Below, piece by piece: positions 1 to 39,084 of a stretch of DNA of 39,084 nucleotides (position 1 is the first letter of the stretch; each line of letters opens with the position of its first letter). Both the position numbers and the translations under genes were made by a program. The stretch covers positions 1 to 39,084 of the forward strand of contig NZ_WIVE01000040.1 of assembly GCF_009601025.1 (NCBI RefSeq). Reading direction: 5' to 3'. Under the pieces are notes generated by a model. The model ran no database searches and was not told the origin of the DNA. It was given only the letters and a program-made list of their open reading frames with translations. Origin of the DNA: Roseospira navarrensis (GTDB taxonomy: Bacteria > Pseudomonadota > Alphaproteobacteria > Rhodospirillales > Rhodospirillaceae).

Positions 1-71
1 TCCTGGGCATCGCCACCACCAAAGGCCCAATCTCCTACGATATGTTGATCGCGCCGGAAGCAAAGGGATAA
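1..71 (+). CDS. C-terminal end of an unidentified gene (partial)
   Basis: The third forward frame is open from the window edge to a TAA at 69-71 and encodes 22 residues ending APEAKG. Codons look like ordinary coding sequence, and an AT-rich stretch follows directly. Too little is visible to name a family. If the tRNA-Thr fragment at 1643-1692 marks the right end of an integrated element, this gene belongs to that element. It may equally be a chance open frame, because it is cut off by the window. Confidence 0.35.
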   Translation, partial: LGIATTKGPISYDMLIAPEAKG

Positions 72-210
72 GCCTTTTTTATTTTTCAGAATATGCGCTG
101 AGATTTTTTATATTTCCGTCGACACAGCCAAATTGATGCTCCGGCGGGCCATCCCTGCCGCAAGGGCCGAAGACGAGATATCAGGGGGATAGGACACGGC
201 GTGCCGGTGC

Positions 211-1479
211 TCAGGCCCCTGTTCTTTGGTGGTGCCCCTCGACGAGAGCGGCGACATGCCTCGCCCACAGGTCCAGGGCCTCCCGGCGCTCCGGAAGGTA
301 CCGGGCATGGTTATAGACCCCGGCAACACCCCCTCGGGTGCCGCTCACGTGGTTCAGGATGGCCTCCACGATATGCGGGGGGACCCCAAGGTCATGCAGC
401 CGGGTGGAGACCGTGTGCCGCAGGCTGTGCCAGACCCACGGCGCCAGAGGCGGCAACCCCTCCGCCTCCCGCGCCGCCGTGATGGCCGCATCGATCCGGC
501 GCTTGGCGGTCGAGAACCCGCTGACGCTGCTCCGCCCAGTGACCGTAAAGACGAAGTCGCTGCCATGGATACGTGGCCGGGCCCGGAGGATGGCCGCGCT
601 GGCCGAAACCAGGGGCACGACATGGGGCTGTCCGTTCTTGGTGCGATCACCGGGCAGTTCGATGACCGGCGCATCCGTGTCCAGGTCGATCACCTCCGAC
701 CAGCGCAGATCGGCAATCTCGTTCCGCCGCTGGCCTGTCAGCAGGCACAGCTTGAAGACATCCTCGAAGGGGGGGGCCAGGGCTTCAAGCCCACACCAGA
801 CCCAGGGGATCTCCCGATCGGCAAGATACCTTTGCCGATGGACCTCGCGCGTGGGCTTGCGCACGCGGTCGGTCGGCACCGTCTTGATGATGTCCTGTTC
901 AGCGCACCAGTCGAAGAACTTGCGAACATAGGCCAGCCACCGGTTGGCCCCGATCTCGGCCCCGCGCGCGACCATGGCCTCCATCACGGCGCGGACCTCC
1001 GGCTTCGTGATGGAGGCGACCGGACGGTCCTGCCAGGACGCCACCTCCGGCGCCCCGAGCAGGGCGCGACGGTACTCCCTGACCGTGCTGGGGCGCGTTC
1101 TGGGCTCGGCGTATTCCGTCAGGAACCGGCCGGCCACGGCGGCCACCGTGTTGCGGTGGGCTTCCTGGCGAGCCTCCGATGCCTTCTTCCGATCCAGACG
1201 CGGATCATCGCCGGCCGCGATCCTGTCGAGCCACTCGACGGCCTTCCGACGTGCGTCGGCCAGCCCGAGGCCAGGACCATCAGCGTTGACCCTGGCCCTG
1301 CCCAGCGTCAGGCGAACCTTCTTGCCGTGGATGCGAGTCAGCAGAATGTACGAGCGCACCCCAGACGCGGAGATGCGCAGACCGAACGCAGGAAGAGCCG
1401 CGTCGAACCAGTCCACCTGGCCTTCGGCGGGCGGCGACAGGCGGGCAACGCCCGCGGCAGTAAGCTTGGTCCTGGGCAT
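211..1479 (-). CDS. Tyrosine recombinase / P4-type phage integrase
   Basis: 422-residue site-specific recombinase that would integrate or excise a mobile element at a tRNA gene. The N-terminal ~90 residues are the P4-integrase arm-binding type (DUF4102: a start with K-L-T, then D-A-x-L-P-x-F-G-L-R). A central SAM-like core-binding domain follows (TVREYRR, ANRWLAYVRKFFDWC), then the catalytic domain. Visible catalytic residues are the first Arg in LLTGQRRNEI, the H-x-x-R box in HSLRHT, a late His in LNHVSG and the nucleophile Tyr in GVYNHARY. Length is normal and the set is complete, so the enzyme looks active. It reads away from the tRNA-Thr 3' fragment 160 bp upstream, which is the usual integrase-att arrangement. 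CAAGGTACC repeats lie directly before the start. Confidence 0.93.
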   Translation of the reverse strand: MPRTKLTAAGVARLSPPAEGQVDWFDAALPAFGLRISASGVRSYILLTRIHGKKVRLTLGRARVNADGPGLGLADARRKAVEWLDRIAAGDDPRLDRKKASEARQEAHRNTVAAVAGRFLTEYAEPRTRPSTVREYRRALLGAPEVASWQDRPVASITKPEVRAVMEAMVARGAEIGANRWLAYVRKFFDWCAEQDIIKTVPTDRVRKPTREVHRQRYLADREIPWVWCGLEALAPPFEDVFKLCLLTGQRRNEIADLRWSEVIDLDTDAPVIELPGDRTKNGQPHVVPLVSASAAILRARPRIHGSDFVFTVTGRSSVSGFSTAKRRIDAAITAAREAEGLPPLAPWVWHSLRHTVSTRLHDLGVPPHIVEAILNHVSGTRGGVAGVYNHARYLPERREALDLWARHVAALVEGHHQRTGA

Positions 1480-1492
1480 GATGGGTCCGTTT

Positions 1493-1542
1493 CAAGGTAC
1501 CGTCAAGGTACCACCTGAGGGCCGATAACGGCTGGTACCTTG
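1493..1542. repeat. Three CAAGGTACC boxes upstream of the integrase
   Basis: CAAGGTACC occurs at 1493-1501 and 1504-1512 on the plus strand and inverted at 1534-1542. Two of the copies sit in the longer direct repeat TCAAGGTACC, spaced 11 bp (one helical turn). They lie between the integrase start (1479) and the tRNA fragment. Arm-type binding sites of a P4-like integrase, or operators for a recombination directionality factor, would fit this position. That role is inference from location and spacing. Confidence 0.6.
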
Positions 1543-1642
1543 CGATCATATCGAACGATGCCATATGGCACAATACGTTGTTTTTTATATGTTTATACTC
1601 CATCATCTACTCTGTTATGAAACGCACTGAGATAATGTTGCC

Positions 1643-1692
1643 TCTGTTTTGTAATCAGGGGGTTGCGGGTTCAAGTCCTGCCGGGGGCACCA
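1643..1692 (+). other. 3' fragment of tRNA-Thr(UGU): probable attachment site (attR)
   Basis: The stretch contains an anticodon loop TTTGTAA (1648-1654), a T-arm GCGGG-TTCAAGT-CCTGC, the acceptor 3' strand CGGGGGC and a terminal ACCA (1689-1692). No complementary GCCCCCG acceptor 5' strand or D-arm lies upstream, so this is only the 3' part of a tRNA gene. Such a remnant is what integrases leave at attR, with the intact tRNA rebuilt at the other end. A terminator follows at once, as expected for the native tRNA downstream flank. The chromosome side is therefore probably to the right and the element to the left. Identity as Thr rests on the anticodon. Confidence 0.65.
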
Positions 1693-1695
1693 TTC

Positions 1696-1729
1696 AAGGC
1701 CCTGGAAACAAACACGTTTCCGGGGCCTT
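1696..1729 (+). terminator. Terminator-like hairpin behind the tRNA fragment
   Basis: AAGGCCC-T-GGAAAC pairs with GTTTCC-G-GGGCCTT around the loop AAACAC, giving a 13-bp stem with one mismatch. It starts three bases after the tRNA CCA. It is probably the original terminator of the tRNA-Thr gene. Confidence 0.7.
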
Positions 1730-1822
1730 CGCCTCTCCGGAGCGCGGGCCTCAACACGCTGCGGACCCCATGCGGACCCCTCGGGATGAGGCGCCCATGT
1801 CGCCTTCCGTCGGTGCCCCCAC

Positions 1823-1853
1823 GAAAAAACCCGCCCCCGTTGCCAGGGCCGGG
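1823..1853 (-). terminator. Rho-independent terminator (minus strand)
   Basis: Read on the minus strand, ACCCGGCCC pairs with GGGCGGGT with one bulge, followed by a run of T. It lies about 100 bp past the end of the 104-residue gene at 1952-2266 and would end that transcript. Confidence 0.5.
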
Positions 1854-1951
1854 TGGTCTGTTTGTGCCGGGCACCACCCTCCGGGCGATCCGCCATCTCA
1901 AACGCGGGCCGGGAGGATGGCCCCGACAGCCTCAGGATACCACCGGCCCGA

Positions 1952-2266
1952 TCAGGCCGCCAGCGGGTCGCAACCTCCCGGCCGATCGAAGGGCGAGGCG
2001 TAGACCTCTGTCCCCAGGGCGCCGCCGACCTGCAGCGTCTGGCGGCGTTCCTGGATCCGCAGGCGCGCGGCGACCTCGTCCAGCGTTGCGGGCCGATCGT
2101 CGGGCCACGCCGCCCCGAGGGGCACCAGCACGGCGGCCCCGTCCTGCACCGAGCGGGCGACCCACTGCAGCAGCCGGCCCGGATGCCACAGCAGAGAGAG
2201 GCCATCTCCGACGGGATGCAGGTCCTTGGGTTCGATTGGATGCCAGGGATCGTGGGCGTTGGTCAT
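1952..2266 (-). CDS. Hypothetical protein, 104 aa, divergent from an XRE regulator
   Basis: The ATG at 2264-2266 is chosen because AGGTGA lies a few bases upstream on the minus strand. A longer frame to 2356 would run through the operator region. The product starts MTNAHDPWHPIEP, has a middle segment GDGLSLLWHPGRLLQWVAR and a stretch DEVAARLRIQERR that could be a helix. There is no signal peptide and no membrane segment. I do not recognise the family. It shares a palindrome-containing intergenic region with the XRE gene at 2383, so the two are probably controlled together. Composition is like the neighbours. It could be a small phage or island accessory protein. Confidence 0.5.
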   Translation of the reverse strand: MTNAHDPWHPIEPKDLHPVGDGLSLLWHPGRLLQWVARSVQDGAAVLVPLGAAWPDDRPATLDEVAARLRIQERRQTLQVGGALGTEVYASPFDRPGGCDPLAA

Positions 2267-2323
2267 CTCGTCACCTACAGTCTGGAGGGGCGGGCCCGGT
2301 CCAGATCGGGCCGGGGGTTGCCC

Positions 2324-2379
2324 TATAATCACAACACTGACAACATTCCGGGTCACAAGAAATCACAACGGGGTTGTGA
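2324..2379. promoter_or_regulatory. Operator/promoter region of the XRE regulator
   Basis: A perfect TATAAT lies at 2324-2329. A TCACAAC box starts at 2329, and a perfect inverted repeat TCACAAC-GGG-GTTGTGA lies at 2363-2379, four bases before the GTG start of the XRE gene. A third partial box TCACAAG lies at 2353-2359. Repeated half-sites and a full palindrome on top of the start suggest autorepression by the XRE protein. The sites are seen in the sequence; the regulator assignment is inference. Confidence 0.6.
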
Positions 2380-2382
2380 AAC

Positions 2383-2607
2383 GTGGACCCGATTCAATGC
2401 CGCATGGCCCGCACGGCTCTTTCACTGGGGGTCCGCGACCTTGCCGCCGCCGCTGGCGTCTCAACCCAGACCGTGGCCCGTTTTGAGCGGGGCGATCAGT
2501 TGAAGCCCGCCACCGTCGAAACCCTCCGCGCGGCCCTGGAAGCGGGGGGCGTCGAGTTCATCCCGGAGAACGGGGGCGGCCCGGGGGTGCGGCTCCGCCG
2601 GTCCTGA
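2383..2607 (+). CDS. Small XRE-family helix-turn-helix regulator
   Basis: 74-residue DNA-binding protein made almost only of one HTH_3/XRE domain: CRMARTALSLGVRDLAAAAG, then VSTQTVARFERGD as recognition helix, then VETLRAALEAGGVEFI. The GTG start at 2383 is chosen because the first residues (MDPIQCRMAR) match the usual start of this family (M-T-P-x-Q-C-R-A-A-R). An internal ATG at 2404 would cut into helix 1. This short alphaproteobacterial XRE type often ends in VEFI followed by GPGVRLR, as here. A palindrome abuts the start codon, which suggests autorepression. It is convergent with the phage-like gene that ends at 2616 and divergent from the gene at 1952-2266. Confidence 0.85.
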   Translation: MDPIQCRMARTALSLGVRDLAAAAGVSTQTVARFERGDQLKPATVETLRAALEAGGVEFIPENGGGPGVRLRRS

Positions 2608-2615
2608 CCGCCCCT

Positions 2616-4121
2616 CTACTCCCGGCGCTCTCGGCCGGTGGAGTAGGCCGCCGCCGCATCGCCGATGCCCTCGATCTCGTGGCCGGCGTAGGTGTAGCCG
2701 ATCAGGTTCCCGACGTCGTTCCCGCCGGGCATGAACAGCAGCGCCCCCTTGGTGGCGTTCTTCAGCTGCGACGGGGTCAACTCGCCGTCGCCGAACAGCA
2801 GTTCAGCCCCAGCCCCCAGGGCCGCGCCGCCGCGCTCGAACAGCATGGTGATGGGCGAGATCGAGTAGCGGGCATAGCTGTCATCGTCGAAGGCCTGCCG
2901 GGTCGCGCTGAAGGTCGGGGACCCGATCACCGGGACGGCCGCGCTCAGGAAGCCCACGTTGCCCCAGAACACTTGTGCCAGCACGTCGTCGGTGTAACCG
3001 TCGCCCTCGTCGTCCTCGATGCCCGCGAAGGCGATCCCCAGCAGTTCCGACAGGGTGGCGGGGACCGCCGCGAACGACGCCCACACCGCAAGCCCCACCA
3101 TGGCTTTCCGGATCACGCTGGCCTCGCGGGCGCCCACGGTGTATTGGGCAATGGCTCGGTTCGCGGTGGCGTTGAAGTAGCTGTAGAACAACAGCAGCAT
3201 GCGTTGCGCCGGGGGGCCGACCTCCAGCCCCGACACGAAGAAAGGGTTGCTCGATCCCTGGGTGTCGTTCACCACCCGATCGGCCGACAGCACCGCGTCC
3301 CGCTCGGACATGCCCTGTTCGATGGCGCGACTGTAACCGGCCATCCAGACGGCGGGCTCCATCAGGTGGGCCATGCCCCGTTGCAGGACGTAGGCGTGTT
3401 TCACCGCCACGTTGGCTAGGCGCCGCGTGGTCGAGGCCTCCCGCACCAAGGCGCGGGCTTCCTCGATGGCGTCCTGTGCCGCGGCCCCCAGGCGCGCGGC
3501 CATCATGGGGGATTTCTCGAGGACGGTCCGGATCGTCTGAACGGGGGCGGCGAAGTGCTGGGCCAGGGACGACGCAAGCCGCCCGTACCCGACCACCGCG
3601 CCGGCCGGTGACAGGCCGGTGACCTGCTCGATGGCGTTCCGCACGTTGCCCGCCATGATGTGGACGGCGGACAGGGTGCGCATCCCCGGCAGGGTCGGAC
3701 CCAAGGCCCGGTCGAAGCCGCTGGTCCCCGGCGTCGTCATGGTCTGGCTGACGCTCCGTTGCAGCCACGGCACCACCAGACGATCGACGAAGTGAAGTGC
3801 AAGGTCGTGCGCCCGGCGCTTGAAGGGGGCCGCGTTCACGATCCGGGCGATCGTGCGCGCCGTCGGCAGGATGTGAATGAACCGCAGTTCCTTGTCCAGG
3901 GCCGCCGGCAACATTTCCAGGTTCAGGTTCAGGGGGGCGTGCGGGGGCTCGGTGACCCGATCCTTGGTGAAGCTGTCCACCCCGCCGAACCCACCAAGAA
4001 GGCCGTCCTGTGCCGTCAGGTTCAGGTCCTGCAGCCGCTGGCCGGTGGGCGCCTTGGTCTTGTCGTACATGGCCGGGACGTACCCGCCCGGCATGGTCCC
4101 GAACGGGGTCTCCACCCTCAC
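2616..4121 (-). CDS. Phage large structural/polyvalent protein, C-terminal part
   Basis: 501-residue protein beginning at a GTG with RVETPFGTMPGGYVPAMYD, a motif I associate with the middle of much larger phage virion or polyvalent proteins, not with a natural N-terminus. The frame stays open upstream to a stop at 4173-4175 with no better start, which supports 5' truncation. Helical, Ala-rich segments follow (residues ~150-260), then FYSYFNATANRAIAQYTVG, and two hydrophobic segments near 345-370 and 395-415 that could insert into membrane. The C-terminus is complete. It sits alone between an XRE gene and the rpsB promoter, so it is probably a prophage remnant. The family assignment is from motif memory only. 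Confidence 0.6.
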   Translation of the reverse strand: MRVETPFGTMPGGYVPAMYDKTKAPTGQRLQDLNLTAQDGLLGGFGGVDSFTKDRVTEPPHAPLNLNLEMLPAALDKELRFIHILPTARTIARIVNAAPFKRRAHDLALHFVDRLVVPWLQRSVSQTMTTPGTSGFDRALGPTLPGMRTLSAVHIMAGNVRNAIEQVTGLSPAGAVVGYGRLASSLAQHFAAPVQTIRTVLEKSPMMAARLGAAAQDAIEEARALVREASTTRRLANVAVKHAYVLQRGMAHLMEPAVWMAGYSRAIEQGMSERDAVLSADRVVNDTQGSSNPFFVSGLEVGPPAQRMLLLFYSYFNATANRAIAQYTVGAREASVIRKAMVGLAVWASFAAVPATLSELLGIAFAGIEDDEGDGYTDDVLAQVFWGNVGFLSAAVPVIGSPTFSATRQAFDDDSYARYSISPITMLFERGGAALGAGAELLFGDGELTPSQLKNATKGALLFMPGGNDVGNLIGYTYAGHEIEGIGDAAAAYSTGRERRE

Positions 4122-4246
4122 AACCGGAGCGCCGCCACCGCAACCACCCTGAGCCCGCCTCTCCCCACCTGATCACCTCACCGCCAATCCCGGCCAAACC
4201 ACATCACAAACCCATCCTGAGAACTGCTGATGGCGCGCCGAGGGGC

Positions 4247-4275
4247 TTGTCAAGGGGCCGGGGACGCGTTAGAAC
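4247..4275 (+). promoter_or_regulatory. Sigma-70-type promoter of rpsB-tsf, with long leader
   Basis: TTGTCA (4247-4252), a 17-bp spacer and TAGAAC (4270-4275). The same TAGAAC -10 hexamer occurs before the tRNA-Ser gene in this window. About 170 nt of GC-rich leader separate it from the rpsB start. This could hold a ribosomal-protein autoregulatory structure, but I cannot assign one. A ribosome binding site AAGGA lies just upstream of the ATG at 4456. Confidence 0.5.
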
Positions 4276-4455
4276 GCGCGTCCAAACACACACGCGGGAG
4301 CGCGGCCCGGGTGCCGACCGCCATGGCGGATCGGGACCGGCGGGTCGTTCCGGTGTCGGCATGGCGCGGCGGCGGTCCCTTCGGGGCGTCCGGATGCGGG
4401 TGTCGGCTCAAGTCCCGCGGCGGACCAACCGGAAAACATCAAGGATTTCCGACTC

Positions 4456-5274
4456 ATGACCATGCCGACCTTCACCATGCGCCAGTTGATCGAAGCTGGC
4501 TGCCACTTCGGCCACAACACCCGCCGGTGGAACCCCAAGATGGCCCCGTACCTGTTCGGGGTCCGGGACAACGTCCACATCATCGACCTGCAGCAGACCG
4601 TCCCGATGATGCACCGCGCCATGCAGGCGGTGCGGGAAGTGGTCGCGGGCGGCGGCCGCGTGCTGTTCGTCGGCACCAAGCGGCAGGCGCAGGAGATCGT
4701 GGCCGAGTCCGCGCAGCGCTGCGGCCAGTACTACGTGAACCACCGCTGGTTGGGCGGCATGCTCACCAACTGGAAGACCATCTCCCACTCCATCCGCCGC
4801 CTGCGCGAGCTGGAGGAGAAGCTGGACTCGGGCGAACTGTCCGCCCTGACCAAGAAGGAACTGCTCAACCTGAACCGCGAGAAGGACAAGCTGGACCTTG
4901 CCCTCGGCGGCATCAAGGAGATGGGCGGCCTGCCGGACATCCTGTTCATCATTGACACCGTGAAGGAGGATCTGGCGGTCGGCGAGGCCAACAAGCTGGG
5001 CATTCCGGTCGTCGCCGTGCTGGACAGCAACAGCGATCCCAAGGGCATCAGTTACCCGATCCCCGGCAACGACGATGCCCTCCGCGCCATCCAGACCTAC
5101 TGCGATCTCATCAGCGGCGCCGCGCTGGACGGCATCCAGGCCGAGATGCACGCCGCCGGGGTGGACATCGGGGCCATGGAACAGGTCAGCGAGCCGGCCA
5201 CCAGCGAGCCCGAGGCGGCCGCACCGGCCGAGGCCAGCCCCGAAGCCGGCGAGTCCCAGGCCAGCGCCGGCTGA
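4456..5274 (+). CDS. rpsB: 30S ribosomal protein S2
   Basis: 272-residue S2 protein of the small ribosomal subunit. Hallmarks are [20 protein letters not shown] at the N-terminus, the IIDLQQTV segment, [11 protein letters not shown], the [14 protein letters not shown] box, and PDILFIIDT followed by A[18 protein letters not shown]. The start follows AAGGATTTCCGACTC and matches the family N-terminus. The last ~35 residues form an Ala/Glu/Pro-rich acidic tail typical of alphaproteobacterial S2 and absent from E. coli S2. It is the first gene of the rpsB-tsf pair. Confidence 0.98.
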
Positions 5275-5459
5275 TCCCGGTCGGCGCGGCGAGGCGATGG
5301 CGGCGACCCCGGTTGCCGCCATTGTTTTGCGCCCCGCCGCGCGGCGAGGACCATCGTTACCCAACCGCCGGCGCGGCCCGTGCCCGTCGCACGCCCCGGG
5401 CGGTTCTGTTCAGACGGCGGGTGGGCGGGGCTCATCCGCCGCCGCATTGCACCGGACTT

Positions 5460-5484
5460 CAACGGCCCGTCGTGCGGGCCGTTG
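5460..5484 (+). other. Strong hairpin between rpsB and tsf
   Basis: CAACGGCCCG pairs perfectly with CGGGCCGTTG around the loop TCGTG. It lies about 70 nt before the tsf start inside a 281-nt gap. No clean U-run follows. It may be an attenuator or a structure that sets the S2:EF-Ts ratio; this role is inference. Confidence 0.5.
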
Positions 5485-5555
5485 GCCCCGTTTGAGGCGC
5501 CCGCCGCACCCCCGTGTGCGCGGGCGCGTTCCCCTGCGAAGGAAAAGGAAGAGTC

Positions 5556-6482
5556 ATGGCCGAGATCACCGCCTCCATGGTCAAGGACCTGCGCGAGAAG
5601 ACTGGCGCGGGCATGATGGACTGCAAGAAGGCGCTGAACGAGACCGGCGGCGATCTGGAAGCCGCCGTGGACTGGCTGCGCAAGAAGGGCCTTGCCGCCG
5701 CCGCCAAGAAGGCCGGGCGCGTCGCCGCCGAAGGCCTCGTCGCGGTCAAGGCCGAGGGCACCCGGGGCGCCGTCATCGAGCTGAACGCCGAGACGGACTT
5801 CGTGGCCCGCAACGACACCTTCCAGGGCCTGGTCGAGGCGCTGGCCGGCTTGGCGCTGGCCGAGGGTGACGACATCGAGGCCCTGAAGGGCAAGGACTTC
5901 CCGGGCACCGGCCGCACCGTCGCCGAAGAGCTGACCCATCAGGTCGCCACCATCGGCGAGAACATGAACCTGCGCCGCGCCAAGGTGCTTGAGGTGGGCA
6001 GCGGCCTCGTCGCCGCCTACGTCCACAACGCCGTCCGCCCGGGTCTGGGCCGCATCGGCGTGCTGGTGGCCCTGGAGTCGGACGGCGACGCCGCCCGCCT
6101 GGGCGAGCTGGGCAAGAACCTAGCCATGCACGTGGCCGCCGCCTCGCCGCAGTTCCTGAGCCGCGACGACGTGGACTCCGAGGCGCTCGACCGCGAGCGC
6201 GCGGTGCTGACCGATCAGGCGCGCGCGTCCGGCAAGCCCGACAACATCATCGAGAAGATGGTGGAGGGCCGCTTGCGCAAGTACTACGAAGAGGTCTGCC
6301 TGCTCGACCAGATCTACGTCATGGACAACGAGACCAAGGTGGAAAAGGTCGTCGAAGCCGCCGCCAAGGACATGGGCACCGCCGTCACGCTGACCGGCTT
6401 CGTGCGCTTCAACCTGGGTGAGGGCATCGAGAAGGAAGACAAGGACTTCGCCGCCGAGGTCGCCGAGCAGCTCAACAAGTAA
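5556..6482 (+). CDS. tsf: Translation elongation factor Ts
   Basis: 308-residue guanine-nucleotide exchange factor for EF-Tu. The start at 5556 is supported by AAGGAAG just upstream and by the family N-terminus [20 protein letters not shown]. The N-terminal UBA-like domain ([22 protein letters not shown]) is followed by the core with ETDFVARN, which contacts EF-Tu, then two alpha/beta subdomains ([34 protein letters not shown]). The C-terminus ends in [13 protein letters not shown], as in other alphaproteobacteria. Length is normal. An upstream in-frame start at 5514 would add unrelated residues and is rejected. Confidence 0.98.
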
Positions 6483-6492
6483 CCGAACGCCC

Positions 6493-6560
6493 CCCCGCCC
6501 TGCCCCCCGCGCCCGCCCGGGCGGCCCGGTCACGGCCCGGTGGGGGTGGGGCGGGGTTTT
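6493..6560 (+). terminator. Rho-independent terminator after tsf
   Basis: The C-rich arm 6493-6507 pairs with the G-rich arm 6542-6556 over 15 positions with two wobble pairs, followed by TTTT (6557-6560). It lies ten bases behind the tsf stop and would separate rpsB-tsf from the pyrH group. The remaining ~250 nt before pyrH hold no gene I can support; they presumably carry the pyrH promoter. Confidence 0.7.
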
Positions 6561-6808
6561 CCGGCTTTGGTGACCCGCGATACTGGCCAGAAGGCCGGTT
6601 CAGGCTTATACCAGCGGCGGATGAGTGTGGTGGATGCGCCGCTCCCGCCGCCGGCCGGTCTCGGGCTGCAACGCTCGCCGGCGCAGACCGTTGGTCTTGG
6701 GGCGAGGCGTCATTGATCGACCGGCGTGGACAGGCCCGCCCCGTCCCCGGCGCCCGTGTCTGGAACGGCCCCGGGGCGCGAAGGCGATTGGACAGAAAGG
6801 ACGGCGCG

Positions 6809-7582
6809 ATGGTCAAGGCGGTGCCCCTGGAACGGACGGACCCGGACGACATCGGGCCGGCCGGCGGGTTCTCTCCCCGGCGTGTCCTGCTCAAGCTGTC
6901 GGGCGAGGGCCTGATGGGCGCGCAGGGCTACGGCCTCGACATGGACGTCGTGCGACGTCTGGCCCGCGAGATCAAGGCCGTGCACGAGGCCGGCAAGGAA
7001 CTCTGTCTGGTCATCGGCGGCGGCAACATCTTCCGGGGTCTGTCCACGGCCGCGCAGGGCATGGACCGCACCAGCGCCGATCACATGGGCATGCTGGCGA
7101 CCGTCATGAACGCGCTGGCGGTGCAGAACTTCCTGGAGAAGGAAGGGGTCCCGACCCGCGTGCAGTCGGCGATTCCCATGGCGTCGATCTGCGAACCGTA
7201 CATCCGGCGGCGCGCCATCCGGCACATGGAAAAGGGCCGCGTGGTCATCTTCGCGGCCGGCACGGGCAACCCGTTCTTCACCACCGACACCGCGGCCGCC
7301 CTGCGCGCCGTCGAGATGAACTGCGACGCCCTGCTGAAGGCGACGCAGGTGGACGGGGTCTACGACGCCGACCCCAAGCTGGTGCCCACGGCAAACCGCT
7401 ACGATAGCCTGACGTTTGGCGATGTGCTGCGCCAGGACCTGCGGGTGATGGACACCTCGGCGATTGCCTTGGCGCGGGACAATGGGATACCAATCCTCGT
7501 GTTCTCGCTGCAACAACCGGGCGCATTGGCCGAGGTGCTGCGCGGCGCCGGGCGATACACGATCATTCGTGAGGAGATCTGA
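6809..7582 (+). CDS. pyrH: UMP kinase
   Basis: 257-residue uridylate kinase (UMP + ATP to UDP), amino-acid-kinase fold, hexameric in bacteria. Visible motifs are [13 protein letters not shown] (phosphate loop), [24 protein letters not shown] (UMP site), [19 protein letters not shown], and [10 protein letters not shown] for nucleotide binding. The ATG at 6809 is preferred because AGAAAGGA lies 10 bases upstream. A longer frame from 6713 adds a basic, non-conserved leader. The N-terminus still has ~22 extra residues compared with E. coli. The stop is one base before the frr GTG, so the two are translationally coupled. Confidence 0.97.
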
Positions 7583-7583
7583 C

Positions 7584-8159
7584 GTGAGCGACAAACCAGC
7601 GGACTTCGCGGCTCTCAAGAAGGACCTGAAACACCGCATGGACAGCACGCTGGACGTGCTGCGCCGGGAGTTCGCCGGCCTGCGGACGGGCCGCGCCCAT
7701 ACCAGCCTGCTGGATCCGGTGACCGTGGACGCCTACGGCTCCTCGATGCCGCTCAACCAGGTCGCCAACGTCTCCGTCCCGGAGCCGCGGATGCTGACCG
7801 TCCAGGTGTGGGACCGCACCATGGCCAAGGCCGTGGAAAAGGCCATCCGGGATGCCGGCCTCGGGCTCAACCCGGCGTCGGAAGGCCAGACCATCCGCGT
7901 GCCCATCCCGCCGCTGAACGAGGAACGCCGCACCGAGCTGACCAAGGTCGCAGGCAAATACGCCGAGCACGCCCGTGTGGCCGTTCGCAACGTCCGGCGC
8001 GACGGCATGGAACAGTTGAAACGGATGGAGAAGGACGGCGACATCTCGCAGGACGACCACAAGAAGTTCGGCTCCGAGGTTCAGGGCCTGACCGACGACG
8101 CCATCAAGCACGTGGATGAAGCCCTGACCCACAAGGAGCAGGAGATCATGCAGGTCTGA
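7584..8159 (+). CDS. frr: Ribosome recycling factor
   Basis: 191-residue RRF, which with EF-G splits post-termination ribosomes. The GTG at 7584 is chosen: it follows the pyrH stop by one base, has GAGGAG upstream inside pyrH, and gives the family start ([32 protein letters not shown]). The three-helix bundle is complete ([56 protein letters not shown]), and the C-terminus KEQEIMQV is typical. Length matches the family (~185). Confidence 0.97.
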
Positions 8160-8293
8160 CGGGCCGGATTATCCCCCAAGGATGACGCGGTCTTTCCGTA
8201 ATCCAGCCGTTTTGGTGTAGTGTCCTGCCGTCAGGCCCGGCCCGGCCCCCGGACCGAGACCGGCCCCCGATCCTCATCCTGTTGGACTCCTGC

Positions 8294-9031
8294 ATGTCGC
8301 ACGCGCCCGCCCCGCAACCCGCCGACCCGCCGTCGCCCCTCCATGTCGCCATCATCATGGACGGCAACGGGCGCTGGGCCCGGTCGCGCGGACTGCCCCG
8401 GACCGAGGGCCACCGCAAGGGGGCGGAAGCCGTGCGGGCCTCCGTGACGGGGGCGGTGCGGCTGGGGGTCTCCCATCTGACACTGTTCGGCTTCTCGTCC
8501 GAGAACTGGCGCCGCCCGGCCGAGGAGATCTCGACGCTGATGGGCCTGCTGCGGTTCTACCTGCGGCGCGACCTGGACGAGCTGGCGCGGGAAGGCGTGC
8601 GCCTGCGCGTGATCGGCGAGCGCAGCCGGTTCACCCCGGACATCCTGAGCCTGATCGAGACGGCGGAGCGGCGCACGGCCGCGAACACCCGCCTGGACCT
8701 GACCATCGCCCTGAACTACGGCGGCCGCGCCGAAATCGTGCGGGCCGCCCGCCGTCTGGCGGACCGCGCCGTCGCGGGCGATCTGGCGCCCGCCGACCTG
8801 GACGAGTCGCGGTTCGCCGAGGAACTCTATGCGCCGGACCTGCCGGATCCGGATCTGCTGATCCGCACCAGTGGCGAGCAGCGCATCAGCAACTTCCTGC
8901 TGTGGCAGATCGCCTATGCCGAGCTTGTGTTCCTGGACGTGGCCTGGCCCGATTTCGGCGAGGGCCATCTGTCGGCGGCGCTGGAGGAATTCCGCGCGCG
9001 CGACCGGCGTTTCGGCGCCGTGTCGGTCTGA
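8294..9031 (+). CDS. uppS: Undecaprenyl diphosphate synthase (cis-prenyltransferase)
   Basis: 245-residue UppS: adds eight isopentenyl units to farnesyl diphosphate to make the C55 lipid carrier for peptidoglycan and O-antigen. Signatures are HVAIIMDGNGRWARSRG (catalytic Asp and phosphate loop), GHRKGAEAVR, TLFGFSSENWRRP, LTIALNYGGRAEI and PDLLIRTSGEQRISNFLLWQ with the conserved Arg/Ser of the IPP site. I prefer the ATG at 8294; a TTG at 8282 in the same frame is possible. The gap from frr (134 bp) may hold an internal promoter. cdsA follows after 12 bp, forming the isoprenoid-phospholipid part of the cluster. Confidence 0.97.
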   Translation: MSHAPAPQPADPPSPLHVAIIMDGNGRWARSRGLPRTEGHRKGAEAVRASVTGAVRLGVSHLTLFGFSSENWRRPAEEISTLMGLLRFYLRRDLDELAREGVRLRVIGERSRFTPDILSLIETAERRTAANTRLDLTIALNYGGRAEIVRAARRLADRAVAGDLAPADLDESRFAEELYAPDLPDPDLLIRTSGEQRISNFLLWQIAYAELVFLDVAWPDFGEGHLSAALEEFRARDRRFGAVSV

Positions 9032-9043
9032 GGCTGGCCCCGC

Positions 9044-9871
9044 ATGACGTTGCCGCCGACACCCCCTGCCCCCGCGCCCGCCGGAAACGAGGCCCTGCGC
9101 AAACGGGTCCTGTCCGCGATCGTGCTGGTGCCGGTGGCCCTGGCGGTCGAGGTGCTGGGCTGGCCCTGGTTCGACCTGATGGTGGCCCTCGGGGCCGCCG
9201 TGGTCGCCTGGGAATGGAGCCGTGTCTGCTGCGGGCGACAGGGCGGTCTGGGCCTGATCCTGATGGCCGTGGTCGCGATCGCGCCGCTGCTGGTGGCGCC
9301 GTTGGGCCTTTGGGCGCTGCTGGTGCCGCCGCTGGGTCTGCTGGTGGCGCTGTACCGCGTGGATGCCGACCGCCGCCGGCCCCTCTGGATCGGCGCCGGC
9401 AGCCTCTACATCGGCTTGCCGGCCATCGCGCTGGTCTGGATCCGCCTGGATGCGGGGTGGCAAACGGTGCTCTGGCTGTTCCTGGTCGTCTGGACCACGG
9501 ACATCGCGGCCTATGTCTTCGGGCGCAGCATCGGCGGCCCCAAGCTGTGGCGCCGGGTCAGCCCGAACAAGACCTGGGCGGGCTTCCTGGGCGGCATTTT
9601 CACCGCCGCCCTGGTGGCCGCGCTGACCGGCTACGCCATGGGCACCGTCGCGCTGCCGTGGGTCGCGCTGCTGGCGCTCGGACTGGGGATTGTCTCCCAG
9701 GGCGGAGATCTGTTTGAATCCGCTTTCAAACGCCGCTTCCGGGTCAAGGACAGCAGTGGTCTGATCCCCGGCCACGGCGGGCTGATGGATCGGGCGGACG
9801 GCCTGATCGCGGCCACGCCGGTGCTTGCACTGGCCGTATTCCTGTCGGAGGGGGGAATCGAGACATGGTAG
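9044..9871 (+). CDS. cdsA: Phosphatidate cytidylyltransferase (CDP-diglyceride synthase)
   Basis: 275-residue integral inner-membrane enzyme that makes CDP-diacylglycerol from phosphatidate and CTP, the branch point of phospholipid synthesis. Several hydrophobic segments are visible (from RVLSAIVLVPVALAVEVLG onwards). The C-terminal family signature is complete: ESAFKRRFRVKDSSGLIPGH followed by GGLMDRADG. Segment FVVWTTDIAAYVFGR-like sequence before it carries conserved acidic/aromatic residues. Length is normal. The stop overlaps the first codons of dxr (ATGGTAG), indicating coupling. Confidence 0.96.
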   Translation: MTLPPTPPAPAPAGNEALRKRVLSAIVLVPVALAVEVLGWPWFDLMVALGAAVVAWEWSRVCCGRQGGLGLILMAVVAIAPLLVAPLGLWALLVPPLGLLVALYRVDADRRRPLWIGAGSLYIGLPAIALVWIRLDAGWQTVLWLFLVVWTTDIAAYVFGRSIGGPKLWRRVSPNKTWAGFLGGIFTAALVAALTGYAMGTVALPWVALLALGLGIVSQGGDLFESAFKRRFRVKDSSGLIPGHGGLMDRADGLIAATPVLALAVFLSEGGIETW

Positions 9872-11097
9872 GACGCATTGGGACCGGACCGCAGGCGGCG
9901 GACCTCATGACCGCGGAGCCCCGCCCCTCCAACGGCGAACCGCGCCGGGTCACGGTGCTCGGCTCGACCGGGTCGATCGGCACCAACACGCTGGACCTGA
10001 TCGACCGCAACCGCGACCGCTATCAGGTCGAAGCCCTGACGGCCAACAGCAACGTGGCCGCTCTGGCCGAGCAGGCCCGCGCCTTCGATGCCCGCCTTGC
10101 GGTGGTGGCCGACCCGGCCCGCTATGCCGACCTCAAGGACGCGCTCGCGGGCACGGACATCGAGGCCGCCGCCGGTCCCGAGGCCCTGAAGGAGGCCGCC
10201 GCGCGCCCCGCCGACTGGGTCATGGCCGCCATCGTCGGGGCGGCCGGGTTGGAACCGACCCTGGAGGCCGTCAACCGCGGCGCCACGGTCGCCCTCGCCA
10301 ACAAGGAATGCCTGGTCTGCGCCGGCACCCTGTTCATGCGCGCGGTGGCCGAGAAGGGGGCGACCCTGCTGCCGGTGGACAGCGAGCACAACGCCATCTT
10401 CCAGGTGTTCGACTTTTCGCAGAAAGACAAGATCGACCGCATCATCCTGACCGCCTCCGGCGGCCCGTTCCGCACCTGGACGCGCGAGCAGATGGCCGCG
10501 GTCACCCCGGAACAGGCGGTGGCCCATCCCAACTGGTCCATGGGCGCCAAGATCTCGGTGGATTCCGCCACCATGATGAACAAGGGCCTGGAGTTCATCG
10601 AGGCCCACCATATCTTCGGCATGCCGATCGACCGCATCGACATCCTGGTGCATCCGCAGTCGGTGATCCACTCCATGGTGTCCTACGTGGATGGCTCGGT
10701 GCTGGCCCAGCTCGGCACGCCGGACATGCGCACGCCCATCGCCTTCACGCTCGGCTGGCCGGAGCGGATGGCCGCGCCAACCCCGCGCCTGGATCTGGGC
10801 GCCATCGGCACCCTGCAGTTCGACAGCCCGGACGACACGCGCTTCCCTGCATTGCGTCTCGTTCGCGAGGCCTTGCGCATCGGCGGCGCCGCGCCCACTA
10901 TTCTGAATGCCGCCAACGAGGTGGCCGTCGCCGCGTTCCTGGCCCGCCGGATCGGCTTCCTGGACATCGCGGCCCTGGTCGAACGCTCGCTGGAACGGCT
11001 CCCGAACGCACCCCTGACGTCGCTTGAGGATGTGTTGCGCGTGGACCGGGACGCCCGGACCGTGTGTACCGATCTGATCCAGGCCGCCGCCGCCTGA
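9865..11097 (+). CDS. dxr: 1-deoxy-D-xylulose-5-phosphate reductoisomerase
   Basis: 410-residue DXR, the committed step of the MEP isoprenoid pathway (DXP + NADPH to MEP). It has the NADPH-binding VTVLGSTGSIGTNTLDL, LANKECLVCAG, the metal-binding VDSEHNAIFQ (Asp, Glu), LTASGGPF, NWSMGAKISVDSATMMNKGL and HPQSVIHSMV, all active-site segments. The start at 9865 has GGAGGGG upstream and overlaps the cdsA stop. A later ATG at 9907 would also leave the whole fold intact and cannot be excluded. It feeds the isoprenoid pathway used by UppS in the same cluster. Confidence 0.97.
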   Translation: MVGRIGTGPQAADLMTAEPRPSNGEPRRVTVLGSTGSIGTNTLDLIDRNRDRYQVEALTANSNVAALAEQARAFDARLAVVADPARYADLKDALAGTDIEAAAGPEALKEAAARPADWVMAAIVGAAGLEPTLEAVNRGATVALANKECLVCAGTLFMRAVAEKGATLLPVDSEHNAIFQVFDFSQKDKIDRIILTASGGPFRTWTREQMAAVTPEQAVAHPNWSMGAKISVDSATMMNKGLEFIEAHHIFGMPIDRIDILVHPQSVIHSMVSYVDGSVLAQLGTPDMRTPIAFTLGWPERMAAPTPRLDLGAIGTLQFDSPDDTRFPALRLVREALRIGGAAPTILNAANEVAVAAFLARRIGFLDIAALVERSLERLPNAPLTSLEDVLRVDRDARTVCTDLIQAAAA

Positions 11098-11139
11098 CGG
11101 CGGGGACCCGGCGTCCCGCAGTCGAAAGAGACAGCCGCC

Positions 11140-12243
11140 GTGCTTACCGTCATCGCCACCCTGATCGTCTTCACCGTCGTCGTGTTCGTGCACGAGATGG
11201 GGCATTTCCTCGTCGCCCGCTGGAACGGCGTGCGGGTGGAGGTGTTCTCCATCGGCTTCGGACCGGAGCTGTTCGGGTTCAATGATCGGTACGGCACGCG
11301 CTGGAAGGTGGCCGCCCTGCCCCTTGGCGGCTACGTCAAGTTCTTCGGCGATGCGGACGCCAGCAGCGCCACCACGGACTCGCGCGACCTGACGGACGAG
11401 GAAAAACGGGTCTCGTTCCACCACAAGTCCGTCTGGCAGCGCATCGCAATCGTGTTCGCCGGCCCGGCCGCCAACCTGATCTTCGCCATTATGGTCTTCT
11501 CGGCCGTCTATCTGACCGTGGGCCAGATGGTCACGCCGCCCGTGGTGTCCGAGGTCATGCCGGACAGCGCCGCCGAGCAGGCCGGCCTGCAGTCCGGCGA
11601 TCGCATCGTCGCGATCGATGGCCGCGAGATCTCCCGGTTCGAGGAGATCCAGCATCTGGTGCCCCTGGCCAACGGGGCAACCATGACCCTGACCGTCCGG
11701 CGCGACGGTGAAACGCTGGGGCTGGAGGTCACGCCCACGATTCAGGAGATCACGGACTCCTTCGGCGAGACCCGAAAGCAGGCCGTGCTCGGCATCACCG
11801 CCAGCACCAGCGAGGACGACCTGATCCGCCTGGGCCCGCTGGACTCGGTGGGCGCGGCCTTCAGCCAGGCCTATGGTCTGACCGAGGCCACCGTCATCAG
11901 CATCGGCCAGATGATTTCGGGCGAGCGCGGAACGGAAGACCTGGGCGGCCCCATCCGCATCGCCGAGATGTCCGGACAGGTGGCCGAACTGGGCGTGGTC
12001 AGCCTGATCCTGTTCACCGCCTTCCTGTCGGTCAATCTGGGCCTCATCAACCTGCTGCCCATTCCGGTGCTGGACGGCGGCCATCTGGTGTTCTATGGTA
12101 TCGAGGCCGTGCGCGGGCGCCCCGTGAACGAGCAGGCGCAGGAGTACGGCTTCCGCCTCGGCCTGGTCATCGTGGTCGGCCTTATGATCTTCGTGACCTG
12201 GAACGACATCGTCCGCGAGGTCAACCAGTTCCTTGAAGGGTAA
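11140..12243 (+). CDS. rseP: RIP zinc metalloprotease RseP
   Basis: 367-residue site-2 protease in the inner membrane that releases anti-sigma factors or clears signal peptides. The first membrane helix carries the HExxH motif (VFVHEMGHFLVARW), followed by the GPELF segment and LPLGGYVKFFGD. There is one PDZ domain (VVSEVMPDSAAEQAGLQSGDRIVAI) and the C-terminal NLLPIPVLDGGHLVFY, the third zinc-ligand region. Only one PDZ is clear, as is common in alphaproteobacteria; E. coli RseP has two. The start is a GTG at 11140. It precedes bamA, the usual neighbour. Confidence 0.96.
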   Translation: MLTVIATLIVFTVVVFVHEMGHFLVARWNGVRVEVFSIGFGPELFGFNDRYGTRWKVAALPLGGYVKFFGDADASSATTDSRDLTDEEKRVSFHHKSVWQRIAIVFAGPAANLIFAIMVFSAVYLTVGQMVTPPVVSEVMPDSAAEQAGLQSGDRIVAIDGREISRFEEIQHLVPLANGATMTLTVRRDGETLGLEVTPTIQEITDSFGETRKQAVLGITASTSEDDLIRLGPLDSVGAAFSQAYGLTEATVISIGQMISGERGTEDLGGPIRIAEMSGQVAELGVVSLILFTAFLSVNLGLINLLPIPVLDGGHLVFYGIEAVRGRPVNEQAQEYGFRLGLVIVVGLMIFVTWNDIVREVNQFLEG

Positions 12244-12282
12244 GACCCAACGGCATCTGACGATGACCGTTGGAGTCCTTGG

Positions 12283-12352
12283 CCAGCCCTCTCCCCCACC
12301 CGGCCACCCAACGCAAGTATCCTATGGGTGGCCGGGTGGGGGAGAGGGCTGG
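12283..12352. repeat. Perfect 28-bp inverted repeat (REP/MITE-like or terminator)
   Basis: Positions 12283-12310 are the exact reverse complement of 12325-12352, around a 14-nt loop. It lies 39 bp after the rseP stop. The arms are very C/G-rich with a CTCTCCCCCACCCGG core. It is longer than an ordinary terminator and has no U-run, so a dispersed REP/MITE-type element is more likely. Confidence 0.75.
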
Positions 12353-12361
12353 TGCCGAATA

Positions 12362-12386
12362 GGCGGGTGAGTCCCACTCACCCGCC
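12362..12386. repeat. Second perfect hairpin of the rseP-bamA gap
   Basis: GGCGGGTGAGT (12362-12372) and its exact reverse complement ACTCACCCGCC (12376-12386) flank CCC. It starts 10 bp after the long inverted repeat, suggesting that both belong to one composite repeat unit. Confidence 0.7.
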
Positions 12387-12466
12387 GCTGTTATAAAGGG
12401 CAAATGCGTGACGCGGCGGCGGGATCGGCCTATAGTGCCCGGCACGACCGCTTGAGGGGGTAGGCT

Positions 12467-14788
12467 TTGAGGACGGGAAGCAGACGACTGGCCGCGGCGC
12501 TGTTGGCGGTCACGTTGACCTCGGGGACCACACTGTGGACCGCGCAGATGGCCCCGGCCCTGGCACAGTCCGGGCCGATCGTCGAGCGCATCCTGGTCGA
12601 GGGCGCCCAGCGCATCGAGCCCGACACCATCCGCACCTATCTGACCGTGCGCGAGGGCGACGCCTTCGAGCCGGGCCAGATGGACCGTTCGCTGAAGGCG
12701 CTGTTCGCCACCGGCCTGTTCGCCGATGTCTCATTGCGGCGCGAGGGCAACGACCTCGTGGTGGTCGTGGTCGAGAACCCGATCATCAACCGCGTCGCCT
12801 TCGAAGGCAACAAGCGCATCGACAACGAAGAGCTTGAGGCCGAGGTCACCATGCGCCCGCGTGTGGTCTACACCCGCGCCAAGGTGCAGGACGATGTCCG
12901 GCGCATCCTCGACGTCTACCGTCGCTCCGGCCGCTACGCCGTGTCCGTCGATCCCAAGATCATCGAGTTGCCGCAGAACCGCGTGGATCTGGTGTTCGAG
13001 ATCGACGAGGGACCGGCGACCTACGTGCGGCGCATCACCTTCGTCGGCAACAGCAGGTTCAGCGACTCCTCGCTGCGCGAGGTCATCGCGACCAAGGAGG
13101 AACGCTGGTACCGGCTGCTGTCCAGTTCCGACACCTTCGACCCGGACCGCCTGACCTTCGACCGCGAGTTGCTGCGCCGGTACTACCTGGAGAACGGCTA
13201 TGCGGACTTCGAGGTGCGCTCGGCCATCGCCGAGCTGACGCCCGACCGCGAAAGCTTCTTCATCACCATCACCGTGGACGAGGGCCAGCGCTACCGCGTG
13301 GGCGACGTGGGTCTGGAGACCTCGCTTGAGGACCTCTCGCCCGAGGCCCTGCGCCCCGAGGTGGAACTCGCCGAAGGCGACTGGTACGACGCCGAAGCGG
13401 TGGAAGACTCCGTCCAGAACATCACCGAGCGGGTGGGCGCTCTGGGCTACGCCTTCGTGGACGTGCGCCCCAAGATCGACCGCGACCGCGAGGCCGGGAC
13501 CATCGCCCTGACCTTCGACGTGCGCGAGGGACCGCGCGTGTTCGTGGAGCGCATCGACATCGAAGGCAACGTGCGCACCCTGGACGAGGTGATCCGGCGC
13601 GAGTTCCAGTTGGTCGAGGGCGATGCCTTCAACTCCGCCAAGCTGCGCCGGTCGCGCCAGCGCATCCAGGACCTGGGCTTCTTCAAGTCGGTGGAGGTGA
13701 CCAACGAGCCGGTGGTGGACAATCCGGACCGCACGGTCATCAAGGTGGACGTGGAAGAGCAGTCCACCGGCGAGCTGAGCTTCGGCGTCGGCTGGTCCTC
13801 CACCGTCGGCGCCATGGTCGAGGTGGGCGTGCGCGAGCGCAACCTTCTGGGTCGGGGTCAGGACCTGTCCGCCCGCGTCAGTTGGGCGCAGCGGCGCAGC
13901 CAGGTGGACCTCAGCTTCACCGAGCCGTACTTCCTCGGCCGGCCCATCTCCGCCGGCGTTGATCTGTTCGCGACGGAACAGGATCTGGAGGACGAAAGCT
14001 CCTACGAGGTCCGCAAGCAGGGTGGCGCGCTGCGCTTCGGCTACCGCTACTCGGACAACCTGCGCCACGACTTCAAGTACACCCTGCAGCGCCAGGAAAT
14101 CTTCAACGTCGATGACGACGCCTCGCTGTTCATCCGTCAGCAGGACGGCACCGAGGTGCTGTCCATGATCGGCCAAGCCCTGACCTACGACACCCGGGAC
14201 TCGCGCCTGATCCCGACCGAGGGCTACCGCCTGCGGCTGAGCAACGACATCGCCGGTCTGGGCGGCGACGCCCAGTTCCTGCGCGCGGATGTCGAGGCGT
14301 CGTACTACTACCCCCTCGGCGACGAGTTGAACTGGAGCCCCGAATGGGTCATCGGCGTGCGGGGCCACGCCGGCTACATGGTCGGTCTGGGCAAGGACGT
14401 CACCATCCAGCACCGCTACTTCCTGGGCGGATCGAACCTGCGCGGGTTCGAGGCCTCGGGCGCCGGCGCGCGCGACCGCGCCACCGACGACGCCCTGGGC
14501 GGCAACTGGATCACCGACGCCAGCCTGGAACTGCGGGTGCCGCTCGGTCTGCCCGAGGAACTGGGCCTGGGAGCCAAGGTCTTCACGGACTGGGGCATGT
14601 CCGGCGAGCCCGACGGGGTGCCGGACGGCAGCCTGGACTATGACATGACCCTGCGCGGGTCGGTCGGCGCCGGCCTGCTGTGGTCGTCGCCCATCGGCCC
14701 CGTGAACCTTGAACTGGCCATGCCGGTGGTCAAGGAGTCGTACGACAGGGAGGAGTTCTTCCGCGTCAGTTTCGGCTCGCGGTTCTAG
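12467..14788 (+). CDS. bamA: Outer membrane protein assembly factor BamA
   Basis: 773-residue essential core of the BAM complex, which folds beta-barrel proteins into the outer membrane. A signal peptide covers about residues 1-34 (LAAALLAVTLTSGTTLW, cleavage after ALA-Q). Five POTRA repeats follow (ILVEGAQRIEPDTIRTYL; NRVAFEGNKRIDNEEL; RRITFVGNSRFSDSSLRE; a fourth around YRVGDVGLETSLEDLSPE; ERIDIEGNVRTLDEVIRRE), then the Omp85 barrel with LGGSNLRGFEASGAG (the VRGF-type loop motif) and a terminal Phe (RVSFGSRF). The start is a TTG at 12467 with GAGGGGG just upstream. A weak TATAGT at 12431 may be the -10 of its own promoter. skp follows 119 bp on. Confidence 0.96.
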   Translation: MRTGSRRLAAALLAVTLTSGTTLWTAQMAPALAQSGPIVERILVEGAQRIEPDTIRTYLTVREGDAFEPGQMDRSLKALFATGLFADVSLRREGNDLVVVVVENPIINRVAFEGNKRIDNEELEAEVTMRPRVVYTRAKVQDDVRRILDVYRRSGRYAVSVDPKIIELPQNRVDLVFEIDEGPATYVRRITFVGNSRFSDSSLREVIATKEERWYRLLSSSDTFDPDRLTFDRELLRRYYLENGYADFEVRSAIAELTPDRESFFITITVDEGQRYRVGDVGLETSLEDLSPEALRPEVELAEGDWYDAEAVEDSVQNITERVGALGYAFVDVRPKIDRDREAGTIALTFDVREGPRVFVERIDIEGNVRTLDEVIRREFQLVEGDAFNSAKLRRSRQRIQDLGFFKSVEVTNEPVVDNPDRTVIKVDVEEQSTGELSFGVGWSSTVGAMVEVGVRERNLLGRGQDLSARVSWAQRRSQVDLSFTEPYFLGRPISAGVDLFATEQDLEDESSYEVRKQGGALRFGYRYSDNLRHDFKYTLQRQEIFNVDDDASLFIRQQDGTEVLSMIGQALTYDTRDSRLIPTEGYRLRLSNDIAGLGGDAQFLRADVEASYYYPLGDELNWSPEWVIGVRGHAGYMVGLGKDVTIQHRYFLGGSNLRGFEASGAGARDRATDDALGGNWITDASLELRVPLGLPEELGLGAKVFTDWGMSGEPDGVPDGSLDYDMTLRGSVGAGLLWSSPIGPVNLELAMPVVKESYDREEFFRVSFGSRF

Positions 14789-14907
14789 GCAGTTCGGCCG
14801 CCTGGCGCGTTCCCGGCGCTTTTCTTCGCGGCCCCATCTGGTCTAAAGTCCGCCGCGTCACCGGACGGCCCTGCCGGCCGACCCGTTCCTATTCTTGTCC
14901 CGAGGTG

Positions 14908-15522
14908 ATGATGTTCCCGTCGATCCATCGTTCGCGCTTCATGCTCGCCGCGCTCGCGCTTCTGCTGGCCGGGGCGGTCTCCGCCACGATGCCAGCGACG
15001 GTGGCGCGCGCCCAGGACCCGTTCCCCAACGCCGCCATCGGCATCATCGACATGCAGCGCATCCTGCGGGATTCGACGGCGGCCCAGGGCGTGGATCAGA
15101 CCCGGCAGTCCTACCTGGACTCCTACAACAAGCAGACCGCCGCCGAGGAACAGGCCCTGCGCGAGGAACAGCGCGGCCTGTCGCTGGCCCCCAACCAGGC
15201 GCCGACCCCGGAGTTGCAGCAGAAGGCCCGCGCCTTCCAGAACAAGGTGGCGCAGTTCGAGCAGCGGGTGGCCGAGCGCCGCCGCAACCTGGAACGCGCC
15301 CTGTCCATGGCGCTGTCCCAGGTGCAGCAGATGATTACCGTGGTCGCCGACGAGGTGGCCGCCGAGCGCGGCATCAATCTGGTGCTGTACCGCTCCCAGG
15401 TGCCTCTGTTCGATCCCCGCATGGAGATGACGGAAGATGTCCTCACGCGGCTGAACGAGCGTCTGCCGGAGGTCGAGTTCCCCGACCCCGCGAACCTGCC
15501 GGCATCCGGGTCCGGACAGTAG
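14908..15522 (+). CDS. skp: Periplasmic chaperone Skp/OmpH
   Basis: ~204-residue periplasmic holdase that carries unfolded outer-membrane proteins to BamA. An N-terminal signal peptide (RFMLAALALLLAGAVSAT, cleavage near ARA-Q) is followed by AAIGIIDMQRILRDSTAAQG, the usual first strand, and a long Gln/Glu/Ala-rich coiled coil (residues ~70-145) with the typical A-x-Q-L repeats. The C-terminus returns to a strand (INLVLYRSQVPLFDP). The start lies among GTG-ATG-ATG at 14905-14913, and the exact one is uncertain. It sits directly after bamA as usual. Confidence 0.9.
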   Translation: MMFPSIHRSRFMLAALALLLAGAVSATMPATVARAQDPFPNAAIGIIDMQRILRDSTAAQGVDQTRQSYLDSYNKQTAAEEQALREEQRGLSLAPNQAPTPELQQKARAFQNKVAQFEQRVAERRRNLERALSMALSQVQQMITVVADEVAAERGINLVLYRSQVPLFDPRMEMTEDVLTRLNERLPEVEFPDPANLPASGSGQ

Positions 15523-15693
15523 TCGAGGCCCCGCGCGCGGGCTTGTCTTGAGCGGCGACTGTTATATTGTGTGCGCCGCGGTCAACAGGGGGGAAGCCGC
15601 CAGCGGCCACCCCCCGGCCAATTCTGGCCGTTGTGTCATGATTGTTCGTGCCCGGCGCAGCGGACCGGCCGATACACAGGAAGGCTTGAGGGG

Positions 15694-16164
15694 ATGGACG
15701 ACTTCGGAAAGGTCCAGGACAAGGGCATCGTGATTGAAGCGGACCGGATCCGCGACATGATCCCCCATCGGTATCCGTTCCTCATGGTGGACCGGGTGGT
15801 GGATGTGCATCTCGACGACCGCGCTGTGGGCGTCAAGAACGTCACCTGCAACGAGCCCCATTTCCAGGGCCATTTCCCGAGCATGGCCGTGATGCCCGGC
15901 GTCCTCGTCATCGAGGCCATGGCCCAGACCGCGGGCGTGCTGGTGGTCGCCACGCTGGGACCGTCGGCGGAGGGCAAGCTGGTCTACTTCATGGGGATCG
16001 ACACCGCCCGCTTCCGCAAGCCCGTCGTCCCCGGAAACCAGTTGCTGCTTCACGTCAACAAGGAGCGCAACCGGGGCAACGTCTGGAAGTTCTCCGGCCG
16101 GGGCATGGTGGGCGACACCGTGGTCGCCGACGCCACCTTCTCGGCCATGATCCTGGACAACTAG
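15694..16164 (+). CDS. fabZ: 3-hydroxyacyl-ACP dehydratase FabZ
   Basis: 156-residue hot-dog-fold dehydratase of fatty acid synthesis that also sets the hydroxyacyl-ACP pool for lipid A. The family start is IRDMIPHRYPFLMVDRVVD with the catalytic His, then FQGHFPSMAVMPGVLVIEAM with the catalytic Glu, and a C-terminal GDTVVADATFSAMI. The ATG at 15694 follows AAGG and GAGGGG and gives normal length. An upstream frame to 15571 is non-conserved. lpxD, which normally lies between skp and fabZ, is absent; the 171-nt gap encodes nothing I can support. Confidence 0.96.
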   Translation: MDDFGKVQDKGIVIEADRIRDMIPHRYPFLMVDRVVDVHLDDRAVGVKNVTCNEPHFQGHFPSMAVMPGVLVIEAMAQTAGVLVVATLGPSAEGKLVYFMGIDTARFRKPVVPGNQLLLHVNKERNRGNVWKFSGRGMVGDTVVADATFSAMILDN

Positions 16165-16248
16165 CGCGCCCCCACGGCCGTCGCGGTCCGACTCCATCTG
16201 CCCTCCCCCGCCTTTCACGCGCCAGACCCGAAGGGGACACCCGCGCCC

Positions 16249-17055
16249 ATGGCCGACATTCATCCTTCCGCCGTCGTCGATCCCGCCGCCACCCTGGCCG
16301 ACGACGTCACCATCGGCCCCTTCTGTACCGTCGGGCCGAAGGTCACGCTGGAGTCCGGCGTCCGCCTGATCTCTCACGTCGTCGTGGACGGTCTGACCCG
16401 GGTCGGCGCCAACACCAAGGTCTATCCGTTCGCATCGATTGGCATGCCGCCCCAGGACCTGAAGTTCCGGGGCGAGGAAACCGAGCTGGTCATCGGGGCC
16501 GGCAACACCATCCGCGAACACGCCACCATGAACCCGGGCACCGAAGGCGGCGGCGGCGTCACCCGCATCGGGGACGGCGGCCTGTTCATGGTCGGCTGTC
16601 ACGTGGCCCATGACTGCCAGATCGGCGACGGCGTCATCCTGGCCAACAATGTGCTGCTGGCCGGTCACATCGCCATCGGCGACCACGCCATCCTGGGGGG
16701 CGGCAGCGCGGTGCACCAGTTCGTGCGCATCGGCAGGCACGCCATGGTCGGCGGCGTCTCCGGCGTCGAGACCGATGTCATTCCCTTCGGCTCGGTCATG
16801 GGCAACCGGGCCCGCCTGCACGGGCTGAACCTGATCGGCCTGAAGCGGCGCGGCTTCTCGCGCGAAGAGATCCAGGCGCTGCGCTCGGCCTACCGGATGC
16901 TGTTCGAGGAAGACGGCGTCATCGCCGACAGGGCCGAGGAGGTCGCGGCCAGCTTCGACGGCGTCGCCCCGGTCATGGAGGTCCTGGAGTTCGTGCGCGG
17001 CAAGTCGGACCGGGGCCTTTGCCGACCGGCCCATCCCGGAACCGAACTGCTCTGA
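16249..17055 (+). CDS. lpxA: UDP-N-acetylglucosamine acyltransferase LpxA
   Basis: 268-residue first enzyme of lipid A synthesis; transfers a hydroxyacyl chain from ACP to O3 of UDP-GlcNAc. The left-handed parallel beta helix of hexapeptide repeats is evident (HPSAVVDPAATLADDVTIGP; IGAGNTIREHATMNPGT). The catalytic His is in VGCHVAHDCQIGD. GGGSAVHQFVRIGRHAMVGG and NRARLHGLNLIGLKRRGF mark the last coils and the C-terminal helices. Start ATG at 16249. It is followed after 17 bp by the lpxI-lpxB fusion, keeping the raetz-pathway genes together. Confidence 0.96.
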   Translation: MADIHPSAVVDPAATLADDVTIGPFCTVGPKVTLESGVRLISHVVVDGLTRVGANTKVYPFASIGMPPQDLKFRGEETELVIGAGNTIREHATMNPGTEGGGGVTRIGDGGLFMVGCHVAHDCQIGDGVILANNVLLAGHIAIGDHAILGGGSAVHQFVRIGRHAMVGGVSGVETDVIPFGSVMGNRARLHGLNLIGLKRRGFSREEIQALRSAYRMLFEEDGVIADRAEEVAASFDGVAPVMEVLEFVRGKSDRGLCRPAHPGTELL

Positions 17056-17072
17056 GCCGGCCGGGCCGGGCC

Positions 17073-19124
17073 ATGACGGACCAGCCCCTGCCATCCGAGT
17101 CGCCGCTGGCGCTGATCGCCGGGCGCGGCGACCTGCCGGTGCGGGTGGCGCAACGCTGTGTGGCCGAGGGCCGCGCCCTCCACGTGCTGGTCATTCGCGG
17201 TCACGGCGACCCCGACGCCTATGCCGCCCTGAACGTTCCGGTGACCACCTATCGCCTGGGCGAGGCCGGGACCGCCCGCGACTATCTGCGCACGCACGGC
17301 ATCCGCGATCTGATCCTGGCCGGCGGAGTCCCCCGCCCCAGCCTGATGAGCCTGTGGCCGGACGCCTACACCGCCCGCTTCATCGCCCGTGTGGGCATGC
17401 GCGCGCTGGGGGACGACGGCCTGTTGCGCGCCGTCATGGACCAGATGGCGGCCGAGGGCCTGACGGTCCATCCCGTCCAGGCCGTGCTGTCCGACGCCTT
17501 GGGACCGGCCGGTTTGCTGACGATGGCGACTCCGGACGACGCCGCCTGGACCGACATCCGGCGCGGGCTGGCGGTGGGTCGCGCCCTGGGCCGCGCCGAC
17601 GTGGGCCAGTCCGTCGTCGTGCAGCAGGGGCTCGTCCTGGGGGTCGAGGCCGTCGAGGGCACCGACGCGCTGCTCGCCCGCTGCGGCGATCTGCGGCGCG
17701 CGGGTCCGGGCGGCGTGCTGGTCAAGCTGTGCAAGCCGGGCCAGGACACGCGGGCGGACCTGCCCACCCTGGGCGTGCCCACGGTCGAGGCCGCGCACGC
17801 CGCCGGTCTGCGCGGCATCGCCTATCAGGCCGGGGCGTCCCTGCTGGTCGCCCCGGAGGCCATGGCGGCGCGCGCCGATGCGCTGGGCCTGTTCCTGCTC
17901 GGGCTGGAGGACGACCACGCGGCCGAAGCGCCCCCCCCTGCCCCGGCCCCGCCCCCTGCCGACTCCGATGCCCCCCTGGTCTACCTCATCACGGGCGAGC
18001 CCTCCGGCGACCTGCTGGCGGCCCGTCTGATGGCCGCACTGCGCGACCGGCTGGCGGACCGGGTGCGGTTCGCCGGGATCGGCGGCGAGGCCATGGCCGA
18101 ACAGGGCCTCGTCAGCCGCATCGATCAGCGCGAACTGGCCATCATGGGGTTCCTGGAGGTGCTGCCCCGCGCCCTGGCCCTCAAGCGCCGCATCGCCGAG
18201 ACCGTCGCGCATATCGAGGCGTCCCGGCCCGCCGTGGTGGTGACCGTGGACTCGTGGGGCTTCACGGGCCGCGTGGCCGAGGCGCTGAAGGACCGGGGCT
18301 CGACCATCCCCCGCGTGCACTACGTCGCGCCGATGGTCTGGGCCTGGAAGGAGAACCGCAAGCATGCCGTGGCCGCGCGCGTGGATCACCTGATGACGCT
18401 GTGGCCCTTCGAGTGCGCCTATTTCTCGCCCCTGGGGCTCGCCTGCACCCATGTGGGCCACGCGGTGATCGAGTCCGGGGCCGACCGGGGCGACAGCGCG
18501 GGCTTCCGCGCCGCGCACGGCATCCCGGCGGACGCGCCGCTTCTGGTGGTGCTGCCGGGCAGTCGGCGGACGGAGGTGGGGCGCCTGCTGCCGGTGTTCC
18601 GCGAGGCGGTGGCACAGTTGGCCGCCGCGCGCCCCGGGCTGCGGGTGGTGGCGCCCACGGTCGCCACGGTGGCCGAGACGGTGGAGTCCGCCCTGCGGGA
18701 CTGGCCCGTGCCCGCCGTCGCCGTGCGCGGCACGGCGGCGAAATACGATGCCTTCGCGGCCGCGAATGCCGCCCTCGCCGCCTCGGGCACGGTCAGCCTG
18801 GAACTGGCCATGGCCGGCGTGCCGCACGTCATCGCATACCGGGTCAACCCGCTGTCGGCGGCGATCTTCCGCCGCATGACCAGGCTCAAGTATGCGGGGC
18901 CGGTCAACCTGCTGCTGGACCGGCTGGTGGTGCCGGAGTTGTTGCAGGAGACCTGCCGCCCGGACCGTCTGGTGGCGGCGGTCGCCCCCCTGCTGGACGG
19001 CGCGGCAGAGGCCGAGGCCCAGCGCGCCCTGCTGTCCGAAGCCTGCACGCGCCTTGCCGGAAAACCGGACGCCCCGCCCCCCAGCGCGCGCGCCGCCGCC
19101 GTGATCCTCGACCGGCTGGGGTGA
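17073..19124 (+). CDS. lpxI-lpxB: Fused LpxI (UDP-2,3-diacylglucosamine pyrophosphatase) - LpxB (lipid-A-disaccharide synthase)
   Basis: 683-residue bifunctional protein. Residues ~1-285 are the LpxI/DUF1009 family (LALIAGRGDLPVRVAQRC; GGVPRPSLMSLWPD; VVVQQGLVLGVEAVEGTDAL; AGQ/GRAD-type LPTLGVPTVEAAHAAG), which cleaves UDP-diacyl-GlcN to lipid X. After a Pro/Ala linker (~290-301) a complete LpxB starts (LVYLITGEPSGDLLAARLM; GIGGEAMAEQGL; HYVAPMVWAWKENR; LPGSRRTEVGRLLPVF; ASGTVSLELAMAGVPHVIAY), which joins lipid X to UDP-diacyl-GlcN. No stop or frameshift lies between the halves, so this is one reading frame. Start ATG 17073 follows GGGCC. In most alphaproteobacteria these are two adjacent genes. 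It converges with csoS1D 33 bp away. Confidence 0.93.
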   Translation: MTDQPLPSESPLALIAGRGDLPVRVAQRCVAEGRALHVLVIRGHGDPDAYAALNVPVTTYRLGEAGTARDYLRTHGIRDLILAGGVPRPSLMSLWPDAYTARFIARVGMRALGDDGLLRAVMDQMAAEGLTVHPVQAVLSDALGPAGLLTMATPDDAAWTDIRRGLAVGRALGRADVGQSVVVQQGLVLGVEAVEGTDALLARCGDLRRAGPGGVLVKLCKPGQDTRADLPTLGVPTVEAAHAAGLRGIAYQAGASLLVAPEAMAARADALGLFLLGLEDDHAAEAPPPAPAPPPADSDAPLVYLITGEPSGDLLAARLMAALRDRLADRVRFAGIGGEAMAEQGLVSRIDQRELAIMGFLEVLPRALALKRRIAETVAHIEASRPAVVVTVDSWGFTGRVAEALKDRGSTIPRVHYVAPMVWAWKENRKHAVAARVDHLMTLWPFECAYFSPLGLACTHVGHAVIESGADRGDSAGFRAAHGIPADAPLLVVLPGSRRTEVGRLLPVFREAVAQLAAARPGLRVVAPTVATVAETVESALRDWPVPAVAVRGTAAKYDAFAAANAALAASGTVSLELAMAGVPHVIAYRVNPLSAAIFRRMTRLKYAGPVNLLLDRLVVPELLQETCRPDRLVAAVAPLLDGAAEAEAQRALLSEACTRLAGKPDAPPPSARAAAVILDRLG

Positions 19125-19157
19125 GGCGGATCGCATCCGTCTCGGACTCCCCCTCGA

Positions 19158-19778
19158 TCAAAACGCCGCGTGCCCCATCGCGGCGACGGCCCGGCCGGCG
19201 GCCTCGGCGGCGGCGTCGATGTCCGCTTCCCGCCCGGCCAGGGTCAGGCGACCGAAGGCGCCCACCGCGCGCACGTCCACCAAGGTGATGTTGGCGGCCT
19301 TTTCCGCCTCGTTGGCGGCGTACATGACATAGCCGGCCGGTTCGGTCTCCAGGATGAACAGGCTCTGCCCGGGCAGGATCATCGAGCCGCGCCGGTCCTG
19401 GCGGTTGATGAGCGTGGCATGGTCGGGGGCGATGGCCCGGATGGTCTCGGTCCAGGCCACCCGGCAGGGCCGCCGCGCGCTGCGATCCAGGCCCAGGCGC
19501 GCCAGGACGGCATCGCTGGCGGTCAGCACGTCCGACTGGTCGCGGTGGTGGATCACCATGGAGCCGAAGGCGCGCTCCACCACAAGCTGCCCCAGATGTA
19601 CCCGGGTCGCCTTCAGGGCCACATCGGTCAGGCGGTGGATGGCCATGCCCGGCTCCACCTCCATCCACAGGCAGGCATCGCCCGGCACCGGCAGGAAGCC
19701 CTGCGCCACGGTCCCCAGATAGGTGGCAAGCTGCGGTTGCAGCGAGTCGATGAACACGTGGGTGCGCAGGGTAATCAT
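19158..19778 (-). CDS. csoS1D: Carboxysome shell protein CsoS1D (tandem BMC, pseudohexamer)
   Basis: 206-residue shell protein with two BMC folds in tandem (BMC-T); trimers form gated, large-pore pseudohexamers in alpha-carboxysomes. The N-terminal half reads [20 protein letters not shown], then [20 protein letters not shown]. The C-terminal half has [20 protein letters not shown] and [20 protein letters not shown]. These segments match what I recall of CsoS1D very closely. It lacks the disordered N-terminal extension of the Halothiobacillus protein. The ATG at 19778 overlaps the Nudix stop (ATGA), so translation is coupled. It is the last gene of the carboxysome run. Confidence 0.93.
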
Positions 19779-20356
19779 GCCGCCACTCTCCGGCCGCGCC
19801 GCAGGGCGTCGGTCTTGCGCAGCATGCGGTGGACGGACCGCATGGTGTTGAAGCGCCGCACGGCGCGCAGGGGCACCCAGGCCACGGCGTGGGCCTCGTC
19901 CGGGTTGCCGGGGGGCGTCATGCGGTCGTCCATCTCCAGCAGAAAGCGGATGTCGTAGTGGTCGTGGTGGGGCTCGGCCGGGGTGTCCGGGATGGCGTGC
20001 ACGTCCACATCGAAGATCGCGTGGGACAACGGGCGCACGCTGTCTTCGGGCATGCCGGCTTCCTCCCAGGTCTCCCGGAGCGCGACCCGCAGCAGGTCGG
20101 GGTCTCCGTCGGCGTGGCCCCCGGGTTGCAGCCACAGGTCCAGCTTGCGGTGCAGCACCAGCAAGACATGATCGCGCGCGGGGTTGAGCACCCAGGCGGA
20201 CCCGCTGAGGTGCGCGCGCAGGGGCGCACGATCGAAGCAGTCCGGGATCTCCGCCACGAAGCGGCGGGCGCGGGTGGTCATCGCCGCTTCCTCGGGAAAG
20301 CGCGAGCGGTGGGCGTCCAGCAGGTCCAGCAGGCCAGCGCGGCCGGGATCGATCAT
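19775..20356 (-). CDS. Nudix hydrolase inside the carboxysome locus
   Basis: 193-residue protein with a Nudix fold: [21 protein letters not shown] leads into a box with G, then REtwEEaG ([14 protein letters not shown]). The first Glu of the consensus G-x5-E is replaced (Pro with flanking Asp), while the metal-binding REx2EE core is kept. Substrate is not predictable; Nudix enzymes cleave nucleoside diphosphates linked to another group. ~70 N-terminal residues precede the Nudix core ([20 protein letters not shown]), a helical segment. Start ATG 20356 overlaps the cbbR stop (ATGA), and its own stop overlaps csoS1D (ATGA), so the three genes are tightly coupled. A link with the carbon-fixation system is therefore inferred. 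Confidence 0.9.
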
Positions 20357-21372
20357 GCCGCCTCCCCCCCGGACGGGCCGGCGTCCAGCCCCAATTCGCC
20401 CAGCAGCCGGCCCACCTGGGCGCGGATCACCGGCTCCTGCTCGCGCGCGAAGGCCAGCAGGGCGGCGGCCGCCGGCGACAGGTCCCGGCCCTGGTTGTGC
20501 ACCAGCCACCACTGCCGATGGATCGGGAAGCCCTCCACATCAAGCGCGCACAGCGGCCCCGCCGCCCCTTCCACCGACAGGGTGTGCAGCGACACGACGG
20601 CGAGCCCGAGCCCGGCGATGGCGGCGTGCTTGATGGCCTCGTTGCTGCCCAGCTCCATGCGGACGTGCGGCGTCAGCCCGGCGTCCGCGAACGCCCGCAC
20701 CGTGGCCTGGCGGGTGCCCGACCCCGGCTCGCGCAGGATGAACGGCTCGGCGGCCAGCGCCTTCAGGGGAATGCGCCCCTGCCCCGCCAGCCGATGATCG
20801 CGCGGCGCCACGACGATCAGGGGATTGGGCGCGAACGGATGCAGCGCCACGTCCAGGTCGTCGAAGTCCGGCTGGCCGAAGATGTACAGGTCGTCGTCCT
20901 GGTTCCGGATGCGCTCGATGACGCGGTCCCGGTTGGTGACCTTCAACGAGATGTCGATGTCCGGATAGCGCCGGCTGAACGCCCCCAAAAGCTCCGGCGC
21001 GAAGTATTTGGCCGTCGTGATGACCGCCAGCCGCACCCGGCCCCGGCGCAGGCCCTGGTACTCGGCAACCCAGTCCTCCATGTCGCCCAGCGCCTCGAAC
21101 ACCCGGTCGGCGGCGAGGGCCAGACGCCGCCCGGCCTCGGTCGGACGCACCTGACGCCCCACCTGCTCGAACAGCGGCACGCCGACGGCGTTGGAGAGCT
21201 TCTTGATCTGCATGGACACGGTCGGCTGGGTCACGAACAGGGCCTCGCTGGCCTTGGTGAAGCTGCCCAGCCGCACGATGGCCGCGAAGATCTGCAACTG
21301 CCGCAAGGTCGCATGGCGGGCCAGACGGGTGACCGCGCCGGCGTCCAGGGGCTGGTCGCGTTCCTCGCTCAT
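20353..21372 (-). CDS. cbbR: LysR-type regulator CbbR
   Basis: 339-residue LysR-family regulator of CO2-fixation genes. The N-terminal winged HTH ([37 protein letters not shown]) is the CbbR/CmpR type. The co-inducer domain contains [23 protein letters not shown] and [13 protein letters not shown], as in CbbR proteins that sense metabolites such as RuBP or NADPH. It is on the same strand as, and downstream of, the genes it is expected to control. This differs from the usual position, divergent from cbbL. It follows sbtB after 34 bp and overlaps the Nudix gene by ATGA. Confidence 0.92.
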
Positions 21373-21406
21373 GGCCGGCCTCGTCCCCCGCGTCCCTGCA
21401 TGTGCG

Positions 21407-21727
21407 TCACCCCTCGAACGGCCGGGTGAACTTCTCCGGCGAGATCACGGACACATCGCTGACGTACAGGGTGAGATGATGGCCGCGCGCGATCAGCCGC
21501 TTGATGTCGTCCAGCAGCGGATCCAGCCGATCCGCCGGCAGAATCACCTCGACCAGGATGTTGGCATCGAAGTCCAGGCCGGTCTGCTCGCCGCGCGACC
21601 CGGCCCCGCGCGCCGGCACGATGGTGTAGCCGCTGGTGCCGCGCTCGCGGAACAGCCTGACCAGACGGCCTTCCAGCATGCTGGTGGTGATGATGGTCAC
21701 CAGTTTTTCCGGATACAGATCGACCAT
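21407..21727 (-). CDS. sbtB: PII-like regulator SbtB
   Basis: 106-residue PII-like protein expected to bind adenine nucleotides and gate SbtA. It has the ferredoxin-like PII start (EKLVTIITTSMLEGRLVRLF), then GTSGYTIVPARGAGSRGE corresponding to the T-loop region, and VEVILPADRLDPLLDDIKRL. The C-terminus (LYVSDVSVISPEKFTRPFEG) ends without the Cys-containing R-loop (CGPEGC) known from cyanobacterial SbtB. The ATG at 21727 gives the family start; a longer frame continues upstream as non-conserved sequence. It lies 74 bp behind sbtA, the usual pairing. Confidence 0.9.
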   Translation of the reverse strand: MVDLYPEKLVTIITTSMLEGRLVRLFRERGTSGYTIVPARGAGSRGEQTGLDFDANILVEVILPADRLDPLLDDIKRLIARGHHLTLYVSDVSVISPEKFTRPFEG

Positions 21728-21801
21728 GAGGTCCGTTCCTTCCTTCGCCCGTTCGTCCCGTTGTCCTGTTCGGCCCCCGCGGGGCGCCTCTCCCGATGAC
21801 A

Positions 21802-22812
21802 TCACACCCCCGCCAAAAAAGTGACCATGGCGTGATACAGCGGGATCCCCAGCACCACGTTGAAGGGGAAGGTGATGCCCAGGGACAGGGTAAGGTACAA
21901 GGACGGATTGGCTTCCGGAACGGCCAGTCGCATGGCCGGCGGCACCGCGATGTAGGAGGCGCTGGCCGCCAGCACGGCCACCAGGGTCGCCCCGCCCACG
22001 CTGAAGTCCAGCGCCAGGGACCCGATCAGGGCCCCCACCGCGCCGCCGACGATCGGCATGACGATCCCGAACACCGCCAGGATCGCGCCGACGCGCTTGA
22101 AATCCTGGAGCCGCCGCGCGGCCTCCATGCCCATCTCGAACAGGAACAGGCACAGCGCGCCCATGAAGATGTCGTCGATGAACGGCTTCAGCTTGTCCAT
22201 GGCGTTGGGCAGCGAGATCGCGCCGATGGCCATGCAGCCGACCAGGATGACCACGCTGCCGTTGGTGAAGGCCCCGTGCAGCAGGCTGCGCAGGCTGGTG
22301 GTGTCCTCGCCCCGGCCGTTCGTCGTGGCGGTTCCGTTGGATCCGGCCGCCGCCCGCACCTTCTGCCGCGCCCGCGCGGCCAGCAGCAGCCCGACCACGA
22401 TCGCCGGCGATTCCATCACCGCCAGCATGATGAGCGGATAGGTCTCGTAGGCCAGGCCCTGGGTGTCGAGCCAGGCCATGGCGGCCAGGAACGTGCCGGC
22501 GCTGACCGACCCGTAATGGGCGGCGATGGCGGCGGCGTCCAGCGGCCCGACGCGCCGGGTCGCGGTCAGCAGACCATACCCGATGACCGGCATGCCGAAC
22601 CCGAGCAGCAGCGCCCAGACGATGGCGCTGACGGCCGAGCCAAGGTCGGCCTTGGCCAGTTCCACGCCCCCATGCAGGCCGATGGACATCAGCAGGTAGA
22701 TGGACAGCGCCTTGGCCAGCTCCGGCGGGAACTTCAGGTCCGACTTGATGACCCTCGCAATGACCCCGAGCGCGAAGAACAGAACCGCGGGGATCATCAG
22801 GTTGCTCAGCAT
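21802..22812 (-). CDS. sbtA: Sodium-dependent bicarbonate transporter, SbtA family
   Basis: 336-residue inner-membrane protein of the SbtA (DUF897) family, which imports bicarbonate with sodium. About ten membrane helices in two inverted halves are visible, beginning NLMIPAVLFFALGVIARVIK, then ALSIYLLMSIGLHGGVELAK and, in the second half, GALCLFLFEMGMEAARRLQD and ASASYIAVPPAMRLAVPEAN. A hydrophilic loop (~185-215, RARQKVRAAAGSNGTA) sits between the halves, where cyanobacterial SbtA also has its cytoplasmic loop. GGAGG lies just before the ATG. Position inside the cso run links uptake directly to the carboxysome. Confidence 0.92.
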   Translation of the reverse strand: MLSNLMIPAVLFFALGVIARVIKSDLKFPPELAKALSIYLLMSIGLHGGVELAKADLGSAVSAIVWALLLGFGMPVIGYGLLTATRRVGPLDAAAIAAHYGSVSAGTFLAAMAWLDTQGLAYETYPLIMLAVMESPAIVVGLLLAARARQKVRAAAGSNGTATTNGRGEDTTSLRSLLHGAFTNGSVVILVGCMAIGAISLPNAMDKLKPFIDDIFMGALCLFLFEMGMEAARRLQDFKRVGAILAVFGIVMPIVGGAVGALIGSLALDFSVGGATLVAVLAASASYIAVPPAMRLAVPEANPSLYLTLSLGITFPFNVVLGIPLYHAMVTFLAGV

Positions 22813-22952
22813 GCTTACCTCCGCAGGCGGAATGCCCCGGGACGACGCGCCCTCGGGTCTCTGGCCCGGCCCTGGTCCCGCCCGCCGTGATCCAACGCGG
22901 CGCGGCCGGGCGGTCGGTCGCGCCGGGTCGGCGGGACCCTACAGACTCGGGC

Positions 22953-23162
22953 TCAATCCGGCCAGACCGACGGCCGCCGGGCCGGCATGCGCCCGGACGG
23001 GGTCCCGTCCCTCGGCGGTGCATCGGGGGCGGTCGGTTTCGCCGGGGCCGTGTCCGCGCTCTTGCGCCGGGCGGGCTGTTTGCGGGGCGCCGGGGTCGCG
23101 TCGCCCGTTGCTCCGGAGGTCCCGGATTCACCGGCCCCGCCGGATGCCTTGGTCCGGGTCAT
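22953..23162 (-). CDS. Small disordered protein with near-C-terminal Trp; McdB-like candidate
   Basis: 69-residue open frame whose ATG overlaps the acRAF stop (ATGA), strong evidence for coupled translation. The product is Gly/Ser/Thr-rich at first, then Pro/Ala/Lys/Arg-rich, with no hydrophobic core, and ends PSVWPD. The only Trp is residue 67 of 69. Alpha-type McdB proteins (carboxysome positioning) are small, disordered and carry a Trp at the extreme C-terminus, and mcdA/mcdB can lie beside acRAF. No McdA ATPase is visible in this window. The assignment is inference; the ORF could also be a non-functional tail. Confidence 0.5.
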   Translation of the reverse strand: MTRTKASGGAGESGTSGATGDATPAPRKQPARRKSADTAPAKPTAPDAPPRDGTPSGRMPARRPSVWPD

Positions 23163-23458
23163 GACGTCCCCTCCCCGTCCGCGTCGGAGTCCGCCAGCGC
23201 CGACAGACCGACGGCGAACCGCCGTTCCGCCGCGCCGATGCCCCCCGCCGACTCATCGAGCGGCCGCACGGTCACGTTGGCGTAGGTGCGGCCGAAGCTG
23301 ATGTCGGGGTGGAGGCCCGCCGTCTCCGACAGCCCGGCGGCCCGGTCCAGGAAGGTCCGGGTCTCCGCATAGCTGTGGAAGTCGAAGCGGCGGAACAGAC
23401 CGGGGGGCCGCGTCTGTTCCGTCCAGGCGGCCGGCGTGCCGGTGTCGGTCTCGCTCAT
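23159..23458 (-). CDS. Alpha-carboxysome RuBisCO assembly factor (PCD-like, acRAF)
   Basis: 99-residue member of the pterin-4a-carbinolamine-dehydratase-like family that in alpha-carboxysome loci acts as acRAF, a RuBisCO assembly chaperone. Seen are LFRRFDFHSYAETRTFLDRA and a middle GLHPDISFGRTYANVTVRPL with the PCD strand-helix order. The catalytic His pair of true dehydratases is not present in the usual form, consistent with a chaperone role. It lies 39 bp behind the second csoS1 and overlaps the next small ORF. A free PCD role is unlikely here. Confidence 0.88.
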   Translation of the reverse strand: MSETDTGTPAAWTEQTRPPGLFRRFDFHSYAETRTFLDRAAGLSETAGLHPDISFGRTYANVTVRPLDESAGGIGAAERRFAVGLSALADSDADGEGTS

Positions 23459-23497
23459 GGCGTGTCCTTCCCTGCGGGACCGTCAGGATTCGCCCGA

Positions 23498-23815
23498 TCA
23501 GGCGGCGGCGGACGTGGTGCCCGACGCGCCGCCGGACAACACCGGCTCCACCTCGCGGTGGGGACGAGCGATGATGTGCGCGGCCACCAGGCCGTCGCCG
23601 ACGCGCTCGCAGGCATCGGCGCCGGCCCGCACGGCGGCGTTCACGGCGCCGGTCTCGCCGCGCACCATGACGGTGACGTAGCCCCCGCCCACGAAGTCAC
23701 GGCTGACGAGGCGCACCTCGGCCGCCTTGGTCATGGCGTCGGCCGCCTCGATGGCGGGCACGAGGCCCCGGGTCTCGATCATGCCGAGGGCGATGCCGTA
23801 GGTTTCCTGAGCCAT
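23498..23815 (-). CDS. csoS1: Carboxysome shell hexamer CsoS1 (copy 2)
   Basis: 105-residue BMC-H protein; hexamers tile the shell facets. The sequence starts AQETYGIALGMIETRGLVPA and has the pore segment RDFVGGGYVTVMVRGETGAV and the C-terminal helix region AAHIIARPHREVEPVLSG. It differs from the upstream copy only at residue 5 (Thr for Pro) and in a longer tail (GASGTTSAAA). Such short tail variants are typical of CsoS1A/B/C sets. The high identity points to recent duplication or gene conversion. Confidence 0.97.
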   Translation of the reverse strand: MAQETYGIALGMIETRGLVPAIEAADAMTKAAEVRLVSRDFVGGGYVTVMVRGETGAVNAAVRAGADACERVGDGLVAAHIIARPHREVEPVLSGGASGTTSAAA

Positions 23816-23857
23816 TGTCTTGTCTCCAGTTGAGGGTCGAACGGAACCCGGCCCCGA

Positions 23858-24163
23858 TTACTTGGCGCCGGTGTTGGTGCCGGACAGCACCGGCTCCACT
23901 TCGCGGTGCGGGCGGGCGATGATGTGCGCGGCCACCAGACCGTCGCCGACGCGCTCGCAGGCGTCCGCGCCCGCGCGCACGGCGGCGTTCACGGCGCCGG
24001 TCTCGCCGCGCACCATGACGGTGACGTAGCCCCCGCCCACAAAGTCACGGCTGACGAGGCGCACCTCGGCCGCCTTGGTCATGGCGTCGGCCGCCTCGAT
24101 GGCGGGCACGAGGCCCCGGGTCTCGATCATGCCAAGCGCAATACCGTACGGTTCCTGAGCCAT
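23858..24163 (-). CDS. csoS1: Carboxysome shell hexamer CsoS1 (copy 1)
   Basis: 101-residue BMC-H protein with the same pore (FVGGGY) and fold as copy 2 and a shorter tail ending GTNTGAK. The small positively lined pore of CsoS1 hexamers is thought to pass bicarbonate and RuBP while limiting CO2 loss. It lies 30 bp behind csoS4B. Two copies here compare with three (csoS1C/A/B) in Halothiobacillus. Confidence 0.97.
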   Translation of the reverse strand: MAQEPYGIALGMIETRGLVPAIEAADAMTKAAEVRLVSRDFVGGGYVTVMVRGETGAVNAAVRAGADACERVGDGLVAAHIIARPHREVEPVLSGTNTGAK

Positions 24164-24193
24164 GGTCTCTGGTCCTTCTCCAGGTTGGGGACG

Positions 24194-24451
24194 TCAGGTG
24201 ACGGGGTCGTCGTCCCAGTCGTCGATGATGCCGCCGATGGCGAGGTCGGTCTGAAGCGCGGGGTCGCCGACCGCATAGCGCGCGGCCGATCCCGATACGG
24301 TGAACACCCACGATCCGGGACTGGCGCCGACCGTGTCCGTGGCTACGGCCAGCCCGCCCGAGGCGTCGCACAGCAGCCGCAGGTCCGTGACGCCGAGGCC
24401 GGGGACGCGGCGGGTGCAGACCAGGGAGCCGGTGACGCGCATGATCTCCAT
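24194..24451 (-). CDS. csoS4B: Carboxysome vertex pentamer CsoS4B
   Basis: 85-residue BMC-V protein of the EutN/CcmL family; pentamers cap the 12 vertices of the icosahedral shell. It reads EIMRVTGSLVCTRRVPGLG at the N-terminus, then VGASPGSWVFTVSGSAARY and AIGGIIDDWDD at the end. The ATG at 24451 is preferred. A GTG at 24454 overlapping the csoS4A stop by four bases is the alternative. Either way the two pentamer genes are coupled. Confidence 0.95.
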   Translation of the reverse strand: MEIMRVTGSLVCTRRVPGLGVTDLRLLCDASGGLAVATDTVGASPGSWVFTVSGSAARYAVGDPALQTDLAIGGIIDDWDDDPVT

Positions 24452-24705
24452 CACGCGCCCTCCTCGGGGACCCAGTGATCGATGATGCCGACGATCGTCA
24501 GATCGCTCGGGAATTCCTTGCTGCCGGCGGCGTCGCGCGCGGCTGAGCTGCCGACACAGATCACCCAGTCGCCCGGCGTGCAGCCCACCGCGTCCACCGC
24601 CACCGCCCGCGCGCGGCCGTCGCGCACGACCTGAAGGTGGCGGTGCTCCAGCCCGCTGATGCGGTGCGTCGCGACCAGGGGCTTTTCGACCTGATAGATC
24701 TTCAT
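24451..24705 (-). CDS. csoS4A: Carboxysome vertex pentamer CsoS4A
   Basis: 84-residue BMC-V protein. Family segments are MKIYQVEKPLVATHRISGLE, VDAVGCTPGDWVICVGSSAA and LTIVGIIDHW. The ATG overlaps the csoSCA stop (ATGA). CsoS4A and CsoS4B are normally both present in alpha-carboxysomes, and both are intact here. Confidence 0.95.
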   Translation of the reverse strand: MKIYQVEKPLVATHRISGLEHRHLQVVRDGRARAVAVDAVGCTPGDWVICVGSSAARDAAGSKEFPSDLTIVGIIDHWVPEEGA

Positions 24706-26378
24706 GCGTGGGTCCTCCCGCCGGTGCCGGTCAGGGTGGTGCCGGTCAGGGTGGTGCCGGTCAGGGTGTCGTGGACGGTGCCGCCGTCCACCTCCAGGGC
24801 GGCGCCGGGCACCGTGCAGTCCCGCACCATCCGCGCGGTGTGCAACCGGCCGGCGGCGACCAGGTCCGGAAAGCGCGCATGCAACGCCGCCTCCGTCCGC
24901 CGTGCGCGTTCAATGGCCCGGTCGCGCGCGCCGGGCACCGTGCCGTGATAGTCGAACCGCACGATCGCCGGCACCGGCAGGCCGCGCGGGGCGTTCAGGC
25001 CGCCCAGCACCTTGACGCCGACGTCCAGGTCGGCGGCGCCCTCCTCGACGGTGTGGAGGTAGGCGAAATAGGTGAGGTTGCGAAGCTGGATCTCCTCGAA
25101 CCCGATGCCCAGGCCGATGAACCGCTCGGCGTGGCCGATGTCGGCGTAGCGTCCGCCGTGATGGGCGGCCACCAGGTCGATCTGCGACAGGTTCCCGGCC
25201 ACCAGTCGGGCGCAGAAGCGCACCATGCCGTCCTCGGGCGCGGCCCCGCCGCGCGCGGCCAGACGCTCGCGGATCCACTGCGCCGCCGCCGCCTCGGGGT
25301 CGCCGAGCGCATGCCCGGCGTGGCGGGTGTCGGCATGGAAGTCCCGCACGTCCAGGGGATCGTCCAGGGCGATGCGGCCGTCCCGCCCGGGAATGTGCAG
25401 GCGGATGGCGTCGCTGTCCGTGTCCAGACCCACCAGCAGCAGGTCGATGGACGCGCCGCAGCAGAACCCGGACTCGACCGCCTGACGGAAGCCGTGCAGC
25501 CGTTCCAGGCCGGCGCGGGCGGCCGCCGTCGTGTCGCCCTTGTGGGCGGCGCAGCCCTGGGCGGCGGGATCGGATTCGCTGGTGTGGTAGACCACGACCT
25601 TGAGATAGCGCGTGGGGCGGTGCGCCGCCGTCGGCAGACCCTCTCGGTAGCGGTGCATCTCCACCTCAACCCACTTCTGCACGCTGTCCTCGATGTCGAA
25701 CAGGGCCCCGGCGTGGGAGCGACGACGCACGCAGCCGTAGGGCAGCCGCAGCACCTGCGAGATGACATGCGCCAGCCGACCGTCGGCGCAGGGCGAGATG
25801 TCCACGGTGTGAAAGCCGCAGTCGTGCAGGACCGCATCAAAGGCCGGGTCCGACCGCCCGCCCAGGGGATCGTCGGCGAAGAACCGATCGGCCTCGCGCC
25901 GCGCGGTCTCGAACACTGCCCAGGCGTACAGGGCGCGCCCGTCCAGGCCGTCCACCCAGGCCCGATCCAGGATCGGGGCCGGCAGGTCGAAGCCGAGTTC
26001 GGCGCGAGCGATGCCCTGGGCTGCGGTCACGACATCCCCCTGGCCAAGCGCGCCGGCGACCCGGCGCAGGGTGGGTTCGATGCGGTCGAAGGCGTCCTTC
26101 ACCCCACTGTCGTAGGCGAACAGGCGGGCGCTCTGGTCGGTCCGGGCCAGCGGATGCCGCCCGGTGGCCACGGTGTGCGCGGCGCGGTGGACCGTCGCCA
26201 CCTCCGCCGGAGCCACCGCCGGGGCCTCCGCCGGGGCCTCAACCGCGCGCGCGCGCTCGGGCTCCGGCCGGCGTTGGGGCTCGGTCGGAGCCTCCGCCGG
26301 ACGGCCCGGCGGCGGCGCCAGGGGCGCGCCGGACGAGGCCCAGAGCAGGGACCGCTGTATGCCTGTGCGGGGGATCAT
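24702..26378 (-). CDS. csoSCA: Carboxysomal carbonic anhydrase CsoSCA (epsilon/beta-type)
   Basis: 558-residue enzyme that makes CO2 from bicarbonate inside the carboxysome. Residues ~1-65 are a Pro/Ala/Arg-rich disordered leader, the region that tethers CsoSCA to RuBisCO in other species. The catalytic domain shows DISPCADGRLAH (zinc Cys197 with the Asp199/Arg201 dyad) and VVYHTSESDPAAQGCAAH (zinc His265 and Cys276, spacing 11 as expected). GASIDLLLVGLDTDSDAIR and LSQIDLVAAHHGGRYADIGH are also family hallmarks. The C-terminal domain is complete. Odd: the protein ends with three TLTGT repeats (538-552), not part of the normal fold. csoS2 is 12 bp upstream; csoS4A overlaps by ATGA. Confidence 0.96.
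   Translation of the reverse strand: MIPRTGIQRSLLWASSGAPLAPPPGRPAEAPTEPQRRPEPERARAVEAPAEAPAVAPAEVATVHRAAHTVATGRHPLARTDQSARLFAYDSGVKDAFDRIEPTLRRVAGALGQGDVVTAAQGIARAELGFDLPAPILDRAWVDGLDGRALYAWAVFETARREADRFFADDPLGGRSDPAFDAVLHDCGFHTVDISPCADGRLAHVISQVLRLPYGCVRRRSHAGALFDIEDSVQKWVEVEMHRYREGLPTAAHRPTRYLKVVVYHTSESDPAAQGCAAHKGDTTAAARAGLERLHGFRQAVESGFCCGASIDLLLVGLDTDSDAIRLHIPGRDGRIALDDPLDVRDFHADTRHAGHALGDPEAAAAQWIRERLAARGGAAPEDGMVRFCARLVAGNLSQIDLVAAHHGGRYADIGHAERFIGLGIGFEEIQLRNLTYFAYLHTVEEGAADLDVGVKVLGGLNAPRGLPVPAIVRFDYHGTVPGARDRAIERARRTEAALHARFPDLVAAGRLHTARMVRDCTVPGAALEVDGGTVHDTLTGTTLTGTTLTGTGGRTHA
24723..24767 (-). repeat. Three perfect 15-bp tandem repeats in the csoSCA 3' end
   Basis: The unit GGTGCCGGTCAGGGT (plus strand) occurs three times without a mismatch and reads T-L-T-G-T on the coding strand. 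It lies six codons before the csoSCA stop. The encoded motif resembles the V/I-T-G-T motifs of CsoS2. Confidence 0.9.
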
Positions 26379-26391
26379 GGCGTGGCGATCC

Positions 26392-28344
26392 TCAGCCTCG
26401 GGCCCCGCCGGAGACCGTCACCACGGCGCCTTTCTCCGTGTTGCCGCTGCTGCCGGTCACGAGAACGTCCGAGGCGCGGGCCGTGGCCGCGCGGTCGGCG
26501 GACGCCGCCCGCTGGGGCTGCCGGGGCGGAGCGCTGCCGCGCCAGCTCGGGTTGCGGGCGCTGGCCGAGTGGCCCTCGGTGCCGGTCACGCGGTCGCCCC
26601 GGTCCCAGTCGTCGCCGGTGATGCGCGGCCCGGTGTCCATGCCCTCGCCGGTGATGCGGGGGCGCGGGTCCTCCGGCACGGGCGGGACGGCCGACGCGGC
26701 CGCCGCCTCGGGTTCGCCCTGCGGGACGCTGCCGCCAGTCGCGGCGGCCGGCGCCTGCGGCGCGGGCGGGGCTGCGAACTCGATCGACACAGGCGCCGAA
26801 GCCGGAGCCGGAGCCGGAGCCGGAGCCGGGGCGGGCTCGGGTGCGGCCGGCGTTGGCGTCTTGAAGGCCATGGCCATCGCGGGCATGGGGCCGGTCGGGC
26901 GCGGCCGGCTGGGGTCTCTCGCCCGGTCCTCGGTGCCGGTGACCTTGCCCGCGCCCCGACTGAAGGTGCCGGAGATGGTGGCCCCCCCGCCCCGCGCCCC
27001 GGTCACGCCGGGCCGCGTGCCGGCGGTGACAGCGGACGGCGCGGGCATGGGTCCGCCGCAGGCCTCGGTGGCCTGCCCGGCGCCCATGTAGGGCGTGCCG
27101 GTGATGGCGTCGCAGGCGCCGCGGGCCGCGCCGGTCAGGCCGGTCACACCCGGTTGCAGGCCGGTGATGTCGCGCCCGGACCCGGCCGGACGCGGAGACG
27201 GGGCCGACCGGGACAGCGTATCATTGCCGCCGCCGTAGGGCGTGCCGGTCAGGGCGCGGTCCGCGCCGGCCTCGGTGCCCGTGACCCGTCCGCCATGGCT
27301 CATCCGAGGGCCGCTGACGGTCTGGCCGCGCGCGGTTTGGGTCTGGCCGGTCACGACAGGTTGGGGGGCGGGAACGGTGTCGCACACGGCCGCGAAGTGC
27401 TCGCCGCCCAGGTACTCGTCGCCGGTGACACTGCGGCAGCGGCCCGCCTCGGCCCCGGTGACGGGCACAGTGCCGGTCACGCTGGTGCGTGTGCCGGTGA
27501 CGGCCCGGCCGTGCAGGGTGCGCATGTCGCCCACCTTGCGGGGCGCGCGCGGCGGCTCGCCCTGGCAGAAGCGGTCGAACACCTCGCCCGCCATATAGCG
27601 GGTGCCGGTGACATCGCGGCACAGGCCGACCTCGGCGCCGGTCTCGCGCCCGCCGGGGCCGACGGCGGTGCCGGTGGTGGCGTCGGACGCGGCCCGGTCC
27701 GGGCGGCGTCGCCCGGTCGGGGGACTCTTGGGCGCCCCCGACCGGCCGTTGCGGGCGCGGTCCTCCCGCACGGCCTTGGACAGATCCCGGCCGCTGATGT
27801 CCGGGTTGAGCTGGCGCGCCACCTGGGCGCAGGCGCTGCCGCCCTTGTGGGTCTCGGTGCCCTTCTTGCCCGCCGTGCTGATGGCGCGGCGGCGGGCCTG
27901 GGACAGCATGCGGCCCTGGCTCATGTTGGGCGCCTTGGCCGGGGTCGCGGGCCGACGGGAGGGCATGGCCGACGGGGCCGGCGCGCGGGTCTCCGGCGCA
28001 TCATGGGCGGCGGCGGCCGGATCGGGCGACGCCTCGTGATGGGGCGCCGATGTCGGCGCGGCCCCCGGCCCCTGCTCGGGCGCGTCGGACCGGGTCCGTT
28101 CCGGCCGCGACAGCGCGGCCTTGCCCCGCCCGGCGAGCGCCTCGCGGCGGACCTTGGAGGCGGTGCGGGCGTCCCCGCCCTCCCGCGACGCGGGCGCGGC
28201 GGAGGCCGGACGGGTCGGCGGCGCGGGCGACCGGGACGGGGCGGACGGGCCGCCGGATCCGGACCACACGGCAGCCTTGCCGTGGATCTGGGCCGCACGA
28301 CGGGCCCGCGCGGCGGCGCGGCCGTTCTGCTCTGGGCTGGCCAT
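26392..28344 (-). CDS. csoS2: Carboxysome scaffold protein CsoS2
   Basis: 650-residue disordered scaffold that links RuBisCO to the shell. N-region: three basic helical repeats (around 12-25, 64-77 and 149-162; R-R-x-x-x-x-x-x-GK pattern), the RuBisCO-binding elements. Middle region (~222-470): repeats with VTGT, G-x-E-x-G-x-C-R-x-VTG and Y-x-G elements, e.g. GLCRDVTGTRYMAG, GRCRSVTGDEYLGG and GACDAITGTPYMG, with paired Cys. C-region: RITGEG, RITGDD, RVTGTEG and the conserved end LVTGSSGNTEKG...SGGARG, which binds the shell interior. It is shorter than the ~870 residues of Halothiobacillus, with fewer repeats. A Pro-Ala run (~501-518) separates middle and C-regions. ATG 28344 is 61 bp after cbbS. 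Confidence 0.95.
   Translation of the reverse strand: MASPEQNGRAAARARRAAQIHGKAAVWSGSGGPSAPSRSPAPPTRPASAAPASREGGDARTASKVRREALAGRGKAALSRPERTRSDAPEQGPGAAPTSAPHHEASPDPAAAAHDAPETRAPAPSAMPSRRPATPAKAPNMSQGRMLSQARRRAISTAGKKGTETHKGGSACAQVARQLNPDISGRDLSKAVREDRARNGRSGAPKSPPTGRRRPDRAASDATTGTAVGPGGRETGAEVGLCRDVTGTRYMAGEVFDRFCQGEPPRAPRKVGDMRTLHGRAVTGTRTSVTGTVPVTGAEAGRCRSVTGDEYLGGEHFAAVCDTVPAPQPVVTGQTQTARGQTVSGPRMSHGGRVTGTEAGADRALTGTPYGGGNDTLSRSAPSPRPAGSGRDITGLQPGVTGLTGAARGACDAITGTPYMGAGQATEACGGPMPAPSAVTAGTRPGVTGARGGGATISGTFSRGAGKVTGTEDRARDPSRPRPTGPMPAMAMAFKTPTPAAPEPAPAPAPAPAPASAPVSIEFAAPPAPQAPAAATGGSVPQGEPEAAAASAVPPVPEDPRPRITGEGMDTGPRITGDDWDRGDRVTGTEGHSASARNPSWRGSAPPRQPQRAASADRAATARASDVLVTGSSGNTEKGAVVTVSGGARG
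26801..26830 (-). repeat. GCCGGA hexamer repeats in csoS2 (Pro-Ala linker)
   Basis: About five consecutive GCCGGA units encode A-P-A-P-A-P on the minus strand, around residues 505-515 of CsoS2. Such a short tandem array can change length by slippage without breaking the frame. Confidence 0.8.
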
Positions 28345-28405
28345 GGTCGGCTCTCTCGGGCTGCTCAGGGGGACAGGGGCGACGGAGCGGGACGAACGGC
28401 CGGCC

Positions 28406-28759
28406 TTACCAGCCGCTGCCCCGGAACACGACGAACGCCGACCCCTGGCACTGGGTGTAGTTGTCGTAGCCCACCAGGCGCACATGGTGCCCGGGATAGG
28501 CCTGGCGGCAGGCCTCGCACTCGGCCAGCACGGCGTGCACGTCGGTCTCGCCGAAGAACGGCAGCTTCCACATGGGCCAGTAGTGGCCGATGGCGCGGGA
28601 GGGATCCTCGTGCTCGATGGCCGGGGTCCAGCCCTGGGCGATGATGTAGGCCGCCTGCTCGACGATCTCTTCGCGGGTCAGGGGCGGCAGGAAGGCAAAC
28701 GTCTCAAGAGACGCCTGCGTCTGGTAGTCCTTCATGGCCGAAGGCGCGTTCATGGTCAT
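28406..28759 (-). CDS. cbbS: RuBisCO small subunit (form IA)
   Basis: 117-residue small subunit that caps the CbbL octamer. Family segments are [60 protein letters not shown] and [20 protein letters not shown]. Length and sequence are of the carboxysomal form IA type. An ATG at 28753 (third residue) is an alternative start. It lies 58 bp behind cbbL and is followed by csoS2, the canonical order. Confidence 0.97.
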
Positions 28760-28817
28760 TGGTCTCGGGCTCCGTCACGGGATGCGGGTGGGGGGGGTCA
28801 AGTGCGGCCGGGCGGAC

Positions 28818-30233
28818 TTAGGCGGCGTCCAGCTTGTCCACGGTCTCGAACTCGAACTTGATCTCCTTCCAGGTCTCCATCGCGATCGCCAGCTCGGGGC
28901 TGTGACGGGCCGCCTCGGTCAGGATCTCGCGGCTCTCGCGCTCCAGGTCGCGGCCCTGGTTGCGCGCCTTGACGCAGGCTTCCAGCGCGACCCGGTTGGC
29001 GGCGGCCCCGGCCGCGTTGCCCCACGGGTGGCCCTGGGTGCCGCCACCGAACTGCAGCACGGAGTCGTCGCCGAAGATCGTGACCAGCGCCGGCATGTGC
29101 CAGACGTGGATGCCGCCCGACGCCACGGCGAACACGCCCGGCATGGAGCCCCAGTCCTGGTCGAAGAAGATGCCCCGTCGCCGGTCCTCGGGGATGAAGG
29201 ACTCGCGCAGCAGGTCCACGTAGCCGAGGGTGGAGGCGCGGTCGCCCTCCAGCTTGCCCACCACGGTGCCGGTGTGCAGGTGGTCGCCGCCGGACAGGCG
29301 CAAACATTTCGCCAGCACGCGGAAGTGGATGCCGTGCTTGGGGTGGCGGTCGATCACCGCATGCATGGCGCGGTGGATGTGCAGCAGCATGCCGTTGCGG
29401 CGGCACCACTTGGCCAGCGTGGTGTTGGCGGTGAAGCCGGCCGTCAGGAAGTCGTGCATGATGATCGGCTGGCCCAGCTCCTTGGCGAACTCGGCGCGCT
29501 GCAGCATCTGGTCCATGTCCGGCGCGGTCACGTTCAGGTAGTGACCCTTGCGCTCGCCGGTCTCCTCCTGCGACTTGCGCACGGCCTCGGCGACGAACTC
29601 GAAGCGGTTTTCCCAGCGCATGAAGGGCTGGCTGTTGACGTTCTCGTCGTCCTTGGTGAAGTCCAGGCCGCCGCGCAGGCACTCATAGACGGCGCGGCCG
29701 TAGTTCTTGGCAGACAGACCCAGCTTGGGCTTGATGGTGCAGCCCAGCATGGGGCGGCCGTACTTGTTCAGCTTGTCGCGCTCCACCTGGATACCGGAGG
29801 GTGGACCCATGCAGGTCTTCACGTAGGCCAGCGGGAAGCGGATGTCCTCCAGGCGCAGGTGCTTGACCGCCTTGAAGCCGAACACGTTGCCGACCAGCGA
29901 CGTCAGCACGTTGACGACCGAGCCTTCCTCGAACAGGTCGATGGGATAGGCGACGAAGGCGTAGAAGCTTTCCTGGTCGCCGGGCACGTCCTCGATCGCA
30001 TAGGCGCGGCCCTTGTAGTACTCCATGTCGGTCAGCAGCTCGGACCACACGGTGCTCCAGGTGCCGGTGGAGGACTCGGCGGCAACGGCGGCCGCGGCCT
30101 CTTCCCGGGGAACGCCAGCCTGCGGGGTGATCTTGAAGCAGGCCAGGAGGTCGGTGTCGAGCGGAATGTAGTCCGGAGTCCAATACGTCTCGCGGTATTC
30201 CTTCACTCCGGCATCATATTTCTTCGCTGACAT
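28818..30233 (-). CDS. cbbL: RuBisCO large subunit (form IA)
   Basis: 471-residue catalytic subunit that carboxylates RuBP. Active-site segments are intact: [20 protein letters not shown] (catalytic Lys), [20 protein letters not shown] (carbamylated Lys and the metal-binding Asp/Glu), [19 protein letters not shown] (His), [17 protein letters not shown] (His and loop-6 Lys) and [13 protein letters not shown] (phosphate site). The N-terminus [20 protein letters not shown] is the form IA carboxysomal type. A local difference is [13 protein letters not shown], where I recall FQGPPHG in most form IA sequences. AGGAG lies 5-6 bases before the ATG. It is first in the ~11-kb cso run. Confidence 0.98.
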
Positions 30234-30314
30234 TGATGGGCTCCTGTGGGTCTGTGGCGCCGAGTCTGGAAGGGAGCCTACCCACGCCTTTTGAGCGCAT
30301 CAATTCACCTGTTT

Positions 30315-30329
30315 CTATGGCACCTATAG
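30315..30329. promoter_or_regulatory. Candidate CbbR-binding palindrome upstream of cbbL
   Basis: CTAT-GGCACCT-ATAG, an inverted repeat that also fits the LysR T-N11-A rule, lies 82-96 bp before the cbbL ATG in a 324-bp divergent intergenic region shared with the membrane-protein gene at 30558. The surroundings (30300-30345) are AT-richer than the genome. No convincing -35/-10 pair could be fixed. The rest of the gap holds no gene that I can support. Confidence 0.5.
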
Positions 30330-30557
30330 ACCAACGATGATGGAAACGCGGGGTCGGGGGGTATGGGCCGGACCCCGCACATGACGGCACTCCCTCCCCG
30401 GACGTCCGGGGTGGCGGGGGCACAGGCCCCAACCCCCTTCATGGGCAATCGCGGGAGGAGCGGTCCGACGGCGCGGCATGACGGTTCTCAATGCGCGGGG
30501 GCGCCGGATCGGTCAGCAAGGATCGGAATCGTTCCAGAAAAGCATGGAGCCCCACCG

Positions 30558-31784
30558 ATGCCTGCCCCCGGATGCCCCGCCGAAACCCGCTATTCGCCCC
30601 CGTATTTCCTGGCCGCGCTGGGGAACGGGGGGCTTGCGGTCTCGTTCTTCATCTACCTGATGTTCCTGCTGCCGCATCCGGCCACGCCGATTCCGGTGTT
30701 CGAGGACATCGCGGCCGCCCTGGCCCGCGCCGACTGGGTCTCGGCCCTGGTGGCCGTGGCCCTGGCCGGTGTTCTGTGGTTCGCGTGGCGTCACGCGAAC
30801 CTGATGGTGTGGAACGTGCGCGCCTGCCTCGCCGCGCGGCGGGGCCCCGCCGGCGTGTGCGCGCCCCCGGGCGCGGCCGAGGTCTCCATGATGGCCGCGC
30901 CGCTGGCCGGGGCCATGTCCATCAATGTCATGTTCGTGCTGGGCGCGCTGTTCGTGCCCGGCCTGTGGTCGGTGGTGGAGTGGCTGTTCCCGGGCGCTCT
31001 GGTCGGCTTCGCCGCCATGGGCTGGCTGGCGCTGCGCATCCTGACCCGCTACCTGGCCCGCATGCTGACCGAAGGGGGCTATTCGGGCGCCCAGACGGCC
31101 GGCTTCGGCCAGCTCATCGCCACCTTCGCGCTGGTCATGGTGGCCGTGGGCTTCGCCGCGCCGGCCGCCATGTCGCAGACGCCGGCCTGGGTGGCGCTCG
31201 GGGTGCTGGGGTCGATCTTCTTCCTGTCGGCGGCGGGTGTTCTGGGGGTGGCCTGGCTGGTCATGGGCCTGCGCGACATCAAGGAACACGGCATCGCGCC
31301 CGAGGCCGCGCCCTCCCTGTGGATCGTGATCCCGATCCTGACCGTGGGCGGCATCGCCGCGGTGCGGCTGTCGCACGGCTTCGCCATGCTGTGGCCGGAG
31401 AGCGCCACCCAGACCGCCTGGCTGCCCGTGATGGCGGTGATCGTCTCGGTGCAGGTGCTGTTCGGGCTGCTGGGCTGGGCGGTGATGACGCGCCTGGACT
31501 ACTTCCGCACCTACCTGGGCGGCGAGCGCCTGAGCGCCCATTCCTACGCCCTGATCTGCCCGGGCGTGGCGTTCATGGTGTTCGGCATGTTCTTCATCCA
31601 CCTGGGACTGGTGAAGGGCGGCCTGATCGCGCCCCTGGGGCCGGTGCATCTGGCCCTGATCGCGCCCCTGGCCTACCTGCAGGTCCGGACCATCCGGACG
31701 ACGATCCGCCTGGACCGGCTGCACTTCGGCCGCCCGACCGGCGCCGTCGAGGGACCCTCGCAGGCACGGGGCGCGGGGTCCTGA
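30558..31784 (+). CDS. Polytopic membrane protein, TDT/SLAC1-like (possibly TsoY-type), divergent from cbbL
   Basis: 408-residue inner-membrane protein with about ten hydrophobic helices, starting YFLAALGNGGLAVSFFIYLM and ending near LALIAPLAYLQVR. The ATG at 30558 is chosen because GGAG lies 9 bases upstream; the longer frame adds ~65 basic residues without hydrophobicity. The pattern (GNGGLAVSFF in helix 1, AAPLAGAMSINVMFVLGALF, ending in a cytosolic basic tail) recalls tellurite-resistance/dicarboxylate (TDT)/SLAC1-like permeases and what I remember of the TsoY (seleno)protein family. The exact family is uncertain. No in-frame TGA is seen. It shares the cbbL promoter region, so coregulation by CbbR is possible. 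Substrate unknown. Confidence 0.7.
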   Translation: MPAPGCPAETRYSPPYFLAALGNGGLAVSFFIYLMFLLPHPATPIPVFEDIAAALARADWVSALVAVALAGVLWFAWRHANLMVWNVRACLAARRGPAGVCAPPGAAEVSMMAAPLAGAMSINVMFVLGALFVPGLWSVVEWLFPGALVGFAAMGWLALRILTRYLARMLTEGGYSGAQTAGFGQLIATFALVMVAVGFAAPAAMSQTPAWVALGVLGSIFFLSAAGVLGVAWLVMGLRDIKEHGIAPEAAPSLWIVIPILTVGGIAAVRLSHGFAMLWPESATQTAWLPVMAVIVSVQVLFGLLGWAVMTRLDYFRTYLGGERLSAHSYALICPGVAFMVFGMFFIHLGLVKGGLIAPLGPVHLALIAPLAYLQVRTIRTTIRLDRLHFGRPTGAVEGPSQARGAGS

Positions 31785-31804
31785 CGAGTGCTCATACTGG
31801 CCGG

Positions 31805-31836
31805 CTTTTGTCCTGACTCGTCAGGACAAAAGCCAT
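31805..31836. terminator. Bidirectional terminator between convergent genes
   Basis: GGCTTTTGTCCTGA and its exact reverse complement TCAGGACAAAAGCC flank the 4-nt loop CTCG. It lies 20 bp past the membrane-protein stop and 14 bp past the stop of the convergent diguanylate cyclase. The A and T runs inside the stem could serve both strands. Confidence 0.8.
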
Positions 31837-31849
31837 AGGCCGGGCGGTA

Positions 31850-34800
31850 TCACCCGTCGCCCCGCAACTGGTTGCGGCCCGCGGCCTTGGCCGCATACAG
31901 GGCCGCATCCGCGCGGCTGACCCAGTCCGGCACGGTCTCGCCCGGACGATGCTGCGCGACACCCAGGCTGATGGTCATGGGTCCGACGGCCTCAATGGGC
32001 TCCTCCTCCATGGCGGCGCGCAGGGTCTCGGCCAGTTGCACGGCGCCCGCCGCCTCCGTGCCGGGCAGGATGACCAGGAACTCCTCGCCGCCCCAGCGCG
32101 CCAGCAAGTCGGTTTCGCGCACCCGGGCGGCCAGGCGGTCGGCCACCTCGCACAGCACCCGGTCGCCGGTCGGATGGCCGTGGGTGTCGTTGACGACCTT
32201 GAAGTGGTCCACGTCGATCATGACGAGGGACACGGCCATCTCCAAGCGCTCCGCGCGGCGCACCTCCGTGTCGAGATGGCGATTGGCCTCCTGACGGTTG
32301 AACAGCCCGGTCAGCGCATCGTGGGTGGCCTTGTGCTCCGGTTCGGCCAGCAGCGCGCGCTGATGCGTGACGTCAACGACCATCGACAGAAGGTACGTGG
32401 TTTCGCCGCTGGTGATGCATTCGGCTGTCATCTCCCCGATGAACGGGCTGCCGTCCGGCCGTGTGAACCGATATTCGACCGGGGCGCGCCCGCCGTACGA
32501 GACGGCCTCGCGGGTCACGGCGTCCCGGATGGCCTGGGTCGAGAACAGCCCCAGCTCGACCGACGTCCGGCCGATGACCTCCGCCCGCCGCCGTCCGATG
32601 GTGCGCAGCAGGGCCGTGTTGGCCTCGACGAAGCGGCCGGTCTCGGGATCGGTGATGGCCATCAGGGTGGCGTTGTTGGTGAAGGCTTTCTTGAACTTCT
32701 CTTCGGACAGGGCGAGATCCGACAGGTCGCGGCTGGCGGTGAACAGCACGGGTGCGTCGTTCCAGGTGCCCTGGGCGATGCGGGTTTCCGCGGGCACCAG
32801 CCGGCCGTCGCGCGTGGCGAGGGGACGGGTCAGCACGTCCGCCGTTCCGGCAAGCATCGCCCGCAGGTCCGCCGCCGCCTCTTCCTGATGCGCCGCGGGC
32901 CGCAGCGCCAGCACCGAGTTGCCGATCAGGTCCTTGCGCGCCCAGCCCAGCCGGTCGAGCAGGGTCCGGTTGGCCTCGACGATGCGGCCGTCCCGGGCCA
33001 CCACCGCCAGCAGATCGCGGGAGAGCGAGAAACAGGCGTTGAGATTGCCCAGGCTGCGTTGCACGGCGTCCTCTGACGCTTTCTGGTCCGTGATGTCGCG
33101 CCGGACCTCCACGACGCCCTTGAGCACGCCGGTCTCGTCGAACGCCGGGAACGCGCGCAGCGACCAGACCCGGCCGTCGGGCGTGGTCTGGTCGGCCTCC
33201 GCCGGCCGGCCGGTGCGGAAGGTTTCGACCACCGGGCACCCGGGGCAGGGCGATTCGCGCCCGGCCCAGGTGGCGTAACACGGGGGCCCGGTCAGGGCGT
33301 CGGTGTCGGCGGCGACCGACTGGCGGACCGCCGCATTGGTCCAGGTCATGCGCAGGTCGTCGCGCTCGAAATAGGCCACGACATCCGAGATGCTGGACAG
33401 AATCAGGGCCTTGTCGTGCTCGCTCTGGCGCAGCGCCGCTTCGGCCGCCTTGCGCTCGGTGATGTCCTGGACGATGGAGAACAGCACCGTGCGGCCCTGC
33501 AGGTCCAGCGGCGTGGAATGCACCATGACGTCGCGCAGCGCGCCCGATGCCAGGCGGTGCCGGAACTCGAACACGGACTGGCGCTGGGTGAGCGCCCGCT
33601 GGCGTGCGGCCTGCACCTCGTCCTTCGGCAGCGCGTTGATGGCCTCGATGCTCAGGGACCGCAGGTGCGACGAATCGTAGCCGTAGAAGCGGGCGGCGGC
33701 CGCGTTGGCGCGCAGAATTCGGCCGTCGTCGGGATCGACCAGCAGCATGGGCGCGCTGGAGCCGTCGAACAGCCCCTTGTAGAGCAGGCGGCTGCGGCGC
33801 AGGGAGTCCTGGTCCCGAACCTGGGAGGCGACATCCCGCGTGACGGCCACGATCTCGATCGGGGCGCCGGTTTCCGGGTTGCGGACGGCGCGGCTCGTGG
33901 TCTCGACCCAGAGATACCGGCCGCTGGCGTGACGCACGCGGTAGCGCACCCGGCCCGGCCCCCTGGTGTTCAGGATGCGCCGTTGCGCCGCCTCGACGCG
34001 GGGGCGGTCGTCCGGGTGGCACAGGGCGATGCCGCTGGTGCCCAGCACCTCGTCAGGGTCGCAGGCGAGGACCTGACGGCAGGCAGGCGAAACGAAGGTG
34101 CACACCCCCTCCAGCGTATGGGTGGAGATGATGTCGGTCGCGTTCTCCGCCAGCAGGCGATAGCGCCGTTCACTGTCGCGAAGCGCCTGTTCGGCCTGTC
34201 GCTGGGCGGAGACGTCCCGGCCCACGCCGATCATGCCCGCCAGGCGGCCGTCGCCGTCCAGCACGGCGGTGATCTGCCAGGCCAGCCAGCGCCAGCCGCT
34301 GGCGGTCGGGGCCCGGAACTCCAGGTCCGTGCGGTGCGGCGGGGTCCGCAGCGTTTCCAGCGCCGCCAGGACCTTCGGCCGGTCCTGGTCATGCACCTGA
34401 TCCAGGATCGGCGCGCCGACGAGGTCCTCAAGCTGACAGCCGAACGTCTCGCAGTAGGCGCGGTTGGCGTAGACGAAGCGGTTCTCCCGGTTGACCTTGA
34501 AGATGAGGGCCGACTGATTCTCGGCGATCAGGCGGTAGCGGGCCTCGCTGGCGCGCAACGCGGCCTGGGCGCGTTCGCGTTCGGTCACATCCACCAGACT
34601 GAGGATCAGGCCGTCGATCACCCCGGCGGCGTCGCGGACCGGCTGCACCGACACGTCCCAGTGGGTCGCGTCGGTTCCGTTGGGTCCAACGGGACGCGAG
34701 ATCTGCCGGGCCTCCGCCGTGAACGGCTCGCCGGTCTCCAGCACGCGCGCGCAGACCCCCTTCAGCCCCGCGTCGGGCACGATCTCGAAATGAGCCCGCC

Positions 34801-35386
34801 CGACCAGCGCGTCCGGCGGCTGGCCGGCCAGGGCGGCATAGGTCTCGTTGACCCGCAGCACCGAGAACCGGCGGTCCAGATAGGCGACGGCGAAGATGCT
34901 CTGCGAGAAGAAGCGGTCCAGCAGGGCCGTGGAGCGGCGCAGCCGGTGTTCGATCTCCATGCGGCCGGAGATGTCGCGCACCACGGTGATGACGCCGACC
35001 CGCGCGCCGTTCAGCACGACGGGGTCTTTGCGGGTCTGGATCCATTGCAGGCCCGCCTGCGTCGGAAGGAGCTGCTCGCGGGTGACGGTGCGGCCGCTTT
35101 CCAGAGTGGTGCGGTCGTCCCGTTCCAGGCTGCTGGCGACCTCGTCGGGAAACAGGTCGCGGTCGGTCTTGCCGACCAGATCCGCGACGGGCCGGCCCAG
35201 GGCGCGGGCCATCGCGGCGTTCACCTGTCGCAGGACGAGCGAGGTGTCCTTGATGGCCACCAGGTCGCCGCAGGCATCCATGGCCGCCGACAGCATGGCG
35301 GCCGAGCTCCAGAGCGGGTCCTCAGCCTTCCTGACGATCTGCCCGGCGGGGTCGCCAGGGCCCGTGGTGTTCGCGTCGTCAACCAT
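31850..35386 (-). CDS. Multi-PAS diguanylate cyclase (GGEEF)
   Basis: 1178-residue cytosolic signal protein that would make c-di-GMP. About eight PAS domains in tandem, several with PAC motifs, precede a C-terminal GGDEF domain. The catalytic GGEEF is at ~1099-1103 (ARWGGEEFLVILPG), and an RETD inhibitory I-site lies five residues before it, so the enzyme looks active and feedback-controlled. No membrane helix and no EAL domain are seen. The sixth PAS carries ESPCPGCPV, a Cys pair that could bind metal or respond to redox. The ATG at 35386 is chosen because AAGGA lies nearby. An in-frame ATG at 35497 would add 37 non-conserved residues. Signal unknown. Confidence 0.92.
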   Translation of the reverse strand: MVDDANTTGPGDPAGQIVRKAEDPLWSSAAMLSAAMDACGDLVAIKDTSLVLRQVNAAMARALGRPVADLVGKTDRDLFPDEVASSLERDDRTTLESGRTVTREQLLPTQAGLQWIQTRKDPVVLNGARVGVITVVRDISGRMEIEHRLRRSTALLDRFFSQSIFAVAYLDRRFSVLRVNETYAALAGQPPDALVGRAHFEIVPDAGLKGVCARVLETGEPFTAEARQISRPVGPNGTDATHWDVSVQPVRDAAGVIDGLILSLVDVTERERAQAALRASEARYRLIAENQSALIFKVNRENRFVYANRAYCETFGCQLEDLVGAPILDQVHDQDRPKVLAALETLRTPPHRTDLEFRAPTASGWRWLAWQITAVLDGDGRLAGMIGVGRDVSAQRQAEQALRDSERRYRLLAENATDIISTHTLEGVCTFVSPACRQVLACDPDEVLGTSGIALCHPDDRPRVEAAQRRILNTRGPGRVRYRVRHASGRYLWVETTSRAVRNPETGAPIEIVAVTRDVASQVRDQDSLRRSRLLYKGLFDGSSAPMLLVDPDDGRILRANAAAARFYGYDSSHLRSLSIEAINALPKDEVQAARQRALTQRQSVFEFRHRLASGALRDVMVHSTPLDLQGRTVLFSIVQDITERKAAEAALRQSEHDKALILSSISDVVAYFERDDLRMTWTNAAVRQSVAADTDALTGPPCYATWAGRESPCPGCPVVETFRTGRPAEADQTTPDGRVWSLRAFPAFDETGVLKGVVEVRRDITDQKASEDAVQRSLGNLNACFSLSRDLLAVVARDGRIVEANRTLLDRLGWARKDLIGNSVLALRPAAHQEEAAADLRAMLAGTADVLTRPLATRDGRLVPAETRIAQGTWNDAPVLFTASRDLSDLALSEEKFKKAFTNNATLMAITDPETGRFVEANTALLRTIGRRRAEVIGRTSVELGLFSTQAIRDAVTREAVSYGGRAPVEYRFTRPDGSPFIGEMTAECITSGETTYLLSMVVDVTHQRALLAEPEHKATHDALTGLFNRQEANRHLDTEVRRAERLEMAVSLVMIDVDHFKVVNDTHGHPTGDRVLCEVADRLAARVRETDLLARWGGEEFLVILPGTEAAGAVQLAETLRAAMEEEPIEAVGPMTISLGVAQHRPGETVPDWVSRADAALYAAKAAGRNQLRGDG

Positions 35387-35845
35387 CGAACGAGTCCTTC
35401 GTTCACGGGGGTGGGCCGCACCTTTTGGTGATGTCTCCTTTTCGGTTCGATAAATGGGTTTCCTTGTTTCGATAACAGAAGACAAAGGATACTCCATTGT
35501 AACACAAACGTCATCTAACCGGATGGCCAGGGTCTTAAATAACTTTGGGCCAGGGCCTTGAAGCCAAAAGATCGCTCTAAAGAAGGAGGCGCTGGCAGTC
35601 CGAATTCTGTTTTGCTGCGGCGCAAAAGAGCCGTGTCAACGTATTGCGAATTCTCATTCCGGACTGGGAGCGGCGGTGCGGTATCGTCGGCGCTATTTAA
35701 TACGCTTCAAAATAAACCGGATGGTTTGGGTGGGTGTGTTCTGGTGATTGGTGCAATTCTTGCCCGTTGCAGCCGACGCTTGGTGATCCTGCGTGGGCCG
35801 CCGCGCGTAGTCCGTTTGTATGGTCAACATCGCCGGGGTGTCCCG
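35387..35845. other. AT-richer intergenic region without a supported gene
   Basis: About 460 nt between the diguanylate cyclase start and the DUF2256 gene, clearly less GC-rich than its surroundings. A TACAAT hexamer (minus strand, near 35500) could be part of the cyclase promoter. The open frame through 35558-35845 has no recognisable protein. I see no clear RNA element. Confidence 0.5.
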
Positions 35846-36013
35846 ATGGTTCATGTCGTCCGGTTCAAGCGCGACCTGCCCACCAGGACCTGCGCCGTGT
35901 GCGGCCGTCCGTTCACGTGGCGGCGCAAGTGGGCCGCCTGCTGGGATCAGGTCCGGTCTTGCTCGAACCGCTGCCGCCGAAATCGTTCCACGAAAGGACC
36001 CACGCCATGCTGA
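35846..36013 (+). CDS. DUF2256 small zinc-ribbon-like protein
   Basis: 55-residue protein of the DUF2256 family: RTCAVCGRPFTWRRKWAACW, then a second Cys pair CSNRCRR. Four Cys in CxxC-type pairs suggest a zinc site. The ATG at 35846 gives the usual short form; the open frame further upstream is not conserved. The stop overlaps the start of the DUF427 gene (ATGCTGA), so the pair is coupled. Function is unknown; this family is often near photolyase or DUF427 genes (from memory). Confidence 0.85.
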   Translation: MVHVVRFKRDLPTRTCAVCGRPFTWRRKWAACWDQVRSCSNRCRRNRSTKGPTPC

Positions 36014-36507
36014 ACAGACCGCGCCGCATTCCGCCCGGACCGGGGCAGGAGTCCGTCTGGGATTACCCGCGTCCGCCCCGGCTGGAGCCTGTCAGCGAGC
36101 GGTTGCGCGTCGTGTTCGCGGGCGAGACCCTGGCCGAGACCACGCGTGGGCACCGCCTTTTGGAGACCAGCCACCCGCCGGTCTATTACATCCCGCCCGA
36201 GGACGTGCGGATGGAGGCCCTGGCGGCGGAGGGGCGCCGGACGATCTGCGAGTTCAAGGGCGCGGCGCGCTACTGGACGGTGCGGCTGGGCGGCGGGAAG
36301 GCGCCGGGCGCGGCCTGGAGCTACACCGATCCGCCGCCGGCCTATCAGGCCATCGCCGGGCATCTGGCGTTCTACGTCAGCGCCGTGGACGCCTGTTTCG
36401 TCGGTGACGAGCAGGTGCAGGCCCAGGCCGGGGACTTCTATGGCGGCTGGATCACGGCCCGGATCGTGGGGCCGTTCAAGGGCGAGCCGGGCACGTGGGG
36501 GTGGTAG
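36007..36507 (+). CDS. DUF427 domain protein
   Basis: 166-residue protein of the DUF427 family: LRVVFAGETLAETTRGHRLL, then HPPVYYIPPEDVRMEAL, FKGAARYWTV and, near the end, VGDEQVQAQAGDFYGGWIT. These are the family's conserved blocks, with the small beta-tent fold. Start ATG 36007 lies inside the last codons of the DUF2256 gene, and GAAAGGA lies just upstream. Biochemical function is not known to me. It is followed by tRNA-Ser on the other strand. Confidence 0.88.
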   Translation: MLNRPRRIPPGPGQESVWDYPRPPRLEPVSERLRVVFAGETLAETTRGHRLLETSHPPVYYIPPEDVRMEALAAEGRRTICEFKGAARYWTVRLGGGKAPGAAWSYTDPPPAYQAIAGHLAFYVSAVDACFVGDEQVQAQAGDFYGGWITARIVGPFKGEPGTWGW

Positions 36508-36620
36508 GGCGCACCGCCCCGAGGAGGCCCGGGTGGGGGCATGGGACCGCGCAGCGCGACGGGTGAGGCCACCTCATCCGCCGTCGGTCTCAGCAGCTAC
36601 TTTTCGGGGCGTTGGCGTAA

Positions 36621-36710
36621 TGGCGGAGGGGGTGGGATTCGAACCCACGGTACGGTTGCCCGTACACCGGTTTTCGAGACCGGCCCGTTCAACCACTCCG
36701 GCACCCCTCC
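36621..36710 (-). tRNA. tRNA-Ser (anticodon CGA)
   Basis: 90-nt class II tRNA with long variable arm. The acceptor GGAGGGG (from 36710) pairs with CCCCTCC, the discriminator is G and CCA is encoded (36621-36623). The anticodon loop CTCGAAA sits in a GGTCT/... stem closed by GACC-like pairing, giving CGA. The variable arm TACGGGCAACCGTA and the T-loop TTCGAAT are clear. It reads UCG serine codons. It is a single gene with its own promoter at 36772-36801. Confidence 0.95.
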
Positions 36711-36771
36711 GCAGGGACGCGAGACGGCGCGCACCCTCATGGGGTGGGCCGCGCGGCTGGACAGGACCGGG

Positions 36772-36801
36772 GTTCTATCCCCTTTCGCGGGGCGTTGTAA
36801 A
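36772..36801 (-). promoter_or_regulatory. Promoter of tRNA-Ser
   Basis: On the minus strand TTTACA, an 18-bp spacer and TAGAAC, ending about 60 bp before the tRNA 5' end. The -10 is identical to that proposed for rpsB. Confidence 0.5.
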
Positions 36802-36836
36802 CCCCCGCAAGCGGGTCGGACCCCCCGAATGCGCCG

Positions 36837-37913
36837 CTAACCCGCTGCTCGCGCCTGGGGGGTGACGCGGGCGTCCGATCCGCTGATGTCGGGCCGCTCG
36901 ATGGCGCGCAGGATCTCGGGCAGGCCGACCGAGCCGACGATGCCCTCGCCCTCGCGCGAGACCGGGCGGCGGCCCGAGGGATCGTCGTGGAACGCGGTCA
37001 GCGCCTCTTCCAACGTGGTCTGCGCGTCCACCGCCGGGCCGCGCGCGCCGGCGCGGTCGGAGGTCATGACCGCCTTGACGCGCAGCACGCGGGCGCGATT
37101 GATGTCCTTGACGAAGTCCGCGATGTAGGCGTCCGCGGGGCGCATGACGATTTCGGGGGTGGTGCCCTCCTGGATCACGGCGCCGTCGCGCAGGATGGCG
37201 ATGCGGTCGCCCAGGCGCAGGGCCTCGTCCAGATCGTGGGTGATGAACACGATGGTCTTGCGCAGCTCGGCCTGCAGGGCCAGCAACACGCCCTGCATGT
37301 CGGTGCGGATGAGCGGATCGAGGGCCGAGAACGCCTCGTCCATCAGCAGGATGTCGGAATCCGTCGCCAGCGCCCGGGCCAGGCCCACGCGCTGCTGCAT
37401 GCCCCCGGACAGGGCGGTCGGGAAGCGGTCCTCGAACCCGCTCAGGCCGACGCGTTCGATCCAGCCGCGCGCGCGCGCCTCCGCCGTCGCCCGCTTCACG
37501 CCCTGCACCCGCAGCCCATAGGCCACGTTGCCCAGCACGGTGCGGTGGGGATGCAGGGCGAAGCGCTGGAACACCATGCTCGCCCGGTGGCGGCGGAAGT
37601 GACGCAGGGCGCGGGGCGACAGGTCCATGATGTCCGTGCCGTCCACATGGATGGACCCGGCGGTGGGCTCGATCAGGCGGTTGAGGTGGCGGATCAGGGT
37701 GGACTTGCCCGAGCCGGACAGCCCCATGACCACATGCACGTCGCCCTGGCGCACGGTCATGGAGATGTTGTCCAGGCCCAGGACGTGGCCGTGCTGTTCC
37801 AGCAGTTCGGTCTTGCCGATGCCCCGGTCGCGCACCAGCGGCAGCGCCGCCGCCGGGTCCGGCCCGAAGATCTTGTAAAGGCCGGCGATGGCGATCTTGG
37901 ACTCAGGCGTCAT
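36837..37913 (-). CDS. proV: ABC transporter ATP-binding protein, glycine betaine/choline type (ProV-like)
   Basis: 358-residue ATPase of a quaternary-amine importer. The N-terminal ~45 residues IAGLYKIFGPDPAAALPLVR are typical of ProV/OpuAA. Walker A is GLSGSGKST, the Q-loop is MVFQRFALHPHRTVLGN, the signature is LSGGMQQRVGLARAL, Walker B is ILLMDEAFSALD and the switch His is in ITHDLDEALRLGD. The C-terminal ~75 residues (after DFVKDINRARVLRVKAVM) are a shortened CBS-like region, smaller than the two CBS domains of full ProV. The ATG at 37913 overlaps the permease end by 11 bp. A substrate-binding protein is not visible in this window. Confidence 0.92.
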   Translation of the reverse strand: MTPESKIAIAGLYKIFGPDPAAALPLVRDRGIGKTELLEQHGHVLGLDNISMTVRQGDVHVVMGLSGSGKSTLIRHLNRLIEPTAGSIHVDGTDIMDLSPRALRHFRRHRASMVFQRFALHPHRTVLGNVAYGLRVQGVKRATAEARARGWIERVGLSGFEDRFPTALSGGMQQRVGLARALATDSDILLMDEAFSALDPLIRTDMQGVLLALQAELRKTIVFITHDLDEALRLGDRIAILRDGAVIQEGTTPEIVMRPADAYIADFVKDINRARVLRVKAVMTSDRAGARGPAVDAQTTLEEALTAFHDDPSGRRPVSREGEGIVGSVGLPEILRAIERPDISGSDARVTPQARAAG

Positions 37914-38793
37914 CACGGTACCTCTGCAGGCGGCGGCCGTAGGACTGGGTGAGGCGGTCGAAGATGATCGCCAGCAGCACAACGGCGAGACCGTTCAGCA
38001 CGCCCATGGCGAAATACTGGTTGGTGACGGCGCGCAGCACCGGCTGGCCCAGGCCCTTGACCCCGATCATGGAGGCGACGACGACCATGGACAGCGCCAT
38101 CATGATGGTCTGGTTGATGCCGGCCATGATGTTGGGCAGGGCGAGCGGCACCTGCACGCCCCACAGCCGTTGCCAGGGACTGGCGCCGAAGGCATCGGTG
38201 GCCTCCAGCACCTCCTCGTTGACCAGCCGGATGCCCAGATCGGTCAGTCGGATCACCGGCGGGATGGCGTAGATCACCACCGCCAGCACCCCCGGCACCT
38301 TGCCCAGGCCCAGCAGCATGACCACCGGGATCAGGTAGACGAAGCTGGGCATGGTCTGCATCACGTCCAGGACCGGCACCACCGCGCCCTTCAGCCGGTC
38401 CGATCGCGACATCAGGACGCCGATGGGAATGCCCGCCGTGACGGCCATCAGGGTGCAGACGGCGATCATGGCCATGGTGCGCATGGTGTCTTCCCACATG
38501 CCCATGATGCCGATGAACAGGAACGAGCCCACCACCAGCCCGACCAGCGCCGGCCGGCGGCTGGCCGCCCAGGCCAGACCGGCGATGACCGCGATCACCA
38601 GCCACCAGGGCGCGCCGAGCAGCATCTGCTCGACCCACACCATCAGCCGCAGCAGGGGCAGGAAGGCGTCCTCGATGGCGGCCCCGAAGGTGCGGGTGAA
38701 GCCCAGATAGGCGTCGTCGATGGCCCGGTTGATCGCCCGCAGCGTGGCGTCATCGATGGCGGGAAAGTCGATCAGCCAGTTGGGGTCGGCCAT
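37903..38793 (-). CDS. proW: ABC transporter permease, glycine betaine/choline type (ProW-like)
   Basis: 296-residue inner-membrane permease. About seven hydrophobic segments are seen, starting LGAPWWLVIAVIAGLAWAAS, with the binding-protein-dependent transport fold (PIGVLMSRSDRLKGAVVPVL; DVMQTMPSFVYLIPVVMLLG). The EAA loop EATDAFGASPWQRLWGVQVP-type sequence contacts the ATPase. The QTMPSFVYLIP box is characteristic of ProW/OpuAB. Start 38793 follows GGGAG; an upstream in-frame ATG at 38838 is less likely. It is the first gene of the pair. The upstream 290 bp hold repeats but no gene, so the partner binding protein is encoded elsewhere. Confidence 0.93.
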   Translation of the reverse strand: MADPNWLIDFPAIDDATLRAINRAIDDAYLGFTRTFGAAIEDAFLPLLRLMVWVEQMLLGAPWWLVIAVIAGLAWAASRRPALVGLVVGSFLFIGIMGMWEDTMRTMAMIAVCTLMAVTAGIPIGVLMSRSDRLKGAVVPVLDVMQTMPSFVYLIPVVMLLGLGKVPGVLAVVIYAIPPVIRLTDLGIRLVNEEVLEATDAFGASPWQRLWGVQVPLALPNIMAGINQTIMMALSMVVVASMIGVKGLGQPVLRAVTNQYFAMGVLNGLAVVLLAIIFDRLTQSYGRRLQRYRDDA

Positions 38794-38857
38794 GGGTCGG
38801 GTTCTCCCTGGCGGCGGGCTGTCTTGGGAAACCGTCATCCTCGGTCGCCGGGGGCGG

Positions 38858-38929
38858 CGAAGGATCTCGGGCGGCCGGGACGGCCGCGATGGACCGGGAC
38901 GCCGGCACGTCCATGACCGAGATCCTTCG
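38858..38929. repeat. Inverted repeat, REP-like
   Basis: CGAAGGATCTCGG (38858-38870) and its exact reverse complement CCGAGATCCTTCG (38917-38929) are separated by 46 bp, and the pairing continues imperfectly outwards to about 38834 and 38955 (ATCCT/AGGAT ends). This looks like a dispersed intergenic palindromic element. Confidence 0.65.
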
Positions 38930-38988
38930 GCCGCGCCGCGGCCTCAGGATTGTCTGTTTGATTTGTGGCATTGTGGAGATGCCGGGTT

Positions 38989-39020
38989 GCGGGGCCCCGG
39001 GTGGCCACCCGGGGCCCCGC
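38989..39020. terminator. Perfect 32-bp palindrome
   Basis: The 16 bp from 38989 are the exact reverse complement of the next 16, centred at GTGG/CCAC with GGGGCCCC on both sides. It may be a terminator of a gene beyond the window or part of a repeat family. The flanks have no U-run. No open frame in 38794-39084 is convincing. Confidence 0.55.
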
Positions 39021-39084
39021 ACCGGATCGTGTGATCGTCTCAGGATGGGGTCTTTGCCCGTTGTCATCGTGATCCGCGATCCGG

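What the first reader, a model, noticed from the sequence alone, without database searches (positions are those of the whole stretch)
24723..24767. CsoSCA carries a CsoS2-like TLTGT triple repeat at its C-terminus
Three perfect 15-bp tandem repeats add T-L-T-G-T three times directly before the CsoSCA stop. In CsoS2 the recurrent V/I-T-G-T motifs contact the shell. A carbonic anhydrase that has acquired the same motif could dock to CsoS1 hexamers by itself, giving shell anchoring independent of, or in addition to, its N-terminal RuBisCO tether. I know of no CsoSCA with such a tail. A chance slippage product is the alternative.
Basis: partly seen in the sequence, partly recalled or inferred. Interest (0 to 1): 0.85.

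Follow-up and report, generated by a model that had tools for sequence, protein, structure and literature searches.

The report
Slippage-made repeat tail on carboxysome enzyme
The carboxysomal carbonic anhydrase of this bacterium ends in three copies of a five-residue repeat that looks like a motif the scaffold protein CsoS2 uses to grip the shell; it is most likely a recent accidental stutter in the DNA, though a cheap binding test could show whether it became a second shell anchor.

Summary
The repeat is real: window:24723-24767 (- strand) holds three perfect 15-bp units coding (TLTGT)x3, residues 538-552 of a 558-aa CsoSCA. Correction: GGRTHA follows before the stop, over a Shine-Dalgarno-like GGAGG of csoS4A. 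The likeness to the CsoS2 shell motif is genuine at sequence level: LTGT occurs in 30 of 101 CsoS2 ORFs from other loci and, besides these, in this window's own CsoS2; CsoS1 keeps the contacted histidine. But no protein-level selection is visible. The only other CsoSCA-bearing genome of the genus held (79% identical over residues 67-539) lacks the tail, as do all 101 distinct CsoSCAs compared. The copies are identical base for base. Perfect tandem arrays with periods divisible by three are frequent in this genome (6 in a 454-kb sample), and the same gene has another array in its N-terminal tail. Five-residue spacing is absent from 1302 CsoS2 motif spacings, although copies 1 and 3 lie 10 apart, a normal CsoS2 spacing. 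Best reading: a young slippage expansion in a dispensable tail (0.75). Shell docking through the tail is possible but unproven (0.17); a published study already reports CsoSCA-CsoS1A contact without a defined peptide.

The parts
24702..26378 (-). csoSCA, 558-aa carboxysomal carbonic anhydrase
   Evidence: Pfam PF20687/PF20686/PF08936; TIGR02701 over residues 75-520
24723..24767 (-). three perfect 15-bp tandem copies coding TLTGT x3 (residues 538-552)
24702..24722 (-). codons GGRTHA and stop after the repeats
24714..24718 (-). GGAGG, Shine-Dalgarno-like site of csoS4A inside the last codons of csoSCA
   Evidence: word found; coordinates read
24451..24705 (-). csoS4A, vertex protein; its ATG overlaps the csoSCA stop (ATGA)
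   Evidence: ORF; TIGR02703; overlap -4
26201..26240 (-). second tandem repeat in csoSCA, 12-bp unit, in the N-terminal tail (EAPAEAPAVAPAE)
   Evidence: no exact repeat there and a shorter region in the genus mate
26392..28485 (-). csoS2 ORF, scaffold protein with 18 [VIL]TG motifs, including LTGT at residue 412 (start codon not verified)
   Evidence: PF12288; motif lists
23858..24163 (-). csoS1 hexamer protein, first copy; His80 in AAHIIA
   Evidence: NF053791
23498..23815 (-). csoS1 hexamer protein, second copy; His80 in AAHIIA
   Evidence: ORF; NF053791

Best explanation
The array is a recent in-frame replication-slippage expansion of a 15-bp unit in the last codons of csoSCA. It lies beyond the conserved CsoSCA fold, in a short variable tail that tolerates added residues, just upstream of the csoS4A ribosome-binding site, and it simply lengthens a flexible tail. 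The enzyme is most likely packaged as in other alpha-carboxysomes, through its N-terminal tail and non-specific shell contacts. Shown here: position, perfect identity of the copies, absence in the one genus mate and in the sampled homologues, and a background of such arrays in the genome. Inferred: slippage as the mutational cause, flexibility of the tail, and absence of function.
For: Copies are identical over 45 bp. Codons 75-537 of the same gene share only 69% of third positions with the genus mate, so copies as old as that split would show no third-position difference with probability about 0.025, unless homogenised. The genus mate L004/L007 reads GTVHD-LIGAGMAA where the window reads GTVHD-(TLTGT)x3-GGRTHA. 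Of 101 distinct CsoSCAs, 0 have LTG in the tail and none has an exact tandem repeat of 4-8 residues there; the window tail after the RD anchor is 38 residues against a median of 22 and a maximum of 33. The own genome has 6 perfect arrays of 3 or more copies (period 9-60) in 453,795 sampled bases, with periods 9, 12 or 24; all 22 arrays of 2 or more copies with period 12-60 have periods divisible by 3; the Markov control gave 0 in both. The same gene holds a 12-bp array near its N-terminus and csoS2 a PAPAPA array. TIGR02701 ends at residue 520 and alignments to solved CsoSCA structures end at 521 or earlier. H. neapolitanus CsoSCA has been used with C-terminal FLAG and His6 tags and as CsoSCA-sfGFP (PMC10614612 passages; PMC12646314 section 6), so its C-terminus tolerates additions.
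Against: The repeated unit matches a functional motif of the partner scaffold. Only 15 of 1688 tail pentamers of homologues (0.9%), and 994 of 284,629 pentamers of long genome ORFs (0.35%; some in wrong frames), would give [IVL]TG if tandemly repeated, so the coincidence is uncommon, although it was noticed after the fact. Copies 1 and 3 are 10 residues apart, a normal CsoS2 spacing. Only one close relative was available, so a young adaptive gain cannot be excluded. Low pLDDT at residues 523-558 is no proof of disorder: the model is poor overall and 409-465, inside the conserved fold, is equally low.
Confidence: 0.75

Rival explanations
1. The tail is a shell anchor that mimics CsoS2. If this CsoSCA is a trimer of dimers like that of H. 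neapolitanus, six tails are displayed. In each, LTG copies 1 and 3 (10 residues apart) would sit on CsoS1 edges near the conserved histidine, giving avidity and fixing the enzyme on the inner facet, in addition to Rubisco tethering at the N-terminus.
For: LTGT is a natural variant in CsoS2 (30 of 101 ORFs) and is present at residue 412 of the window's own CsoS2, 11 residues after VTGT. Both CsoS1 copies keep His in AAHIIA (His80 here; equated by me with His79 of PMC10484944). 642 of 1302 CsoS2 spacings are 10 or 11. Besides CsoS2-like ORFs and two presumed wrong-frame ORFs, this CsoSCA is the only one of 8434 scanned ORFs with three [VIL]TG in 30 residues. Precedent: a handful of Prochlorococcus CsoSCAs carry the CsoS2 Rubisco-binding motif (PMC10614612 passage).
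Against: Absent from the genus mate and from 101 of 101 homologues. Neighbour spacing of 5 occurs in 0 of 1302 CsoS2 spacings. No Tyr in the tail, while Y matters with VTG in CsoS2 (PMC11365436). No sign of selection. H. neapolitanus CsoSCA is reported to contact CsoS1A with no defined peptide (PMC12646314), so a motif is not needed.
Confidence: 0.17
2. The DNA is under selection for expression: the array spaces or structures the mRNA ahead of the csoS4A start and changes the csoSCA to csoS4A translation ratio.
For: csoSCA stop and csoS4A start overlap (ATGA), and GGAGG lies in the last csoSCA codons. An SD-like word of 4 or more bases lies in the last codons of 79 of 102 csoSCA genes against 168 of 408 control windows further upstream, so the gene end does carry a ribosome-binding site in many relatives.
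Against: The mRNA around the junction folds no better than shuffles (z = 0.76; 154 of 200 shuffles fold at least as well). The array lies upstream of the SD and does not change SD-to-start spacing. The genus mate lacks the array and keeps the overlap.
Confidence: 0.05
3. The unit was copied from csoS2 by recombination rather than produced by slippage of a local sequence.
For: Four places in csoS2 match the 15-bp unit with 2-3 mismatches, the best (2 mismatches) at 27241-27255; in the whole window 18 matches against 3.55 expected.
Against: No other place in the genome matches two units within 3 mismatches. The genus mate has a related local stretch (D-LIGAG against D-LTGTG). Local slippage needs no donor.
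Confidence: 0.03

Closest known systems
CsoS2 [IV]TG shell-binding motif (alpha-carboxysome scaffold; PMC10484944, PMC11365436)
   Same: x-T-G-T core with an aliphatic first residue, in a flexible part of a protein of the same operon; LTGT itself occurs in CsoS2
   Different: Leu instead of Ile/Val; neighbours 5 apart instead of about 8 (paper) or mostly 11; no Tyr; one recent array instead of diverged conserved repeats; on the enzyme, not the scaffold
CsoSCA of known structure (2FGY from Halothiobacillus neapolitanus, 8THM from Cyanobium; organisms from PMC12918739 passages)
   Same: Conserved N, catalytic and C domains
   Different: The TLTGT tail lies beyond the aligned region (alignments stop at residue 521 or earlier)
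Prochlorococcus CsoSCA with a CsoS2-type Rubisco-binding motif (PMC10614612, passage)
   Same: A CsoS2 short linear motif appearing on CsoSCA
   Different: A different, Rubisco-binding motif; reported in a handful of Prochlorococcus sequences; discussed there for the N-terminal region

Membership tests
CsoSCA (TIGR02701) | Equivalog profile above curated cut-off, all three Pfam domains | tested here: met
   551 bits against 241; PF20687, PF20686 and PF08936 all above cut-off
CsoSCA (TIGR02701) | Place in cso operon between csoS2 and csoS4A | tested here: met
CsoS2 [IV]TG shell motif | I or V before TG | tested here: not met
   Residue is Leu; Leu precedes TG in 114 of 1731 CsoS2 TG sites against 1289 for V or I, so it is a minority variant
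CsoS2 [IV]TG shell motif | Regular spacing (about 8 in the C-region by PMC10484944; mostly 11 in the CsoS2 ORFs here) | tested here: inconclusive
   Neighbours at 5: 0 of 1302 CsoS2 spacings; copies 1 and 3 at 10: spacings of 10 or 11 are 642 of 1302
CsoS2 [IV]TG shell motif | Conservation across relatives | tested here: not met
   0 of 101 distinct homologues have LTG in the tail; [IV]TG in 3 of 101, one of these (L104) directly at the anchor; absent in genus mate
CsoS2 [IV]TG shell motif | Binding to CsoS1 beside the conserved His | not testable with these tools
   No complex prediction or assay available; His80 present in both CsoS1 copies
In-frame slippage minisatellite | Near-identical tandem units, period divisible by 3 in a coding region, lineage-specific, background in the genome | tested here: met

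The most novel reading that the evidence does not exclude
A slippage event recently gave a carboxysomal carbonic anhydrase a multivalent CsoS2-like shell-binding tail, so that the hexamer docks on CsoS1 facets through six (TLTGT)3 tails: a caught-in-the-act birth of a cargo-to-shell linear motif.
Probability: 0.17. Interest if true: 0.7.

Novelty: new variant of a known kind. Interest (0 to 1): 0.3.

Why it matters
How carbonic anhydrase is placed inside alpha-carboxysomes is debated: an N-terminal Rubisco tether (PMC10614612) or direct, apparently non-specific shell contact (PMC12646314). A natural CsoSCA with a shell-motif-like tail next to a genus mate without it is a ready-made pair for testing whether an added [VIL]TG tail moves the enzyme to the shell, and a possible short cargo tag for engineering. 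If it is only slippage, as I think likelier, it is a useful caution that motif mimicry can arise in the flexible tails of a genome rich in short tandem arrays.

Tried and rejected
Gene conversion from csoS2: rejected as likely source. mRNA structure at the junction: no signal (z 0.76). Search of viral contigs for relatives: none confirmed. Structure model of CsoSCA from a 10-sequence alignment: mean pLDDT 56; residues 523-558 are below 50, but so is 409-465 of the conserved fold, so the model cannot place the tail or prove it disordered. I ran no fold search on it. Enrichment of any x-T-G in homologue tails (21 of 101 against 11.0 +/- 2.9 in shuffles) was not taken as evidence: the homologues are related and several sites lie directly at the anchor. 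A tree of the 102 sequences joins the window with L007 and then with the four cyanobacterial sequences (support 0.898); not used further.

Limits of the survey. It rests on (4 of 297 genomes matched; 10 loci; 2 of 6; 1 of 55; 3 of 398, one weak; 2 plasmids; 21 of 200, one weak; 1 of 18; 69 of 369); the sets overlap, and searches count this genome itself. Dropped before the count of 101: the window's own copies (L001, L003), L004 (same as L007 in the last 300 residues), the weak hits L018 and L038, and partial copies in G1042, G988 (second place) and G1196 (second place), which were not fetched. L066 and L098 are in the count although the search reports a stop inside their match. Two homologues found later (2 new among 3 of 385) are not in the 101: L150 ends without the motif; the tail of L151 was not resolved. 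Cyanobacteria are represented by four loci. The 101 CsoS2 ORFs do not include the window's own, include both L004 and L007, and 89 of 101 reach the upstream edge of their locus, so most are incomplete. Tail lengths depend on one MAFFT alignment.

Full report
Observation. The window's csoSCA (24702-26378, - strand) codes for a 558-aa protein with all three CsoSCA Pfam domains and a TIGR02701 score of 551 against a cut-off of 241. Its 3' end holds a 15-bp unit in three perfect copies at 24723-24767, the highest-scoring of 13 tandem-repeat rows in the window. The protein ends ...VDGGTVHD-TLTGT-TLTGT-TLTGT-GGRTHA, so the repeats are residues 538-552 and six residues follow before the stop. The stop overlaps the csoS4A start (ATGA), and GGAGG, a likely csoS4A ribosome-binding site, lies in the codons of GGRTHA. 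Such an overlap is common: 79 of 102 csoSCA genes have an SD-like word of 4 or more bases in their last codons against 168 of 408 control windows further upstream in the same genes.

Chance and mutational background. In 40 stretches of the same genome (453,795 bases) I found 6 perfect arrays of 3 or more copies with period 9-60; the periods are 9, 12 and 24. A first-order Markov copy of the sample had none. That is about 13 per Mb, or about 0.5 expected in a 39-kb window, so one such array is not surprising. The sampled arrays lie in long ORFs and read as low-complexity peptide, though the true frame was not verified for each. CsoSCA has a second array in its N-terminal tail (EAPAEAPAVAPAE), and CsoS2 has a PAPAPA array.

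Relatives. Of the 6 genomes of the genus held, 2 have CsoSCA: this one and G130, whose protein (L004) is identical over the last 300 residues to locus L007 of a Rhodospira sp. MAG. Identity to the window is 79% over residues 67-539. This genus mate ends GTVHD-LIGAGMAA. Among 101 distinct homologues, most of them from the class of G515 (not named by the tool; I take it to be Gammaproteobacteria), none has LTG in the tail, none has an exact tandem repeat of 4-8 residues there, and none has a tail as long (38 residues after the RD anchor; median 22, maximum 33). Three have [IV]TG after the anchor; two of these, L056 (TTVTGAH) and L090 (RVTGSE), are in the true tail. L005 of the same order ends AATGTGGH, with GGAGG in its last codons too. 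A single x-TGTGG next to the ribosome-binding site may be the kind of seed that was expanded (inference).

Age. The three copies are identical at all 45 bases. Third positions in codons 75-537 agree with the genus mate at 69%, so copies as old as that split would agree at all 10 compared third positions with probability about 0.025, if not homogenised. The array looks young, and selection on it cannot be measured.

Resemblance to CsoS2. PMC10484944 (abstract and sections 8 and 9 read) reports a repeating [IV]TG motif that contacts CsoS1A His79, about every 8 residues in the CsoS2 C-region. PMC11365436 (abstract and sections 4 and 5 read) shows that VTG and Tyr in the middle region matter for growth and CsoS1A binding. 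In 101 CsoS2 ORFs of the other fetched loci (89 of them open at the locus edge), TG is preceded by V 905, I 384, M 121 and L 114 times of 1731. LTGT occurs 41 times in 30 of the 101, 29 of the 41 lying 10-11 residues from another motif. The window's own CsoS2, not among the 101, has LTGT at residue 412, 11 residues after VTGT. Of 1302 spacings between successive [VIL]TG in the 101, 642 are 10 or 11, 5 are below 5 and none is 5; the window's CsoS2 has spacings from 3 to 96, none of 5. Copies 1 and 3 of the tail are 10 apart. Both CsoS1 proteins keep His in AAHIIA (His80). A scan of 8434 stop-to-stop ORFs for three [VIL]TG within 30 residues, leaving out the CsoS2 ORFs already identified, found five: the window's CsoS2, this CsoSCA, an ORF of L094 that ends just before its csoSCA and is probably csoS2, L049 on the strand opposite to the operon, and L132, an ORF on the strand opposite to the longest ORF there. 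So the likeness is specific, but the three copies are one event. 15 of 1688 pentamers from homologue tails would give [IVL]TG if repeated; a coincidence at the 1% level, noticed after the fact, is modest evidence.

What is known of CsoSCA placement. [quoted passage not shown] a handful of Prochlorococcus CsoSCAs carry the CsoS2 Rubisco motif. PMC12646314 (abstract, sections 6 and 10): H. neapolitanus CsoSCA enters CsoS1A-CsoS4A minishells without CsoS2, by contacts judged non-specific, and its C-terminal domain is largely buried in the hexamer. So shell contact by CsoSCA does not need a motif, and the published C-terminal tags suggest that a longer tail is tolerated. A 2026 review (PMC12918739, passages) calls the function of the C-terminal domain unknown.

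Print. Searches of the held library gave listings of 20, 10, 12, 10 and 10 papers (of 97, 25, 13, 68 and 842 that matched), in whose titles and abstract starts I saw no report of a CsoS2-like C-terminal repeat on CsoSCA. Only the papers named above, and PMC10938918 (passages), were opened, so absence from print is not shown.

Verdict. I put 0.75 on a young slippage product without selected function and 0.17 on a working shell anchor.

Noticed in passing
window:26201-26240: A second array (12-bp unit, about 3.3 copies, EAPAEAPAVAPAE) in the N-terminal tail of the same csoSCA; the region is shorter and without the exact repeat in the genus mate.
   Followed up: partly
window:26340-26354 (CsoSCA residues 9-13) and N-termini of homologues: An R-S/N-x-x-W word (RSLLW here; RSLFW, RNICW, RSIAW and others) recurs in the otherwise poorly conserved N-terminal segment of 13 of 102 CsoSCAs, window and L007 included (no chance control run); a possible Rubisco-binding motif, where PMC10614612 found no convincing proteobacterial motif.
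   Followed up: partly
window:24702-24722 and homologues: An SD-like word for csoS4A lies in the last codons of 79 of 102 csoSCA genes against 168 of 408 control windows, so the common ...EAH/GGH endings may be set by the ribosome-binding site rather than by the protein.
   Followed up: partly
window:26392-28485: CsoS2 scores far below the NCBIfam equivalog cut-offs (275 against 1100 and 233 against 850), though PF12288 matches; perhaps a divergent, short CsoS2.
   Followed up: no
window:21802-22812 and 3' part of window:21407-23131: A Na+-bicarbonate transporter (PF05982, SbtA type) next to a P-II domain (PF00543): an SbtA-SbtB-like pair beside the cso operon (SbtB is my naming).
   Followed up: partly
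window:19158-20135: A BMC-domain shell protein (PF00936; best NCBIfam match CcmP, below cut-off), probably CsoS1D (my inference).
   Followed up: no
window:211-1479: Phage-type tyrosine integrase at the edge of the window; together with the rarity of CsoSCA in the order (4 of 297 genomes, this one included) this may point to mobility of the region.
   Followed up: no
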